A DNA stretch of 64,000 nt, taken from contig CAOKWI010000012.1 in the NCBI GenBank assembly GCA_948473115.1, positions 1 to 64,000 of the forward strand, in the 5' to 3' direction. The translations under genes were made by a program, and so were the position numbers. This DNA comes from an uncultured Lachnospiraceae bacterium. Its GTDB lineage: Bacteria > Bacillota > Clostridia > Lachnospirales > Lachnospiraceae. Below are positions 1 to 64,000 of the stretch, piece by piece (position 1 is the first letter of the stretch; each line of letters starts with the position of its first letter). The notes beneath the pieces were generated by a model that saw only the letters and a list, made by a program, of their open reading frames with translations, was not told the origin of the DNA and did not search any database.

Positions 1-184
1 GTTGGTTTTTAACCGTCCCGTAGTCGTAGTTCATGACAATAGAAGACTCGCGAAGTGAGGATTCTATTGTAGGCAGTTAGTTCAGATCCGTGTTGCCCCG
101 TCCGCATAGGACAGGACAGCATGGCGCCGTCGTCCCCTTAGCAAAAAGGCAAGCCGCCCGGCACGACCGGGGCTGAACTGTTAC
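1..184. mobile_element. Right end of a GTAAC-terminated non-coding element, cut by the window edge
   Basis: Ends ...GGGGCTGAACTGTTAC. Bases 1-31 and 72-184 match 53194-53338 closely; a 40-bp hairpin segment (32-71) is present only here. Confidence 0.7.
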
Positions 185-353
185 GATTCTCCTGATCGCT
201 TAGTATACATTTAAACTTGCAGGATACAGGCGCGGGGGAGGCAGAGCCGTCCTTTACCCTGTTGCATGTTTTCGAATGAAATGGTATAGTTGGTACAGGA
301 TTTTCAGAATGCGTCCGGACAGGGGGAAGCGTTCCGGAAGGAGGACAGGAACC

Positions 354-1166
354 ATGCAATACACGAAACAGGATTTAAAAAGGCAGCTTGAGGAAGCCGG
401 CCTGCGGGATACGGATACCCTATTGATCCATTCCTCCATGAAAGCCATCGGCGGGGTGGAGGGAGGCGCAGACACGGTGCTGGATGCCTGGATGGAATAT
501 TTCGGGCAGGGACTCCTGCTTCTGCCGACCCACACATGGGCGCAGATGGGCGAGGGGCACTCCGTCTATGACCCTGCAGGCGAGGAGTCCTGTGTGGGGC
601 TGTTGACGAATCTGTTCCGCAAACGTCCGGGGGTGGTGCGCTCCCTGCATCCCACCCACAGCATGGCGGCGTATGGAAGAGATGCCGCGGCGTATGTGGC
701 GGGGGAGGAGAATTGCAATACACCCTGTACGCCGGGAGGCTGCTATGACAGGCTCAGGCAGGCGGAGGGGAAAATTTTGCTGGTGGGTGTGGGACATGAG
801 AGAAATACCTTTATCCACAGCGTGGAGGAGGTGCTGAATGTGCCAAACCGCCTGGCGGACCAGCCGGTGCTGTTCCAGGTGGTCATGCCGGACGGAAGCA
901 GGAAGCCTGTCCATATGAGGAAGCACTATAATCCTATGCAGCCCCATATATCGGAGGATTTTGTGAAGCTGGAGCAGGCCTTTTATGAGACCGGCGCAGC
1001 GAAGAAAGTGAAGTTCGGGGATGCGGACTGCATTTTGTGCGACGCGGAAGGTGTGTTTGAAGTGACCCGGCTTTGCCTGGCGCCGGATCCGGAATGCCTG
1101 GTGACGAAGGCCGTGATCCCCCCGGAACGTTGGAGAGATTTTAGATATGAAAGTAGCAATCTGTGA
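354..1166 (+). CDS. AAC(3) family aminoglycoside N-acetyltransferase-like protein
   Basis: LLIHSSMKAIGGVEGGADTVLDA, LLLPTHTW, HPTHSMAAYG motifs typical of Antibiotic_NAT; ATG at 354 preceded by a GGAGG-like SD. Confidence 0.85.
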   Translation: MQYTKQDLKRQLEEAGLRDTDTLLIHSSMKAIGGVEGGADTVLDAWMEYFGQGLLLLPTHTWAQMGEGHSVYDPAGEESCVGLLTNLFRKRPGVVRSLHPTHSMAAYGRDAAAYVAGEENCNTPCTPGGCYDRLRQAEGKILLVGVGHERNTFIHSVEEVLNVPNRLADQPVLFQVVMPDGSRKPVHMRKHYNPMQPHISEDFVKLEQAFYETGAAKKVKFGDADCILCDAEGVFEVTRLCLAPDPECLVTKAVIPPERWRDFRYESSNL

Positions 1167-1857
1167 CGATGAGAGGAGTGAGCGGCAGCTTCTCTGTAAA
1201 TATGTGGAGGAGTGGGCTGCAGGGAAAGGACTGCGGGCGGAAGTGCGCTGCTTTGACAGCGCGGAGAGTTTTCTTTTCGCCTGGGAGGACGAGAAGGATT
1301 ACGGGATTTTGATCCTGGATATTGAGATGGGCAGCATGAACGGTATGGAGCTGGCCCAAAAGATCAGGGAGAGGGACAGCGACATTCCCATCCTGTTTGT
1401 CACCGGATATGTGGAATATATGCAGTTCGGCTATGATGTGAAGGCGCTGCACTATCTGATGAAGCCGATAGACAGGGAGAAATTCTTTACTGTGCTGGAC
1501 AGACTGCCCGCGGAGCAGAAGGACGCGGAGAAAATACTGCTTCAAACGGAAGAGGGAAATGTGAGCTTGCCTCCAGGAGACATCTGGTACGTGGAAGCCG
1601 ACGGACATAGATGCGCATTATACACGCAGGGTGCGGTGATGGTGTCAAAGGAAGGGATCAGCAGTATAGAGAAGCAGCTTGAAGGGTATGATTTCATTGT
1701 GAAATGTCATCGCTCCTATCTGGTGAATTTACAGCATGTGTCGGTGGTGCTCAAGGAGGAACTGGTGCTGGACGATCAGAGGAAAGTGCCTCTCAGCAGG
1801 AACCTGCGGAAGGCGGCGCATGACGCTTTTATCCGCTTTTATGCCCGTGGGCAGTGA
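1147..1857 (+). CDS. LytTR-family response regulator
   Basis: Receiver domain (AICDDERSER, ILDIEMGSMNGMELA) and C-terminal LytTR (VEADGHRCALYT, FIVKCHRSYLVNL). Confidence 0.92.
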   Translation: MKVAICDDERSERQLLCKYVEEWAAGKGLRAEVRCFDSAESFLFAWEDEKDYGILILDIEMGSMNGMELAQKIRERDSDIPILFVTGYVEYMQFGYDVKALHYLMKPIDREKFFTVLDRLPAEQKDAEKILLQTEEGNVSLPPGDIWYVEADGHRCALYTQGAVMVSKEGISSIEKQLEGYDFIVKCHRSYLVNLQHVSVVLKEELVLDDQRKVPLSRNLRKAAHDAFIRFYARGQ

Positions 1858-1882
1858 GGCGGACAGGCGTTGAAAAAGTGCA

Positions 1883-2641
1883 GTGAAGGTCTTAAGGATG
1901 AGGGAAATGTTTATCTATATTTTGGCTGCGGCGGTGTTGATACTGGTCAATGCCGGCCTGTGGATCTTTTTCATGCCCTGGTATGTGAACCGCAGACTGG
2001 GCAGGTTTCAGAATGAACTGGTGAATAAGCACTATGATGAAGTGGAGACTGTCTACCGCAAGATGCGGGGCTGGCGCCACGACTACCACAATCATATCCA
2101 GGTGCTGAAGGCTCATATGGAGTTAAGGGAGTATGAGCAGGCGCAGAAGTACCTGGATATGCTGGCGGAGGATCTTGCTTCCGTGGACACGGTCATAAAA
2201 ACGGGCAATGTCATGGTGGACGCTATCCTGAACAGCAAGCTCACCCTGATGCGGGATAAGGAGATCAAGGTGGACGTTACGGCCATTGTGCCCCAGGAGG
2301 TGGATATCCTGGGAGTGGATCTGTCGGTATTGATCGGGAATCTGCTGGACAATGCCATGGAAGCGTGTATGCGGGTGCCCAAAAAGGAGGACAGATTTAT
2401 TCGAATTTACATTGATATCATTAAAAAACAGCTGTATATTTCTGTGATCAATTCCATGGAAGGACCTGTGCGGCGCAGCGGCGCCCAATATCTTTCCACC
2501 AAACAGGGAATGCATGGTTTCGGTCTCCTGCGGATCGACAGCATTGTCGCCAGGTATCATGGCTATATCAACAGACAGAGCGAGCCGGGAGTGTTTGCCA
2601 CGGAGGTGACGCTGCCGCTCATAAATACCATTCGTGCGTGA
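1883..2641 (+). CDS. Short GHKL-type sensor histidine kinase
   Basis: RHDYHNHIQVLKAHME His motif, GNLLDNAMEAC and GFGLLRIDSIV ATPase motifs; single N-terminal TM helix; GTG start. Confidence 0.88.
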   Translation: MKVLRMREMFIYILAAAVLILVNAGLWIFFMPWYVNRRLGRFQNELVNKHYDEVETVYRKMRGWRHDYHNHIQVLKAHMELREYEQAQKYLDMLAEDLASVDTVIKTGNVMVDAILNSKLTLMRDKEIKVDVTAIVPQEVDILGVDLSVLIGNLLDNAMEACMRVPKKEDRFIRIYIDIIKKQLYISVINSMEGPVRRSGAQYLSTKQGMHGFGLLRIDSIVARYHGYINRQSEPGVFATEVTLPLINTIRA

Positions 2642-2693
2642 GGGAAAACCATTCATGCACGAATTTTTTCTGACTGTTTTTTGATGATATAAT
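2627..2693 (+). promoter_or_regulatory. LytTR-type direct repeats plus promoter upstream of the ABC exporter
   Basis: ACCATTCGTGC (2627-2637) and ACCATTCATGC (2648-2658), 21-bp period, followed by TATAAT at 2688-2693. Confidence 0.65.
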
Positions 2694-2723
2694 AGCCGCA
2701 AAGGAACAGAGTAAAGGGCGCTT

Positions 2724-4703
2724 ATGCGTCAGGAGAGGTGTTGCATCCTCCTGAACAGCGCAGAAATGGGGATCGAAATGAGATTTACTTCGGTAGTGTT
2801 TGGAAACGGGCGGGGAAAATACAGCATGGGAAGCAATTTCCTCTATTGTTTCAGGGAGATGTGGGGTTGGAATAAGGCGTTTTTTTTCTGCTGCCTGCTG
2901 GGATTCCTTCCCGCCATGGCTTATGCCTTCCTGGGGGTCTATATGCCTTCCCGGGTGGTGGCGGATCTGGAGGCCGGAGCGGCGCTGGGGGCGCTGTTGT
3001 TTCACCTGGGTCTGCTCAGCCTTGGGGTGTGGGTCTGCGGAGCGGCAGACGGCATGATTCAGGTATACAAGGAGACCATGATCTGGAGTTTTAAGGGATA
3101 TCTTCAGGGAAAGTACATCCACAAGGTCATGGATATCGATTATGACAGGCTTGAGAGCCAGGAGCGGCAGACGGTTCTTGGCAATGTGGCGGATACCGTG
3201 GGAAAAGGAAAAAACCTGTATGGGCTTATCTTTTTGAGTTATGCGATGGAGGATCTGGGGCTGGTGTTGATATATGGTACACTGCTCTGTTTTGCCAACC
3301 CCCTTCTCACCGCGGCGGTGCTTGTGACGGTGTTCGTGGATCTGAGACTTCTGGCCTTTGCCAGGAAAAAGCACGCACAGTATTACGAGAAGCTGAGCCT
3401 GCTGTCCAGGAAAATGACTTATATCAACACACAATCCCAGAACGCGGCCGCGGGGAAGGATATCCGCGTCTATAAGCTGCTGGACTGGTTCCTGAGAAAG
3501 TATGACGAATCGCTCCAGGCCATGAACAGGACCCACGGGAAGATCATGCGATGGTACACCAACCGCCTGTATGTGGCGGCGGTGCTGGCTTTTTTCCGCA
3601 ATATATTCGTCTATGCCTGGCTGCTGTGGCAGCTGGTCGGAGGGCAGATCGGGGCGTCGGATTTCGTGTTTTATGTGGGGCTGGTGAACGGTCTGGCGAA
3701 CAGCTTTGAGCAGACCATGCGGCAGGTCATGAATCTCAGCAGCACCAGCCTGACTCTCAGCTACATTCGGGAGTTCCTGGGCTGGGAGGATGACTGGAAG
3801 AGGGGGCAGGGCATCGGTGAGGCAGCGCTTCGGGAACTGCTGGAGAAGCCTGTGGAGCTGGAATTGAGGGATCTGTCCTTCTCCTATCCGGGCAGCGAGA
3901 AACCTGTCCTGTCCCATGTGAGCCTGACGGTAAAACCGGGGGAGAAGCTGGCGCTTCTGGGGTTGAACGGGGCGGGGAAGACTACCCTGGTCAAGCTGAT
4001 CTGCGGCTTCTATCATCCCACAGAGGGACAGATCCTGATCAATGGAATCCCCCAGGAAAGTTTCAGCAGAGAGGAATATGAGCAGGTCATGTCCGTGCTG
4101 TTTCAGGACTGTACCTTCCTGCCGGTGACGCTGGATGAGAATCTGACCGCGGAGAAGCCGGGGGAGGAGGATCGGGCGCTTCTGGACCGCTCCCTGGATT
4201 ATTCCGGTTTCCGGGAGAGGTATGACAGGCTTCCCGCCGGGGGAAAGACAAAATTGATCAAGGAAGTCAACGAGGGTGCGATGGATTTCTCCGGCGGGGA
4301 GAAGCAGAAAATCCTCTTTGCCAGAGCCATGTATAAGCAGGCGCCGCTGCTGATCCTGGACGAACCCACTGCGGCGCTGGATCCCATTGCGGAGAACCGG
4401 CTTTATATGAATTACGGAGCCGCCACCAGCGGGGCTACATCGATCTATATTTCCCACCGGCTTTCCAGCACAAGGTTCTGTGACAGGATCGTGCTGCTGG
4501 AGAACGGACGCTTTGTGGAGGAGGGAACGCACGAGGAGCTGCTGCAGGGGAACACGCGGTACGCGGAGTTATTCCACATGCAGAGCAGATATTACCGGGA
4601 GGAGCAGGAAAGGGACGAGGACAGACGCAGACAGGCGGAAGCCTTCGGAGAGGGGGCGCAGCATCCCTTCGGAGAAAGCCTGGAAGGAGGGAGTGCGGAA
4701 TGA
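2724..4703 (+). CDS. ABC transporter ATP-binding/permease protein (half-transporter)
   Basis: TM domain, Walker A GLNGAGKTT, signature DFSGGEKQK, Walker B LLILDEPTAALDP. Start may be the internal ATG at 2826. Confidence 0.92.
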   Translation: MRQERCCILLNSAEMGIEMRFTSVVFGNGRGKYSMGSNFLYCFREMWGWNKAFFFCCLLGFLPAMAYAFLGVYMPSRVVADLEAGAALGALLFHLGLLSLGVWVCGAADGMIQVYKETMIWSFKGYLQGKYIHKVMDIDYDRLESQERQTVLGNVADTVGKGKNLYGLIFLSYAMEDLGLVLIYGTLLCFANPLLTAAVLVTVFVDLRLLAFARKKHAQYYEKLSLLSRKMTYINTQSQNAAAGKDIRVYKLLDWFLRKYDESLQAMNRTHGKIMRWYTNRLYVAAVLAFFRNIFVYAWLLWQLVGGQIGASDFVFYVGLVNGLANSFEQTMRQVMNLSSTSLTLSYIREFLGWEDDWKRGQGIGEAALRELLEKPVELELRDLSFSYPGSEKPVLSHVSLTVKPGEKLALLGLNGAGKTTLVKLICGFYHPTEGQILINGIPQESFSREEYEQVMSVLFQDCTFLPVTLDENLTAEKPGEEDRALLDRSLDYSGFRERYDRLPAGGKTKLIKEVNEGAMDFSGGEKQKILFARAMYKQAPLLILDEPTAALDPIAENRLYMNYGAATSGATSIYISHRLSSTRFCDRIVLLENGRFVEEGTHEELLQGNTRYAELFHMQSRYYREEQERDEDRRRQAEAFGEGAQHPFGESLEGGSAE

Positions 4704-6529
4704 ATAAAAAGGATATAAAGAATCAGCTGCGTCTGATCCGGGACTGCTGTAAGCTGGGAGAGACGAAAACAGTAGTCTGCATGGTGGTGACCTGTGTCCT
4801 GGAGGGCATCCGTCCCTACATTTCCCTGCTGTTGATGGGAAGGCTGCTGGATATGGTCTACGGAGGAGCCGGATATCAGGAAATGATAAGGATGGCTTTG
4901 GCCGCATTCGGATTTGTGGGGATTTCCTCCCTGGTGGAGGCCGTCATGCATAAGCGGTATAATGGAAGGCTGATGGGGATGTATGAGACCCAGTCCTATA
5001 TGATAGACCGGAAATGCCTGTCCATGGACTATGAATACCTGGAGGATAAGGAGGTCCATGACATGGTCTACAGGGTGGACCGGGGCGAGGGCGGCGGCTT
5101 CGGCATGCTGGGCAATCTGCTTTCCGACTGGGAGTTTGTAATCCGGGGAGCTGTTTCCATCGCGGCGGCCGTGGCGGTGATCTTCCCGCTGTTTGCGGAT
5201 GCCACGAGTGTCAGGGAGGGCTTTATAACCTCATGGCTGGCTTCCCTGCTGCTGTTCGCGGTGATCGGGGCTATTACGGTGCTGAACTATATCCTGGATG
5301 TGAAATTTGGGGAGGCTGTGTGGGAGTATCGGGAAAGGGCGTCAAAGCACAATAATGTGCTTTCCTGCTATATGGGAATCCTGGCTTCCTATGAGAGACA
5401 GAAGGATCTTCGCATTTTCAGGCAGCGGCGGATGATAGAGGAAGAGGCGGACCGGGAGCTTGAAAAGCTGAACGGTTATCACAGAGGCGAGGCGGGGGTC
5501 AACTTTAAGCGTGCCACGGTTAAAAACACGGTTGCGGCGTTGTCCGGCCTGCTGGTGTATGTCTTTGCAGGTGTCCGGGCGTATCTGGGGCTGATCTCTA
5601 TCGGCAGCGTTGTGACCTATGCCTCCAGCATCGTACAGATGACCAGTTCCATGGCGCTGTTCATGCAGCGGATGGCAAGACTTAAGAACGACAGCCGCTA
5701 TGTGAACGATTATGCCGGGTTCATGGATTTGGAGAAAAGAAAGTACGAGGGCTGTATTCCCCTGGAGAAGCGCAGGGACAATAAGTTTTCCGTGGAATTT
5801 GAGCATGTTTCCTTTCAATATCCCGGCTCTGACGAGTATGTGATAAAGGATCTGAACCTGAGCTTCGTCATCGGGGAGCGGATGGCCATTGTGGGAAAGA
5901 ACGGTTCCGGCAAGACTACCTTTATCAAGCTGCTGTGCAGGCTGTACGATGTGACGGAGGGGTGTATCAAGGTCAATGGCGTGGATATCCGCAAATATGA
6001 CTACAACGAGTACTGCCGTCTCTTTGGGGCAGTATTCCAGGATTTCCAGATGTTCGCCTTCCCCCTGGGGGAGAACATTGCCTGTGGGGAAGAAGTGGAT
6101 CACGGGAGGGCGCTGGATGCCCTGAACCGGGCCGGGCTGGAGGAGCGCCTGGGAAGTCTTCCGAAGAAGCTGGATACTTTTGTGGGAAAGGAATTTACAG
6201 ACGAAGGCGTTACCTTTTCCGGCGGGGAGAAGCAGAAGATGGCCATTGCCAGAGCCATTTACAAGGATGCCCCCTTTGTGATCATGGATGAGCCCACAGC
6301 GGCCCTGGACCCTGTGTCGGAATGTGATGTTTTTACAGGTTTTGACCGGATGGTGGGGAACAAGACCGCCATCTATATCTCCCACAGGCTGGCATCCTGC
6401 CGGTTCTGCCAGGACATCATTGTCTTTGACAAAGGACAGGTGGTGCAGCGGGGCAGCCACCGGGAGCTGGAAGCACAGGACGGCCTGTACCGGGAGCTCT
6501 GGGAGGCACAGGCCAGGTATTATCAATAG
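4700..6529 (+). CDS. ABC transporter ATP-binding/permease protein (half-transporter)
   Basis: Walker A GKNGSGKTT, TFSGGEKQK, FVIMDEPTAALDP; overlaps the previous gene by 4 nt. Confidence 0.92.
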   Translation: MNKKDIKNQLRLIRDCCKLGETKTVVCMVVTCVLEGIRPYISLLLMGRLLDMVYGGAGYQEMIRMALAAFGFVGISSLVEAVMHKRYNGRLMGMYETQSYMIDRKCLSMDYEYLEDKEVHDMVYRVDRGEGGGFGMLGNLLSDWEFVIRGAVSIAAAVAVIFPLFADATSVREGFITSWLASLLLFAVIGAITVLNYILDVKFGEAVWEYRERASKHNNVLSCYMGILASYERQKDLRIFRQRRMIEEEADRELEKLNGYHRGEAGVNFKRATVKNTVAALSGLLVYVFAGVRAYLGLISIGSVVTYASSIVQMTSSMALFMQRMARLKNDSRYVNDYAGFMDLEKRKYEGCIPLEKRRDNKFSVEFEHVSFQYPGSDEYVIKDLNLSFVIGERMAIVGKNGSGKTTFIKLLCRLYDVTEGCIKVNGVDIRKYDYNEYCRLFGAVFQDFQMFAFPLGENIACGEEVDHGRALDALNRAGLEERLGSLPKKLDTFVGKEFTDEGVTFSGGEKQKMAIARAIYKDAPFVIMDEPTAALDPVSECDVFTGFDRMVGNKTAIYISHRLASCRFCQDIIVFDKGQVVQRGSHRELEAQDGLYRELWEAQARYYQ

Positions 6530-6533
6530 TATC

Positions 6534-6591
6534 GTAAAATTGCGAAAGGAAGCAATTTTAACTTCGCGGCGCCGCATAGGTGAACCGTTAC
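6534..6591. mobile_element. 58-bp GTAA-terminated mini-element (IS66-like MITE) with 8-bp TSD
   Basis: GTAAAATTGC...GAACCGTTAC flanked by perfect ATAGTATC repeats (6526-6533, 6592-6599). Its reverse complement aligns with the first ~58 bp of the element at 30565. Confidence 0.75.
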
Positions 6592-6693
6592 ATAGTATCA
6601 TCGACAGTTTTCCTTTTCCCTTGTGGATTTTATGGAAGTACCGTATAATGGGATCAGGTTTTTCGGTAGTACAGCGGAGGGGGATCTGATTCC

Positions 6694-7881
6694 ATGAAAA
6701 CTACGAAAAAGAAGTGCGGTGTGTGTAGCGGCACCGTGAAAAAACGGGCGTTTGAGATCATACAGATTGGGAACAGGACTGACATTCCCAGTCTGTGTTT
6801 TGATGTATTCATTGTCCTTTTCATTCTGTTGAACATATCTGTTACCTTTCTCCAGACCTTTGACGGGATGGAGGAATACGCGGGTGTGATGGGGGGCATT
6901 GAGTTTATTACCATGGTGGTCTTTCTGGTAGAATATATTCTCCGGCTCTGGACGGCGGATCTTTTGTATCCCGGGAAGGCTTATCCGGCGGCGGTATTGG
7001 GGTTTCTGTTTTCCTTTTACGGGGTGGTGGATCTGATGACGATCCTGCCATACTTTCTGCCCTTTTTCCTCCCCAGCGGAGCGATTGCCTTCCGGATGCT
7101 GCGTGTGGTGCGGATCCTGCGGCTGTTCAAGATCAATTCCCGGTATGACGCGTTCAATGTGATCACAGAGGTTATCAGGGACAAGAAGAATGCCCTGGTG
7201 TCTTCCATTTTTATGGTACTTGTGCTGATGCTGGCCTCCTCCCTGTGTATGTACGGGCTGGAGCACGAGGCACAGCCGGAGAATTTTTCCAATGCGTTTT
7301 CCGGTATCTGGTGGTCGGTGTCCACCCTGCTGACTGTGGGGTACGGGGACATATACCCGGTGACCATAGGGGGACGGATGATGGCCATTGTCATTGCCTT
7401 TCTGGGGGTGGGTATGGTGGCGATTCCCACAGGTATCATTTCCGCCGGATTTGTGGAATATTATACGAAGATCAAGGTGGGCAGCTACTCCCAGCATGAC
7501 GCGGACTTTATCACCCTGGACATTCCGGAGGATCATCCCTTTGCGGGCAAACAGATCAGATCCCTGGAACTTCCCCGGGGGCTGTATCCGGCAGTGGTGC
7601 TCAGAGGCGAGGATGTGTATACGCCCTATGAGAATCTACAGCTGGCGGGCGGGGACAGTCTGCTTCTGGGGACGGCCGGGAGGAGCCCCGTGGAGTGCCG
7701 CATCGAGGAGGCCTGTCTGGAGCCGGGGCACCGCTGGATTGGCAGCAGGATCAAGGATCTGGACATCTCCCGCAGGGTATTTATTGTGATGGTGAAGCGG
7801 GGAAATCGGAACATCTGTCCCCAGGGTTCCACTGTTTTGAAGGAGAAGGATATTGTGTTGTTGTTGAGGAGAATGGTATGA
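6694..7881 (+). CDS. Voltage-gated K+ channel (Kv type) with C-terminal TrkA-C domain
   Basis: S4-like [14 protein letters not shown], pore [14 protein letters not shown]-terminal RCK/TrkA-C-like region. Confidence 0.92.
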
Positions 7882-8630
7882 AGCTGATTTCATGGAATGT
7901 GAACGGGCTGCGGGCCTGTCTGCAAAAGGGATTTATGGATTTCTTCCGGGAGGCGGATGCTGATATTTTCTGCCTGCAGGAAACAAAGCTCGGGCAGGGA
8001 CAGCTTGACCTGGAGCTGCCGGGGTATTATCAATACTGGAATTACGCGGAAAAGAAGGGGTATTCCGGGACGGCGGTATTTGCGAAGAGAGAACCGCTGC
8101 AGGTGACTTACGGTCTGGGACTGGAGGAGCACGACCATGAAGGACGGGTGATCACGGCGGAATATGAGGAGTACTATGTGGTGACTGTGTATGTGCCCAA
8201 TTCCCAGCGTGAGCTTACCAGGCTTGCGTACCGCATGGAGTGGGAGGAGGCTTTTCTGAACTACCTGAAGGGTCTGGAGGGCAAAAAGCCTGTGATCTTC
8301 TGCGGGGATCTGAACGTGGCCCATCGGGAGATCGATCTGAAAAACCCTAAGACAAACCACAGGAACGCGGGCTTTACGGACGAGGAGAGAGGGTGCTTCG
8401 GGCGGATCCTGGAGAGCGGTTTCATAGACACCTTCCGCTACTTTTACCCGGAGGTCACGGGGGCGTATTCCTGGTGGTCCTATATGTTCCAGGCAAGGGC
8501 TAAGAATGCGGGGTGGCGTATTGATTATTTTGTGGTTTCCGAAGCGCTGGAGGAGCGGCTTGCCGACGCGAAAATCCATGCCCGGGTATTGGGCTCCGAC
8601 CATTGCCCGGTGGAGCTGGACCTGAAATGA
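7878..8630 (+). CDS. xth: Exodeoxyribonuclease III
   Basis: [47 protein letters not shown] overlap with the channel gene. Confidence 0.95.
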
Positions 8631-8639
8631 GGGAAGAAC

Positions 8640-8775
8640 CATATTAGGCTTTGTGGGGTATGTTTGCCCCTCATTCGGTCAACGTAGCCCGCTACGCCTC
8701 CTTCATTCGGGTCAAATCTGCCACAAATTGTGACGCACAGCTGACAGAAAGCAATTTTCAAACATGCTCTAGGAC
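8640..8775. repeat. Dispersed intergenic repeat (copy 1)
   Basis: Reverse complement CTAGAGCATGTTTGAAAATTGCTTTCTGTCAGCTGTGCGTCACA resembles 24861-24905. Confidence 0.55.
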
Positions 8776-8830
8776 ATAATCGGGCAGCGGGTTTTTATCC
8801 CCGCTGCTTTGACACATAGGTGATTAGATT

Positions 8831-9391
8831 TTAAGAATCCCTGCACTCGCATAAAACAGAAAAACTCGCGTCGTTTATGCGCCCCAATAATAGCGACAGA
8901 TCGGTATCCGCCCTGATTTTGTCCTTGTGGTACAGGCAAAGCTTCTGCAGTGTCTCCTGCGTAAAATGATCCAGGAGATAAAGGATTTCCTCAAACTGGG
9001 TAATGGTGTCAGTCAATTCGCCAGCCAGTCTGTTGATCAGGGGATCACTTAACTGGGAACTGTATACCACTAGATCCTCGTAAGAATGGATCAATGGTGC
9101 ACCGCTTTCCTGTAACTGCATGATCTGTGCATCACATATTGACTGCAAGGTCTGCTCCCGGGATATGTCTTCCCGCTTCTCTTTTTCCCCGCCTGTCAGC
9201 AGTTCCTCGATTGAAATGTCAAAAACCTCTGCCAGTTTCCCTATATTATCAATATCGGGGATTCCGTTTCCACATTCCCATTTGCTCACGGCTTTTTCTG
9301 TGACATGTAGTCTGTCGGCAAGCTGCATCTGGCTCATATTTCTTTCTTTTCGCATTTTAGAGATACATTCACCTATTCTTTTCGCGTCCAT
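8831..9391 (-). CDS. XRE-family helix-turn-helix transcriptional regulator
   Basis: ISKMRKERNMSQMQLADRLHVTEKAVSKWECGNGIPDI HTH. Confidence 0.93.
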   Translation of the reverse strand: MDAKRIGECISKMRKERNMSQMQLADRLHVTEKAVSKWECGNGIPDIDNIGKLAEVFDISIEELLTGGEKEKREDISREQTLQSICDAQIMQLQESGAPLIHSYEDLVVYSSQLSDPLINRLAGELTDTITQFEEILYLLDHFTQETLQKLCLYHKDKIRADTDLSLLLGRINDASFSVLCECRDS

Positions 9392-9470
9392 TCCGCCACC
9401 TCCTTAACCACTATTTTATAGGAACTGTCCCAGACATACAACCTACGTACCGTTGTTTTCTTCATTGGAA

Positions 9471-9487
9471 TCCTACGAAACGTAGGA
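9471..9487. promoter_or_regulatory. Palindromic candidate operator TCCTACGAAACGTAGGA
   Basis: Perfect 7-bp arms upstream of the XRE gene; extra CCTACG half-site at 9442-9447. Confidence 0.45.
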
Positions 9488-9541
9488 GACGCCCATGGAC
9501 CAGGCGGAGCATCTTTGAGAGTGGGCAGGGTCAATGTTCCG

Positions 9542-9605
9542 AAAAAATTCCTTTTTTCCTCTAAAAAAATTCCTATTTTCCATCCCGTTATTTCTGTAGT
9601 ATAAA
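9542..9605 (+). promoter_or_regulatory. Tandem AraC-type operator and promoter of the sugar ABC operon
   Basis: AAAAAATTCCTTTTTTCC and AAAAAATTCCTATTTTCC in 22-bp phase, then TATAAA at 9600-9605; same arrangement at 18208. Confidence 0.65.
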
Positions 9606-9736
9606 CTACACACAGGTAAATTTGCAGTGCAACCCGACTACAGACCGCCAGCCGGGTACTTTTCCGGAGGCATCACTGTAAACCCTGGCGGTTTGTCATA
9701 TAAAAATTACAAAAAACATACGAGGGAGGTAGAAAA

Positions 9737-10690
9737 ATGGCTTCAGCCAGAAACAATCGTTCCGCCATCGTCAGGGCAGGAACAAAGGGAAAACAGTGGA
9801 ACCGGTTCAAATTGTTCCTGTACGCACTTCCGGCAATTATACTTGTATTTTTGTTCCATTATTTGCCGTTGTGGGGATGGTCCTTTGCATTTTTTCAATA
9901 CAAGCCTGGGAAAAGCCTGTTTGACTGTGTTTTTGTGGGATGGGATAATTTCACTACACTGTTTGGAAATGTGGTAATGCGCAGGAATCTGTTCCGGGTG
10001 CTGACAAATACATTCGGCATCCACTTCCTGGGATATTTGTTCTCGCCGCTGCCGCTTTTGTTCGCGGTATTTCTGAGCGAGATGCGCAGCCGGAAATTCC
10101 AGAAATTCGTTCAGTCAGTGACCACCCTGCCCAACTTTATCGGATGGGTCATCATTTATTCCCTGGTGAACAGTTTCTTTTCCACCAACGGACTGGTGAA
10201 CAATATCCTGTTGGAGATGGGGGTGATTTCACAGCCTTTCAATCTGATGACATCGGGAGAGCATGTGTGGATTCGCATGGTGCTTCTGCAGCAGTGGAAG
10301 AACCTGGGGTGGAGTGCCATTGTGTACTTTGCGTCCATCGCAGGCATTGACCAGCAGATGTATGAAGCTGCCATGATGGACGGCGCCAACCGGATCCAGA
10401 GAATCCGTTACATATCAATTCCCATGCTGATTCCCACTTACTTCGTCCTGCTGATTATGAGCATCGGAAACTTCCTGAACACAGGGGTGGATCAGTACCT
10501 TGCCTTTGGAAATGCGTTGAACAAGGAATCAATAGAGGTCCTGGATCTGTATGTGTATAATCTGGGCATCGGGAGCGGGCAAATTTCCTTTTCGGTGGCG
10601 GTGGGAATCATGAAATCGGCAGTGGCCCTGGTGCTTTTTGGGATGGCGAATTTCGCTTCCAAGAAGATCAGGGGAACCAGCGTGTTTTAG
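9737..10690 (+). CDS. Sugar ABC transporter permease (LplB type)
   Basis: Multi-TM protein with EAAMMDGANRIQRIRYISIPML EAA loop. Confidence 0.92.
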   Translation: MASARNNRSAIVRAGTKGKQWNRFKLFLYALPAIILVFLFHYLPLWGWSFAFFQYKPGKSLFDCVFVGWDNFTTLFGNVVMRRNLFRVLTNTFGIHFLGYLFSPLPLLFAVFLSEMRSRKFQKFVQSVTTLPNFIGWVIIYSLVNSFFSTNGLVNNILLEMGVISQPFNLMTSGEHVWIRMVLLQQWKNLGWSAIVYFASIAGIDQQMYEAAMMDGANRIQRIRYISIPMLIPTYFVLLIMSIGNFLNTGVDQYLAFGNALNKESIEVLDLYVYNLGIGSGQISFSVAVGIMKSAVALVLFGMANFASKKIRGTSVF

Positions 10691-10703
10691 AGGAGGGCGG
10701 AAA

Positions 10704-11603
10704 GTGAATGCAAAAAACAAAATGTCGATAGCAGATATCGTTTACAACGCAGTATGCGGGATATTGTTTATCCTGTTTGCCCTTGTCTGTGTCTTTCCTT
10801 TTTACTACCTGTTCATCTGCACCATCAGTGACCCTTCCCTGGTGGAGGTGGGAAAGATTGTGCTTTGGCCCAGGGGAATTACCTTAAAAAACTATATAGA
10901 AGTTTCCCGGCTTCCCAACCTGGCAAACGCTACCATGATTACCCTGGGGAGGACGGTGATTGGAACGGGCTCCACTTTGCTGATTACTTCCTATCTGGCT
11001 TACTTCTTTACAAAGACTCAGATGTGGGGGCGGAAGTTCTGGTACCGCATGGTGGTGGCTACCATGTATTTCAGCGCCGGCATGATACCGGTTTACCTGA
11101 ACAATAAGATGCTGGGTCTTTTGAACAGCTTCTGGATTTATATCATTCCGGGGCTGGTAGGGGTCTACAATATGATTCTGGTAAAAACATCCATGGAGGC
11201 TTTGCCGGCGGAACTGGAGGAGTCCGCACTGCTGGACGGCGCCGGGTATCTCACCAGGTTTGCCAAAATCGTGATCCCTCTGCAGAAGCCTATCCTGGCT
11301 ACGGTGGGGCTGTTCTCGGCGGTAGGGCATTGGAACGATTTCTTTACCACACAGCTCTATATTACAAAGCCGAAGCTGTACACGCTGCAGTTTCTGCTCT
11401 ATGAATTTCAGAATCAGGTCAAGAACGCGGCAGCGCAGATCAACAGCGCAAGTGAGGCCATGGGACAGGGAAGCACCAATATCCAGCCCACGGGAATCCG
11501 GTTGACTCTGACGGCAATTGTTATCATTCCGATTATGCTGGTATATCCTTTCATCCAGAAATATTATGTGAAGGGCGTCATGATCGGTGCGGTAAAAGGA
11601 TAA
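10704..11603 (+). CDS. Carbohydrate ABC transporter permease (YtcP type)
   Basis: EESALLDGAGYLTRFAKIVIPL EAA loop; GTG start after AGGAGG. Confidence 0.92.
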   Translation: MNAKNKMSIADIVYNAVCGILFILFALVCVFPFYYLFICTISDPSLVEVGKIVLWPRGITLKNYIEVSRLPNLANATMITLGRTVIGTGSTLLITSYLAYFFTKTQMWGRKFWYRMVVATMYFSAGMIPVYLNNKMLGLLNSFWIYIIPGLVGVYNMILVKTSMEALPAELEESALLDGAGYLTRFAKIVIPLQKPILATVGLFSAVGHWNDFFTTQLYITKPKLYTLQFLLYEFQNQVKNAAAQINSASEAMGQGSTNIQPTGIRLTLTAIVIIPIMLVYPFIQKYYVKGVMIGAVKG

Positions 11604-11628
11604 AAAGAGATAAAAAGAGGAGGAAAAG

Positions 11629-13434
11629 ATGAAGAGTAAAACGATGAAAAAATGGTTGGCATTGGGAACAGCGGCAGCCATGGCGATGTCCCTGGCAGGA
11701 TGCGGCGGCCAGGAGGCGTCCGGAGGTGGAACACAGGATTCCAGTCAGAGCGTGGTACAGCAGTCCGGTACGGGACAGGCGGAGAGCGCGTCTTCAGGGA
11801 CGGGGGGCGAGACGGTATATCCCGACGAGCAGACCTGGGATCATCTGGATCTGGTGACACTGTACCCCTCCGACACCAACACCAGCAGCGGCCTGGTGAC
11901 GGGATACAAGGCAGAGATCCTGGCAAAGCGTGGTCTGGAGATGGAGGTCTGGCCTTACTCCGATGAAAAGACCAACGGAATCCTGACCAGTGGGGATCTC
12001 CCGGACGTGATGTTTGTAAGTTATGACAACATGAAGACCATGATTGAGGGCGGTCTTATATTGAACCTGGAGGAATATCTGGATCAGATGCCCCACATCA
12101 AAGAGAACGAATCAATCCAGACGGCACTGAACTACACAAGGGAATACCGAAGCGCAGACACCGGGGATATCTATGGCATTCCTACACTGATCGGCCTTCA
12201 GGAGGAGGACGAGGATACAGGGCGCAATGCGGTGAAGGTGAACTGGAAGGCCTATTATGCGGCCGGATGTCCGGAGATTAAGTCGATCGACGATCTGATC
12301 CCGGTTATGAAGAAAATGCTGGAAGTGATGCCAAAGTCCGAGAAGGACGATACCCAGTGTTGGGGAACCATCCTGAATGCCGGAAGCGATGACCAGTATT
12401 GGGGGAATATGCAGCTGTGGTATAAATGGTTTGGTTATGAGCCGGACAGCCTGCCGTACCTGATCGAGACAGACATGGTCAACGGGGAATATCATAACAT
12501 TCTGGAGGAAAAACAGGACAGCCTATACTATAAGGGACTGAAATGGTATAATCAGTGCTACAGAGAGGGCGTCATGGATCCTGACAGTATCAACAATGAG
12601 AGACAGGTGCAGAAGGCAAAGGTGGAGACCAGTCTGGCCTGCATGATTCCCAGCGGTACCTGTGCGGGCTGGAGCGGCTACAAGCCCATTTATATCCCGG
12701 GGATGTCGCTGTACCAGGAGAACTGGGCCAAGCCTTACGGAACCAATATGTACGTGGTGGTGAACGCCAAAACAGAGAATGTGGAAGCAGCACTTCGGAC
12801 AGTGGATTTCCTGGCTGACTTTGATGCTTATTTTGAAATCTGGTGCGGTCCTGAAGGGGATTTATGGGAGTACGGTGAGGACGGACTTGTATATCCCACA
12901 GAATTCGGCATTTCCTCAGCAACAGAAGAGGGGGTGGAGACCGTATTTGAGAGCACGGGGGAAAAGCGTGTGCTGTGGCTGGATAATTTTATCATTACCA
13001 GGACTCCTTCCGATTCCTACATGGGACCTGATGGCCCCAGGCCTGCAAGAGGATTGGGCGAGTGGGCCGAGGTAAAGGCCATCAATGACCAGAGCGAAGA
13101 GGCCACCCAGTGGAGGGAGACCTTCGGGTATGAGAACTTTGTGGAGCAGCTGAAGGACAATGACGCTTATGTGCTTCGCAGCAAGCTTGATGCAGTGGTG
13201 AGCTTTTGTCCGGACCCGGATGACAGCATGAAGCTGACAGTGGATGCCATCCGTGACGTGGTGGTGGAAGCCAGCTGGAAGATGGTGTATGCACAGAGTG
13301 ATGAGGAATTTGAGAAACTCTGGGACAAGATGCTTCAGGACTGCGAGGGTCTGCATGCGCAGGACATTGTCTCCTGGAGGCTCGATGAACTGAATAAGGC
13401 ATTGGAGACCAAGAATTCACTGGAAGCGGATTAG
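11629..13434 (+). CDS. Extracellular solute-binding lipoprotein
   Basis: Signal peptide with lipobox MSLAGCGG, located after the permeases. Confidence 0.9.
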   Translation: MKSKTMKKWLALGTAAAMAMSLAGCGGQEASGGGTQDSSQSVVQQSGTGQAESASSGTGGETVYPDEQTWDHLDLVTLYPSDTNTSSGLVTGYKAEILAKRGLEMEVWPYSDEKTNGILTSGDLPDVMFVSYDNMKTMIEGGLILNLEEYLDQMPHIKENESIQTALNYTREYRSADTGDIYGIPTLIGLQEEDEDTGRNAVKVNWKAYYAAGCPEIKSIDDLIPVMKKMLEVMPKSEKDDTQCWGTILNAGSDDQYWGNMQLWYKWFGYEPDSLPYLIETDMVNGEYHNILEEKQDSLYYKGLKWYNQCYREGVMDPDSINNERQVQKAKVETSLACMIPSGTCAGWSGYKPIYIPGMSLYQENWAKPYGTNMYVVVNAKTENVEAALRTVDFLADFDAYFEIWCGPEGDLWEYGEDGLVYPTEFGISSATEEGVETVFESTGEKRVLWLDNFIITRTPSDSYMGPDGPRPARGLGEWAEVKAINDQSEEATQWRETFGYENFVEQLKDNDAYVLRSKLDAVVSFCPDPDDSMKLTVDAIRDVVVEASWKMVYAQSDEEFEKLWDKMLQDCEGLHAQDIVSWRLDELNKALETKNSLEAD

Positions 13435-13453
13435 AAGCGCCTCCAGTGGGACA

Positions 13454-13496
13454 AAAGGGACTGCCCGGGGAAAAGACTGGACAGTTCCCTTTTTGG
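13454..13496 (+). terminator. Probable intrinsic terminator
   Basis: AAAGGGACTG ... CAGTTCCCTTTTT between two solute-binding protein genes. Confidence 0.55.
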
Positions 13497-13580
13497 TATA
13501 TAAAATATAGTGAAAGATATTGCCTTTTGAGCAGGGTATTTCGTACGTGCCCGCTGAAGCGGACAGGGAGAGGAGGAACG

Positions 13581-14897
13581 ATGGGGAAAAGTTTTTTTCG
13601 GAAATATGGGCATGTATGGCTGTTGCTTTCCGGGCTGTTCTCCGGGCTGCTTTCGGGCTGTGCAGGAGATGGGAGCACTTTCGGGGAGACAGGGGAAGCC
13701 CCGGCACAGGGGAACCCAGGAGACGTAGTCACTCTTGAAATCTATGCCTGGCAGGACGAGGAGGACAATGTGGAGGCTCTTGTGGCGGGATATATGGCGC
13801 AGAACACTGATGTGGTCATCCACGCCAATTTCATTCCGGTGTCCGAGTATCCCCAGCAGATGATGAGTCTGCGGAGCGGGGAGAGGCAGGCGGACTGCCT
13901 TTTCTTTCCCACGCCGTCGGAAGGGGCGGTGTGGAAGAATAAGGGGATGCTGATGAACCTGGATCAATGGCTGGAGGAGTGGGATGGGGACGAGGCTTAC
14001 GAAGACTGGTATGCGGAGGGGGAGGAATGCGGCTCCTATATGGTGCCTTACCGGATGAGCCGGTGGGCGGTATACTACAATAAAGACCTGTTCGACAGGT
14101 GCGGGGTACCCTATCCGGAAGAGGACTGGACCTGGGAGGACTATGAGCGGATAGCAGTGCTGCTGACCAGGCAGACAGGGGAAGATAAAAGCTTCGGCTC
14201 ACTTAGCTTTGAACCTACCAACACATGGTGGCGTGTGCCGGCCAGGACGAGTGGGGCCAACAATCCTTTTTCACCGGAGGACTTGAAGGCTTTCCGGAAA
14301 GCGGCACAGTGGTGCTACCGGCTGACATATGAGCTGGGAGCGCAGCTGCCCTATACGGAACAGACCGGCAAGGCAGGCAACAGCTATGACGCCAATTTCC
14401 TGGAAGGAGACACAGGGATGTATTTCAGCGGGGACTGGTCTGTGTCCTCCCTCAATAAAATGATTGAGCAGGATGGACTGGAGATCCACTATGACGTGGC
14501 TCCCATGCCTCACTGGGAGGGGGATGAGAGTTATGTCATTTCTGATACGGCTGTGGTGGCAGTGATGGCGGACACAGAGTACCCTGAAGAGGCATGGGAC
14601 TTTATCCGCTTTGCAGGAGGCCTCCAGGGAGCAGCCATACTGGCGGAAAGGAGTGTCATCCCCGCCTGCTGTCCAGAGGGGATCAGGGAAATCTACCTTT
14701 CCTCGGAGAATTATCCGGAACACAGGGAGTATTTCTTTATGGACGGGAAGCCCTCCAGAACGCCTGCAAACGGCAGATATATCGAGGCCATGGAGATCAT
14801 AAAGGAGGAGACGGCCCAATACCTTCTTCAGGAACAGAGCCTGGAGCAGGCCTTTGCAGCCATTGAAGCGGGGCTGAAGGAAATACAGGGAGAGTAA
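13581..14897 (+). CDS. Second extracellular solute-binding protein
   Basis: Lipobox GLLSGCAGD; EIYAWQDEEDNVEALVAGYMAQN, bacterial SBP family 1 style. Confidence 0.85.
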   Translation: MGKSFFRKYGHVWLLLSGLFSGLLSGCAGDGSTFGETGEAPAQGNPGDVVTLEIYAWQDEEDNVEALVAGYMAQNTDVVIHANFIPVSEYPQQMMSLRSGERQADCLFFPTPSEGAVWKNKGMLMNLDQWLEEWDGDEAYEDWYAEGEECGSYMVPYRMSRWAVYYNKDLFDRCGVPYPEEDWTWEDYERIAVLLTRQTGEDKSFGSLSFEPTNTWWRVPARTSGANNPFSPEDLKAFRKAAQWCYRLTYELGAQLPYTEQTGKAGNSYDANFLEGDTGMYFSGDWSVSSLNKMIEQDGLEIHYDVAPMPHWEGDESYVISDTAVVAVMADTEYPEEAWDFIRFAGGLQGAAILAERSVIPACCPEGIREIYLSSENYPEHREYFFMDGKPSRTPANGRYIEAMEIIKEETAQYLLQEQSLEQAFAAIEAGLKEIQGE

Positions 14898-14949
14898 GGA
14901 GTGGAAGCCTGGGAAGAGTAAGGGTTGGAACGTCTGTGCCGGAGGAAGT

Positions 14950-16725
14950 ATGGAAAAAGCAGGAGCCGGACAGGGCTGCAGAAAGGGTTGGTTAACATTG
15001 AAAAGAAGAAAATCTCTCACAGGACGGTTCCTGGCATATCTGATCGGTATTATTCTACTGTCCAATGTGCTGCTGTTCGGATGCCTGTACAGCATTACAG
15101 GGAAGAATATGAGACAGCAGACCCTGGACAGGAGCAGGAATCTGATGGAATCCAACCTGAACGTTATGGAGCAGTATTTCCGGGACGTTGACAAGCTTGC
15201 ATGGTCTGTGATCTACAACAGGGACATCATCCGTTTTATGAAGGGCAAGACGGACAGGATAGCGGATCTGGAACTCCTGTCCAGCATAGAAAGCCTGTAT
15301 TACAATTCCAGACCGGATCTGCGCCTGACCTTTTACAAGGAGGGTCATTATACCAACCAGTATTCCATTATGGAAGGGGAGCGGGCGGCACCTGTGGAGG
15401 ATTACCGTTATACCAAATGGTACCAGGAAATCATCTGGACAGATGAGGAGAAGGTACTGCTGACGGACAACAGGGAGGGAGAAGACACGGACTTCATTTA
15501 TTCCATGATTTACCGTATCGAGGATGTGTATGAAAACCGCACGGTGGGGTATCTGAAGACAGACATGGATTTAAACGTGCTGAAGGAGCGATTCCTGCAG
15601 GACTACACCAATGTGGCCGGGGTGACCATTTCGGACGCAGAGGGAAACCTGCTGTTCTGGGAGGGAGAGATCGTCCAGGCCCCGAGTGAACAATACCGCA
15701 GGGGGGAAATCCTCACTTATGAGACGCAGGAGTATATCATTTCCTGCAGTATTTCCGAAAGTACGGGATGGAAGCTGTGTGTGGCCATGTCAAAGGATGA
15801 GATTTTCGTGAACCAGCGCTCCATGGTCTGGACACTCACCATCGTGCTGGCAGTGATCATTGCCTTTACCATCCTTATTTCCGGGAAATGCTTCTCCATC
15901 ATCACGGTCAATTTCAAGCGGCTGGTGGAGGGGATGGAGTCGGTGAAGCGTGGAGATCTGCAGGCTCATGTGCAGGCGGATACCCAGGATGAAATCAGCA
16001 TCCTGATTCAGGAGTTCAATGAAATGGTGGGGAGGGTGAATGAACTGGTGCAGGCCGTGGAGGCCAAGCAGATTCTGTTGAAGGAGGCGGAGACCAAGGC
16101 CTTGCAGCAGCAGATCAATCCCCATTTCATGAACAATATCATGGAGACCATCATGGGGCTGGCCAGCGAGGGAATGGATGATGAGGTGATTCAGGTCAGT
16201 GAATGTATGAGCGACATGCTGAGGTACAATACCAGGTTTGAGAACATCACCACCCTGCGGGACGAACTGGAACAGGTGAAGAATTATGTAAATATTCTGA
16301 AGATACGTTTTGTAGACCGGTTCGAAGTCTATTATGATGTGAGTGAGGAATGCATGGACTGCAGCATGGTAAAATTTACGCTGCAGCCTTTGGTGGAGAA
16401 CGCCATATCCCACGGCCTTTCGGAGACGGAGAAGGGCGGGATGCTCCGGGTCCGTGTCAAGAAGGAGGGGGAGCAGATCTCTATCCTGATTTTTGACAAC
16501 GGGATTGGTATGTCGAAGGAAATGCGGACAGAGCTGGAGCAGAGACTCCTTGTGACAGCGGAGCGGCCGCTGGAGTACATTGACCAGTATAAGAGCCTGG
16601 GGATTCTGAATGTCCATCTGCGCCTCAGGATGTATTACGGGGAGGCTTATTCCATTGAACTGTTCTCAAAGGAAGGAAAAGGGACCTGCTTTTCCATAAG
16701 GATTCCTTTTGTGAGGGAGGTATAG
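14950..16725 (+). CDS. YesM-type sensor histidine kinase
   Basis: Extracellular sensor, HAMP, QQQINPHFMNNIMETI, LQPLVENAISHGL. Confidence 0.93.
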   Translation: MEKAGAGQGCRKGWLTLKRRKSLTGRFLAYLIGIILLSNVLLFGCLYSITGKNMRQQTLDRSRNLMESNLNVMEQYFRDVDKLAWSVIYNRDIIRFMKGKTDRIADLELLSSIESLYYNSRPDLRLTFYKEGHYTNQYSIMEGERAAPVEDYRYTKWYQEIIWTDEEKVLLTDNREGEDTDFIYSMIYRIEDVYENRTVGYLKTDMDLNVLKERFLQDYTNVAGVTISDAEGNLLFWEGEIVQAPSEQYRRGEILTYETQEYIISCSISESTGWKLCVAMSKDEIFVNQRSMVWTLTIVLAVIIAFTILISGKCFSIITVNFKRLVEGMESVKRGDLQAHVQADTQDEISILIQEFNEMVGRVNELVQAVEAKQILLKEAETKALQQQINPHFMNNIMETIMGLASEGMDDEVIQVSECMSDMLRYNTRFENITTLRDELEQVKNYVNILKIRFVDRFEVYYDVSEECMDCSMVKFTLQPLVENAISHGLSETEKGGMLRVRVKKEGEQISILIFDNGIGMSKEMRTELEQRLLVTAERPLEYIDQYKSLGILNVHLRLRMYYGEAYSIELFSKEGKGTCFSIRIPFVREV

Positions 16726-16726
16726 C

Positions 16727-18208
16727 ATGTATCGGATTCTGGTGGTGGACGATGAAAAATTTATCAGGAAAAGCATCTGTAACCGGATGGATTGGGAAGC
16801 CTTAGGGATAGAGGTGGCAGGGGAGGCGGCTAATGGCAGGGAGGCATTGGAGCAGATAGAAGAGCTTCGTCCGCAGATTGTGCTGGCGGACATCCGTATG
16901 CCGGTGATGGATGGAATCGCGTTTATCAGCGAGGCAAAGAAGCGCTATCCCCAGGTGCATTACATCTTTATGAGTGCCTATTCCGACTTTAAATATGCCC
17001 AGCAGGCAATCCGGCTGGGTGTGGAGGACTACATTCTGAAGCCTGTCAAGACTGCGGAGCTGGAAGAGGTGCTCGCAAAAATCGTCCACGGGCTGAAGCA
17101 GAAACAGCTTGCCAGACACCTGCTGGAGCCGGTGGCGGGTGAGAGCCTGCAGTCCCTCCTGGGTGCCGGACAGGTGGCGGCGTTTGCATTTTATCTGGAA
17201 AGCCAGGAAGGGGCAGGCGGCTTTTTGGAGGATGCCCTGGGGGAGGTCCTGGCAAAAATCGGGGGAAAACGGATCCTTTATTACCTGAAGGACTTTTCTC
17301 CGGGAGACTGCCACGTATTTCTGATGAAGGGGGAGGGACTGGAGGAAAGCGGCAGCAGGGAACTGTTGGAGGCGGCCTGGGACTGCCTGGAGGAGGTGGA
17401 AGGAGTGGCTGCCTGCAGCGAGGTCATGGAAAGCGATTCCGCCATACGGGCGGTGGAGTCTGCGGTTCGCCTGCTGATGCGCAAGATGTTCTATCCGGAG
17501 AAGAAAATCCTTACGGCGAGGCAGAAGGCAGAGCCGACAGTGGCCAGGAAGCGTCAGCAACAGATCAGGGAGGAGCTGGCTTACCTGTATCAGAACCTGT
17601 CTGCGGAGGATCCAAAACTGGAAAGGACACTGGAGCATATTGCCTGCCTGGCGGCAGAACGTGAGAACAGCATATGGACGATAGAGAATACAGTAGCCGA
17701 AATCCTGGTGCTTCTCAGGAAAGTCAGCGAGGGGAGAATGGAGGAGACGGATTACCGGATTCTGTTTAACGACATCCAGGGAAAGAATTATCTGCTTCGG
17801 TACAGGACAGCGGAGGAATTCAGGGAACGCCTGAAGGAAGTGATACATAACTGCCTTGGCACCAGGAATCAGATAGAGGACGAGGATGTAATCACTGCGG
17901 TTCGACAGTATATCAGGGAAAATTATCTGTCCGACCTGAATGCGTCGGAGACGGCCCGTCGTTTTTATCTGAGCGCAAGTTACCTTTCAACCCTCTTCAA
18001 AGAAAAAACGGGGATGAACATGGGGGCTTATATCGAGGGACTCAGGATGGAGAAGGCAAAGGAGCTTCTGCAGGGTACCCAGTGGCCGGTGACGGAGGTG
18101 GCTATCAGGTGCGGCTACTCAGATTCCGGGTATTTTACAAAGGTATTCAAAAAATATACGGGAACCACGCCCAGGCAGTTCCGGGAACAGGAAAAACAGA
18201 TCACCTGA
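16727..18208 (+). CDS. YesN-type response regulator with AraC DNA-binding domain
   Basis: Receiver [12 protein letters not shown]-terminal AraC HTH ([32 protein letters not shown]). Confidence 0.94.
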
Positions 18209-18268
18209 AAATATTCCCTTTTTCCTCCGAAAATATTTCTGTTTTCCACGGGTTGAAAATGGTAGGAT
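18208..18268 (+). promoter_or_regulatory. Tandem AraC-type operator and promoter upstream of GH51
   Basis: AAAATATTCCCTTTTTCC and AAAATATTTCTGTTTTCC in 22-bp phase, then TAGGAT at 18263-18268. Confidence 0.6.
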
Positions 18269-18323
18269 GAAAAAAAGTGAATCCGGTACTGACCGGAGAG
18301 GGACAAAGGGAGGAAAGGGAAGA

Positions 18324-19871
18324 ATGGCAAAGTTATATATTTCCCCGGGCAATAGAAAGGGGCATATTCAGCCGGAACTTCAGGGACATTTTGCAGAGCA
18401 CCTGGGAAGGTGTATTTATGAGGGAATCTATGTGGGGGAAAACTCGGAGATTCCCAATGTGAAGGGAATGCGCACGGATGTGGTAGAGGCGCTGCGGGAA
18501 ATCAGGATTCCTGTGCTGCGCTGGCCCGGGGGATGTTTTGCGGACGACTATCACTGGAAGGATGGCATCGGGCCTGGGAAGAAGCGCAGGAAGATTCTTA
18601 ATACCCACTGGGGCGGCGTGGTGGAGGACAATAGTTTTGGTACCCATGAATATATGGAGCTCTGCAGGCAGCTGGGATGCAGGACTTATATCAACGGCAA
18701 CATGGGCAGCGGAACGGTTCAGGAGATGGGCGAATGGGTGGAGTATATGACCTTTGACGGCGATTCATCCATGGCCGGACTGCGCAGGGAAAACGGCAGG
18801 GAGGAGCCCTGGAAGGTAGATTATTTCGGAATCGGCAATGAAAGCTGGGGATGCGGCGGCAATATGCGGCCGGAGTATTACGGGGATTTGTACCGCAGGT
18901 ACCAGACCTTTGTCCGCAGCTTCCAGCCGGAGCATCCGCTGCGCAAGGTTGCCTGCGGCGCCAATGCAGGGGATTATCACTGGACGGAAAAGGTTCTGGA
19001 GACTTTGTTCGACCATGGGTACGGATATACGAGTGGGCTTTCCCTCCATTATTATACGGTGCCGTCGGGAAAATGGGGCAGAAGAGGCCAGGCGCTGGAT
19101 TTTACGGAGGAGCAGTATTACCAGACCCTGCGGGAAGCCATGAAAATGGAGGAACTGCTCATAAACCACGGAGCCATCATGGACCGGTATGACCCGGAGA
19201 AGAAGATAGGGATGATTGTGGACGAATGGGGAACCTGGTACCAGGTGGAGCCGGGAACCAATCCGGGCTTTCTGTTCCAGCAGAATACCATGCGGGACGC
19301 CCTGGTGGCGGGAATCCATCTGAACCTGTTCCAGAAGCACTGCGACAGGGTGAAGATGGCAAATCTGGCCCAGGTGGTGAATGTGCTGCAGGCAGTGATT
19401 CTCACGGAAGGGGAACGAATGGTAAAGACACCCACCTGGCATGTGTTCCATATGTACCGGCACCATCAGGACGGGGAGCTACTGGAATCTTCCCTGGAGA
19501 CCGGGGAGACGGGGCTGGAGGACTGCAGGATTCCTGAGCTGACGGAATCCGTATCCCGGGATGCGGAGGGGAAGATTCACATTACTTTGACAAATGCTTC
19601 GCTTTCGGATAGTATATCCGTGGAGGCGGTGCTTGCGGATACAGAGATTGCGGATGTGAAGGGAACGGTGCTGACGGGGAAGATGCAGGCGCACAATTCC
19701 TTTGAGGAGCCAGAGCAGGTTGGGGAGGAGAACTTTACAGCCGTGCAGTGGAAGCGGGGAGAGGGAAGGATACGGTTTGTGATTCCGGCCTGTAGCGTGC
19801 TTTGCCTGGAGGTGTGGTGCGCATCCGCCGGATGTCCTGGGGAAGCGGTGCCTCCATCAGCGCTCCTTTAG
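18324..19871 (+). CDS. Alpha-L-arabinofuranosidase (GH51)
   Basis: [41 protein letters not shown]. Confidence 0.93.
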
Positions 19872-19930
19872 GGGTTAAGGAGTGCCGGGCAGATGGGCTG
19901 GGTTTTCCGGTTTAGGAAAAGGAGTTTTAT

Positions 19931-21544
19931 ATGGGAGAGATCAAAGTGAAATATATTTCCACAGAGGATGAGATTACCGTGTATTGGGAGCGGACGGCAG
20001 CCATGACTGCAGGAGAGCGCTTCAGGATATTTCTGGACGGGAGAGAGGCAACGGTCACGGAGAAGACTCATGGAACGCTGTCCGGTCTGCAGCCGGAACG
20101 GCGTTATGAGATCCAGGTAACAGGCGCGGGGTGGCGCTCGGAGACTATGTCTGTCTCCACCGGAAAGCGCAAGAGGCGGATAGACATTACGGCAGCGCCC
20201 TATTTGGCGGTGGGAAACGGAGAGGAATTAAATACGGAGCGTATCCAGAGGGCGATCGACGACTGTGGGGCCGGGGATGCGGTCTATGTGCCGGAGGGCG
20301 TGTTTCTCACGGGAGCCCTGCGGCTGCACAGTGATATGGAGCTGTATCTGGAGGAAGGAGCCGTTCTACAGGGGACAGCACAGGTGCTGGACTACCTGCC
20401 GAAGATTCCAAGCCGTTTTGAGGGGATCGAGATGCAGTGCTACAGCAGCGTGCTGAATCTGGGAAATCTGGACAATATGGAGGATCAGGAGACGGCAGGA
20501 TATGGCGGGAATAAGGCGGATCCGGAGCATACGGAGAATCCGGAGTATGCAGTGAAGCCGGAAAATGCCGTGAAGCCTGGCAAAGGGGCGCGGCAGGATT
20601 TTGTCTGCGAAAACGTGGTCATACGGGGACATGGCACCATTGCCAGCGGCGGCCAGCTTCTGGCGGAGCGTGTGATTGCCAGGGAGCGGAAGGAACTGGG
20701 AGAGAAACTGGAGCAGATGGGGGAACTGGCGGCGGAGTGCGAGTGCGCGGAGACGATACCGGGCAGGGTGCGACCGCGGCTGGTGAATATCAGCCGCTGC
20801 CGTCATGTGCTGCTTGCAGGCGTGACCTTCCGGAACGGTGCCAGCTGGAACGTACATATGATATATTCCTCGGATATTGTCACGCATGGCTGCACCTTTG
20901 TCTCCGAGGAAGTATGGAACGGGGACGGGTGGGATCCGGATTCCTCGGAGAACTGCACCATATTTGACTGTGACTTCCATACGGGGGATGATGGCATTGC
21001 CATAAAATCCGGGAAGAATCCCCAGGGGGACAAAATCGGCATCCCATGCAGGAATATCCGTATCTTTGACTGTAGATCCGCCTTCGGGCATGGCATCACC
21101 ATTGGAAGCGAGATGTCCGGAGGTGTGGAGGACGTGTCTGTCTGGGACTGCGACCTGGGTCAATCCATCTATGGCCTGGAGATAAAGGGCACATGGAAGC
21201 GGGGCGGCTATGTGAGGAGGATTCGCGTTGACAATTGTCGCCTGCCCAGACTTCTGTTCCATGAGGTGGGCTACAATAACGATGGGGAACCGGCGGACAG
21301 GCCTCCTGTCTTTTCGGACTGTCTGTTCAGGAGGCTGGAGATTCTGGGGGAATACTACAGCAGGAAGCAGGAGTGGACGGAATGCGATGCTATTGAACTG
21401 CGGGGATTTGGGCGGCAGGGTCATGAGGTGTCGGATATCTGCTTTGAGGATGTGGTGCTGGGCAGAGCAGGGGGAACGGAGAGGAAGGTGATCTCCCTGA
21501 GCCGGTGCAGGGGGCTGCAGTTCAAGAATCTGCGTGTATTGTGA
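19931..21544 (+). CDS. Polygalacturonase-like pectinase (GH28)
   Basis: Pectin-lyase fold with TGDDGIAIKSGKN, FGHGITIGSEMSGG. Confidence 0.92.
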   Translation: MGEIKVKYISTEDEITVYWERTAAMTAGERFRIFLDGREATVTEKTHGTLSGLQPERRYEIQVTGAGWRSETMSVSTGKRKRRIDITAAPYLAVGNGEELNTERIQRAIDDCGAGDAVYVPEGVFLTGALRLHSDMELYLEEGAVLQGTAQVLDYLPKIPSRFEGIEMQCYSSVLNLGNLDNMEDQETAGYGGNKADPEHTENPEYAVKPENAVKPGKGARQDFVCENVVIRGHGTIASGGQLLAERVIARERKELGEKLEQMGELAAECECAETIPGRVRPRLVNISRCRHVLLAGVTFRNGASWNVHMIYSSDIVTHGCTFVSEEVWNGDGWDPDSSENCTIFDCDFHTGDDGIAIKSGKNPQGDKIGIPCRNIRIFDCRSAFGHGITIGSEMSGGVEDVSVWDCDLGQSIYGLEIKGTWKRGGYVRRIRVDNCRLPRLLFHEVGYNNDGEPADRPPVFSDCLFRRLEILGEYYSRKQEWTECDAIELRGFGRQGHEVSDICFEDVVLGRAGGTERKVISLSRCRGLQFKNLRVL

Positions 21545-21570
21545 GACAGAAGGAGGACGGGTTGAGGAAA

Positions 21571-23568
21571 ATGGCGGAGGAAATCAGGGAACTAATTTTT
21601 CAGGCTGACCCTTATGGTATGAACTGGCTGCGCCAGGACTACCAGTATGGGAAGGTAAGCTGTCCGAAGGGACTGGACAGCGAGGTAACCCACAGAAGGG
21701 AAGGGGATATCGTGTATACGGATATCCGCTTCAGGAATATTACGGACAAGCCAATCTTTACATCCCTGCGGGATATTGGCATATCGGTTCCCCTGGAGGA
21801 CAGATATGACAGCAGCGAGGTCTGTATGAGGCAGCGCTGTCATTCGCATATCTTCTGCGGCGGCGAGATCAGCTATATCATGGCGCTGCGGATGGGGGGA
21901 CAGGCGCCCCATCTGGGGATGGTATTGACCAGGGGAAGCCTGGGCGGCTACAGCGTGGAGCGTGATACCGGGAAAATGAGTAATGACAGGGGATGCTTTC
22001 TCCTGCACCCATCGCCCATGGCGCTGATGCCGGGAGAGGAGAGGGAAATCTGTTTTGTGCTCTTTCCGCATCAGGGCAGGGAAGACTTTTACGGGCAGGC
22101 CTCGGCTTTTACCAGATTTATTCGGGTGGAGGCCACTGCCTGGGTGCTGTTTCGGGGGGAAGAATGTCGTATAGCGATAAAGCCCTTGTTTGAAGCCGGA
22201 TCTGTAGTGGTGGACGGGAAGGAAATTCCGCAGAGAGACGGGCGGTATGAATTGGTGTACAGGGATACGGGGCACAGCGGGGAAAAGGTATTCCATATCT
22301 GCGTGGACGGCATCCATACCTGGTGCCGTATTCTGGTAAAGGAGCCGGCAGAGGAGCTGGCGCGGCGCAGGTGTATGTTTATTGCGCAGCGGCAGCAGTA
22401 TGGGGAAAACGCAGGAGCAGGAGACGGCATGCATTCCGGAATGATGGAAAATGCTGGCGGGAGCGTTGGGGAAGGCTGTCACGCCGGAAGCCTGGAGGGC
22501 GCCTATCTGGCTTATGACAATGAAGAAGGCCACATGTATTATGACCGGAATAACGATTACAACGGGGGGCGGGAACGAGTGGGGATGGGCATCCTCATTG
22601 CAGAGTATCTACAGCTTGTGAAGGATGAGGCGGGCGGCAGTCTTCCGGCCCAGGGGGATTCTCCCGGAGCCGGTGAAATCCCTTTCCTGGAGGAAAGCCT
22701 GAGACGGTATCTGGCTTATGTGGAGCGGGAGCTTTTGGATGTGGAGACAGGGGAGGTCTTCAATGATTTCGGCAGGGACGGCAGCTACAGAAGGCTGTAC
22801 AATCTCCCCTGGTTCGCGGAATTTTATGTGGAGCTCTACCAGCTTTACGGGAAAAAGGAATATCTGGCCAGGGCTGTCAGTATTCTGCGCTATTACTATC
22901 AGGACGGGGGAAGGGAGCATTATCCCATCGAGCTTCCGGTACTGCTGCTGACGCAGGCCCTGGAGGCGGCAGGAATGGGGGAGGAACGGGAGGACATGGA
23001 ACTGCTTTTCCGGAGCCATGCGGACCGGATCGCGGAGGTTGGCTGCAGTTATCCGCCCTCGGAGGTGAATTATGAACAGAGTATCGTGGCGCCGGCCGCA
23101 GATATTCTGCTACAGGTCTATCTGCTCACCAGGGAGGAGAAATATCTGGAGGCAGGGAAAGAGCAGCTTGCAGTGCTGGAGCTTTTCAACGGGATGCAGC
23201 CGGACTGGCATCTCCACGAGGTGGCCATACGGCACTGGGACGGGTACTGGTTTGGAAAAAGAAAGCTGTACGGGGACACGTTCCCCCACTACTGGAGTGC
23301 CCTGACAGGCAACTGTTTTGCGCTGTATCACAGGATTACCGGGGAGGAGGCCTACGCGAAGAGGGCTGCGGCTTCCCTGCGGGGCGTGCTGCCGATGATT
23401 CATTCTGACGGGAGGGCTTCCTGCGCCTATGTTTTTCCCGCGTCTGTAAACGGCAGGCAGGCGGACTGTTTTGACCCCTATGCCAATGACCAGGACTGGG
23501 CGTTGTATTTCACGCTGCGGATGAAGCGGGATTGGGGGAATGCATTCCGCACATATGGAAAGGAATAA
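21571..23568 (+). CDS. Uncharacterised glycosidase-like protein in the pectin locus
   Basis: Long ORF between GH28 and GH43-like genes; C-terminal part resembles alpha/alpha-barrel glycosidases. Confidence 0.55.
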   Translation: MAEEIRELIFQADPYGMNWLRQDYQYGKVSCPKGLDSEVTHRREGDIVYTDIRFRNITDKPIFTSLRDIGISVPLEDRYDSSEVCMRQRCHSHIFCGGEISYIMALRMGGQAPHLGMVLTRGSLGGYSVERDTGKMSNDRGCFLLHPSPMALMPGEEREICFVLFPHQGREDFYGQASAFTRFIRVEATAWVLFRGEECRIAIKPLFEAGSVVVDGKEIPQRDGRYELVYRDTGHSGEKVFHICVDGIHTWCRILVKEPAEELARRRCMFIAQRQQYGENAGAGDGMHSGMMENAGGSVGEGCHAGSLEGAYLAYDNEEGHMYYDRNNDYNGGRERVGMGILIAEYLQLVKDEAGGSLPAQGDSPGAGEIPFLEESLRRYLAYVERELLDVETGEVFNDFGRDGSYRRLYNLPWFAEFYVELYQLYGKKEYLARAVSILRYYYQDGGREHYPIELPVLLLTQALEAAGMGEEREDMELLFRSHADRIAEVGCSYPPSEVNYEQSIVAPAADILLQVYLLTREEKYLEAGKEQLAVLELFNGMQPDWHLHEVAIRHWDGYWFGKRKLYGDTFPHYWSALTGNCFALYHRITGEEAYAKRAAASLRGVLPMIHSDGRASCAYVFPASVNGRQADCFDPYANDQDWALYFTLRMKRDWGNAFRTYGKE

Positions 23569-23572
23569 GACG

Positions 23573-24826
23573 ATGGAGAGAAGAATCCACAATGGGATAC
23601 CCTGGTACGACCAGAATGGGAATCCGGTAAATGCCCACGGGGCCTGTATGGTACCGGCGGAGGGAAAGTATTATTTGATCGGGGAATACAAGACGGATGA
23701 CGTGAACAAATATATGGGGTTTTCCTGCTATTCCACAGAGAATTTCACGGATTGGACCTTTGAAGGGTTTGCCCTGCCCCCCTTAAAGGAGGGGCTTCTG
23801 GGGCGTGACCGGGTCGGGGAACGGGTGAAGGTTCTGGAAAACAGGGTTACGGGAAAGTATGTTATGCTGATGCACACGGACGATATGCGGTACTGCGATC
23901 CCTGCATCGGCCTGGCGGTGGGGGACCAAATCACCGGGGAATATGCTTTTCAGGGGCCGCTGTTGTTTCAGGGGAAGCCCATCCGGTTCTGGGACATGGG
24001 GACTTTTACGGACGAGGACGGAACGGCATATCTGCTGACCCATGAAGGGAATATCTACAGACTGGACGAGGACTATACCGAAGCGGTGGAACTGGTGGCG
24101 GAGAACATCGCCCCGGGAGGGGAATCCCCGGCCATGTTCAGGACCCAGGGAATCTATTATCTGATGCTCTCCCATAAGACATCATGGGAGCGGAATGACA
24201 ATTACTATTTTACGGCGAAGAACCTGCAAGGGCCATGGGAATACAGAGGACTATTCTGTCCGGAGGGAAGCAGGACTTATAACAGTCAATGCTCCTATGT
24301 GTTCCAGTATGGGGACACTCCTGTATACATGGGGGACCGCTGGTCTTATCCGAGACAGGCCTCGGCGGCAACTTTGGTGCTGCTGCCCATTCAGGCAGGG
24401 AATGGGGAGATGAGGATTCCGGAATATCTGCCGGTATGGTCTCCGGATACACTGGAAAAGTCGGATTACCGGATGGAGCATTCCCTGGCGTTTCGTTCCA
24501 ATGTGCGGAATGGGGGGATTTCAGTTGGGTATACGGGAGAGCGAATTGCATTGTTTGGAAATACGGACAACCATGGCGGATATGGGAACATTGAGATTAC
24601 GAATGAAAAAGGAGACTGTGTCTTTCTGGCAAGCATTGACTTCTATAGTGCCGTTCCGGACAGCGGGCTCAGGTTCCTGTCCCCGAAGCTGGCATATGGA
24701 AGGTATATACTGCGCATTTCCGTATCTGGGGAGAACAGCGTATGCATGACCAAGAACGGCACGAAATACGGGAGCGATGACTGCTATATCGATGTGACGG
24801 GGTGGACCGTTTTGGGTGAAATGTAA
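23573..24826 (+). CDS. Family 43-like glycoside hydrolase
   Basis: Five-bladed propeller style sequence: NGIPWYDQNGNPVNAHGACMVPAEGKYYLIGEYK. Confidence 0.75.
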   Translation: MERRIHNGIPWYDQNGNPVNAHGACMVPAEGKYYLIGEYKTDDVNKYMGFSCYSTENFTDWTFEGFALPPLKEGLLGRDRVGERVKVLENRVTGKYVMLMHTDDMRYCDPCIGLAVGDQITGEYAFQGPLLFQGKPIRFWDMGTFTDEDGTAYLLTHEGNIYRLDEDYTEAVELVAENIAPGGESPAMFRTQGIYYLMLSHKTSWERNDNYYFTAKNLQGPWEYRGLFCPEGSRTYNSQCSYVFQYGDTPVYMGDRWSYPRQASAATLVLLPIQAGNGEMRIPEYLPVWSPDTLEKSDYRMEHSLAFRSNVRNGGISVGYTGERIALFGNTDNHGGYGNIEITNEKGDCVFLASIDFYSAVPDSGLRFLSPKLAYGRYILRISVSGENSVCMTKNGTKYGSDDCYIDVTGWTVLGEM

Positions 24827-24860
24827 CAGTTCTTGGTGCTCCAACTCCTGACCGGATGTA

Positions 24861-24905
24861 CTAGAGCGTGTTTGAAAATGCTTTCCGTCAGATGTGCGTC
24901 GCACC
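24861..24905. repeat. Dispersed intergenic repeat (copy 2)
   Basis: CTAGAGCGTGTTTGAAAATGCTTTCCGTCAGATGTGCGTCGCA, inverted relative to 8640-8775. Confidence 0.55.
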
Positions 24906-24910
24906 ATGCT

Positions 24911-24949
24911 TTCTGAGGAAGCTCTGATGAAATCACCGCTTCCTCAGAA
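24911..24949. terminator. Hairpin between convergent genes
   Basis: TTCTGAGGAAGC...GCTTCCTCAGAA, perfect 12-bp stem; no clear U-tract. Confidence 0.45.
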
Positions 24950-24962
24950 GTGCATTACCGTT

Positions 24963-26966
24963 TTATATCGTCTGTAGCTCCGCCAGCTGGCTGGCATGCT
25001 TTTTGAAGAAGTCCACTCTTGGCTCCAGATGCTTTAATTCATGTTTCCCAATATCAGCGATATAACAGGAAACGGGGTCTAAAATATGCTTCCAATCCCA
25101 CAGCTCTTCCCCCAGCCGCAGATATTCCCTGAACATCTCACATCCCTCCGGAGCGATGGGGTGGATCAGTATTGCCATGATCTTGCAGGCATACAGGCAG
25201 TCTGACACAAGCTGTCTTCTGAGTCCGGCATCCCCTGCCGCATCGGCCGCTTTCACATTGTTTACCCAATGCTTGTTGACTGACCGGATAAATTCATCCA
25301 AGGTGTAGGAAACACGGTGAAAATCATGGTTGTACATATGCCGCTCATATGCAAGTACCGCTTTTCCGGCTAAGAGCCGGATCGGTTCGCTCACCTCGTC
25401 CTTCGGTATTTTTCCGCCGTAATTGCTCTGAATGGCATAAAGGCAGCTGCGGATCAGGCGGTTGAACACATTGGTGATCAGATTGCCGTCCTTCAGGACT
25501 GCATCCGTATCAGTGGAGTCTGCCTCTGCCATAAATACCTGGGGTTTAAAGCTGACACTTTTGGAGGACAATCCCAGGCTCATAAAATGCATCCGCAGCT
25601 GATCTTTTGTATAATGTGCAAGCAGCTCGTCCGCCATGGGGGGCTTTATTGCAGAACTGCTGCCGGCCTTTGCGTCCATATACAATAAATGCCGGTTGGC
25701 CGTGATGTGGGTGAGGTGGATCTTTCCCATTTCCGGCTTTTCCCCTTTGGGGATCTGCAGTCCCGTAAACAGGCCTGTCTGGGCGATGGCATAGAAATAT
25801 ATATTGTCTTCCCCGATGAACTGGTAGACCTCCGCGTCGTCGTCATACCACCACCTGGACAGGTCTTCCTCCTTTCCCTGTCCTCTCAGATATGCCAGGG
25901 TAAAGGAAACAGGCGCCCAAAGCGATTCCGGCCACACCCAGAAGGTGAGATCCCGTAATCCTTCGCACTCCGGAAACGGAACGCCCCATGCCACATTGCC
26001 GGATAACCGAAAGGGAACCAGCGTCTTTCCGGAGGTGTAATGAATGTTTTCTGCCTCCAATACGCTTTTGGCCCTGTCCCGGTCATCCAGATTTTCAAAA
26101 GCAAATACGACGGATGGTTTTTTGGGCTCATCCGTCAGCCGGTGAGGCGGCAGCTTTTGGGATAATTCGGATAAATCCTCTATATATTTTCTGGGTACGT
26201 ACAGCAAGGGCTTTTTCAGAAATTCTTCCACGGTTTCCAGCTGGTATTTGCGGGTATTTGTGCTTTTGCGCAGAAAGTCGTTGTACTCCTTCACCATGGG
26301 AATACAGTACTCCAGGTCGAAATACCAGTTTTCCACATTTTTGAGGACAGGTCTTTTATTGGACAGGCTGCTGACAGGGTCGATCAGCTCGGAGGGCAGG
26401 AACTGATGTCCCAGCGAGCATTCATCGGCGTATGCTTTATCCGATGTACATTCCGGAATGGGGCATTTTCCCGTCACCTGTCTGCCGTTTAAAAACATCC
26501 TTTTCTCCTCGTCGTAAAACTGGGGTATGGACATTTTTTTCAGATATCCGTTTTGATACAGTGTGTGAAATATCCGGGCCGATATCCGCTTGTGGATTTC
26601 CCCTGCCTCCCCTATGGCGGAAGCGCCGAAGAAATCCAGGCTGATGCCGTAATTGTCCAGGGTTTTCCTCTGGCTGCGGTGGTTTGTGAGCACGTATTCT
26701 TCCAAAGTACCCTTGTATCCTGTCTCCTGTAGTCTGCGGTAACTTTCCATGACAGGAGAGCCGTAGCAGTCTGTTCCGGACAGGAAGATCACATTTTCCT
26801 TTCCGATCCGGTCCCTTAAAAATCTCGCAAAGATATCGGCATGGATGAACATGCCCCCCACATGTCCGAAATGCAGGCTTTTGTTTCCGTAAGGCATGCC
26901 TGCGGTTATAATTGCCCGTTTGGGAAAAACAGGGCGCTCATTTGGGGCTAAACGTTTACTGGTCAT
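24963..26966 (-). CDS. Methionyl-tRNA synthetase-like class I tRNA ligase (possible paralog)
   Basis: GMPYGNKSLHFGHVGGMFIHADIFARFLR, FLSGTDCYGSP, Cys-rich knuckle; KMSKS loop region not canonical (YMDAKAGSSSAIKPP). Confidence 0.8.
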   Translation of the reverse strand: MTSKRLAPNERPVFPKRAIITAGMPYGNKSLHFGHVGGMFIHADIFARFLRDRIGKENVIFLSGTDCYGSPVMESYRRLQETGYKGTLEEYVLTNHRSQRKTLDNYGISLDFFGASAIGEAGEIHKRISARIFHTLYQNGYLKKMSIPQFYDEEKRMFLNGRQVTGKCPIPECTSDKAYADECSLGHQFLPSELIDPVSSLSNKRPVLKNVENWYFDLEYCIPMVKEYNDFLRKSTNTRKYQLETVEEFLKKPLLYVPRKYIEDLSELSQKLPPHRLTDEPKKPSVVFAFENLDDRDRAKSVLEAENIHYTSGKTLVPFRLSGNVAWGVPFPECEGLRDLTFWVWPESLWAPVSFTLAYLRGQGKEEDLSRWWYDDDAEVYQFIGEDNIYFYAIAQTGLFTGLQIPKGEKPEMGKIHLTHITANRHLLYMDAKAGSSSAIKPPMADELLAHYTKDQLRMHFMSLGLSSKSVSFKPQVFMAEADSTDTDAVLKDGNLITNVFNRLIRSCLYAIQSNYGGKIPKDEVSEPIRLLAGKAVLAYERHMYNHDFHRVSYTLDEFIRSVNKHWVNNVKAADAAGDAGLRRQLVSDCLYACKIMAILIHPIAPEGCEMFREYLRLGEELWDWKHILDPVSCYIADIGKHELKHLEPRVDFFKKHASQLAELQTI

Positions 26967-26987
26967 AATATCCTTTCCTTTCTGTTA

Positions 26988-27128
26988 TTATATATCATAC
27001 AGTCTCTTGAAAATAGTTCCCATCTGCTTTCGCAGTGGATGCTTTCCGGAGCGTCCAACCGCGCAGGCGGAATGTTTTTTGTTCGGATCCTTCCCTGTCT
27101 GCCGGGGAAGCCCTGACTGTTCCGGCAT
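26988..27128 (-). CDS. Small basic ORF (46 aa) immediately upstream of the MetRS-like gene
   Basis: MPEQSGLPRQTGKDPNKKHSACAVGRSGKHPLRKQMGTIFKRLYDI with strong SD GAAAGGGGG; not in the ORF track because of size. Confidence 0.45.
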   Translation of the reverse strand: MPEQSGLPRQTGKDPNKKHSACAVGRSGKHPLRKQMGTIFKRLYDI

Positions 27129-27164
27129 AGTATTCCCCCTTTCGGAATTATGATAAAGTATATA

Positions 27165-27203
27165 TAAAAAACGGTCGAAAACTCATATTGAGCTTTCGAC
27201 CGT
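27165..27203 (-). terminator. Intrinsic terminator/attenuator in the leader of the MetRS-like gene
   Basis: Minus strand ACGGTCGAAA-loop-TTTCGACCGT followed by TTTTTT. Confidence 0.8.
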
Positions 27204-27235
27204 CCGGTTTCAGGTTGACGAGAATAAGATTCTCT

Positions 27236-27328
27236 TCAGGAACGCAGCGCAAAAAGCCCATTGTCGGTTTTGACAATAAGCTGCTGTCGCTGGTTCATGC
27301 TGTTCATGGGGATTGGATATTTCACCAT
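27236..27328 (-). CDS. Candidate 30-aa leader ORF
   Basis: MVKYPIPMNSMNQRQQLIVKTDNGLFALRS on minus strand, between promoter and terminator. Confidence 0.35.
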   Translation of the reverse strand: MVKYPIPMNSMNQRQQLIVKTDNGLFALRS

Positions 27329-27372
27329 GGGATTATATTTCCTTTCGCTGTGCGGATATACAATTTTGGGTA

Positions 27373-27401
27373 ATTATAGCAGTAAGCGTCTTGTGTGTCA
27401 A
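27373..27401 (-). promoter_or_regulatory. Consensus sigma-A promoter on minus strand
   Basis: TTGACA - 17 bp - TATAAT, both hexamers perfect. Confidence 0.85.
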
Positions 27402-27430
27402 TAGAAAAACAAGGCGACAGTTCAGAGCCC

Positions 27431-27573
27431 GTTACTGTTCACAGCTTCGCTGCTCACAGCAACATAATGCACACAAAATGAGCAAAAGACGCTCATTTTG
27501 GCGCCCGCAGTCTCGGGTTTTTATGCCCAAAACGCATAAAAACGCCTTCGCGAAACCGGCTGTGAATAGTAAC
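27431..27573. mobile_element. 143-bp hairpin-rich MITE with 8-bp TSD
   Basis: GTTACTGTTCACAGC ... GGCTGTGAATAGTAAC, flanked by perfect CAGAGCCC repeats (27423-27430, 27574-27581); shares an internal module with the 30565 element. Confidence 0.85.
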
Positions 27574-27589
27574 CAGAGCCCTCGTTGTC

Positions 27590-28324
27590 CTACATCTGCG
27601 CCCTGAAAAAGTCGATGGAATATTCCCTGGCAGCAGTGCTGTCGGCTCCGTCAAAGCCATGACTCGCACCGGGAATGACAATGAGACGGGCATCCTCGTA
27701 TACGGACAGGGCCTTTTCGGAATAGCCAAGGGGCACGGTGGGATCCTGATCCCCGTGAATCATCAGAACAGCCCCTTGGTAAGCCGGGATGATTTCATAT
27801 ACCTTGATATCCATGGCCTCCCTGTCAAAGGGCTCTCCCAGACGAAGGCCGAAAACCTCCCGCTCCCCGGCCTCGTACCGTTTTTTTGCGCCTTCCGGAA
27901 CCACGAAGGCGGGATACCACAGCACCTGTGCCCTGATATCCTCCGGCCGCCGGGCTGCCACCAGCGCAGAGACCAGGCCGCCCATGCTTTCTCCCTGGAG
28001 GAATATCCGTCCCGGATCCACATAGTCCAGTTCTTTCACACAGTCGATGACTGTCTCCAGGTCCTCACATTCCGTACCCACCGTCATTTCCTCAAACGTA
28101 CCATCGCTGAGGGATTCCGGCCCCCCGCCGCAGAAGTCGAAGAACAGGCAGCAGATGCCTGCCTCCGCGAAGCCGTCCCCATGGTGCATCAGTTCCCGGA
28201 AGTTGCTTCCGAAGCCATGGCAGAATATCACCACAGGGAGTCTCTGCGCTGTCGTCTCCGGCAGATAAATGCGCCCCCGGATGGTTTTTCCGTCTTTTTT
28301 TACAAATGTCATTTCTTTTGTCAT
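27590..28324 (-). CDS. Alpha/beta hydrolase
   Basis: VIFCHGFGSN, GESMGG nucleophile elbow, HGDQDPTVPL, SHGF. Confidence 0.92.
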   Translation of the reverse strand: MTKEMTFVKKDGKTIRGRIYLPETTAQRLPVVIFCHGFGSNFRELMHHGDGFAEAGICCLFFDFCGGGPESLSDGTFEEMTVGTECEDLETVIDCVKELDYVDPGRIFLQGESMGGLVSALVAARRPEDIRAQVLWYPAFVVPEGAKKRYEAGEREVFGLRLGEPFDREAMDIKVYEIIPAYQGAVLMIHGDQDPTVPLGYSEKALSVYEDARLIVIPGASHGFDGADSTAAREYSIDFFRAQM

Positions 28325-28559
28325 CTTTGTCTCCCTTTCCTCCCAATACTTTCAATTTCTCTCAATGCTTTCAATTCATTGGCGCAAGCCGCCTGGCTTT
28401 TCTTCCTCCGGCCGGTTCAACGTGTTGAATATGGCCATTTTCAGCAGATTCGATAGTGCCGGGGCAGTCAGCGGCCGAACGGCCATCTATACCATGCTTG
28501 CCTTGTAATCATGATCATAATACTATCATAATACAGAAGCCTGTATAATGCAAACCTAT

Positions 28560-28822
28560 CGTAACAGTTCAGTCTTGATAGTGCCAGGCGGTTTGTTTTT
28601 TGGCAAGGGGGGACGGCGCAGAAAGTACCCCTGCCTCTCCTGCTCCTGTATCCTGAAAGCTTATATATATCACATAGCAAAATTAAGGCAACCATTCAAA
28701 GCCAACTGGAAAAGTATTGTGAGGTTCAATCAATACATATTACGAAAAGTCAGGCGGAGACGTGCTGTCCTGCCCTAAGCGGACTTTGGAGGGCGGTCTT
28801 AGCGGAGATGAAATCCACTGCT
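28560..28822. mobile_element. Degraded GTAAC-terminated element (left part only)
   Basis: GTAACAGTTCAGTCTTGATAGTGCCAGGCGGTTTG left terminus and a ~78-bp block matching 53070-53148; right terminus absent. Confidence 0.55.
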
Positions 28823-28854
28823 TTGGAGTCAAAAGGGAAATCCTCCGTGAAATA

Positions 28855-28925
28855 GATCATCTCATTATATTTTTACACAGCGTCACAGATGGCGCTGTGG
28901 TGCATAACGGTTTATTAGTTTATCC
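28855..28925. repeat. Short dispersed repeat, copy 1
   Basis: ATAGATCATCTCATTATATTTTTACA...GGTGCATAACGGTTTATTAGTTTA; near copy at 30490-30561. Confidence 0.6.
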
Positions 28926-29066
28926 AGAACATTATGCAAGGGGTATTGACTTGCACATTTTTGCTTGATATGATAAAAATATATTATAAAGTTTTGGTTT
29001 TTATGTTAATGGTAATGCAGAATTGAAGAATTTCTTAATAAAAATTTTGAAGAGAGTAAGACTATT

Positions 29067-29539
29067 ATGGAAATTAATCCTAGTTCACTAGATTTTTTCC
29101 CATGCCTAATGGAAAAATATCCTAACAAAATTGTTATTCCATATAAAAGAGGAGAAGAATTATTAGGTGTACTTAAAGATTTGTATTGTTTTGAACCAAT
29201 TGATTATGATGCGGCAATGATTGAAATGAGGGGGTTTGTAGTTGGGAAAAAAATACCAGGGAAAAGAATACAGTTTATTTATTAAAGTTAAATAATTCAT
29301 CTGAATTATTCTATAAATATCATACTGCTAGATTTTTTCCTAGAAGTAGGATTATTCTTTTAATAGATAACGATAAGGATGAATTTATTTCTAATGATCA
29401 TTTGTTTCAGACCAAAATAAATATTTTGAGAGGTATAAATAAAGAAGATGTTGACAATTTCACACAAGAGTTTAAAGTATATTTAAATTTATTTTATCTA
29501 TATGACTTGGCATTAGAGAATGATAATATACTTAATTAA
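29067..29539 (+). pseudogene. AT-rich hypothetical gene split by a -1 frame change
   Basis: Frame 1 MEINPSSLDFF...GFVVGKK; -1 frame continues KNTVYLLKLNNSSELFYKYHTARFFPRSRIILLIDNDKDEF...LENDNILN. Junction at GGGAAAAAAATACC near 29245. Confidence 0.5.
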
Positions 29540-29668
29540 GAAGAAGGAGACCTTACTATGAGTAATATGAATATGAATGATTTTTAAGTCACACATTTTT
29601 CGACGACAAATTTACTTTGTTATCTCTTGAAATATTTATTCAAATTAATATCAAAATATTATTGGTAA

Positions 29669-29716
29669 AAATCCCCTTGAATTTAGAAAGTGAAGTGATT
29701 CAAGGGGATTTTTTTC
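29669..29716 (+). terminator. Strong intrinsic terminator
   Basis: AAATCCCCTTGAAT ... ATTCAAGGGGATTTTTTT, perfect 14-bp stem. Confidence 0.8.
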
Positions 29717-29739
29717 TCTCTATTGTCACGGCAAAACTC

Positions 29740-30494
29740 CTTTTCCCCTCTGGCAGATTTTCGTTTTCCCTCCCGATTGTCTTTTTTGCGGTCCTGGGAA
29801 ATGCGGATGAATGGGGAGAAATAGAAAGCTTCGCAAAAAGGAAGGAGATGTGGCTGCGTAAATACCTGGAACTTTCATCCGGCATCCCGACAGATGATAC
29901 CTACCGTATCGTGATGGGGAACATTGGCACGGAACATTTCTACCAGGCTGCAGCGGGGCTGCTGATCCAGACAATAGAGGGAATCGTGCTGCTGTCCGGG
30001 AAGGAAAGCAGGGGATCCAAAAGGAAGCCGGGGGGCAGGGGGAGGCAAAGGCACTGCAGACCCTGAATGTGTATTCAAATGACTATGGGATATGTCTGGC
30101 ACAGAAATTCATTGATGAGAGGACAAACGAGATACCGGCGGCGTAGGAACTGTTGGGGCTTATGAACCTGCGGGATATGATCGTGACGGCGGATGCCATG
30201 AACTGCCAGAAGGATACTGTTTCTGCAATTGTATCGGGGAAAGGGGACTATGTGCTTGCCCTGAAAGGGAACCAGGGGCTGTTCCATGAAGAAGTCAGGG
30301 ACTACTTTGAAGGAGGCGTACTGGAAAACCTGAAAGGGAAAGAAGGATGCTACAAAAAGACAGTGGAGCCGGAATACGGGGGGAGTGCAGTCCGGGAATA
30401 CTACATCACGGAGGACACGGACTGGTACAGTGAACGGGGGAAGTGGAAAAACTCAGGAGTTTCGGGATGGTGGGTAAGATTCTGGAGAAGATAA
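29740..30494 (+). pseudogene. ISAs1-family transposase remnant
   Basis: MWLRKYLELSSGIPTDDTYRIVMGNI, KFIDERTNEIPA(stop)ELLGLMNLRDMIVTADAMNCQKDTVSAIVSGKGDYVLALKGNQ; in-frame TAG at 30144-30146, upstream frameshift, no normal C-terminus. Confidence 0.85.
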
Positions 30495-30561
30495 ATCATC
30501 TCTTTATATTTTTATACGGCACCAGAAATGGTGTCGCGGTGCATATCGGTTTATTAGTTTA
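30490..30561. repeat. Short dispersed repeat, copy 2
   Basis: ATAAATCATCTCTTTATATTTTTATACG...GGTGCATATCGGTTTATTAGTTTA. Confidence 0.6.
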
Positions 30562-30564
30562 ACC

Positions 30565-30704
30565 GTAACAGTTCAGCCATGCGGCACCGCGAAGTCAAAA
30601 TTGCGTTCCTATGCAATTTTGCGAGACTTGCAGGCGCCAAAATGAGTTGAAAACTCATTTTGTGTGCATCATCGTAACAGTTTGGCCGAAGGCTGAACTG
30701 TTAC
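30565..30704. mobile_element. 140-bp GTAAC-terminated MITE with 8-bp TSD
   Basis: GTAACAGTTCAGCC ... GGCTGAACTGTTAC flanked by perfect GTTTAACC repeats (30557-30564, 30705-30712). Confidence 0.88.
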
Positions 30705-30852
30705 GTTTAACCTGCATATGTATCCGGGGATGTTGACATGCGCGGGAATGTAGAATATAATAAGACAATTCAGCTGCAGGGCAGCGGGAAACAGTTTTTC
30801 AGGGACAGGGATATGTGCAGACCGATATGGCAGATGACAGGAGGAAACAGTT

Positions 30853-32106
30853 ATGTTGACATTGAAAAAGCCGCCCATGGGATGGAACAGCTGGGACTGT
30901 TACGGCGCCGCCGTGAACGAGGCGCAGGTGAGGGCAAATGCCGAATATATGGCAGAAAACCTGAAGGAATATGGCTGGGAATACATTGTGGTGGACATCC
31001 AGTGGTATGAGCCCGGTGCGGTGAGCCATGAGTATAACAAAGGTGCGAAGCTGGTGATGGATGGATTCGGACGGCTGATGCCCGCGGTGAACAGGTTTCC
31101 CTCGGCATCGGACGGGAAGGGATTCCGGCCGCTTGCGGAATATGTGCATTCCCTGGGGCTTAAATTCGGAATCCATATTCTGAGAGGGATCCCCAGGCAG
31201 GCCATACGGCACAACAGCCCCGTCCTGGGGACAAATATCCGAGCGGCGGAGATTGCGGATTTCGGGAATGTCTGTGCGTGGAACGGTGATATGTGCGGCA
31301 TTGATATGAGCCGGGAGGGAGCCCAGGAGTATTATGACTCGCTCTTCGCCCTGTATGCCGGATGGGGCGTGGATTATGTGAAGGTGGATGACATTGCCCG
31401 TCCCTACCGCAGGGAGGAGATTGAGGGAATCGCGAAGGCCATCCAAAACAGCGGGAGGGACATGGTTCTGTCCCTGTCCCCGGGAGCGGCGCCCATAGAC
31501 CAGGCAGGGCATCTTTCAGAGTGGGCGAATCTGTGGCGTATGACGGACGATTTCTGGGACAGCTGGGAACTGTTGAAAAAGATGTTCGACTATTGCCGGG
31601 AATGGTTCCCCTATGTGGGGGAAAACCATTTCCCCGACTGCGATATGCTTCCCTTGGGGCGAATCCGTTTATGCAATACGGAACAGGGTGAAGACACGAA
31701 ATTTACAGAGGATGAACAGAGGCTTTTGATGTCCCTGTGGGCGATTTTCCGTTCCCCGCTGATGTTTGGGGGAGATATGACCATGAATGACGGTTTTACG
31801 CTTTCCCTGATGCAGAACCGTGAGATCATCGGCATCAACCAGGATTCCCGGGGAGGCCATGAGGTTTACCGCAAGGGAAATGAAATTGTCTGGGCGGCTT
31901 ACGGCCCGGGTGATACGGTATACCTGGCGCATTTCAATGTGGGTGAGGAGGAGATCGCCGTTTCGTTTGACACAGGATTTCTTGGGTTCAGGGAGGAGAT
32001 CAATGCCCGTGAGATATGGAGCGGGGAGGAACAGAAAGGGACTTTACAGGTGAAGTCCGTGATCCCGCCCCACGGGGTCAGATTGTATCTGCTAAGGAAC
32101 TGTTAA
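30853..32106 (+). CDS. Alpha-galactosidase (GH27)
   Basis: PPMGWNSWDCYGAAVNEAQVRANAEYMAENLKEYGWEYIVVDIQW, VDYVKVDDI. Confidence 0.92.
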   Translation: MLTLKKPPMGWNSWDCYGAAVNEAQVRANAEYMAENLKEYGWEYIVVDIQWYEPGAVSHEYNKGAKLVMDGFGRLMPAVNRFPSASDGKGFRPLAEYVHSLGLKFGIHILRGIPRQAIRHNSPVLGTNIRAAEIADFGNVCAWNGDMCGIDMSREGAQEYYDSLFALYAGWGVDYVKVDDIARPYRREEIEGIAKAIQNSGRDMVLSLSPGAAPIDQAGHLSEWANLWRMTDDFWDSWELLKKMFDYCREWFPYVGENHFPDCDMLPLGRIRLCNTEQGEDTKFTEDEQRLLMSLWAIFRSPLMFGGDMTMNDGFTLSLMQNREIIGINQDSRGGHEVYRKGNEIVWAAYGPGDTVYLAHFNVGEEEIAVSFDTGFLGFREEINAREIWSGEEQKGTLQVKSVIPPHGVRLYLLRNC

Positions 32107-32221
32107 GTAAGGAACTGTTATGAGGTAACTTTAGGTCGCTTTACGGTTTGGCTTAGGATGAGCCTGCAAAGGCAGGGCGATATCTATTTTGATATTTTGG
32201 AAAGAAAAGGAGTCCAATGGA

Positions 32222-32833
32222 ATGAGTGAGATGAAGGACAAAATGCATACGGGGGAACTGTATCTTCCGGGGGATGAGGAGATCATAAGGGAGCAGGTGG
32301 TCTACCAGGACAGGCTGTGTGAGTATAATCTGACCAAGCCGTCGGAAACAGAGAAACGGGCGGCAATGCTGAAAGAGATGCTGGGCGACTGCGGGGAGGG
32401 TGTGTACATTGAGGCTCCGTTTTACGCTAATTTCGGCGGGCATCACTGTCATTTCGGGAAAATGGTTTATGCGAACTATCACCTGACCTGTGTGGATGAT
32501 ACCCATATTTATGTGGGTGATTATACCATGTTCGGACCCAACGTGACGATTGCCACGGCGGGTCACCCCATCCTGCCGGAACTGCGGGAACGGATATACC
32601 AGTATAACATGCCGGTTCATATCGGCAGGAACTGCTGGATCGGCGGGGGCGCCATCATTCTGCCAGGCGTCCGCATCGGGGACAACACGGTGATCGGCGC
32701 GGGGAGCGTGGTGACGAAGGACATTCCCGCCAATGTGGTGGCAGTGGGAAATCCCTGTAGGGTCATGCGTGAGATCAATGAGCATGACAGGGCGTACTAT
32801 TACAAAGACAGAAAAATCCCTTTTTCCATATAA
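32222..32833 (+). CDS. Sugar O-acetyltransferase (maltose acetyltransferase-like)
   Basis: Left-handed beta-helix hexapeptides: IGRNCWIGGGAIILPGVRIGDNTVIGAGSVVTKDIPANVVAVGNPCRV. Confidence 0.93.
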   Translation: MSEMKDKMHTGELYLPGDEEIIREQVVYQDRLCEYNLTKPSETEKRAAMLKEMLGDCGEGVYIEAPFYANFGGHHCHFGKMVYANYHLTCVDDTHIYVGDYTMFGPNVTIATAGHPILPELRERIYQYNMPVHIGRNCWIGGGAIILPGVRIGDNTVIGAGSVVTKDIPANVVAVGNPCRVMREINEHDRAYYYKDRKIPFSI

Positions 32834-33045
32834 ATTTTGTAAAAGGGAAACAACCGCGATCGCTTTTTTCTGTTTCTGTAGAGACAAATGAGGTTTTGCC
32901 CTTTGGGTCGTTTAGAAACGGAGGAGCTTATGAGGAAAAGATGTTAAAACAACCTTATTAGCCGTGTTAGTTCCAGGGTAAAATGCTATATAGATACATG
33001 AAAAGAAATCAAGAATGAAGTTTGTTTGCAGGAGAGTGGCATCAA

Positions 33046-33498
33046 ATGATTGATATTTATACAGAAAAAAAGGATTCCAGGGATTGGATACTTCAGAATG
33101 ATTTGTATTTTAATCTGTATACAAGTAATGAAGAAATGTCTCAAAATGAGATTGACCTTATTAAGCAGGTGGATGAGGCAAGACTGACACCGGATAAGCA
33201 CATTGAAACGAAATATGGCTTAGGGACGATCCGCAATTTGTCATCAGGGTGTAAGACACTACTCAATATTGTTAAGCATCCGGATAAAGTGGTGTGTGTA
33301 GAGGAATGTGGTCCCAATGTGCTTAAAATTATTTTTACGATGGATAATATAAAGATTTATATGTCAAGACCAACGCTTACAGATATTCCGGATGGCGCAA
33401 AAATCAGATTTAATGATTCTGATATAGTCACCGGAAGCAAAGGGTATCATACATGGTGGGGCAAGGAGTATGAAAGGAGGGAGGCAGATGATTTATGA
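33046..33498 (+). CDS. Uncharacterised protein, gene 1 of AT-rich three-gene cassette
   Basis: MIDIYTEKKDSRDWILQNDLYFNLYTSNEEMSQ...; overlaps gene 2 by 11 nt; may belong to a DUF4869-like family (recalled, not searched). Confidence 0.7.
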   Translation: MIDIYTEKKDSRDWILQNDLYFNLYTSNEEMSQNEIDLIKQVDEARLTPDKHIETKYGLGTIRNLSSGCKTLLNIVKHPDKVVCVEECGPNVLKIIFTMDNIKIYMSRPTLTDIPDGAKIRFNDSDIVTGSKGYHTWWGKEYERREADDL

Positions 33499-33889
33499 AA
33501 ACATTACATTTACGGCAGATCCATTTTCATACGATTTAGTGTTTGATGATAGAATAACTCTTGTTGGAGGAGATAGTGGGACAGGTAAAACCGTCCTTTA
33601 CGAAATGCTGGAGGATTTAAGGTTAATTGACGAATACAGGTCGATAAGGCTGTTTAATTATAAGTCAGATAACTTTTTGCAATCAATAAAAAAATGCAGA
33701 GATAGTTTTATTGTGATTGACAATGCAGATATTCTGATCAATGAAGAGGTTAAGAGATTTATTAATTTTGAGTTTTCCAATCAGTATATGCTTTTTTTGC
33801 GAAATTGTGATGGACTGAATGTCTCGGACGAGAGTTTTAAGGTATTAAAGTCTGATAATAACAGAGTTACGCTGGAAGAGGAGTTGTGA
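33488..33889 (+). CDS. Small P-loop ATP-binding protein, gene 2 of cassette
   Basis: Walker A GGDSGTGKT, Walker B-like FIVIDNAD; SD AAAGGAGGGAGG. Confidence 0.75.
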   Translation: MIYENITFTADPFSYDLVFDDRITLVGGDSGTGKTVLYEMLEDLRLIDEYRSIRLFNYKSDNFLQSIKKCRDSFIVIDNADILINEEVKRFINFEFSNQYMLFLRNCDGLNVSDESFKVLKSDNNRVTLEEEL

Positions 33890-33890
33890 T

Positions 33891-34568
33891 ATGAAATATT
33901 TATGGACAGAAGATATCGGTGCAGGACTTCACTTCTGGAAATTACTGAATGGACTTTTCTTTGATAATATACTTGTAATCGAAAGTAAGGGAAGTAATCA
34001 GGGCATATTAGATGCATTGGCAGAATTAGAAATTCAAGCGGAGGACGAGTATTACATTGCATTTGATTATGTTGTTGACAATCAGGATATTCGTAATAAA
34101 TATCGTATATTGAGGTCAATGGTGGAGAAGTCAGAGGGAAGGGTTATCGTTCTGGATATGATTTGTTTTGAACACCTGATTCTTGCATTTGACAAACTGG
34201 TGGATTGGACAGGTACCGGAAAGGCAGATAAAATCAAAATTCGGGAGGAAATTTTGTCTGTAATAGAAAATCATAGAATTAACTTGTCAAAAATTAAAAA
34301 CGAGAAAGCGTTGCAGTATTTGGCAGGTTTTAATAGATATTCGACGGAACGAGTGATGAAATCATTGGTAGGTGAATTGACACAAAATGAAAAATGGTCA
34401 GTGAGCGGTTCTCTTATGGGAGAGTGCTGGTACAAGAATTGTTGTATGTCTGGACATTTGGAGAGCCGTAAGTGTGGGCGGCCGGAAGTTTTGGATGGAA
34501 ATGAAAAAATGAAACGGTTGATACAATCGGAAACAGTTCAAAGAGTGGTTGGGGAAGTAAGCATTTGA
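33891..34568 (+). CDS. Uncharacterised protein, gene 3 of cassette
   Basis: MKYLWTEDIGAGLHFWKLLNGLFFDNILVIESKGSNQGILDAL...; starts 1 nt after the stop of gene 2. Confidence 0.7.
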   Translation: MKYLWTEDIGAGLHFWKLLNGLFFDNILVIESKGSNQGILDALAELEIQAEDEYYIAFDYVVDNQDIRNKYRILRSMVEKSEGRVIVLDMICFEHLILAFDKLVDWTGTGKADKIKIREEILSVIENHRINLSKIKNEKALQYLAGFNRYSTERVMKSLVGELTQNEKWSVSGSLMGECWYKNCCMSGHLESRKCGRPEVLDGNEKMKRLIQSETVQRVVGEVSI

Positions 34569-34744
34569 ATCATAGAAGGGTACATTCCCCGATGTCTGCA
34601 CCAGGAGAAAGAAAAATCATCCCTCTACAGAATTCCTTTTTTATAGTTTACAGGTGGATTTTTTTACTCTGATAGTTTATAGTTGGTAATATAGAAAAAA
34701 TAGATGTGGAATAAAAAAGTCGAAAGGATTTAAGTCAGCAGAGC

Positions 34745-36283
34745 ATGAGTATCACTATGAACCCCAAATTAAAGGAAAAGATTTTGGAGTCTCTTTCCGC
34801 CGTACTCCCCATCACAGGCATCGTCCTGTTGGTGAGCATACTCCTGGTGCCCGTGGATCTGGGCATCATGGTCATGTTTATCGCCGGCGCGGTGCTCCTG
34901 GTGATCGGAATGGGATTTTTCCAGCTGGGGGCGGAGATGTCCATGACGCCCTTGGGAGAGGGTATCGGCGTCCAGATATCGAAAAAGAGGAATATATTCC
35001 TGATCTGTCTGATCGCGTTCTCCATGGGAGCCATTATAACGATCTCTGAGCCGGATCTGCAGGTCCTGGCGCAGCAGGTGCCGTCTGTCCCAAATTATAC
35101 ACTGATCCTGACGGTCGCGGTGGGAGTGGGTATTTTCCTCGCAATCTCTATTGTGCGAATTTTGTTTCAGATCAATCTGTCTGTGATATTGATTGCACTG
35201 TACCTGCTGTTGATTGTGGCTTCTTTCTTTATCCCGAAGGATTTCCTGGCGGTTGCCTTTGACTCGGGAGGCGTTACCACAGGTCCCATGACAGTGCCTT
35301 TTATCATGGCCATGGGTGTGGGTCTCGCCTCTGTCAGAGGCGATAAGAATGCCACCAGTGACAGCTTCGGTCTGGTGGCTCTCTCCAGCGTGGGTCCCAT
35401 CGCGGCGGTATTGATCCTGGGATGCTTCTACAATCCTCAGGAGGCGGCATACCAGGCAGTGAAGGTGGCGGACGTGGATACCACGAGGGACGTCATATGG
35501 GAGTTCCTTGCCAGTCTGCCCCCTTACATCCGGGAAGTCATGATTTCATTGCTGCCCATAGCCGTTGTGTTTGCGCTCTTCCAGCTGATGGCGCACCGTT
35601 ATCCCCGGCGTCAGGTGAAGCGTATCCTGGTGGGCTTCGGATATACCTATATCGGCCTGGTACTGTTTCTCTGCGGCGTCAATGTGGGGTTTGCCCCGGT
35701 GGGTTCCTTCCTGGGAAGGGAGATCGGGGACGAGAGCTGGCGGTGGCTTCTGATCCCCATCGGTATGCTGATCGGATATTATATCGTGAAGGCAGAACCG
35801 GCGATCCAGATTCTGAACCGTCAGGTGGAGGAAGTGACCAATGGCGCGGTTTCGGCGAAGAACATGAACCGCTGCCTGTCCATCGGCGTGTCCGTCAGCG
35901 TGGGGCTGGCCATGATGCGTGTGCTGACGGGTCTGTCCATCGGCTGGATTGTCATTCCCGGCTATGTGATTGCGCTCGTTCTGTCCCGGCTGGTGCCGAA
36001 CATGTTCGTGGGTATTGCGTTTGACTCCGGCGGTGTGGCCAGCGGTCCCATGACCACTACCTTTTTACTTCCCTTGAGCATCGGTGCCTGTGAGGCGGTA
36101 GGCGGTAACGTGATGACAGATGCCTTCGGCATTGTAGCGCTGGTGGCACTGACCCCCCTCATAGCCGTCCAGATCATGGGTGTGCAGTATCAGCTCCAGC
36201 TGAGGAGGGAACGCAGGGCCAGAATGCAGGAGACGGTTCCTATGGATGCTGTGGATGAAATCTTTGAGTTTGAGGAGGGATGA
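34745..36283 (+). CDS. DUF1538 membrane protein
   Basis: Polytopic protein with internal duplication: AFDSGGVTTGPMTVPF...DSFGLVALSSVGPI and AFDSGGVASGPMTTTF...DAFGIVALVALTPL. Confidence 0.85.
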   Translation: MSITMNPKLKEKILESLSAVLPITGIVLLVSILLVPVDLGIMVMFIAGAVLLVIGMGFFQLGAEMSMTPLGEGIGVQISKKRNIFLICLIAFSMGAIITISEPDLQVLAQQVPSVPNYTLILTVAVGVGIFLAISIVRILFQINLSVILIALYLLLIVASFFIPKDFLAVAFDSGGVTTGPMTVPFIMAMGVGLASVRGDKNATSDSFGLVALSSVGPIAAVLILGCFYNPQEAAYQAVKVADVDTTRDVIWEFLASLPPYIREVMISLLPIAVVFALFQLMAHRYPRRQVKRILVGFGYTYIGLVLFLCGVNVGFAPVGSFLGREIGDESWRWLLIPIGMLIGYYIVKAEPAIQILNRQVEEVTNGAVSAKNMNRCLSIGVSVSVGLAMMRVLTGLSIGWIVIPGYVIALVLSRLVPNMFVGIAFDSGGVASGPMTTTFLLPLSIGACEAVGGNVMTDAFGIVALVALTPLIAVQIMGVQYQLQLRRERRARMQETVPMDAVDEIFEFEEG

Positions 36284-36284
36284 G

Positions 36285-36980
36285 ATGGAGACGAATTACA
36301 GGAACCCGGCTTTTAGAATATTGTTTCTCATCGCCACACCCAAACTGGTAAAGAAGGGCATGACGCTGCTGAAGGAGGAAGATGTGCCGGTGCAGTATCA
36401 TTTCTGTGCCCAGGGCACGGCCTCCAGTGAGATCATGGATATGCTGGGACTGGGGAGTGTGGAAAAGAATATCCTGATGAGCATGATGCCCAAGGAATTT
36501 GCGGACAAGGTGCTGAAAAAGCTGAGAAAGGGCTTGTACCTGGGAATGCCCAACACAGGCGTTGCGTTCACGGTTGCCATGTCCGGCAGCAGCGGCAGGC
36601 TGGTGCAGCTGATCCAGTCGATGCAGTCAGAAATGGAAAATACACCGATGGAAAGGGATGGTTTGAATATGGCGGAGATGGAGTACAGTATGATCATGGC
36701 GATCGTCAATCAGGGATTCAGCGAGAATGTGATGGATGCCGCCAAGCCCATGGGGGCTACAGGGGGCACGGTGCTGCATACGAGAAGAGTGGGCAGCGAG
36801 GCGGTCATGAAATTCTGGAATATCAGTGTGCACGGGGAGCGGGAGATTGTCATGATCCTTGTCAGCAAGGAGGATAAGCTTCCTGTGATGAAGGCAATCG
36901 GTGAAAAGTGCGGTATGAACAGCGAGGCCCAGGGGGTCGTGCTGTCACTTCCTGTGGACAATGTTGTGGGACTCAACTGA
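36285..36980 (+). CDS. PII-like (P-II family) regulator, two tandem domains
   Basis: LFLIATPKLVKKGMTLLKEEDVPVQYHF ... MIMAIVNQGFSENVMDAAKPMGATGGTVLHTRRVG; adjacent to DUF1538. Confidence 0.82.
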   Translation: METNYRNPAFRILFLIATPKLVKKGMTLLKEEDVPVQYHFCAQGTASSEIMDMLGLGSVEKNILMSMMPKEFADKVLKKLRKGLYLGMPNTGVAFTVAMSGSSGRLVQLIQSMQSEMENTPMERDGLNMAEMEYSMIMAIVNQGFSENVMDAAKPMGATGGTVLHTRRVGSEAVMKFWNISVHGEREIVMILVSKEDKLPVMKAIGEKCGMNSEAQGVVLSLPVDNVVGLN

Positions 36981-37001
36981 GGAAGCGCTTGCTGTTCGTG
37001 T

Positions 37002-37081
37002 CATTGCATAAAACGACTTTCGTTTTGTTTTTGTACGGATTGGACAAAGGCGTCACTCTAATTCGGACTTTCGCAATTACC
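37002..37081. repeat. Dispersed repeat, inverted relative to 39055-39130
   Basis: Reverse complement AATTGCGAAAGTCCGAATTAGAGTGACGCCTTTGTCCAATCCGTACAAAAACAAAACG. Confidence 0.65.
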
Positions 37082-37105
37082 TATATTTAGAACAAGGGAG
37101 AGGAA

Positions 37106-37519
37106 ATGTTTTTATACAGGAGAAAAGCGCAATATCATGAGACAGACCAGATGGGCATTATCCATCATTCCAACTATGTCAAATGGATGGAAGAGGCCAG
37201 GGTGGCATTCCTGGATTATGTGGGACTGGGATACGGGAAAGTCGAAAAGCTTGGGATCATATCTCCGGTGGTTGGAATTACTCTGGAATACAAGAGACAG
37301 GTGCAGTTTGGCGATGAGGTGGAGATTCGTGTGGAAGTCCAGAAGTATAACGGCGTGGTCATGGAGTTCAGATACGAATTTTACAATCTGACCAAGGGCG
37401 AAGTCTGTACGAATGCCACCTCCAGACATGGGTTTTTAAAGGACAACAGGGTGGCTTCCCTGAAAAAGGAACTGCCGGAGCTGGACCATTTGATGACGGA
37501 ATATATGGCGGCACAATAA
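37106..37519 (+). CDS. Acyl-CoA thioesterase (YbgC/FadM, hotdog fold)
   Basis: YHETDQMGIIHHSNYVKWMEEARVAFLDYVGLGY. Confidence 0.92.
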   Translation: MFLYRRKAQYHETDQMGIIHHSNYVKWMEEARVAFLDYVGLGYGKVEKLGIISPVVGITLEYKRQVQFGDEVEIRVEVQKYNGVVMEFRYEFYNLTKGEVCTNATSRHGFLKDNRVASLKKELPELDHLMTEYMAAQ

Positions 37520-37526
37520 AATACAT

Positions 37527-37691
37527 GTAACAGTTCAGCCAGCCGATGTGAGCAGTCGAAAATCGTGCTCGCACGAATTTTCGGCTGATTATATCGGCTG
37601 AGGGAACGCTGTCTTATGAGCAAAGGTAGCTGCGAAGCAGCGGAAAGCACCGCAGGTGCGGCTTTGTGAATGGCGAGGGCTGAACTGTTAC
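37527..37691. mobile_element. 165-bp GTAAC-terminated MITE with 8-bp TSD
   Basis: GTAACAGTTCAGCC ... GGCTGAACTGTTAC flanked by perfect AAATACAT repeats (37519-37526, 37692-37699). Confidence 0.9.
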
Positions 37692-37713
37692 AAATACATA
37701 TGAAGGGCATAAG

Positions 37714-39006
37714 ATGAGTCATTATTTTTACGAGATTACCATGCTGTTTTTTGCTTATTCGTTTCTCGCCTGGCTGGCAGAGACGACGGTGGCAGCGGTA
37801 AAGAATAAGGATTTCCGCAACAGGGGCTTTGCGTCAGGCCCCTTTTGTTTTATCTATGGCTTTACGGCAGTGCTGCTGACGGTGTTTTTTCAGGAGCTGA
37901 GAAACGATGCGTTCTTTCTCTTCCTGGGAAGCGCGGCGGTGGCTACCGCGGTGGAGTGGTTCACGGGAAAAGCGCTGGAAAGCATGAACCAGAAGAGGTG
38001 GTGGGACTACTCCGGCAAGAGATGGAATTTTGACGGATACATATGTATACAATATTCCGTGATCTGGGGGCTGGCAGGACTTCTGGCAGTCAGGTATGGG
38101 AATGACCTGATCCTGAGCCTGTATCATATTCTGCCGGCAATCTTTGGAAAGGGGTTGATCTGGGGGTTTATGGCAGTGGGACTTCTGGATCTGGCAGGTT
38201 CCCTGATATCCGTCTACCATCTGGAGGAGAAGCTTCCCCGGGTATTCCAATGGAACTACAGGCTGCAGAAGTGGACGGTGAGGCTGGCCACTAAGATATC
38301 CGGAAGCGTGGAGAACCGCATCAGGAAAGCATATCCTTCCACGGCACAGACAGCTGCGGCTGACGGGGAAAAGACGGCGGAAAGGTGCAGCCTGGTTCAG
38401 CTGTTCTGGCTCTTTGTGATCGGAGCCTTTCTGGGGGATGTGGTGGAAACTTTATTCTGCCGGGTCACAGTGGGTGTCTGGATGAGCAGGAGCAGTCTTG
38501 TGTGGGGAGGCTTCAGCGTGGTGTGGGGACTGGCCATAGCCCTGGTGACAGCGCTTCTTTACAGGAGCCGGGATAAGCAGGAATTTCATATATTCTGGAT
38601 CGGTACCTTTCTGGGCGGCGCCTATGAATATATCTGCAGTGTTTTTACGGAGATCGTGTTTGGGAAGGTGTTCTGGGATTACAGCGGGATGCCTTTTAAC
38701 CTGGGCGGCAGGATCAACCTGCTGTACTGTTTCTTCTGGGGGATCGCCGCCGTTGTCTGGATGAAGGTGCTTTATCCCAGGACGGCAAGGCTGATCAGCT
38801 TCCTTTTGAAAAAGACGGGTCGTATCCTGACCGTATTCATGGCGGTTTTCATGGCGGCGAATGTCTGCGTGTCCATGCTGGCGCTGATCCGGTATGATGC
38901 CCGGGGAAGAGGGGAGGAAGCGGTATCCGGCTGGGAGCGGCGGATAGACCAGTATTTTGATGACGCCAGGATGCAGCAGATTTATCCTAACGCGAAAACG
39001 CAGTAA
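37714..39006 (+). CDS. Putative ABC-transporter type IV (CmpB-like) membrane protein, duplicated
   Basis: Two related halves: FFAYSFLAWLAETT...GFASGPFCFIYGF and LFWLFVIGAFLGDVVETLFCR...SLVWGGFSVVWG. Confidence 0.75.
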   Translation: MSHYFYEITMLFFAYSFLAWLAETTVAAVKNKDFRNRGFASGPFCFIYGFTAVLLTVFFQELRNDAFFLFLGSAAVATAVEWFTGKALESMNQKRWWDYSGKRWNFDGYICIQYSVIWGLAGLLAVRYGNDLILSLYHILPAIFGKGLIWGFMAVGLLDLAGSLISVYHLEEKLPRVFQWNYRLQKWTVRLATKISGSVENRIRKAYPSTAQTAAADGEKTAERCSLVQLFWLFVIGAFLGDVVETLFCRVTVGVWMSRSSLVWGGFSVVWGLAIALVTALLYRSRDKQEFHIFWIGTFLGGAYEYICSVFTEIVFGKVFWDYSGMPFNLGGRINLLYCFFWGIAAVVWMKVLYPRTARLISFLLKKTGRILTVFMAVFMAANVCVSMLALIRYDARGRGEEAVSGWERRIDQYFDDARMQQIYPNAKTQ

Positions 39007-39054
39007 ACCGGCAGAAAAGCTTGTCCGGAAGCCCCGGTTTATGATATGGGAGAG

Positions 39055-39195
39055 ACAATTGCGAAAGCCCGAATTAGAGTGATGCCTTTGTTCCATCCGC
39101 ACAAAAACGAAACGTAGGTCGTTTTGAAATCATTTCTTATTTTGTGCGAATTGCCCAGGGTCCGTTTGTCAAATGAGGGTTTCGCAATTACCTGT
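39055..39195. repeat. Dispersed repeat / possible small element with AATTGCGAAA termini
   Basis: AATTGCGAAAGCCC ... GGGTTTCGCAATT plus inverted similarity to 37002-37081. Confidence 0.6.
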
Positions 39196-39216
39196 GATAT
39201 GGAAGGAGAAAAGGAA

Positions 39217-39708
39217 ATGTCAATAGAAAGAGTCAGGGAATATTTCAGGAAATGTGGGATGGAGGAGAGGGTCAGGGAGTTTGAGGTATCCAGTGCAACG
39301 GTGGAGCTGGCAGCAGCGGCGCTGCACTGTGAGCCTCAAAGGATTGCGAAGACGCTCTCTTTTATGGCAGACGGCCATGCGGTACTGGTGGTGGCTGCAG
39401 GGGATGCGAAAATTGACAACCATAAATATAAGGGGCAGTTCGGCGTCAAGGCCAGGATGCTTTCGCCGGATGAGGTGGAAGTCCTTGTGGGTCATGCGGT
39501 GGGCGGCGTGTGCCCCTTTGCGGTGAAGGACGGGGTGGAAGTATTCCTGGATGAATCCCTGAAGCGGTTCGACACCGTATTCCCGGCCTGCGGCAGTTCC
39601 AACAGCGCCATAGAACTTACCATCCCGGAGCTGGAGAAGCATTCAGGATATCAGAAGTGGGTGGATGTCTGTAAGCTTCCTGAGGAGGGGAGGAAAAATT
39701 GTCACTGA
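39217..39708 (+). CDS. YbaK/EbsC family aminoacyl-tRNA deacylase-like protein
   Basis: AAALHCEPQRIAKTLSFM, DNHKYKGQFGVKARML, GGVCPFAVKDGVEVFLD. Confidence 0.92.
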   Translation: MSIERVREYFRKCGMEERVREFEVSSATVELAAAALHCEPQRIAKTLSFMADGHAVLVVAAGDAKIDNHKYKGQFGVKARMLSPDEVEVLVGHAVGGVCPFAVKDGVEVFLDESLKRFDTVFPACGSSNSAIELTIPELEKHSGYQKWVDVCKLPEEGRKNCH

Positions 39709-39808
39709 CCATACAGCATTTTATGAGCGGTACGGTTGGAAATTTCTCTGCATGGTGCAGGGTTCGGACGGGGAAATGACCAGAATGTATGTGCATAGAC
39801 AGGTGTAA
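39701..39808 (+). pseudogene. C-terminal remnant of a GNAT acetyltransferase
   Basis: VTDHTAFYERYGWKFLCMVQGSDGEMTRMYVHRQV*, no start or N-terminal half. Confidence 0.65.
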
Positions 39809-39837
39809 TGGAGAGAGGTCCTGTGGAGGGCTAAAGA

Positions 39838-40605
39838 ATGTTTAAGCTGTTGATTTGTTTTATTGCGGGGATAGGCGCGGGACTGGGGACGGGATTTGCA
39901 GGTATGAGTGCGGCGGCGGTGATCAGTCCCATGCTGATCACATTCCTGGGGCTTCCGGCCTATGAGGCCGTAGGGATAGCGCTGGCAAGCGATGTGCTGG
40001 CAAGTGCCATAAGCGCCTATACGTATGGGAAAAATAAGAATCTGGATATCCGGAACGGCCTGGTAATGATGGTCACGGTGCTGCTGTTCACCCTGGTGGG
40101 AAGCTGGGTGGCGAGCATGGTGCCCAATACCACAATGGGAAGCTTCTCTGTGTTCATGACACTGCTTCTGGGCATTAAATTCATTGTCAGGCCGGTTATG
40201 ACGACAAAGGAAGCCATGAATCAGGTGGACGGCAGGAAGCGGGTCATCCAGTCTGTTGTCTGTGGTATCCTTGTGGGATTTATCTGCGGTTTCATCGGTG
40301 CAGGCGGCGGAATGATGATGCTGCTGATCCTCACCAGCGTGCTGGGATATGAGTTAAAGACGGCTGTGGGAACCAGCGTATTTATCATGTCCTTCACAGC
40401 TTTTACAGGGGCGGCGAGTCATTTTGCCATCGGCGGCATGCCTGATCTGTGGTGCCTTTTGTTCTGCGTGGCGTCCACGCTGCTGTGGGCCAGGATTGCA
40501 GCCAGGTTTGCAAACAAAGCCAGCGCCGTCACTTTGAACCGTGCGACGGGTGTGGTTCTGGCGGTTCTGGGAGCGGCGATCCTGACGGTGAATTATATAA
40601 AATAA
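39838..40605 (+). CDS. TauE/SafE family sulfite exporter-like permease
   Basis: AGIGAGLGTGFAGMSAAAVISPML, GFICGFIGAGGGMMMLLILT. Confidence 0.92.
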   Translation: MFKLLICFIAGIGAGLGTGFAGMSAAAVISPMLITFLGLPAYEAVGIALASDVLASAISAYTYGKNKNLDIRNGLVMMVTVLLFTLVGSWVASMVPNTTMGSFSVFMTLLLGIKFIVRPVMTTKEAMNQVDGRKRVIQSVVCGILVGFICGFIGAGGGMMMLLILTSVLGYELKTAVGTSVFIMSFTAFTGAASHFAIGGMPDLWCLLFCVASTLLWARIAARFANKASAVTLNRATGVVLAVLGAAILTVNYIK

Positions 40606-40684
40606 AGTAGTGGATATTTTATGGTTCTGATAGTATAATTATGTTCACTGACTAATTTTTGCGCAAAGGAAAAATATGTAGGAA

Positions 40685-41839
40685 ATGAATAGGATAAGGC
40701 GATTGAAAGGCAGCCTGATGCTGCTGCTGGCAGCGTTCTTCTGGGGGACGACTTTCGCTGCCCAGTCTACCGCTGCGGACAGTATTCCCCTTTTTACCTT
40801 TAATGCGGCACGGTCCTTTGTGGGGGCGGCATTTTTGGGCATTTTGATCCTGATCCGGCAGGGAAGCCGGAAGGGAAAGGCCGGTTCGGATTCCGGCGTG
40901 GGACAGAAGAGGGGCGCGGTATCTGGCGGGAAGCGGCAGGAAAGCGAGGTCTGCGGAGGAAAACGGCAGGAAGGCGAGGTTTTTGGCGGGAAGCGGCAGG
41001 AAAGCGAGGTCTGCGGAGGAAAACGGCAGGAAGGCGAGGTTTTTGGCGGGAAGCGGCAGGAATGCGAGGTCTGCGGAGGAAAACGGCAGGAAGGCGAGGT
41101 CTTCGGCGGAAAGCGGCAAGGTGGCGCGGTATTTGGCGGGAGCATCTGTGGAGTGGTGCTGTTTGCGGCAATGAGTTTTCAACAGGGAGGCATCACCGCG
41201 TATCCGGAAGGAGCAGCTGCTTCTGGGCGTTCCGGGTTCCTCACCGCGACATATGTGGTAATGGTGGCCGTCTGTGCCCGCTTCCTGGGGAAAAAATTAC
41301 ATAAAAGCGTTTACGCCGCGGTGGCAGTGTGCATCGTTGGCATGTATCTGTTATGTATGGCAGGCGGGGTGGGCGAAATTTATTTCGGCGATGCGCTGGG
41401 ACTGATCTGTGCCGTGTTCTTTACCGTCCATATCCTGGTGGTGGATCATTTCTCTTACTGTGAGAGCATAAGGCTGTCCTGTATGCAGTTCCTTGTCTGC
41501 GGGATTCTTTCCACTGTGGCAATGCTCCTGTTTGAACAGCCTGATCTCCATATGCTGCCCGGTATGCTGCTGGCGGCAGCAGGTCCCATCCTCTATGCGG
41601 GTATTTTGTCCAGCGGGATCGCCTTTACGCTGCAGATGGAGGGGCAGAAGTATGCGGAGCCGTCGGTGGCGGCGGTAATCATGAGCCTGGAGTCGGTCTT
41701 TGCCGTCCTGGGCGGCTGGATCGTATTGGGTGAGAGGCTGTCGGCCAGGGAACTGGCAGGCTGCGCGCTGGTGTTTGCCGCGGTGATCCTGGCGCAGCTG
41801 CCCCACAAGGAGCAGGATCAAGGAAGCGCTGTAGTATAG
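40685..41839 (+). CDS. EamA/DMT family transporter with coding minisatellite
   Basis: EamA halves (AAFFWGTTFAAQS..., SLESVFAVLGGWIVLGERL) interrupted by a KRQE(S/G)EV(C/F)GG repeat. Confidence 0.88.
   Translation: MNRIRRLKGSLMLLLAAFFWGTTFAAQSTAADSIPLFTFNAARSFVGAAFLGILILIRQGSRKGKAGSDSGVGQKRGAVSGGKRQESEVCGGKRQEGEVFGGKRQESEVCGGKRQEGEVFGGKRQECEVCGGKRQEGEVFGGKRQGGAVFGGSICGVVLFAAMSFQQGGITAYPEGAAASGRSGFLTATYVVMVAVCARFLGKKLHKSVYAAVAVCIVGMYLLCMAGGVGEIYFGDALGLICAVFFTVHILVVDHFSYCESIRLSCMQFLVCGILSTVAMLLFEQPDLHMLPGMLLAAAGPILYAGILSSGIAFTLQMEGQKYAEPSVAAVIMSLESVFAVLGGWIVLGERLSARELAGCALVFAAVILAQLPHKEQDQGSAVV
40919..41140 (+). repeat. In-frame minisatellite (30-bp unit, 60-bp higher-order period)
   Basis: GGCGGGAAGCGGCAGGAAAGCGAGGTCTGCGGAGGAAAACGGCAGGAAGGCGAGGTTTTT repeated about 3.5 times. 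Confidence 0.95.
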
Positions 41840-41897
41840 CTGTAGTATAAGCAAAATCCATAAAACCATTCAGGCAATCAAGAAAGGACACAGAAAC

Positions 41898-43403
41898 ATG
41901 AAGAAAGCAAAAGTAATCATTGACAGGGAGTTTATCGTAAGCCCCATTGACCGCAGGATTTACGGGTCTTTTATCGAACATCTGGGCCGGGCTGTCTATG
42001 AGGGGATCTATCAGCCGGAAAGCCCTTTTGCGGATGAGCAGGGCTTCCGCAGGGACACCATGGAGCTGGTGAAGGAGTTACAGGTGCCCATTGTCCGTTA
42101 TCCCGGCGGCAATTTTGTCTCCGGCTTCTGCTGGGAGGACAGCGTGGGACCCAAGGATAAACGCCCTGCCAGGGTGGATCTGGCATGGCAGGTGGTGGAG
42201 AGCAACCAGTTCGGCCTCAATGAGTTCTGCGACTGGTCGAAGAAGGCAGGCAGCCAGGTAATGATGGCGGTGAACCTGGGGACGCGCGGGGTTGCGGAAG
42301 CGCTGGATCTGCTGGAGTACTGCAATTTTAAAGGCGGCACGAAATTCAGCGACCTGAGAAGGGAGCATGGTTATGACCAGCCCCACAATATCCTCACCTG
42401 GTGTCTGGGAAATGAGATGGACGGCCCCTGGCAGACGGGGCATAAGACGGCGGCGGAGTATGCCCGTGTGGCTGCAGAGACAGCGCGGGCGATGAAATCC
42501 ATGGATCCGGATCTTGAACTGGTGGCCTGCGGAAGCTCCAGTTCCCATATGCCTACCTTCGGCACGTGGGAGACCACTGTCCTGGAAGAGGGATATGACC
42601 TGATTGACTATATCTCCATGCACCAGTATTACGGCAATGCCGAGGATGATTCCGCCAGCTTCCTTGCAAACAGTGTAGACCTGGACGAGTTCATTACAAA
42701 TGTGATTGCCCAGTGCGATTATGTGAAGGGTAAGCTGCATCGTAAGAAGAATATCAATATTTCCCTGGATGAGTGGAATGTGTGGTATCACTCCCACGAG
42801 CAGGATAAAAAGCTGGAGAAGTGGGTACAGAAGCCCCATCAGCTGGAGGATGTTTACAACTTTGAGGATGCGCTGCTGGTGGGCAGCATGCTGATCACCA
42901 TCCTGCGCCATGCGGACAGGGTGAAGATGGCCTGTCTGGCACAGCTGGTCAATGTGATCGCGCCCATCATGACCTCGGACGGGGGAGCCTGGAGGCAGAC
43001 CATATTTTATCCCTATCTGCATGCTTCCACCCTGGGTAAGGGAACGGTGTTGAACACATTGGTGCAGTCTCCCTTGTACGAGACAAAGAAGTACGGCGCG
43101 GTTCCCAGCCTGGACTGTGTGGTGGTGGATAACGCGGAAGAGGAAGAACTGGTGGTATTCGCAGTGAATAAGGACTTGGAGGAGGATACGGAGATTTCCA
43201 TTGACCTGCGGCAGTATGCGGGGTACGGGGTGAAGGAGCATATTACCCTGCACCATGAGGATTTAAAGGCCGTGAACACGGAGGAAGATCCCGGAGAAGT
43301 CACACCCAGGGCGGACGGTGTGTCCAAAGTGGAGGATGGCTGTCTGACGGCGGTGCTGCGGAGCAAGAGTTGGAATGTGATCCGGCTTGGTAAGGTGAAA
43401 TAA
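41898..43403 (+). CDS. Alpha-L-arabinofuranosidase (GH51), second copy
   Basis: RYPGGNFVSGFCWEDSVGP, CLGNEMDGPWQTGHK, SLDEWNVWY. Confidence 0.95.
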   Translation: MKKAKVIIDREFIVSPIDRRIYGSFIEHLGRAVYEGIYQPESPFADEQGFRRDTMELVKELQVPIVRYPGGNFVSGFCWEDSVGPKDKRPARVDLAWQVVESNQFGLNEFCDWSKKAGSQVMMAVNLGTRGVAEALDLLEYCNFKGGTKFSDLRREHGYDQPHNILTWCLGNEMDGPWQTGHKTAAEYARVAAETARAMKSMDPDLELVACGSSSSHMPTFGTWETTVLEEGYDLIDYISMHQYYGNAEDDSASFLANSVDLDEFITNVIAQCDYVKGKLHRKKNINISLDEWNVWYHSHEQDKKLEKWVQKPHQLEDVYNFEDALLVGSMLITILRHADRVKMACLAQLVNVIAPIMTSDGGAWRQTIFYPYLHASTLGKGTVLNTLVQSPLYETKKYGAVPSLDCVVVDNAEEEELVVFAVNKDLEEDTEISIDLRQYAGYGVKEHITLHHEDLKAVNTEEDPGEVTPRADGVSKVEDGCLTAVLRSKSWNVIRLGKVK

Positions 43404-43451
43404 AATATCCTGCCGCAGGCGCACGCCTGGAGGTGTGAGAGGAGAAGGGAA

Positions 43452-44240
43452 ATGTTTTTGCCGGAGGGAATCAAAAGGCTGGTTATGGATGAAAGCTGTC
43501 AGGCGGATGACATCGGAATGTCAGAGGCCTCCGTCCTGCTTTTTGGGGATAAGGTGCTGAAGGTGCAGGAGCAGAATGAGGAAGCTGAAAATGAATATGG
43601 CATGATGCGGTATCTCCAGGGTAAGCTTCCTGTTCCCACGATCCTTGCCCATGAAACTGTCGGAGGAAAGTCCTATCTGCTGATGCGCAGATGCCCGGGG
43701 CAGATGGCCTGTGCCCATGAGTATATGACGGATCCTGTAACCCAGTGCAGAATGCTTGCGGACGGACTGAAAAGACTGTGGAGCACGGATATTTCGGATT
43801 GTCCTTTCGACCAGAGGCTGATCCATAAGCTGGAGCAGGCCAGATACAATGTAGAGCATGGCCTGGTGGATCTGGACAATGTGGAGCCGGACACCTTCGG
43901 GGAAAAGGGATTCCGGGATCCGGAGGCTCTGCTGCAATGGCTCTATGACAACAGACCCCAGGAGGAGCCCGTGCTGTCCCACGGGGATTTCTGTCTGCCC
44001 AATATCTTCGGCGCGGGCGAGACGGTGACCGGCTACATTGATCTGGGCAAGACGGGCATCGCAGACAAATGGTGTGATATTGCCCTCTGCTACCGCAGCC
44101 TGTCCCATAATTACAGCGGGAGGTATCATGGTACGGATGCTTACGCGGACTTGGACGATATGCGCCTGTTCCGGGAACTGAGCATAGAGCCTGACTGGGA
44201 GAAGATACGTTATTACATTCTGCTGGATGAGTTGTTTTGA
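43452..44240 (+). CDS. APH(3')-like aminoglycoside phosphotransferase family protein
   Basis: LSHGDFCLPNIF catalytic loop, YIDLGKTGIADKWCDIALC. Confidence 0.88.
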   Translation: MFLPEGIKRLVMDESCQADDIGMSEASVLLFGDKVLKVQEQNEEAENEYGMMRYLQGKLPVPTILAHETVGGKSYLLMRRCPGQMACAHEYMTDPVTQCRMLADGLKRLWSTDISDCPFDQRLIHKLEQARYNVEHGLVDLDNVEPDTFGEKGFRDPEALLQWLYDNRPQEEPVLSHGDFCLPNIFGAGETVTGYIDLGKTGIADKWCDIALCYRSLSHNYSGRYHGTDAYADLDDMRLFRELSIEPDWEKIRYYILLDELF

Positions 44241-44269
44241 GGAAGCGCTGATTCAGTCATCGCTTCCTC
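44239..44269. terminator. Hairpin between convergent genes
   Basis: GAGGAAGCG-loop-CGCTTCCTC; related to the 24911 hairpin. Confidence 0.5.
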
Positions 44270-44286
44270 GGTGTCTCGCAGGGATT

Positions 44287-45168
44287 TCATACGAAGTTGT
44301 CCCACAGGCTCAGCTGGGTCGCTGTCTCTTTCTGTTCAAACCGGTGCAGATATTCAAATATCTGATTGTTGTTATGGACAATTCCGTTTTCACTGCATCT
44401 TAGATGGAACAGCCGCATCAGCCTGTCATTGTCGGGGCTGCTGAGTTCATACTGGTTGCCGTATTTCCGGATGTATTTTTCTTTCAGATGGGGAAACAGT
44501 TTGTCCAGCTGGCTGTAAAAATATTCCCGGTTTCCGTCCCGGAGGGTCAGTCCCATGCCGAAGCAGATGATGCCGTGAACCTTTGCCTCGATGCACAGAT
44601 CCAGGATACCGGATATATTTTCTTCAGTGTCATTGATAAAGGGCAGAATGGGGGAGAGCCATACCACGGTGGGTATTCCGGCATCCCGCAGCTTTTTCAG
44701 GACCTCGAAACGTTCTTTTGTGGTGCACACGTTGGGTTCCAGCATTTTACACAGAGTTTCATCGTAGGTGGTCAGGGTCATCTGCACCACACATTTTGTG
44801 CGGCGGTTGATTTTCTGCAGCAGATCCAGATCCCTCAATATTCTGTCGGACTTTGTGATCACGGTAAAGCCGAAGCCATACTCGTAGACCAGGGCCAGCG
44901 CTTTCCTGACATAGCCCAGTTCCATTTCCAGGGGAATATAGGGGTCGGTCATGGAGCCGGTGCCGATCATACATTTCTGTCTCTTTCGCCTGAGGGCGTC
45001 CTCCAGCAGTTCGATGGCGTTTTCCTTTATCTCTATATCTTCAAAGGCGTGATCCATGTGGTAGCATTTGCTCCTGGAATCACAGTAGATGCATCCGTGG
45101 GAACAGCCGCGGTACAGATTCATTCCGTTTTTGGGGGATAAAATCCCCTTTGCTTTTACATAGTGCAT
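44287..45168 (-). CDS. SPL-family radical SAM protein
   Basis: MNLYRGCSHGCIYCDSRS (CxxxCxxC), MIGTGSMTDPYIPLE, VITKSDRILRDLDLL. Confidence 0.88.
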   Translation of the reverse strand: MHYVKAKGILSPKNGMNLYRGCSHGCIYCDSRSKCYHMDHAFEDIEIKENAIELLEDALRRKRQKCMIGTGSMTDPYIPLEMELGYVRKALALVYEYGFGFTVITKSDRILRDLDLLQKINRRTKCVVQMTLTTYDETLCKMLEPNVCTTKERFEVLKKLRDAGIPTVVWLSPILPFINDTEENISGILDLCIEAKVHGIICFGMGLTLRDGNREYFYSQLDKLFPHLKEKYIRKYGNQYELSSPDNDRLMRLFHLRCSENGIVHNNNQIFEYLHRFEQKETATQLSLWDNFV

Positions 45169-45208
45169 GTTTACTCCTGAAAGCGAGCCTCCTGTGGAGG
45201 TGCGATAT

Positions 45209-45826
45209 TTACAACAGCAACATTGCCCTGGAGATATCATCCGTGATCATCTCCACCTTACTTTTTTCTATCAAAAGATTGCCGCCGGTTATGATGTATG
45301 AGGGAAAGACTCTTATGCCGTCATAGAAATATTCGTTTCCCCTTATGCGATAGGTTGGCTGGCTCGGTATTAAATTTTTCTTTGTCTTCTTTCTTGCAAT
45401 CATGTTGAATGCTTTTTTTGCAATATCCCCCATCAGCATGATTACTTTGACATTTTGGAATAATGCAAGTTCCCTTTCTAAAATAGGAAGCTGGTTTTTT
45501 ATGACCTCTGTGGGTATGGTATACTCCTTCTTGGGTGTTTTCACTGCGGTTGTGATGTAGATTCCCCTGTCCACGATATCGTCTATTCCAGTTACCTTTA
45601 TCCCCGATTCATTCAGTATCGGAAGGGTGGTGGAAAGGAAGGCGGCGTCGGGATGTCTGCTGTAAAAATAGTCGTTCGGGTTTGAGGGAACCGTCTCGCT
45701 GATCATTACCATCCGGATGTCATTTGTCTCAATGACGGCATCCGGTACCTGGATGGACGCCTTCTGTTCAATGGATGGGTCTGATTGGATCAGGTCTGTT
45801 AAATATTCCTTTACATTGAGTATCAT
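45209..45826 (-). CDS. Uracil-DNA glycosylase-superfamily-like protein
   Basis: ISETVPSNPNDYFYSRHPD, ITTAVKTPKKEY, VKVIMLMGDIAKKAFN, RVFPSYI. Confidence 0.65.
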   Translation of the reverse strand: MILNVKEYLTDLIQSDPSIEQKASIQVPDAVIETNDIRMVMISETVPSNPNDYFYSRHPDAAFLSTTLPILNESGIKVTGIDDIVDRGIYITTAVKTPKKEYTIPTEVIKNQLPILERELALFQNVKVIMLMGDIAKKAFNMIARKKTKKNLIPSQPTYRIRGNEYFYDGIRVFPSYIITGGNLLIEKSKVEMITDDISRAMLLL

Positions 45827-46350
45827 GCAATGGGATCTCCTCCCTGCTGTCTGATTCCCTATTATAGCAGATAAATTGCATCCTGTGTCATATTTCTGAT
45901 ATTATTTGTGAAGGAACCTTTGTAAGGGGTTACTGCCCACTCCGCAAAACAGCGGTTCCACGCACGGCTATGAAAAGCAGCTATAAGGGATCTGCTATGG
46001 ATTGCAGATTTGAGAAAGCGGCTATGGACGGTCATATTTGTACCAGGCCTGATTTGTGTCGGATACGATGCAGGCGCTGAGGTATATAATTGTTTTCTGG
46101 ATTTTGCGGTTAGGGAATAGTAGAACCTTTGAATGTGTGCTAAAATATAAATAGTGATTTAATGTGTGGTCTTGCTTGTGTCTTGGAAAGGAATGGCAAA
46201 AATTGTGGGAAAGGGAATACATCCTGAATTTCTGTATACATAAACCAAATGCTTGCCACCCTAAATGTATAACGAGTGGACGCATCTATATTGTTGGGCG
46301 GAAAGCGGCAAATAAATGCGTTCACGAGTATAAAAGGAGACGAGTAACAG

Positions 46351-48300
46351 ATGGAAAAATGGTATGTGGCGGCTAAAAAGGCCGATTTTAACAAGTGGGC
46401 GGCGGAGTTCGGGATCAGCCCTGTGGCGGCGAGGATCCTGCGCAACCGTGATCTGACGGAGAGCAGTGAAATCAGGAAATTCCTTTACGGTACATTGGAG
46501 GACTGTTATTCCCCATGGCTGCTGAAGGATATGGACAGGGCGGTGGAAGTGCTGCTGGAAGCGATAGCGGAGCAGACGGCGATCCGTGTCATCGGAGATT
46601 ATGATGTGGATGGTATCTGTTCTTCCTACATATTGACGAAGGGTCTGCAGGTTCTGGGGGCAAAGGTGGACACTGCCATTCCCCACCGCATTCATGACGG
46701 TTATGGATTGAACGATCACCTCATTGAAGAGGCGAAAAAGGATTCCATCGGCATGATCCTGACCTGTGACAACGGCATTGCGGCGGCATCCCAGATCGAG
46801 TTAGCCAACTCTTACGGAATCCGGGTCATTGTCACTGACCATCATGAAGTCCCCTTTGTGAAAACGGTTGACGCGGAGGGCAGGGAGAGCCGCAGGGAGC
46901 AGCTGCCTCCGGCCCTCGCCGTCATCGACCCCAAACGGGAGGAATGTACCTATCCCTTTCCTAATATCTGCGGCGGCGTGGTGGCCTATAAGCTGGTACA
47001 GGCGCTGGCAGGGAAAATCTTGGAGCCGGACAGTGACAGGGCTGCGGTGGAGAAAACCCTGGTTCACCTGATTCAGGGCAGGGGCGGAGCAGCAGGGGAA
47101 GTCCCGGCTCAGGGGCAGGGACAAAGACGATTGATGGCAGAGGAGACAGGAAGCCAGTATCAGGGCAACCCTGGAGGGAGGGATGAAAAGCTGTCCCACA
47201 GTCTCGCCGAAGTACTGGACGAACTGCTGGAATTTGCGGCCTTTGCCACGGTATGCGATGTGATGGAATTAAAGGACGAGAACCGCATCCTGGTGAAGGA
47301 AGGGCTGAAACGGCTGCAAAACACCCGTAATCAGGGCATCCGGGCGCTGATGGAGGTAAACGCCATTGAGCCGGCGAAACTGTCAGCCTATCACCTGGGC
47401 TTTGTGCTGGGTCCCTGCCTCAATGCCACAGGCCGCCTTGACACCGCGAAGCGCGCGCTGGAGCTGCTCCAGAGCAGTACGAAGGTGGAAGCCATGAGTG
47501 CGGCACGGGAATTGAAGGAACTGAATGACAGCCGTAAGAACCTGACCTTACAGGGAGTGGAGCAGGCGGAAAGCTATATTCGGGAGCACCATCTGGAGCA
47601 GGACAAGGTCATGGTGATCTTTCTGCCGGATGTCCATGAAAGCCTTGCGGGTATCATTGCGGGGCGTGTCAGGGAGAAATATAACCATCCCGTCTTTATC
47701 CTGACCAGGGGAGAGGAAGGGGTAAAGGGCTCCGGCCGGTCCATTGAGGGCTATCATATGTATGAGGCCATGACGGCGGCAAAGCAGTACTTTACCAAAT
47801 ATGGGGGGCATAAGCTGGCGGCGGGGCTTTCCATGGAGGAAAAGGACATAGAACCCCTCAGAAAGGTATTGAATGAACAGGCGGCGCTGACAGAGGATGA
47901 CTTTATTCCCAGGGTGCATATCGACGTGCCGATGCCCCTGGTTTATGCCGACGGGAAGCTGGCGGAGGAACTGGAACTGCTGGAACCCTTCGGGGTGGGG
48001 AACCCGAAGCCCCTCTTTGCCCAGAAAGGACTGGTATTCCAGTCCGGCTTTAAGATGGGGGCCAATAAGAACTGCGCCCGTTTCCGGGTAAGCACGCCGG
48101 AGGGAGAGGGCAGGCAGCTTGTATTTTTCGGGGATCTGGAGCAATTCGGGCTGTTCCTGAATGAAAAGTACGGATCCGGCAGCGAGGAGGCGCTCTACGC
48201 GGGCAGGGGAAGTTTTCCGGTTTCGGTGGTGTATCAGCTGGGGCTCAACACCTATAAGGGAAAGACGGACTTACAGTACGTGATGCAGCATTATTGCTGA
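46351..48300 (+). CDS. recJ: Single-stranded-DNA-specific exonuclease RecJ
   Basis: VIGDYDVDGICSSYIL, VTDHHE, GPCLNATGRLDTAKRALELL, C-terminal DHHA1 GGHKLAAGLS. Confidence 0.93.
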   Translation: MEKWYVAAKKADFNKWAAEFGISPVAARILRNRDLTESSEIRKFLYGTLEDCYSPWLLKDMDRAVEVLLEAIAEQTAIRVIGDYDVDGICSSYILTKGLQVLGAKVDTAIPHRIHDGYGLNDHLIEEAKKDSIGMILTCDNGIAAASQIELANSYGIRVIVTDHHEVPFVKTVDAEGRESRREQLPPALAVIDPKREECTYPFPNICGGVVAYKLVQALAGKILEPDSDRAAVEKTLVHLIQGRGGAAGEVPAQGQGQRRLMAEETGSQYQGNPGGRDEKLSHSLAEVLDELLEFAAFATVCDVMELKDENRILVKEGLKRLQNTRNQGIRALMEVNAIEPAKLSAYHLGFVLGPCLNATGRLDTAKRALELLQSSTKVEAMSAARELKELNDSRKNLTLQGVEQAESYIREHHLEQDKVMVIFLPDVHESLAGIIAGRVREKYNHPVFILTRGEEGVKGSGRSIEGYHMYEAMTAAKQYFTKYGGHKLAAGLSMEEKDIEPLRKVLNEQAALTEDDFIPRVHIDVPMPLVYADGKLAEELELLEPFGVGNPKPLFAQKGLVFQSGFKMGANKNCARFRVSTPEGEGRQLVFFGDLEQFGLFLNEKYGSGSEEALYAGRGSFPVSVVYQLGLNTYKGKTDLQYVMQHYC

Positions 48301-50231
48301 AGATATTCCGCGTAAGTTCCCTTTGTGCTCCGCTTCACTTCATAGAGAGCCTCATCCGCACGGCTCAAAAGTGCCCCGATATCGGTTCCGGTGCCGTCTT
48401 CCGCAAGGGCGAAGCCGCAGGAGGCGCTTATGGTCCTGGAATGCTCCTCGGAAAGGGCGACGCTGCTCCCGCGGAGCGTCTCATAGAAAAAGTCCAGATG
48501 CCGGACGACATGGGCTTTGTCCTCACAGTCGAAGATCAGCATACAAAATTCGTCCCCGGAGCGCCTTGCGCACAGGAAATGCTCAGCAGGCATGGAATGC
48601 ATGATGTTGGCAAAACTCTGCAGATAGAGGTCTCCCGCGTCGTGGCCGTAAGTGTCATTGACGGACTTGAAATGATCCAGATCCAGCATCGCCATGGCGG
48701 CGGTTTTTCCGGAAGCCATTTCCGCTAATGTTTCCGCGGACAATTGCTTGAAATGATCAAATTTATACAGGCCGGTGAGAGGGTCGTGTGTGTTTTCATA
48801 CTGCATCTGTCTTTTCTGCAGGATATCCTTTGTGACATCGGTTATGATGCCCTGGAAACCGTCAGGTGATTCCGATATGTAAATATGGAGATACCTGTCG
48901 TTTCCTACCTGATAGACCTGATCTTCCCCTTTTATGGGCTTTTCAGTGACGGCACGGATATATTGATCAAACAGGGCGGAATCATGGTACAGTTCGGCGG
49001 CTTTCCTGTCGGACAGACCCAGCAGCCCGCTCAGCCCGGAAGTGACGAACACATGATTGAGCCCTTTCTCATATTCAAATGCGGCCAGGGGAATGCCGCT
49101 GAGTTCTATAATGGAAGAGATACGGTCGGACAGACTGACGATGCTCTTTACCATGGCGTTGATGCCCCTGCTCAGTTCCTTGAATTCCCGGTTTCCCTCC
49201 ACCGTCACCTTGGTGTCCAGATTGCCATTGGTTATGGAGTCCAGGTTTTCTATAATGTCATGAATGCCCCCGATGACCTTCCGCTTGACGAGGTAGTTCA
49301 GCAGCAGAATGACAACGGCTTCGATGGACAGCAGGTAAATTAAGGCGATAAGGACATTCCCCCAAAGCTTCTGGTAGAGAATATTCCGGGGGAGGGCGGC
49401 GCACAGCAGGACGTCTTCATACTGCCTGCTGACCACATACATGGTCTGGCCGTCATGCCCTTTTTCGTAGGCGCCTTCCGTACAGCCCAGAAGCAGTCCC
49501 AGCCGGTAGCAGTCGGAGGAAAAATCCTGGTTCAGTCCGTTGGAATGTCCCAGGACGTTTCCGGTGGAGGTATCCACCACGAAAAGTTCTTCGCCGATGT
49601 CTGTGGGGAATTTGGAGAAAATATAGTCGTAGGTATTTCTGGACTGGGCCTCCAACTGCCTTGTGGGGGTAAAACCTACCTGAACCACCCCGTCCTGTTC
49701 TTTTCTGGCTACGCCTACATACTGCATGATCTTGCTTTCCGCCGCGTTGGGCTGTGCCTCCTGGATCAGGTAGGCGTCCTCGTCCCCGCGCCCGATCAGG
49801 TTCAGGAAAGGACTGGTCTGGGCATGGTCCGCCATATCGATCCCCACATATTTAGACACGGAGGCGGATACGATGATCCCGTTCTCGTCAATGATATGAA
49901 GCTCGTCAACATTCAGCAGGTCGGCCAGATACTGCATTTCCTCCACGTCCATGGAGACATCCTCCTGCCTGTCCAGCACATATGCGGCAGCCTTTGCCCT
50001 TGTCAGGTAATCCTCGTCCAGGCTTTCATTCAATAACCGCAGTTCCTCCTGATTGTTCTCCAGGGTGTGGATCATCTGTTCCGTTTTTTCGTAAAAGGCT
50101 TCAAACTGTCTGGCTTCCAGCCAGTGCAGGTTAAACAGGAAATTGAAAAAGAGAATCACTAAAATGGCGGATGTTATGATAAAGACCGTGTACCGGATAA
50201 ATGTTTTCTGCATGAATGTATCCCCTTGCAA
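48291..50231 (-). CDS. Membrane diguanylate cyclase (Cache-HAMP-PAS-GGDEF)
   Basis: DPLTGLYKFDHFKQL, LDLDHFKSVNDTYGHDAGD, ARRSGDEFCML. Confidence 0.9.
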   Translation of the reverse strand: MQGDTFMQKTFIRYTVFIITSAILVILFFNFLFNLHWLEARQFEAFYEKTEQMIHTLENNQEELRLLNESLDEDYLTRAKAAAYVLDRQEDVSMDVEEMQYLADLLNVDELHIIDENGIIVSASVSKYVGIDMADHAQTSPFLNLIGRGDEDAYLIQEAQPNAAESKIMQYVGVARKEQDGVVQVGFTPTRQLEAQSRNTYDYIFSKFPTDIGEELFVVDTSTGNVLGHSNGLNQDFSSDCYRLGLLLGCTEGAYEKGHDGQTMYVVSRQYEDVLLCAALPRNILYQKLWGNVLIALIYLLSIEAVVILLLNYLVKRKVIGGIHDIIENLDSITNGNLDTKVTVEGNREFKELSRGINAMVKSIVSLSDRISSIIELSGIPLAAFEYEKGLNHVFVTSGLSGLLGLSDRKAAELYHDSALFDQYIRAVTEKPIKGEDQVYQVGNDRYLHIYISESPDGFQGIITDVTKDILQKRQMQYENTHDPLTGLYKFDHFKQLSAETLAEMASGKTAAMAMLDLDHFKSVNDTYGHDAGDLYLQSFANIMHSMPAEHFLCARRSGDEFCMLIFDCEDKAHVVRHLDFFYETLRGSSVALSEEHSRTISASCGFALAEDGTGTDIGALLSRADEALYEVKRSTKGTYAEYLQQ

Positions 50232-50297
50232 TCATAGAATATCAAAACGTTATTTTTAATTATACCGCATTGGGGGGGTTTTACATCATCCTTTTTT

Positions 50298-51629
50298 TCA
50301 CAATATCACCTGAAATTTCGCAAAAAGCATGATCTGAAAGATGCCGTCCTCACAAAAGCAGCCGATGTTTCCGCCTGTCTTGTCCGCGAATGCGGACACG
50401 CTCTGCATCCCCAGGCCATGATTCTTTCCTTTTTGGCTTTTGGGCAGTCCGGTCACGGAGTCGAAGAGAATTTCCTTTTCATATGGGTTTTTCATCTGGA
50501 TCAACAGGTGATCCTGCCCGCAGCGGAGTTTTACGTCAATAGTCTTTGCTGTTTCTTTCAGATCCTTTACACAGTTGATGGCATTTTCCAGAAGGTTGGC
50601 TGTGACCAGCGCCAGCTCATAGTCATTCACAGGGAGATTCCTGGGCACTATGACGTCCAGACGGACATCGATGGCAAGGGCAGCAGCTTTCCTTATCATT
50701 TCGGAGAGAATGGAATTGACAATGATGTTTTCACAGTATTTTTTAAGCTTATTTTCATCAGCCACTTCATTGATATGAGCCGTGATTTTTCTGATTTCCG
50801 TATATTCCCCCTGGGTCAGCAGGGAATCTATCATATTGGAAAAATGCCTCATATCATGGCGCAGGATTTTCAGGTTCTGCTCAGACTGCTCCACCAGGTA
50901 ATATTGGCTTTCGAGACCCCTGATATAGGACTCAAACAGTACATTTTTCAGATAGATGCCGGCATTGTCCGACTCGCTTTTTACATATCGGAACACGGTC
51001 ACATAGGATACAAACATTGTGACCATGAAGATCGTGACACCGGGGATATTGCGTGGATTGTCATAAAGAGTGTAGGGAAAAAAGGCTAAAAAAGAGAATC
51101 CACAGTAGAAAAACACGGGAATCAGACACAGTTCCCACCAGATTTTCGTCGTCTGTCCCTCATAGGCCTTCAGCCAGATTTCCCTGATCCTGGAATACAG
51201 GATCAGCAGGATTGCCAGGTGTATGAGAAATCCACCGGTCAGGGAAAGCCATGCATTCCCTGTATAGATATGTAAAATGGAAGAGGAGATACTTCCGGTC
51301 AGACAATAGTTCGATGCGCTGAGGGACATAAACAGAACCCTGTTGTCCCTTGTCCGTGAGATAAGGATTCCTGTGGACTGTGTCACAAAAATCTGAAGGA
51401 GGGTTACAGCGATGTAGCACATGCCACTGTCAGGGAACAGGCTCAGTTTCAGAAAATCGGTCAGCGTCAGGAGCAGACAGGAGGCGGCACAGATCCCCGC
51501 TGTCTTTTTCTTTGTATAGTGATGTGTGGCAAAGGAGTAAATGTACAACATCAGGAAGATATGGCTTATAAAATAAGAAACATTTTTAAAATAATCCATG
51601 CTTATATCCTTTTGCGCGCCATGGCGCAT
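50298..51629 (-). CDS. GHKL-domain sensor histidine kinase
   Basis: Polytopic N-terminus, LRHDMRHFSNMIDSLL, TANLLENAINCV, GKNHGLGMQSV. Confidence 0.9.
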   Translation of the reverse strand: MRHGAQKDISMDYFKNVSYFISHIFLMLYIYSFATHHYTKKKTAGICAASCLLLTLTDFLKLSLFPDSGMCYIAVTLLQIFVTQSTGILISRTRDNRVLFMSLSASNYCLTGSISSSILHIYTGNAWLSLTGGFLIHLAILLILYSRIREIWLKAYEGQTTKIWWELCLIPVFFYCGFSFLAFFPYTLYDNPRNIPGVTIFMVTMFVSYVTVFRYVKSESDNAGIYLKNVLFESYIRGLESQYYLVEQSEQNLKILRHDMRHFSNMIDSLLTQGEYTEIRKITAHINEVADENKLKKYCENIIVNSILSEMIRKAAALAIDVRLDVIVPRNLPVNDYELALVTANLLENAINCVKDLKETAKTIDVKLRCGQDHLLIQMKNPYEKEILFDSVTGLPKSQKGKNHGLGMQSVSAFADKTGGNIGCFCEDGIFQIMLFAKFQVIL

Positions 51630-51665
51630 ATCTTTTTTCCGGTCCTGTAGTATTGGTGTTTTGAA

Positions 51666-52397
51666 TCAGTACTGCTCCGAGACAAATAAGAGATAATCCC
51701 TTTTCACGCCGGGCGCCCTGGTCTTGCTGACGGGGATGCTTGTTCCGCTTTCCATGACAACACTGTCCGGCGTCAGTTTGCTGACGGACTTCAGGTTGAT
51801 CAGAAAGGATTTGTGGACCTGGAGAAAATTTCTGTACTCCAGAAGCTCCGCGATTTCCTGGTCGAAGGATTTCCGGATAAAGATGCTTCTGATGACGGCG
51901 CCGTCTGTCAGGTGGACTTCCAGCATACGGGATGCGTTTTCAATATATTCGATTTTGGATCGGGGCACTGATATCAGACCGTCCTTTGTCTTGACCGGAT
52001 AGACGGGGCCTTTGTTGGACTCTGTGAGAGAGCGGGCAAAATCCATCGCCTCGAAGAAATCCGGTTCCCTGACAGGCTTCAGCAGATACCTTGCGGCATG
52101 GACCTGATAGGATTCCAGCGCGAAGTCATCGGAGGAAGTGATGTAGATGACCACACTTTCGCTGCCCTGTTTCCGGAGCAGAGCGGCGATATCAATCCCG
52201 TTTTTCCGGGGCATGACCATGTCCAGCAGATAGATATCAGCCGGTTCCCCTTGCTGTATCTGCCGGTACAGTCTGTCGGAATCGGAATATTTTTCGATGA
52301 CAAAATGGACATCGGGAAATGAAGCCCAATATGTCTTGAGCAGCTTTTCTATTTTCAGCATGTCTTCAATGCTGTCGTCACAGATCACGATTTTCAT
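51666..52397 (-). CDS. LytTR-family response regulator
   Basis: IVICDDSIEDMLKIE receiver; LytTR IEYIENASRMLEVHL, LQVHKSFLINLKSV. Confidence 0.92.
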   Translation of the reverse strand: MKIVICDDSIEDMLKIEKLLKTYWASFPDVHFVIEKYSDSDRLYRQIQQGEPADIYLLDMVMPRKNGIDIAALLRKQGSESVVIYITSSDDFALESYQVHAARYLLKPVREPDFFEAMDFARSLTESNKGPVYPVKTKDGLISVPRSKIEYIENASRMLEVHLTDGAVIRSIFIRKSFDQEIAELLEYRNFLQVHKSFLINLKSVSKLTPDSVVMESGTSIPVSKTRAPGVKRDYLLFVSEQY

Positions 52398-52682
52398 TTG
52401 TAAACTCCTGAGTGTTATTGCTGTTTATGCGAAAGCAGGCTAAATCATTTTAACACATTTTTATTTCCGTTTCAGATTTATTTTATTTTTTTCTTAGAAA
52501 TTGAACACACTTTGGACACATTTACCGTTTATTATGTATCTTAGATAGTTGATGAACTCACTATCTCCCCCCTCATAAGAAAATAGCGAAAGGCCTCGGC
52601 GCAAGCCGGGGTCCTTTCGCGTCCAGGGGGACGTGCGGGAGAAGGGACGGCACGTCCCCGCTGTCCCCTTCACTGATAGGTT

Positions 52683-53338
52683 GTAACAGTTCAGCCCTGA
52701 TCGTGCCAGGCGGCTTGGGTTTGTGGAGGAAGGGACGGCGCGGGGGAGACAGGGGTACTTTCTGCGACGGCTCGATGGGCGTTCCGAGGAGCCTTATGCA
52801 CGGCAAGGTTCTCAAAGAGGGGTGTTTACACACCCTCTTGGGCTCACCTCGCCGAAGTCTCCTCTCCACATCTCACTCACGCCGCAGAAAGTACCCCTGT
52901 CTCCCCCGCGCCTATATCCGGCAAGGGAAAATGCACCCGCGCGTGTTTCTGGCAAGCCCCAATATCCCCGCACCTGTTTTCTATAAATATAAAATATTTT
53001 GATCTGGCTTTTTTCATATTATATAATTGCGAGTTTCTTTGATGTTTGGCTCTATATAATTTCAAATTGCGGAAAGTCAGGCGGTGACGTGCTGTCCTGT
53101 CCTGGGCGGACTTTGGGGGGCGGTCTTAGCGGAGATGAAATCCACTGCCTACGCAGACTATGGCGCGAAGACGCAATTCGCGCCATAGGGACGGTTGGTT
53201 TTTAACCGTCCCGTAGTCGTAGTTGGCAGTTAGTTCAGATCCGCGTTGCCCCGTCCGCCCAGGACAGGACAGCATGGCGCCGCCGTCCCCGTCCCCTTAG
53301 CAAAAGAACGCCTGGTACGATCTGGACTGAACTGTTAC
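52683..53338. mobile_element. 656-bp non-coding GTAAC-terminated element with giant hairpin
   Basis: ~31-bp imperfect TIRs (GTAACAGTTCAGCCCTGATCGTGCCAGGCGG / RC GTAACAGTTCAGTCCAGATCGTACCAGGCG); flanks GATAGGTT / GATAGATT; no plausible transposase ORF. Confidence 0.82.
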
Positions 53339-53422
53339 GATAGATTTCCGGCGAGAGAAAAAAAGGGTGGTAGAAATCCATAAATTAGAGTAAAATAGAT
53401 TAGGTATGGATTACGGAAAGGC

Positions 53423-54910
53423 TTGGTGACCGGATTGAATTTATTGAAACTGCTGGAGAAGTTGGATTATGAATGTGTACAGGGAAGCACGGACAGGGAG
53501 ATTGCGGAAGTGGTGAACGATTCCCGCAAGGCATGTCCGGGCTGCCTGTTTTTCTGTATAGAGGGAGTGAAATACGACGGCCATGACAGGGCGGCGGAGG
53601 CAGTGGGGCAAGGAGCGGTGGCGCTGATCACCTCCAAGCCTGTGGAGGGTGTGAAAGATCAAGACGTGACGGTGATCCGTGTAAAAGATACCCGCTATGC
53701 AATGGCCTTCATCGCGGCCGCATGGTACGGGTATCCCGCGGAGAAACTGAAAGTGATCGGCATTACGGGAACCAAGGGAAAGACCACCACCACCTATCTG
53801 GTGAAATCCATTCTGGAGCATGCGGGATTTCAGGTGGGACTGGTGGGAACCATTGAGGCGATCATCGGGGAAGAACATATCGCGGCGGCGAATACCACGC
53901 CGGAATCCCTTTTGCTGCAGCAGGATTTTGCAAGGATGGTGGAGGAGGGACTGGACACGGTTGTCATGGAGGTGTCCTCCCAGGCATTAAAGCTGCACCG
54001 TACCCAGGGCTTTGTGTTCGACTATGGCATTTTTACGAATCTGGAGCCGGACCATATCGGTCCCGGCGAACATGACAGCTTTGAGGAATATATGGAATGT
54101 AAGGGCCTTTTGTTCCGGCAGTGCAAGGTGGGTATCGTCAACGGTGATGATGCCCATACCGGACAGGTGGTCAAGGGACACACCTGTGAGCTGGAAACTT
54201 ACGGCATGGGAGAAAACTGTATGCTCCGCGCTGAGCGTCCGGAGCTGATCCATGCGCCGGGCAGGCTGGGAGTGGATTTCCATGTCGGGGGACTGATGGA
54301 CTTTGACGCGGAAGTGCCCATGCCGGGACAGTTCAGCGTCTATAACGCGCTCTGCGCCATTGCCATCTGCCGTCATTTCGGTGTGGAAGTCCCTGCGATC
54401 CGGCAGGCGCTGCTGGAGGCCCACGTGAAGGGAAGGATTGAGAAGGTCAGGGTCTCCGACCGGTTTACGGTGCTGATTGATTACGCCCATAATGCAATGG
54501 CCCTGGAAAGTCTTCTGACCACCCTGAAAGCATATCGTCCCAAACGCCTGGTGTGCATGTTCGGCTGCGGTGGGAACCGCTCCAGGCTCCGCCGCTATGA
54601 GATGGGGGAGGTCAGCGGCAGGCTGGCGGACTTTACCATTATCACTTCGGATAATCCCAGGGACGAGGAACCCCAGGCGATCATAGACGACATCAAAATG
54701 GGCATGGCGAAGACAGAGGGCAGTTATGTGGAGATCTGCGACCGCAGGGAGGCCATCGCCTATGCCATTTCCCATGGGCAGGAGGGCGACATTATCGTCC
54801 TGGCGGGAAAGGGGCATGAGGATTATCAGGAGATCAGAGGGAAAAAATATCCCATGGATGAACGTGTGATCATCAAGGAGCTTCTGGACGGGGGATTGGA
54901 GCACATCTGA
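53423..54910 (+). CDS. murE: UDP-N-acetylmuramyl tripeptide synthetase (MurE)
   Basis: GITGTKGKTTTTYLVKSIL, TTPESLLLQ, DNPRDEEPQ motif. Start TTG 53423 or GTG 53426. Confidence 0.93.
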   Translation: MVTGLNLLKLLEKLDYECVQGSTDREIAEVVNDSRKACPGCLFFCIEGVKYDGHDRAAEAVGQGAVALITSKPVEGVKDQDVTVIRVKDTRYAMAFIAAAWYGYPAEKLKVIGITGTKGKTTTTYLVKSILEHAGFQVGLVGTIEAIIGEEHIAAANTTPESLLLQQDFARMVEEGLDTVVMEVSSQALKLHRTQGFVFDYGIFTNLEPDHIGPGEHDSFEEYMECKGLLFRQCKVGIVNGDDAHTGQVVKGHTCELETYGMGENCMLRAERPELIHAPGRLGVDFHVGGLMDFDAEVPMPGQFSVYNALCAIAICRHFGVEVPAIRQALLEAHVKGRIEKVRVSDRFTVLIDYAHNAMALESLLTTLKAYRPKRLVCMFGCGGNRSRLRRYEMGEVSGRLADFTIITSDNPRDEEPQAIIDDIKMGMAKTEGSYVEICDRREAIAYAISHGQEGDIIVLAGKGHEDYQEIRGKKYPMDERVIIKELLDGGLEHI

Positions 54911-54920
54911 CGAGAGATGA

Positions 54921-54959
54921 GGAAGTTTCAAGAAATAGAGGTTATTTCTTGAAACTTCC
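54921..54959. other. Perfect 16-bp hairpin between murE and priA
   Basis: GGAAGTTTCAAGAAAT-agaggtt-ATTTCTTGAAACTTCC, no U-tract. Confidence 0.7.
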
Positions 54960-55034
54960 GGAGAAACTGTGGACAGTCCATAGGGAAATGCCGATCTGAT
55001 CTGTGTTTCCCTGAGGGCGGGACGGGAGAAGGCT

Positions 55035-57347
55035 GTGGCTGAGTTATACGCGGATGTCATTGTGGACATATCACATGAAAAACTGGATAAAAGCTTTCAG
55101 TACCGTGTGCCGGAGCGGCTTCGGACAGCGTTGGATACGGGGATGTGCGTCACAATTCCCTTCGGGAACGGAAACAGGCTGATCAGAGGCTATGTCATTG
55201 GAATGGACGGAACCTGCAAGTTCGATCCCGCCAGGACAAAAGACATTCACGATATCGCCCCAAAGGGCGCGGAGGTGGAGGATAAGTTGATCACCCTGGC
55301 GGCCTGGCTCAGGCGCAATTACGGCTGTACCATGATTCAGGCGTTGAAAACCGTGCTTCCGGCGAAGCAGTCGGTGAAGAAGCTGGAGCATAAAACCATT
55401 GAGCGGCTGATGACAAAGGAAGAGATCATATCCCTGCTGGGTGAGAGCGAGAGAAAGAGACAGACGGCAAAGACCAGGCTTCTGCGGGAACTGGTGGAGC
55501 AGGCATCCCTTCCCAGGGAGTGGGTCACGGGAAAGCTGGGCGTCTCCGCCCAGACCATCAGCAGCCTGGAAAAAGCAGGGGCTATCCGGGTTGCCACCTC
55601 CCGGACTTTCCGGAATCCGGTGAAGCTGGAAAAGTCGGAGGAACACAGAAATACCCTGAGCGAGAGCCAGCAGCGGATCGTCAGGGAGGTCATGGGGGAC
55701 TTTGACGGCGGGAAGCCGGGTACATACCTGCTCCACGGGATCACCGGCAGCGGCAAGACAGAGGTCTATATGCAGTTGATTGAAGAGGTCCTGTCCCGGG
55801 GCAGGCAGGCCATTGTCCTGATCCCGGAGATTGCCCTCACATATCAGACGCTGCTCCGTTTTTACCGGCGCTTCGGGGACCGGGTCAGCGTCATCAATTC
55901 CACGCTCTCACCGGGGGAGAAATATGACCAGTGTGAGAGGGCGAAAAAGGGGGAGATCGATGTGATCATCGGTCCCCGGTCAGCGCTTTTTACCCCGTTC
56001 CCCAATATCGGCATGATTGTCATGGACGAGGAACACGAGGGCAGTTATAAGAGCGAATCCACTCCCAAATACCACACCCGGGAAACTGCCTTGGAGGTGG
56101 CAAGGCTGCATGGCGCCAGCGTGGTGCTGGGATCGGCCACGCCTTCCCTGGAAGCCTATTACAGGGCGAAGGCGGGAGAGTATAAGCTGTTTACACTGGG
56201 GGAGCGCCTTACGGGGGGCCGGCTTCCCACCGTGCATACCGTAGACCTGCGGCAGGAGCTAAAGGCGGGGAACCGTTCTATTTTCAGCGTAAAGCTGCAG
56301 GAGCTGCTGGCAGATCGTCTGGGGAAGGGGGAACAGAGCATCCTGTTCCTGAACAGGCGGGGATATGCGGGATTCATTTCCTGCAGGGCCTGCGGCCATG
56401 TGATGAAATGTCCCCACTGCGATGTCTCTCTGTCAGAACATAAAAACGGTATGCTGATCTGTCATTACTGCGGTTACAGCGAACCGAAACCGCCGCGCTG
56501 CCCCAAGTGCGGCTCCAAATATATCAGCGGTTTCCGGGCGGGAACACAGCAGATCGAGGAAAAGCTGCGGGAAATGTTTCCCGGTGTCCGCACGCTGCGC
56601 ATGGATGCGGACACGACAAGGACGAAGGACAGCTACGAGAAAATCCTTTCAGCCTTTTCCAACCAGGAGGCGGATGTGCTGATCGGAACCCAGATGATCG
56701 TGAAGGGCCACGATTTTCCCAAGGTCACGCTGGTGGGCGTGCTGGCGGCGGATCTGTCCCTAAGCGTGGGAGATTTCCGGGCAGGGGAAAAGACCTTTCA
56801 GCTGCTCACCCAGGCGGTGGGCCGCGCCGGACGGGGAACACTGCCGGGAGAGGCTGTGATACAGACGTACCAGCCCGACCACTACGCGGTCGTATATGCG
56901 GCGAAGCAGGATTACGGGGGCTTTTACGGAGAGGAAATCCTCTATCGGGAGATGCTGGGATATCCGCCTGCGTCCCATATGCTGGCGGTACAGGTATTTG
57001 CCAGGGAGGAGGAACGGGGCAGGCTTCTGGCAGAGCAGCTGGCGGCCGCGTCGCCCCTTGACCGCAGGGACGGAGAACTTCCGGGGACGGCATTTCCTGG
57101 CCGGGAGGAGGGAAATTCTCCAGGGGCGGGAAAGCGTTCCGGAAACGGGGAGGGCATGACTTTGATCGGGCCGGCCCCGGCGTCCATTGGAAGGATCAAT
57201 GATATATTCAGATTTGTATTCTATGTGAAATGTACAAAGTATGATAAATTGATACACATAAAAGATATACTGGAACAAAAAATACAGGTGATGCAGTTGA
57301 CAAACGAAATGGTACAGTTTGATTTCGACCCGTTGAATACAATGTGA
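55035..57347 (+). CDS. priA: Primosomal protein N' (PriA helicase)
   Basis: GITGSGKTEVYMQ, DEEHEGSYK, CPHCDVSLSEHKNGMLICHYCGYSEPKPPRCPKCGS zinc motifs. Confidence 0.96.
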   Translation: MAELYADVIVDISHEKLDKSFQYRVPERLRTALDTGMCVTIPFGNGNRLIRGYVIGMDGTCKFDPARTKDIHDIAPKGAEVEDKLITLAAWLRRNYGCTMIQALKTVLPAKQSVKKLEHKTIERLMTKEEIISLLGESERKRQTAKTRLLRELVEQASLPREWVTGKLGVSAQTISSLEKAGAIRVATSRTFRNPVKLEKSEEHRNTLSESQQRIVREVMGDFDGGKPGTYLLHGITGSGKTEVYMQLIEEVLSRGRQAIVLIPEIALTYQTLLRFYRRFGDRVSVINSTLSPGEKYDQCERAKKGEIDVIIGPRSALFTPFPNIGMIVMDEEHEGSYKSESTPKYHTRETALEVARLHGASVVLGSATPSLEAYYRAKAGEYKLFTLGERLTGGRLPTVHTVDLRQELKAGNRSIFSVKLQELLADRLGKGEQSILFLNRRGYAGFISCRACGHVMKCPHCDVSLSEHKNGMLICHYCGYSEPKPPRCPKCGSKYISGFRAGTQQIEEKLREMFPGVRTLRMDADTTRTKDSYEKILSAFSNQEADVLIGTQMIVKGHDFPKVTLVGVLAADLSLSVGDFRAGEKTFQLLTQAVGRAGRGTLPGEAVIQTYQPDHYAVVYAAKQDYGGFYGEEILYREMLGYPPASHMLAVQVFAREEERGRLLAEQLAAASPLDRRDGELPGTAFPGREEGNSPGAGKRSGNGEGMTLIGPAPASIGRINDIFRFVFYVKCTKYDKLIHIKDILEQKIQVMQLTNEMVQFDFDPLNTM

Positions 57348-57438
57348 TCAGGGGGAAATGATGATAGGGAAGCCGCAGGAAACAGCGGGCTGTTTCTTGA
57401 AGATGCTTCAATGGCTGCATGGAAAGGACAGGTTGAAA

Positions 57439-57915
57439 ATGGCGATTCGTAATATTCGCGAAATGGGTGAAGAGGTGCTTTATAAAAAATGCAGGGAGGT
57501 CACGGAGATGACTCCCCGCATTAAGGAATTGATAGAGGATATGCTGGAAACCATGTATGAGGCAAATGGGGTCGGACTGGCGGCGCCCCAGGTAGGGATC
57601 CTGAAACGCATTGTGGTGATCGATGTCACAGGCGAAGATCCCCATATCCTGATCAACCCCCGGGTCGTGGAAACCAGTGGGGAGCAGACCGGAAACGAGG
57701 GTTGCCTGAGTGTGCCTGGGAAATGCGGCGTAGTGACCCGCCCCAACTACGTCAAGGCGGTGGCGCTGGACGTAAACATGAAGGAGTTTGAGATAGAGGC
57801 GACGGAACTTCTGGCCCGTGCCATCTGCCATGAGGTGGATCATCTGGAAGGCCACCTCTATGTGGAAAGAGTGATAGGTCCTTTGAAGGACGTGGAATAT
57901 GAGGATGAGGACTGA
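57439..57915 (+). CDS. def: Peptide deformylase
   Basis: GVGLAAPQVG, EGCLSVPG, CHEVDHLEG. Confidence 0.97.
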   Translation: MAIRNIREMGEEVLYKKCREVTEMTPRIKELIEDMLETMYEANGVGLAAPQVGILKRIVVIDVTGEDPHILINPRVVETSGEQTGNEGCLSVPGKCGVVTRPNYVKAVALDVNMKEFEIEATELLARAICHEVDHLEGHLYVERVIGPLKDVEYEDED

Positions 57916-57929
57916 CAGGAGGCTGGTAT

Positions 57930-58880
57930 ATGAAGATCGTTTTTATGGGGACGCCGGACTTTGCGGCCGGCGCCCTTGAGGCGCTGATCGGCGCGGGACA
58001 TGAGATCACCGCTGTGGCGACGCAGCCGGATAAGCCCAGGGGAAGGAGCAAAGAGCTGCTTCCACCGCCGGTGAAGCAATGTGCGTTAAAGCATGGTATT
58101 CCGGTGATGCAGCCGAAGCGGATCAAAAGGCCGGAGGCGGTGGCAGAATTAAGGCAGTATCCGGCGGATGTCTATATCGTGGCGGCATTCGGACAGATCC
58201 TGTCACAGGAGATCCTGGATATCCCCCAATATGGCTGCCTGAACATTCATGCATCCCTTTTGCCCAAATACCGGGGCTCTTCCCCCATTCAGCATGTGAT
58301 CATTGACGGGGAAAAGAAGACGGGTGTCACTATCATGCAGATGGACGCGGGGATCGACACGGGAGATATGCTTTATAAAAAGGAGATTCCCATTGCGGAC
58401 ACGGATGACTATGAGACCCTGCATGACAAGCTTATGGCGCTGGGAGGAGAGGCCATTGTGGAAGCCCTGACTCTTTTGGAGCAGGGAAAGCTGGTGCCGG
58501 AAAAGCAGGACGACTCCCTGAGCTGCTACGCACCCATGATCGAAAAGAGCATGGGAAGGATAGACTTTACCGGGAAGGCGACGGCGCTTGACAGGCTGAT
58601 CCGGGGACTTACGCCATGGCCGGGCACCTTTACCTTCTGCCGGGGAAGGCAGCTGAAAATCTGGAAGGCGGAGGCGGTAGCATCGGACCGTGTGGGGCGG
58701 GCGCCCTCCGGGGCAGTGCCCGGGGAGATCCTTGCAGTGGACAAGGACACCCTCACTGTGATGACAGGGGAAGGGGCGTTAAGGATATACGAACTGCAGC
58801 TGGAGGGAAAAAAGCGTATGACGACCCGCGATTTCCTGCTGGGTGTGAAGCTGCAGCCGGGTGAGCTGCTTGGCGAGTAG
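57930..58880 (+). CDS. fmt: Methionyl-tRNA formyltransferase
   Basis: MKIVFMGTPDFAAGALEALI, NIHASLLPKYRGSSPIQ, GVTIMQMDAGIDTGDML. Confidence 0.97.
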   Translation: MKIVFMGTPDFAAGALEALIGAGHEITAVATQPDKPRGRSKELLPPPVKQCALKHGIPVMQPKRIKRPEAVAELRQYPADVYIVAAFGQILSQEILDIPQYGCLNIHASLLPKYRGSSPIQHVIIDGEKKTGVTIMQMDAGIDTGDMLYKKEIPIADTDDYETLHDKLMALGGEAIVEALTLLEQGKLVPEKQDDSLSCYAPMIEKSMGRIDFTGKATALDRLIRGLTPWPGTFTFCRGRQLKIWKAEAVASDRVGRAPSGAVPGEILAVDKDTLTVMTGEGALRIYELQLEGKKRMTTRDFLLGVKLQPGELLGE

Positions 58881-59049
58881 AAACCGCCGGAATGAGCCAG
58901 ACTAAGGAACTGTCACGAAATAACATGTCAATAGTCCGCAGGATTTTCCTTCGCCAGTGCCGTTTGAAAATCAGGCGCACAGCGGGCTATGTAACTGAAG
59001 ATGAATTCTTTAACAGTTTCTGGGGAATCACTGAGAAATTAGGAGGAAT

Positions 59050-59769
59050 ATGGCTATGGGATATCGTTATTTTGGTTTTTACTGGGATCCTACGTATGTG
59101 CTGGTCATTATCGGCATGATCCTTTGTCTGGGGTCAAGCGCCCTGGTCAACAGCACCATGAAGAAGTACAGCCGGGTTCGCAATATGAGCGGCATGACGG
59201 GCGCGGATGCGGCCAGACGCATTTTGAACAACGAAGGACTATATAATGTCCAGATAGAATGTCTGCGGAGTGATAAGGGTGACCATTATGATCCGCGGAC
59301 CAATACCGTGAGACTGTCGCAGCAGAATTTTAACGGTGCCTCCGTCACTGCGGTGGGTGTGGCGGCGCACGAGTGCGGGCATGCCATCCAACACGCGAAA
59401 GGCTACGCCCCGCTGAATGTCAGAAGCGCGCTGGTGCCGGTGGTGAATATTGCGGGAAATCTGGGAATGCCCATTATTTTGATCGGTGTGCTCCTAAGCT
59501 GGAATACCGTGCTGATCCAGATAGGCATATGGGCGTTTGCTCTGGCGGTGCTCTTTCAGCTGGTGACGCTGCCGGTGGAATTTAATGCGTCCACCCGCGC
59601 AGTGGCGAAGATCGAACAGTACGGGCTTCTGACCGCCCAGGAGAATACCGGCTGTAAGAAGGTCCTGACGGCAGCGGCATTGACTTATGTGGCCGCAGCC
59701 GCCTCCTCCATCCTGCAGCTGCTGAGACTGGTTATGCTGTTTGGCGGCGGGCGAAGGAGAGATGACTGA
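59050..59769 (+). CDS. Zinc metallopeptidase, YugP family
   Basis: VAAHECGHAIQHAKGYAPL and multi-TM C-terminus. Confidence 0.93.
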   Translation: MAMGYRYFGFYWDPTYVLVIIGMILCLGSSALVNSTMKKYSRVRNMSGMTGADAARRILNNEGLYNVQIECLRSDKGDHYDPRTNTVRLSQQNFNGASVTAVGVAAHECGHAIQHAKGYAPLNVRSALVPVVNIAGNLGMPIILIGVLLSWNTVLIQIGIWAFALAVLFQLVTLPVEFNASTRAVAKIEQYGLLTAQENTGCKKVLTAAALTYVAAAASSILQLLRLVMLFGGGRRRDD

Positions 59770-59852
59770 CGCCCGGCGGCAGATGCAGGAGAAAATGCCC
59801 CCGGTAGAAGCAGGAGAAAATGGCTCCGGCGGATGCGGAAGGGAAGGCTGTC

Positions 59853-59999
59853 GTCTGGCATCACAGAAGAGGTGGAATGGTAATGGCCGCTGTCTGGCAT
59901 CACAGAAGAGATGGAATGGTATGGCCGCCGTCTGGCATCACAGAAGAGATGGAATGGTATGGCCGCCCTCTGGCAGCACAGAAGTAAAAGGATGGAATG
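59853..59999. repeat. 38/39-bp tandem repeat between yugP-like and rsmB
   Basis: GTCTGGCATCACAGAAGAGATGGAATGGTATGGCCGCC-type units starting at 59853, 59892, 59930 and 59968. Confidence 0.93.
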
Positions 60000-60008
60000 G
60001 GAAGGAAC

Positions 60009-61631
60009 ATGGCAGAGAATATCAGGGAGATCGTGCTGGATACATTGCTGACGCTGGAGAAAGGGGAGGAATATTCCCACCGGCTGATCCGTGCGGTATT
60101 AGATAAATACAGTTATCTCGACAGCAGGGACAGAGCCTTTATGAAACGTCTGGCGGAGGGCTCCATTGAGCGCCGGATAGAACTGGATTACTACCTGGAT
60201 CACATTTCCAGCCTGCCGGTCAGGAAGATGAAGCCCCTGATCCGGTGCCTCCTCCGTATGAGCGCCTGCCAGATCCTCTATATGGATACCGTGCCGGACA
60301 GCGCGGTGTGCAACGAGGCGGTGAAGCTGGCGGGGAAAAGAGGGTTCCGCAGTCTGAAAGGATTTGTCAACGGTGTGCTCAGGAATCTTTCCAGACAGAA
60401 AGAGGCCCTTCCCCTGCCGGACGAAAACCGGGAGCCGGTGACGTTCCTTTCCGTGAAATATTCCATGCCGGCCTGGCTTGTGCAACTCTGGCTTTCCGGA
60501 TATGGACGTGAAGTGACGGAAAACATGCTGGCAGGACTGATGCGGATCCACCCGGTATCGTTGCGCTTCTCCACCGGATTGTCCGACCGGGAGAGGGAAG
60601 AGGGAGAAGAGAGGCTGAGACAGGCGGGGGTGAAAATCACGCCGGGACCCTATCTGCCTTATGTATGTTCCATGGAGCACGGGGAGGATGTCCGTATGCT
60701 TCCCGGCTTTGAGGAGGGCATCTTTACGGTTCAGGACGTCAGCTCTGCGCTGGCAGTGGAGGCGGCGCAGATCAGGGAAACGGATTTTGTCATGGATATC
60801 TGTGCGGCTCCGGGCGGGAAGAGCATCCTTGCCGCAGAAAAGGCGTATCAGGTGCTTGCACGGGATGTCTCCGGCGGGAAGACAGATATGATCGGAGAAA
60901 ATATCGGCCGCATGGGGATCCGGAACGTGGAAGTACAGGTCTTTGACGCCACGGAGTACGATGAGAAATATGAGGGAAAGGCGGACGTGGTGCTCATGGA
61001 TGTGCCCTGTTCCGGCCTTGGAGTCATAGGGAAAAAACGTGATATCAAGTATCATGTGACACCGGAGGGACTTGAGACCCTGATGAAGCTCCAGAGGCAG
61101 ATCGTGGATAGCAGCTGGCGTTATGTGAAGCCGGGAGGAACGCTGCTCTATAGTACCTGCACCATTCACCCCGGGGAAAATGAGGCCATGGTAAAATATA
61201 TTTCCGAACAGCTTCCCTTTGAACCGGTTTCCCTGGAAAACGTGCTGCCGCAGGAGCTCTGGGAACAGAAGCGGAAACTGGAGGCTCAGCGGAAGATGCA
61301 GACGGAGCAGGAAGCGGAGGCACAGCGGAAGACACAGGCGCAGCAGGGAGCGGAAGCACAGCGGAAGACACAGGCGCAGCAGGAAGCGGAGGCACAGCGG
61401 AAGACACCGGCAGAACATATAACGGAGGCAAAGCGGAAGACACAGGCGCAGCAGGGAGCGGAAAACATACCGGGGATGCGGGCGCAGGCCGGAACCCCGG
61501 TGCAGCTGACAGAGAAAGAGCAGTCGGCATGTATCCAGCTTCTGCCGGGGTATATGGAATGTGACGGTTTCTTTTTCGCCAGATTCCGGAGGCAGCGTTC
61601 TTCTCGGAATCGTAAGATTCCGTGTGATTAG
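60009..61631 (+). CDS. rsmB: 16S rRNA (cytosine(967)-C(5))-methyltransferase RsmB
   Basis: DICAAPGGKS, DVPCSGLGVIGKKRDIKY, LLYSTCTIHPGENE; contains a 12-aa repeat insertion. Confidence 0.93.
   Translation: MAENIREIVLDTLLTLEKGEEYSHRLIRAVLDKYSYLDSRDRAFMKRLAEGSIERRIELDYYLDHISSLPVRKMKPLIRCLLRMSACQILYMDTVPDSAVCNEAVKLAGKRGFRSLKGFVNGVLRNLSRQKEALPLPDENREPVTFLSVKYSMPAWLVQLWLSGYGREVTENMLAGLMRIHPVSLRFSTGLSDREREEGEERLRQAGVKITPGPYLPYVCSMEHGEDVRMLPGFEEGIFTVQDVSSALAVEAAQIRETDFVMDICAAPGGKSILAAEKAYQVLARDVSGGKTDMIGENIGRMGIRNVEVQVFDATEYDEKYEGKADVVLMDVPCSGLGVIGKKRDIKYHVTPEGLETLMKLQRQIVDSSWRYVKPGGTLLYSTCTIHPGENEAMVKYISEQLPFEPVSLENVLPQELWEQKRKLEAQRKMQTEQEAEAQRKTQAQQGAEAQRKTQAQQEAEAQRKTPAEHITEAKRKTQAQQGAENIPGMRAQAGTPVQLTEKEQSACIQLLPGYMECDGFFFARFRRQRSSRNRKIPCD
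61281..61460 (+). repeat. In-frame 36-bp tandem repeat inside rsmB (5 units)
   Basis: EAQRKMQTEQEA / EAQRKTQAQQGA / EAQRKTQAQQEA / EAQRKTPAEHIT / EAKRKTQAQQGA. Confidence 0.95.
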
Positions 61632-61673
61632 TTTGTGCCGACTGCGTCGGCATGGCGGGAAAGTGTGAGATGA

Positions 61674-62756
61674 ATGGATGAAGGCACATTGAGGGAGAAA
61701 GCAGATATCAGATCGATGACCCTGGCGGAACTGCAGAAGGACCTGGAGGCCAGGGGCGAAAAACCTTTCCGGGCGAAACAGATGTATGAGTGGATGCACG
61801 TGAAGCTGGCGGAGGGTTTTGAGGAGATGACGAATCTCTCAAAGGTATTGCGGGAAAACTGTAAACTGTGGTATACTTATACGTCGCTTAAAACCGTGCA
61901 GATCCAGGAATCCGGGATTGACGGTACGAAAAAGTTCCTGTTCGGCCTCTCCGACGGGAATGTGGTGGAGAGCGTCTGGATGAAATACAGGCATGGAAAC
62001 AGCGTCTGCATTTCCTCGCAGGTGGGCTGCCGTATGGGCTGCCGGTTCTGCGCGTCCACCCTGGACGGATTGGAGCGGAATCTTCTTCCCTCTGAGATGC
62101 TTGCACAGGTGTATGCGGTGACGCGGCTGACAGGGGAACGCGTTTCCAATGTGGTGGTCATGGGAACGGGAGAACCGCTGGATAATTACGACAACCTGCT
62201 GCGCTTTATCGCCCTGCTGACCGATGAAAACGGGCTGCATATCAGCCAGAGGAATGTCACGGTCTCTACCTGCGGCATTGTGCCAAAGATCAGACAGCTT
62301 GCGGAGGAGCATCTGCAGATTACCCTGGCGCTGTCCCTTCACGCCGCAACGGACGAGAAGCGAAGGATGCTGATGCCCATAGCGGAGCGGTATTCCATAG
62401 GGGAACTGATGGAGGCGTGCAGATATTATTTTGAACAGACCGGCAGGCGGATCACTTTCGAGTACAGCCTGGTAAACGGTGTCAACGACACAACGGAGGA
62501 TGCCGGGCGGCTTGCGGCGCTGGCAAAGCCCCTGAACTGCCATGTGAACCTGATCCCGGTGAATCCCATTAAGGAGCGGGATTATGTGCAGTCGGAGGCC
62601 GGCAGGGTGCGTGCTTTTCAAAATATGCTTGAAAAAAAACAGATTAATGGTACTATAAGAAGGGAAATGGGCAGAGATATCGATGGCGCCTGCGGGCAGC
62701 TGCGGCGCAGACATCTGGGTTCACTGCCAGATTCGGAGGGAGATGGGCGTGCTTAA
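61674..62756 (+). CDS. rlmN: 23S rRNA (adenine(2503)-C(2))-methyltransferase RlmN
   Basis: SQVGCRMGCRFCAST, VVVMGTGEPLDNYDNLL, VNGVNDTTEDAGRLA. Confidence 0.95.
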   Translation: MDEGTLREKADIRSMTLAELQKDLEARGEKPFRAKQMYEWMHVKLAEGFEEMTNLSKVLRENCKLWYTYTSLKTVQIQESGIDGTKKFLFGLSDGNVVESVWMKYRHGNSVCISSQVGCRMGCRFCASTLDGLERNLLPSEMLAQVYAVTRLTGERVSNVVVMGTGEPLDNYDNLLRFIALLTDENGLHISQRNVTVSTCGIVPKIRQLAEEHLQITLALSLHAATDEKRRMLMPIAERYSIGELMEACRYYFEQTGRRITFEYSLVNGVNDTTEDAGRLAALAKPLNCHVNLIPVNPIKERDYVQSEAGRVRAFQNMLEKKQINGTIRREMGRDIDGACGQLRRRHLGSLPDSEGDGRA

Positions 62757-63483
62757 AACGTTTTCCATAACCAATATTGGTAAAAAGAGAAAATTGAACC
62801 AGGACTTCGTATATACTTCTGAGCAGCCTGTGGGCAGCCTGCCCAATGTCTTTATTGTGGCTGACGGTATGGGAGGACATAATGCGGGGGATTACGCCTC
62901 AAAGGTTACAGTGGAAACCATGGTGGCGGAAATCCTGAAATCCGAGGAGGCAAAGGCTGTCACTATCATGGAGCATGCCATTCGCACCGCCAATGCGCTG
63001 ATCCGCAAGTGCGCGGAGGAATCTCCTGAATTGGAAGGGATGGGGACCACGGTGGTGGCGGCGACCTGTGAGGGAAATATTCTGCGGGTGGCAAATGTGG
63101 GCGACAGCAGACTGTACATTGTAAATCATAAGGAGATCAGGCAGGTTACCAGGGATCACTCCCTGGTGGAGGAGATGGTGCGTATGGGCGGGATCGCCAG
63201 GGAAGAAGCGCGTAACCATCCTGACAAAAATATCATTACCAGGGCAATTGGGGCGGACGATGATGTGAAACCGGACTTTTTTACGGTGAAGCTGGATCAC
63301 GGCGACATTATTTTAATGTGTACGGACGGTCTGACCAATATGCTTGAGGACGAGGAGATCCGCATGATCATGGAGGGATCCAGGGACATGGTTGAGAAGG
63401 CGGAGGAATTGGTAAAGGCGGCCAACGAAAAGGGCGGCAGGGACAATATCAGCGTAATATTGATAGATCCGTTATCTGCATAA
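62743..63483 (+). CDS. PP2C-family Ser/Thr phosphatase
   Basis: ITNIGKKRKLNQDFVY, VADGMGGHNAGDYAS, VGDSRLYIV, DGLTNMLED. Confidence 0.95.
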   Translation: MGVLKTFSITNIGKKRKLNQDFVYTSEQPVGSLPNVFIVADGMGGHNAGDYASKVTVETMVAEILKSEEAKAVTIMEHAIRTANALIRKCAEESPELEGMGTTVVAATCEGNILRVANVGDSRLYIVNHKEIRQVTRDHSLVEEMVRMGGIAREEARNHPDKNIITRAIGADDDVKPDFFTVKLDHGDIILMCTDGLTNMLEDEEIRMIMEGSRDMVEKAEELVKAANEKGGRDNISVILIDPLSA

Positions 63484-63522
63484 TGGTTGCAGGGAACGTT
63501 TAATATAGAATGGAGAGCATTT

Positions 63523-64000
63523 ATGATCAAAATTGGAATGATGATAGGCGACCGGTATGAGATACTGGAAAAGATCGGCACCGGCGGCATGTCAGATGTA
63601 TATAAGGCAAAAGACCATAAGCTGAATCGGTTTGTGGCGGTCAAGGTCCTGAAACAGGAATTCAGTGAGAACGCAAATTTTGTTTCCAAGTTCCGTATCG
63701 AGGCGCAGGCGGCTGCCGGTCTGATGCATCCCAATATTGTCAACGTATATGACGTGGGGGAAGAAAACAATATTTATTATATTGTCATGGAGCTGGTGGA
63801 GGGAATTACCCTCAAGAAATATATAGAAAAGAAGGCCAGGCTTTCCTATAAGGAGGCGGTGAGCATTGCCATCCAGGTGAGCATGGGGATTGAGGCGGCT
63901 CATAACAACCACATTATCCACCGGGACATCAAGCCCCAGAATATCATCATTTCCAAGGACGGGAAAGTAAAGGTAACGGATTTCGGCATAGCCAAGGCTG
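63523..64000 (+). CDS. prkC: PASTA-type Ser/Thr protein kinase (PrkC), N-terminal part, truncated by window end
   Basis: [40 protein letters not shown]; follows the PP2C gene as in the usual Firmicutes order. Confidence 0.93.

Follow-up and report, generated by a model that had tools for sequence, protein, structure and literature searches.

A probable IS66-type MITE of a Lachnospiraceae genome carrying two outward-facing structured units

A 656-bp element (52683–53338), flanked by genes for a LytTR response regulator and a Mur ligase, lies in the window, i.e. the whole 64,000-nucleotide stretch of Lachnospiraceae DNA analysed here. It raises two questions: what kind of element is this, and what are the hairpins inside it? 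The ends answer the first. The left terminal inverted repeat (TIR; GTAACAGTTCAGCCCTGATCGTGCCAGGCGGCTTG, 52683–52717, plus strand) is complementary over 30 nt (52683–52712) to the right TIR (53309–53338, minus strand), with 90% of the positions paired. The terminal sequence starts with GTAACAGTTCAG. The element is flanked by an 8-bp target duplication whose left copy GATAGGTT (52675–52682) and right copy GATAGATT (53339–53346) agree in seven of eight bases. In the sister copies L009 and L085 all eight bases agree, and imperfect target duplications are also found at several other large copies of the same genome. Four ORFs of 68–99 amino acids overlap the element and none of them has a match in Pfam; this search of the internal ORFs revealed no transposase gene. 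The element is a non-autonomous MITE with TIRs, 8-bp target duplications and no coding capacity. Two further hairpins, of the GCGAAAGG..CCTTTCGC and GGGACG..CGTCCC types, are located directly outside the element (52587–52668) and are not part of it.

The interior is dominated by two hairpin systems. The sequence-only reading had described a perfect 30-bp inverted repeat (52737–52766/52883–52912) with a loop of 116 nt, which is exact, and the TIRs and two smaller hairpins that it listed are all present where it placed them. The 30-bp repeat can be lengthened to 33 nt with 97% complementarity. The resulting outer arm (52737–52769) and inner arm (52880–52912) form the stem of the left structured unit (52733–52916, minus strand). 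A second large inverted repeat (53080–53111/53253–53284, 91%), absent from that reading, encloses the two small hairpins. It forms the outer stem P1 of the right structured unit (53076–53288, plus strand), which contains a conserved core (53108–53260, plus strand) and has a GTCC end. The first tip hairpin CTATGGCGCGAA...TTCGCGCCATAG (53158–53188, plus strand) has its arms at 53158–53169 and 53177–53188; its last base is also the first G of the second tip hairpin GGGACGGTT...AACCGTCCC (53188–53212, plus strand). In sister copies a different hairpin, GGAACTGTGAAA...TTTCACAGTTCC, takes the place of the second one, which typical units lack, so the tip is modular. The units are separated by an AT-rich spacer (52917–53075) that varies in length and sequence among the copies. 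For the whole element the minimum free energy is −352 kcal/mol, compared with −231 ± 7.7 kcal/mol for shuffled sequences (z = −15.6).

The element belongs to a large population. In the draft genome from which the window derives (4.44 Mb, 143 contigs), searches returned about 40 large related copies; such copy counts are search outputs and do not come from downloaded whole genomes, and copies inside one genome are not independent of each other. The 35-bp terminal sequence yields 77 ends in this draft and none in a reversed-pattern control, and the shorter exact 13-mer GTAACAGTTCAGC occurs 189 times with no occurrence in the controls. Paired ends delimit elements between 140 and 656 bp long, and the 8-bp duplications of most of them are perfect. 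Many copies are located at contig ends, as expected for a repeat that breaks assemblies. In the genus, an exact 14-base end is present in 57 of 138 genomes.

Several relatives are found in the window itself. Two small MITEs with GTAACAGTTCAGCC ends have perfect 8-bp duplications, GTTTAACC for the one at 30565–30704 and AAATACAT for the one at 37527–37691. The former breaks up one copy (30491–30570) of an unrelated 80-bp direct repeat. The other copy of this repeat (28852–28931, 80% identical) is a paralogue without insertion and thus approximates the empty target. At 28561–28824 the large structured element is present in truncated form: the left end is retained, and the right unit stops after GAAATCCACTGC. 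Near the contig start, positions 150–184 on the minus strand correspond to the end of another large copy. A 1.6-kb TIR pair (G000:C22) was considered as an autonomous element and rejected: the 429-aa ORF that it encloses is of the ATPase type and no transposase, and the left end of the pair is part of a small 141-bp MITE.

The source of mobility is suggested by a relative in the same genus. Genome G006 contains, at C1:930568–932384, a complete PF03050 (IS66) element of 1817 bp with the ends GTAACTATTCAGCACC/GTAACTATTCAGAACC and the duplication ATTTTTAT. Its GTAACTATTCAG ends are comparable to the GTAACAGTTCAG ends of the 656-bp element, and both begin with GTAA. ISDge4, a member of the ISBst12 group that was observed to transpose, has the ends GTGACTACTCAGCA/GTAACTGCTCAGCA and generates an 8-bp repeat (PMC12898284). 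The 656-bp element thus resembles the ISBst12 group of IS66 in its GTAAC..TTCAG ends, its 8-bp target duplication and the presence of a complete relative in the genus. It differs in having no transposase gene and in carrying two structured units, none of which occurs in the examined IS66 loci of the genus. PF03050 is present in 42 of the 138 genus genomes. As a search of the draft genome of the window, which is about 87% complete and interrupted at repeats, gave no PF03050 protein, we can only infer the source enzyme. Probably an IS66-type transposase moved the window copy; acting in trans, an enzyme of the ISBst12 type would recognise the GTAACAGTTCAG ends and produce the 8-bp duplications.

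The structured units define a family of their own. A structure-annotated alignment of 28 diverse copies shows a stem with the conserved internal loops GGA/GGA and GNA/GNA and a conserved unpaired AUCC. Changes on both sides were found in 27 of 38 base pairs. The covariation score of the unit is 0.365, compared with 0.164 for shuffled alignments (reached in 0 of 500); with slid pairing partners it is at most 0.113, a control that favours the drawn structure since this was drawn on the same 28 sequences. A covariance model built from these copies matches the right arm of the window at 53108–53260 with 87.3 bits (E = 4.2e-24, E-values of this model being rough). Outside the core, P1 comprises about 22 bp in most loci (length judged by eye) and is nearly perfectly self-complementary. 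The sequence of P1 is unrelated between many genomes, and P1 ends in a conserved junction (ACAG-like on the 5' side, CGTCC-like on the 3' side). As judged from the aligned copies, the fold of the unit is maintained while the stem sequences change. The sequence-only reading had named disrupted arms with no compensatory change as one sign against it; arms of other copies do show compensatory changes, and its suspicion of an RNA or DNA hairpin under selection was justified. The cargo of the 656-bp element, read in this way, is a set of fold-conserved units and not a dead gene.

The base pairs of the core show a wobble asymmetry. Read on the unit strand, G-U pairs exceed A-C pairs by 80:13, and by 38:13 if one fixed pair is left out. 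This asymmetry is not observed in P1 (48:56). The wobble asymmetry and the conserved mismatched loops speak for a strand-specific nucleic acid, either RNA or DNA. Neither the 656-bp element nor eight homologous loci match an Rfam family at or near the gathering score, and a literature search for this motif found no report. A likeness to retrons, based on TTAGC ahead of the first stem, was considered and dropped because the site varies (TTAAT, TTTGT).

The family is patchy and multi-copy. A scan of the sequence collection, which demanded a conserved 20-mer, returned 72 stretches, of which a few match by chance. They come from Acetatifactor muris and from assemblies that carry the labels Acetatifactor, Blautia, Dorea and Lachnospiraceae. 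The neighbouring genes of these loci differ, and no neighbour is conserved. Divergent units were obtained only from model searches with strict filters. These gave hits in 34 of the 397 Lachnospiraceae genomes sampled (32 of 334 genera), with many copies each, and in 16 of 138 genomes of the genus. Of 391 genomes of the class, 3 had hits, and all three are Lachnospiraceae. The named isolate A. muris DSM 23669 carries many copies. At one of its loci (L270, minus strand, 4893–5508), three tandem units with a spacing of about 247 bp are followed by a reversed one. At another (L202), a tiny 32-bp MITE GTAACAGTTCAGACAGGGCACTGAACTGTTAC with the 8-bp duplication CAAGATTA lies about 0.7 kb upstream of the unit. 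In A. muris (G062) the GTAAC end is nearly absent although the structured units multiply there, and target duplications were looked for at its elements and not found. The free structured unit is therefore not explicable by IS66.

Close pairs of units on opposite strands, within a few hundred bases of each other, are always arranged minus-then-plus and thus face outward; no inward-facing close pair was seen among the pairs found. Outward pairs are present in A. muris, a Blautia-labelled genome, L211, L219, G572, G901 and G769, and with longer spacers in G273 and G835. Longer relatives with a transposase, for which the sequence-only reading had proposed a search, were not found between units. 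By eye, no transposase was recognised in the long spacers of G273, G770, G602 and G835, and L362 and L363 contain ordinary-looking genes. Hidden autonomous elements in the long spacers were rejected on this basis. The two arms in the window have the same minus-then-plus order as the pairs elsewhere. Read on the minus strand, the left arm has a similar GTCC end and a CTCNTCGGAACG motif, and its match to the unit model is weak (11.4 bits). In 14 left arms compensatory changes occur in 12 of 56 pairs, a count reached in none of 500 shuffles. The left arm probably arose as a paralogue of the right unit and has since diverged; for this the 11.4-bit match is suggestive only. The 656-bp element as a whole is likely an ISBst12-type IS66 MITE that carries two outward-facing structured units from a patchy, multi-copy Lachnospiraceae family, each about 200 nt long and with the left unit diverged. 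The sequence-only reading had recognised neither the many MITEs of this type in the genome nor the make-up of the element from two outward-facing units.

The MITE part of this reading has good support; how the units themselves act and spread can be addressed with less certainty. One possible account regards the unit as a structured non-coding RNA or an RNA domain of untranslated regions whose fold is selected as RNA and whose dispersal by mobile elements is incidental. The covariation, the mismatched internal loops GGA/GGA and GNA/GNA and the excess of G-U over A-C in the core agree with such an RNA. The genomic context does not: no sigma-70 promoter enrichment was detected upstream of 59 aligned motif sites (8.94, compared with 8.88 for shuffled and 9.25 for downstream sequences), the orientation of the units is unbiased relative to the coding strand (22 of 45), and no neighbouring gene is conserved. 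The lack of an Rfam match and of a wobble asymmetry in P1 also speaks against an RNA. Relative to GC skew there is a weak orientation bias (35:19, p = 0.04, for copies that are not independent). On balance, we slightly prefer recognition of a hairpin at the DNA level to an RNA gene, and an RNA role is nearly as likely. The unit would then act as a strand-specific hairpin signal in a REPIN-like layout, recognised as single-stranded or cruciform DNA by a putative protein, and the MITE would be a secondary vehicle of the unit pair.

Template switching could have produced the compensatory changes without any selected function of the fold. Hairpins with multi-base compensatory changes are made and maintained by template switching (PMC8794818), in which case the covariation would be a by-product of quasipalindrome correction in DNA. 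Symmetric mismatches in P1 fit such a process, as do perfect locus-specific palindromes that reach into host sequence (60 of 60 positions in L266, 67 of 76 in L218). The 60-bp palindrome of L266 runs from the unit (3963–4133) towards a neighbouring DHFR-like gene and looks like a candidate recent extension by template switching. It appears to include the ribosome-binding region of that gene. The same process would, however, erase the mismatched loops, and GGA/GGA, GNA/GNA and AUCC/UUAG as well as the ACAG/CGTCC ends are kept across genera. Furthermore, it leaves unexplained that the units have spread, in many copies, to 32 genera and that their pairs have a fixed orientation. As the entire explanation it is unlikely; template switching may have contributed part of the covariation.

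REP sequences offer a more distant comparison. REPs are dispersed intergenic hairpins with a tag at the hairpin foot (PMC3733652), and in REPINs such hairpins occur as inverted pairs (PMC3116915, PMC3733652). The units share the dispersed intergenic position, the inverted pairing and a foot tag, and their CGTC(C) end resembles that of CGTC-tagged REPs, so they could be regarded as giant REPs mobilised by a Y1 transposase of the RAYT or IS200 type. Known REPs (GTAG- or CGTC-tagged) measure 20–40 bp and have short stems, the CGTC-tagged ones being palindromes with a stem of 8–9 bp and a loop of 4–5 nt, whereas the unit comprises about 200 nt with a far larger stem and loop and with conserved internal loops. 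Y1_Tnp is absent from all genus genomes with at least two units, including that of the window, yet it is present in 49 of the 138 genomes, and none of 30 Y1 loci contains a unit. A Y1 or RAYT enzyme was thus rejected as the mobiliser; this origin is highly improbable, and membership of the unit in the REPIN/RAYT system is not claimed.

The weakest account, a decayed insertion sequence with hairpins as accidental leftovers, would suit a non-coding element with TIRs and a target duplication, but as a full explanation it is refuted and scarcely conceivable in view of the folding (z = −15.6, which together with the covariation bears out the earlier remark that a decayed IS would not keep so much structure), the covariation across copies and genera, the lack of a transposase remnant in the ORFs (Pfam) and the approximately 40 similar copies in the genome.

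BOX, ERIC and NEMIS are modular, palindromic, intergenic MITE-like repeats that are thought to be mobilised in trans. The unit-bearing element is likewise modular, palindromic, intergenic and thought to be mobilised in trans. It is larger, contains two outward-facing units and has a core that recurs, on changing carriers, in at least 32 genera.

Tentatively, the unit may mark a so far undescribed class of mobile hairpin elements or mobile structured RNAs in Lachnospiraceae, which a putative enzyme would recognise on one strand and of which a pair would have been captured here by an IS66-type MITE. Such a class would consist of two outward units, each with a conserved core, end tags and a locus-specific stem of about 22 bp. 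The few structured mobile repeats of bacteria are joined here by a dispersed, fold-conserved family that is absent from Rfam and present in 34 of 397 sampled genomes of Lachnospiraceae, and whose units travel as cargo of IS66-type MITEs. Since conserved mismatched loops stand side by side with perfect, locus-specific palindromes at the same loci, the shares of selection and template switching in the covariation of DNA hairpins become testable. Experiments are possible because the named isolate A. muris DSM 23669 carries many units.
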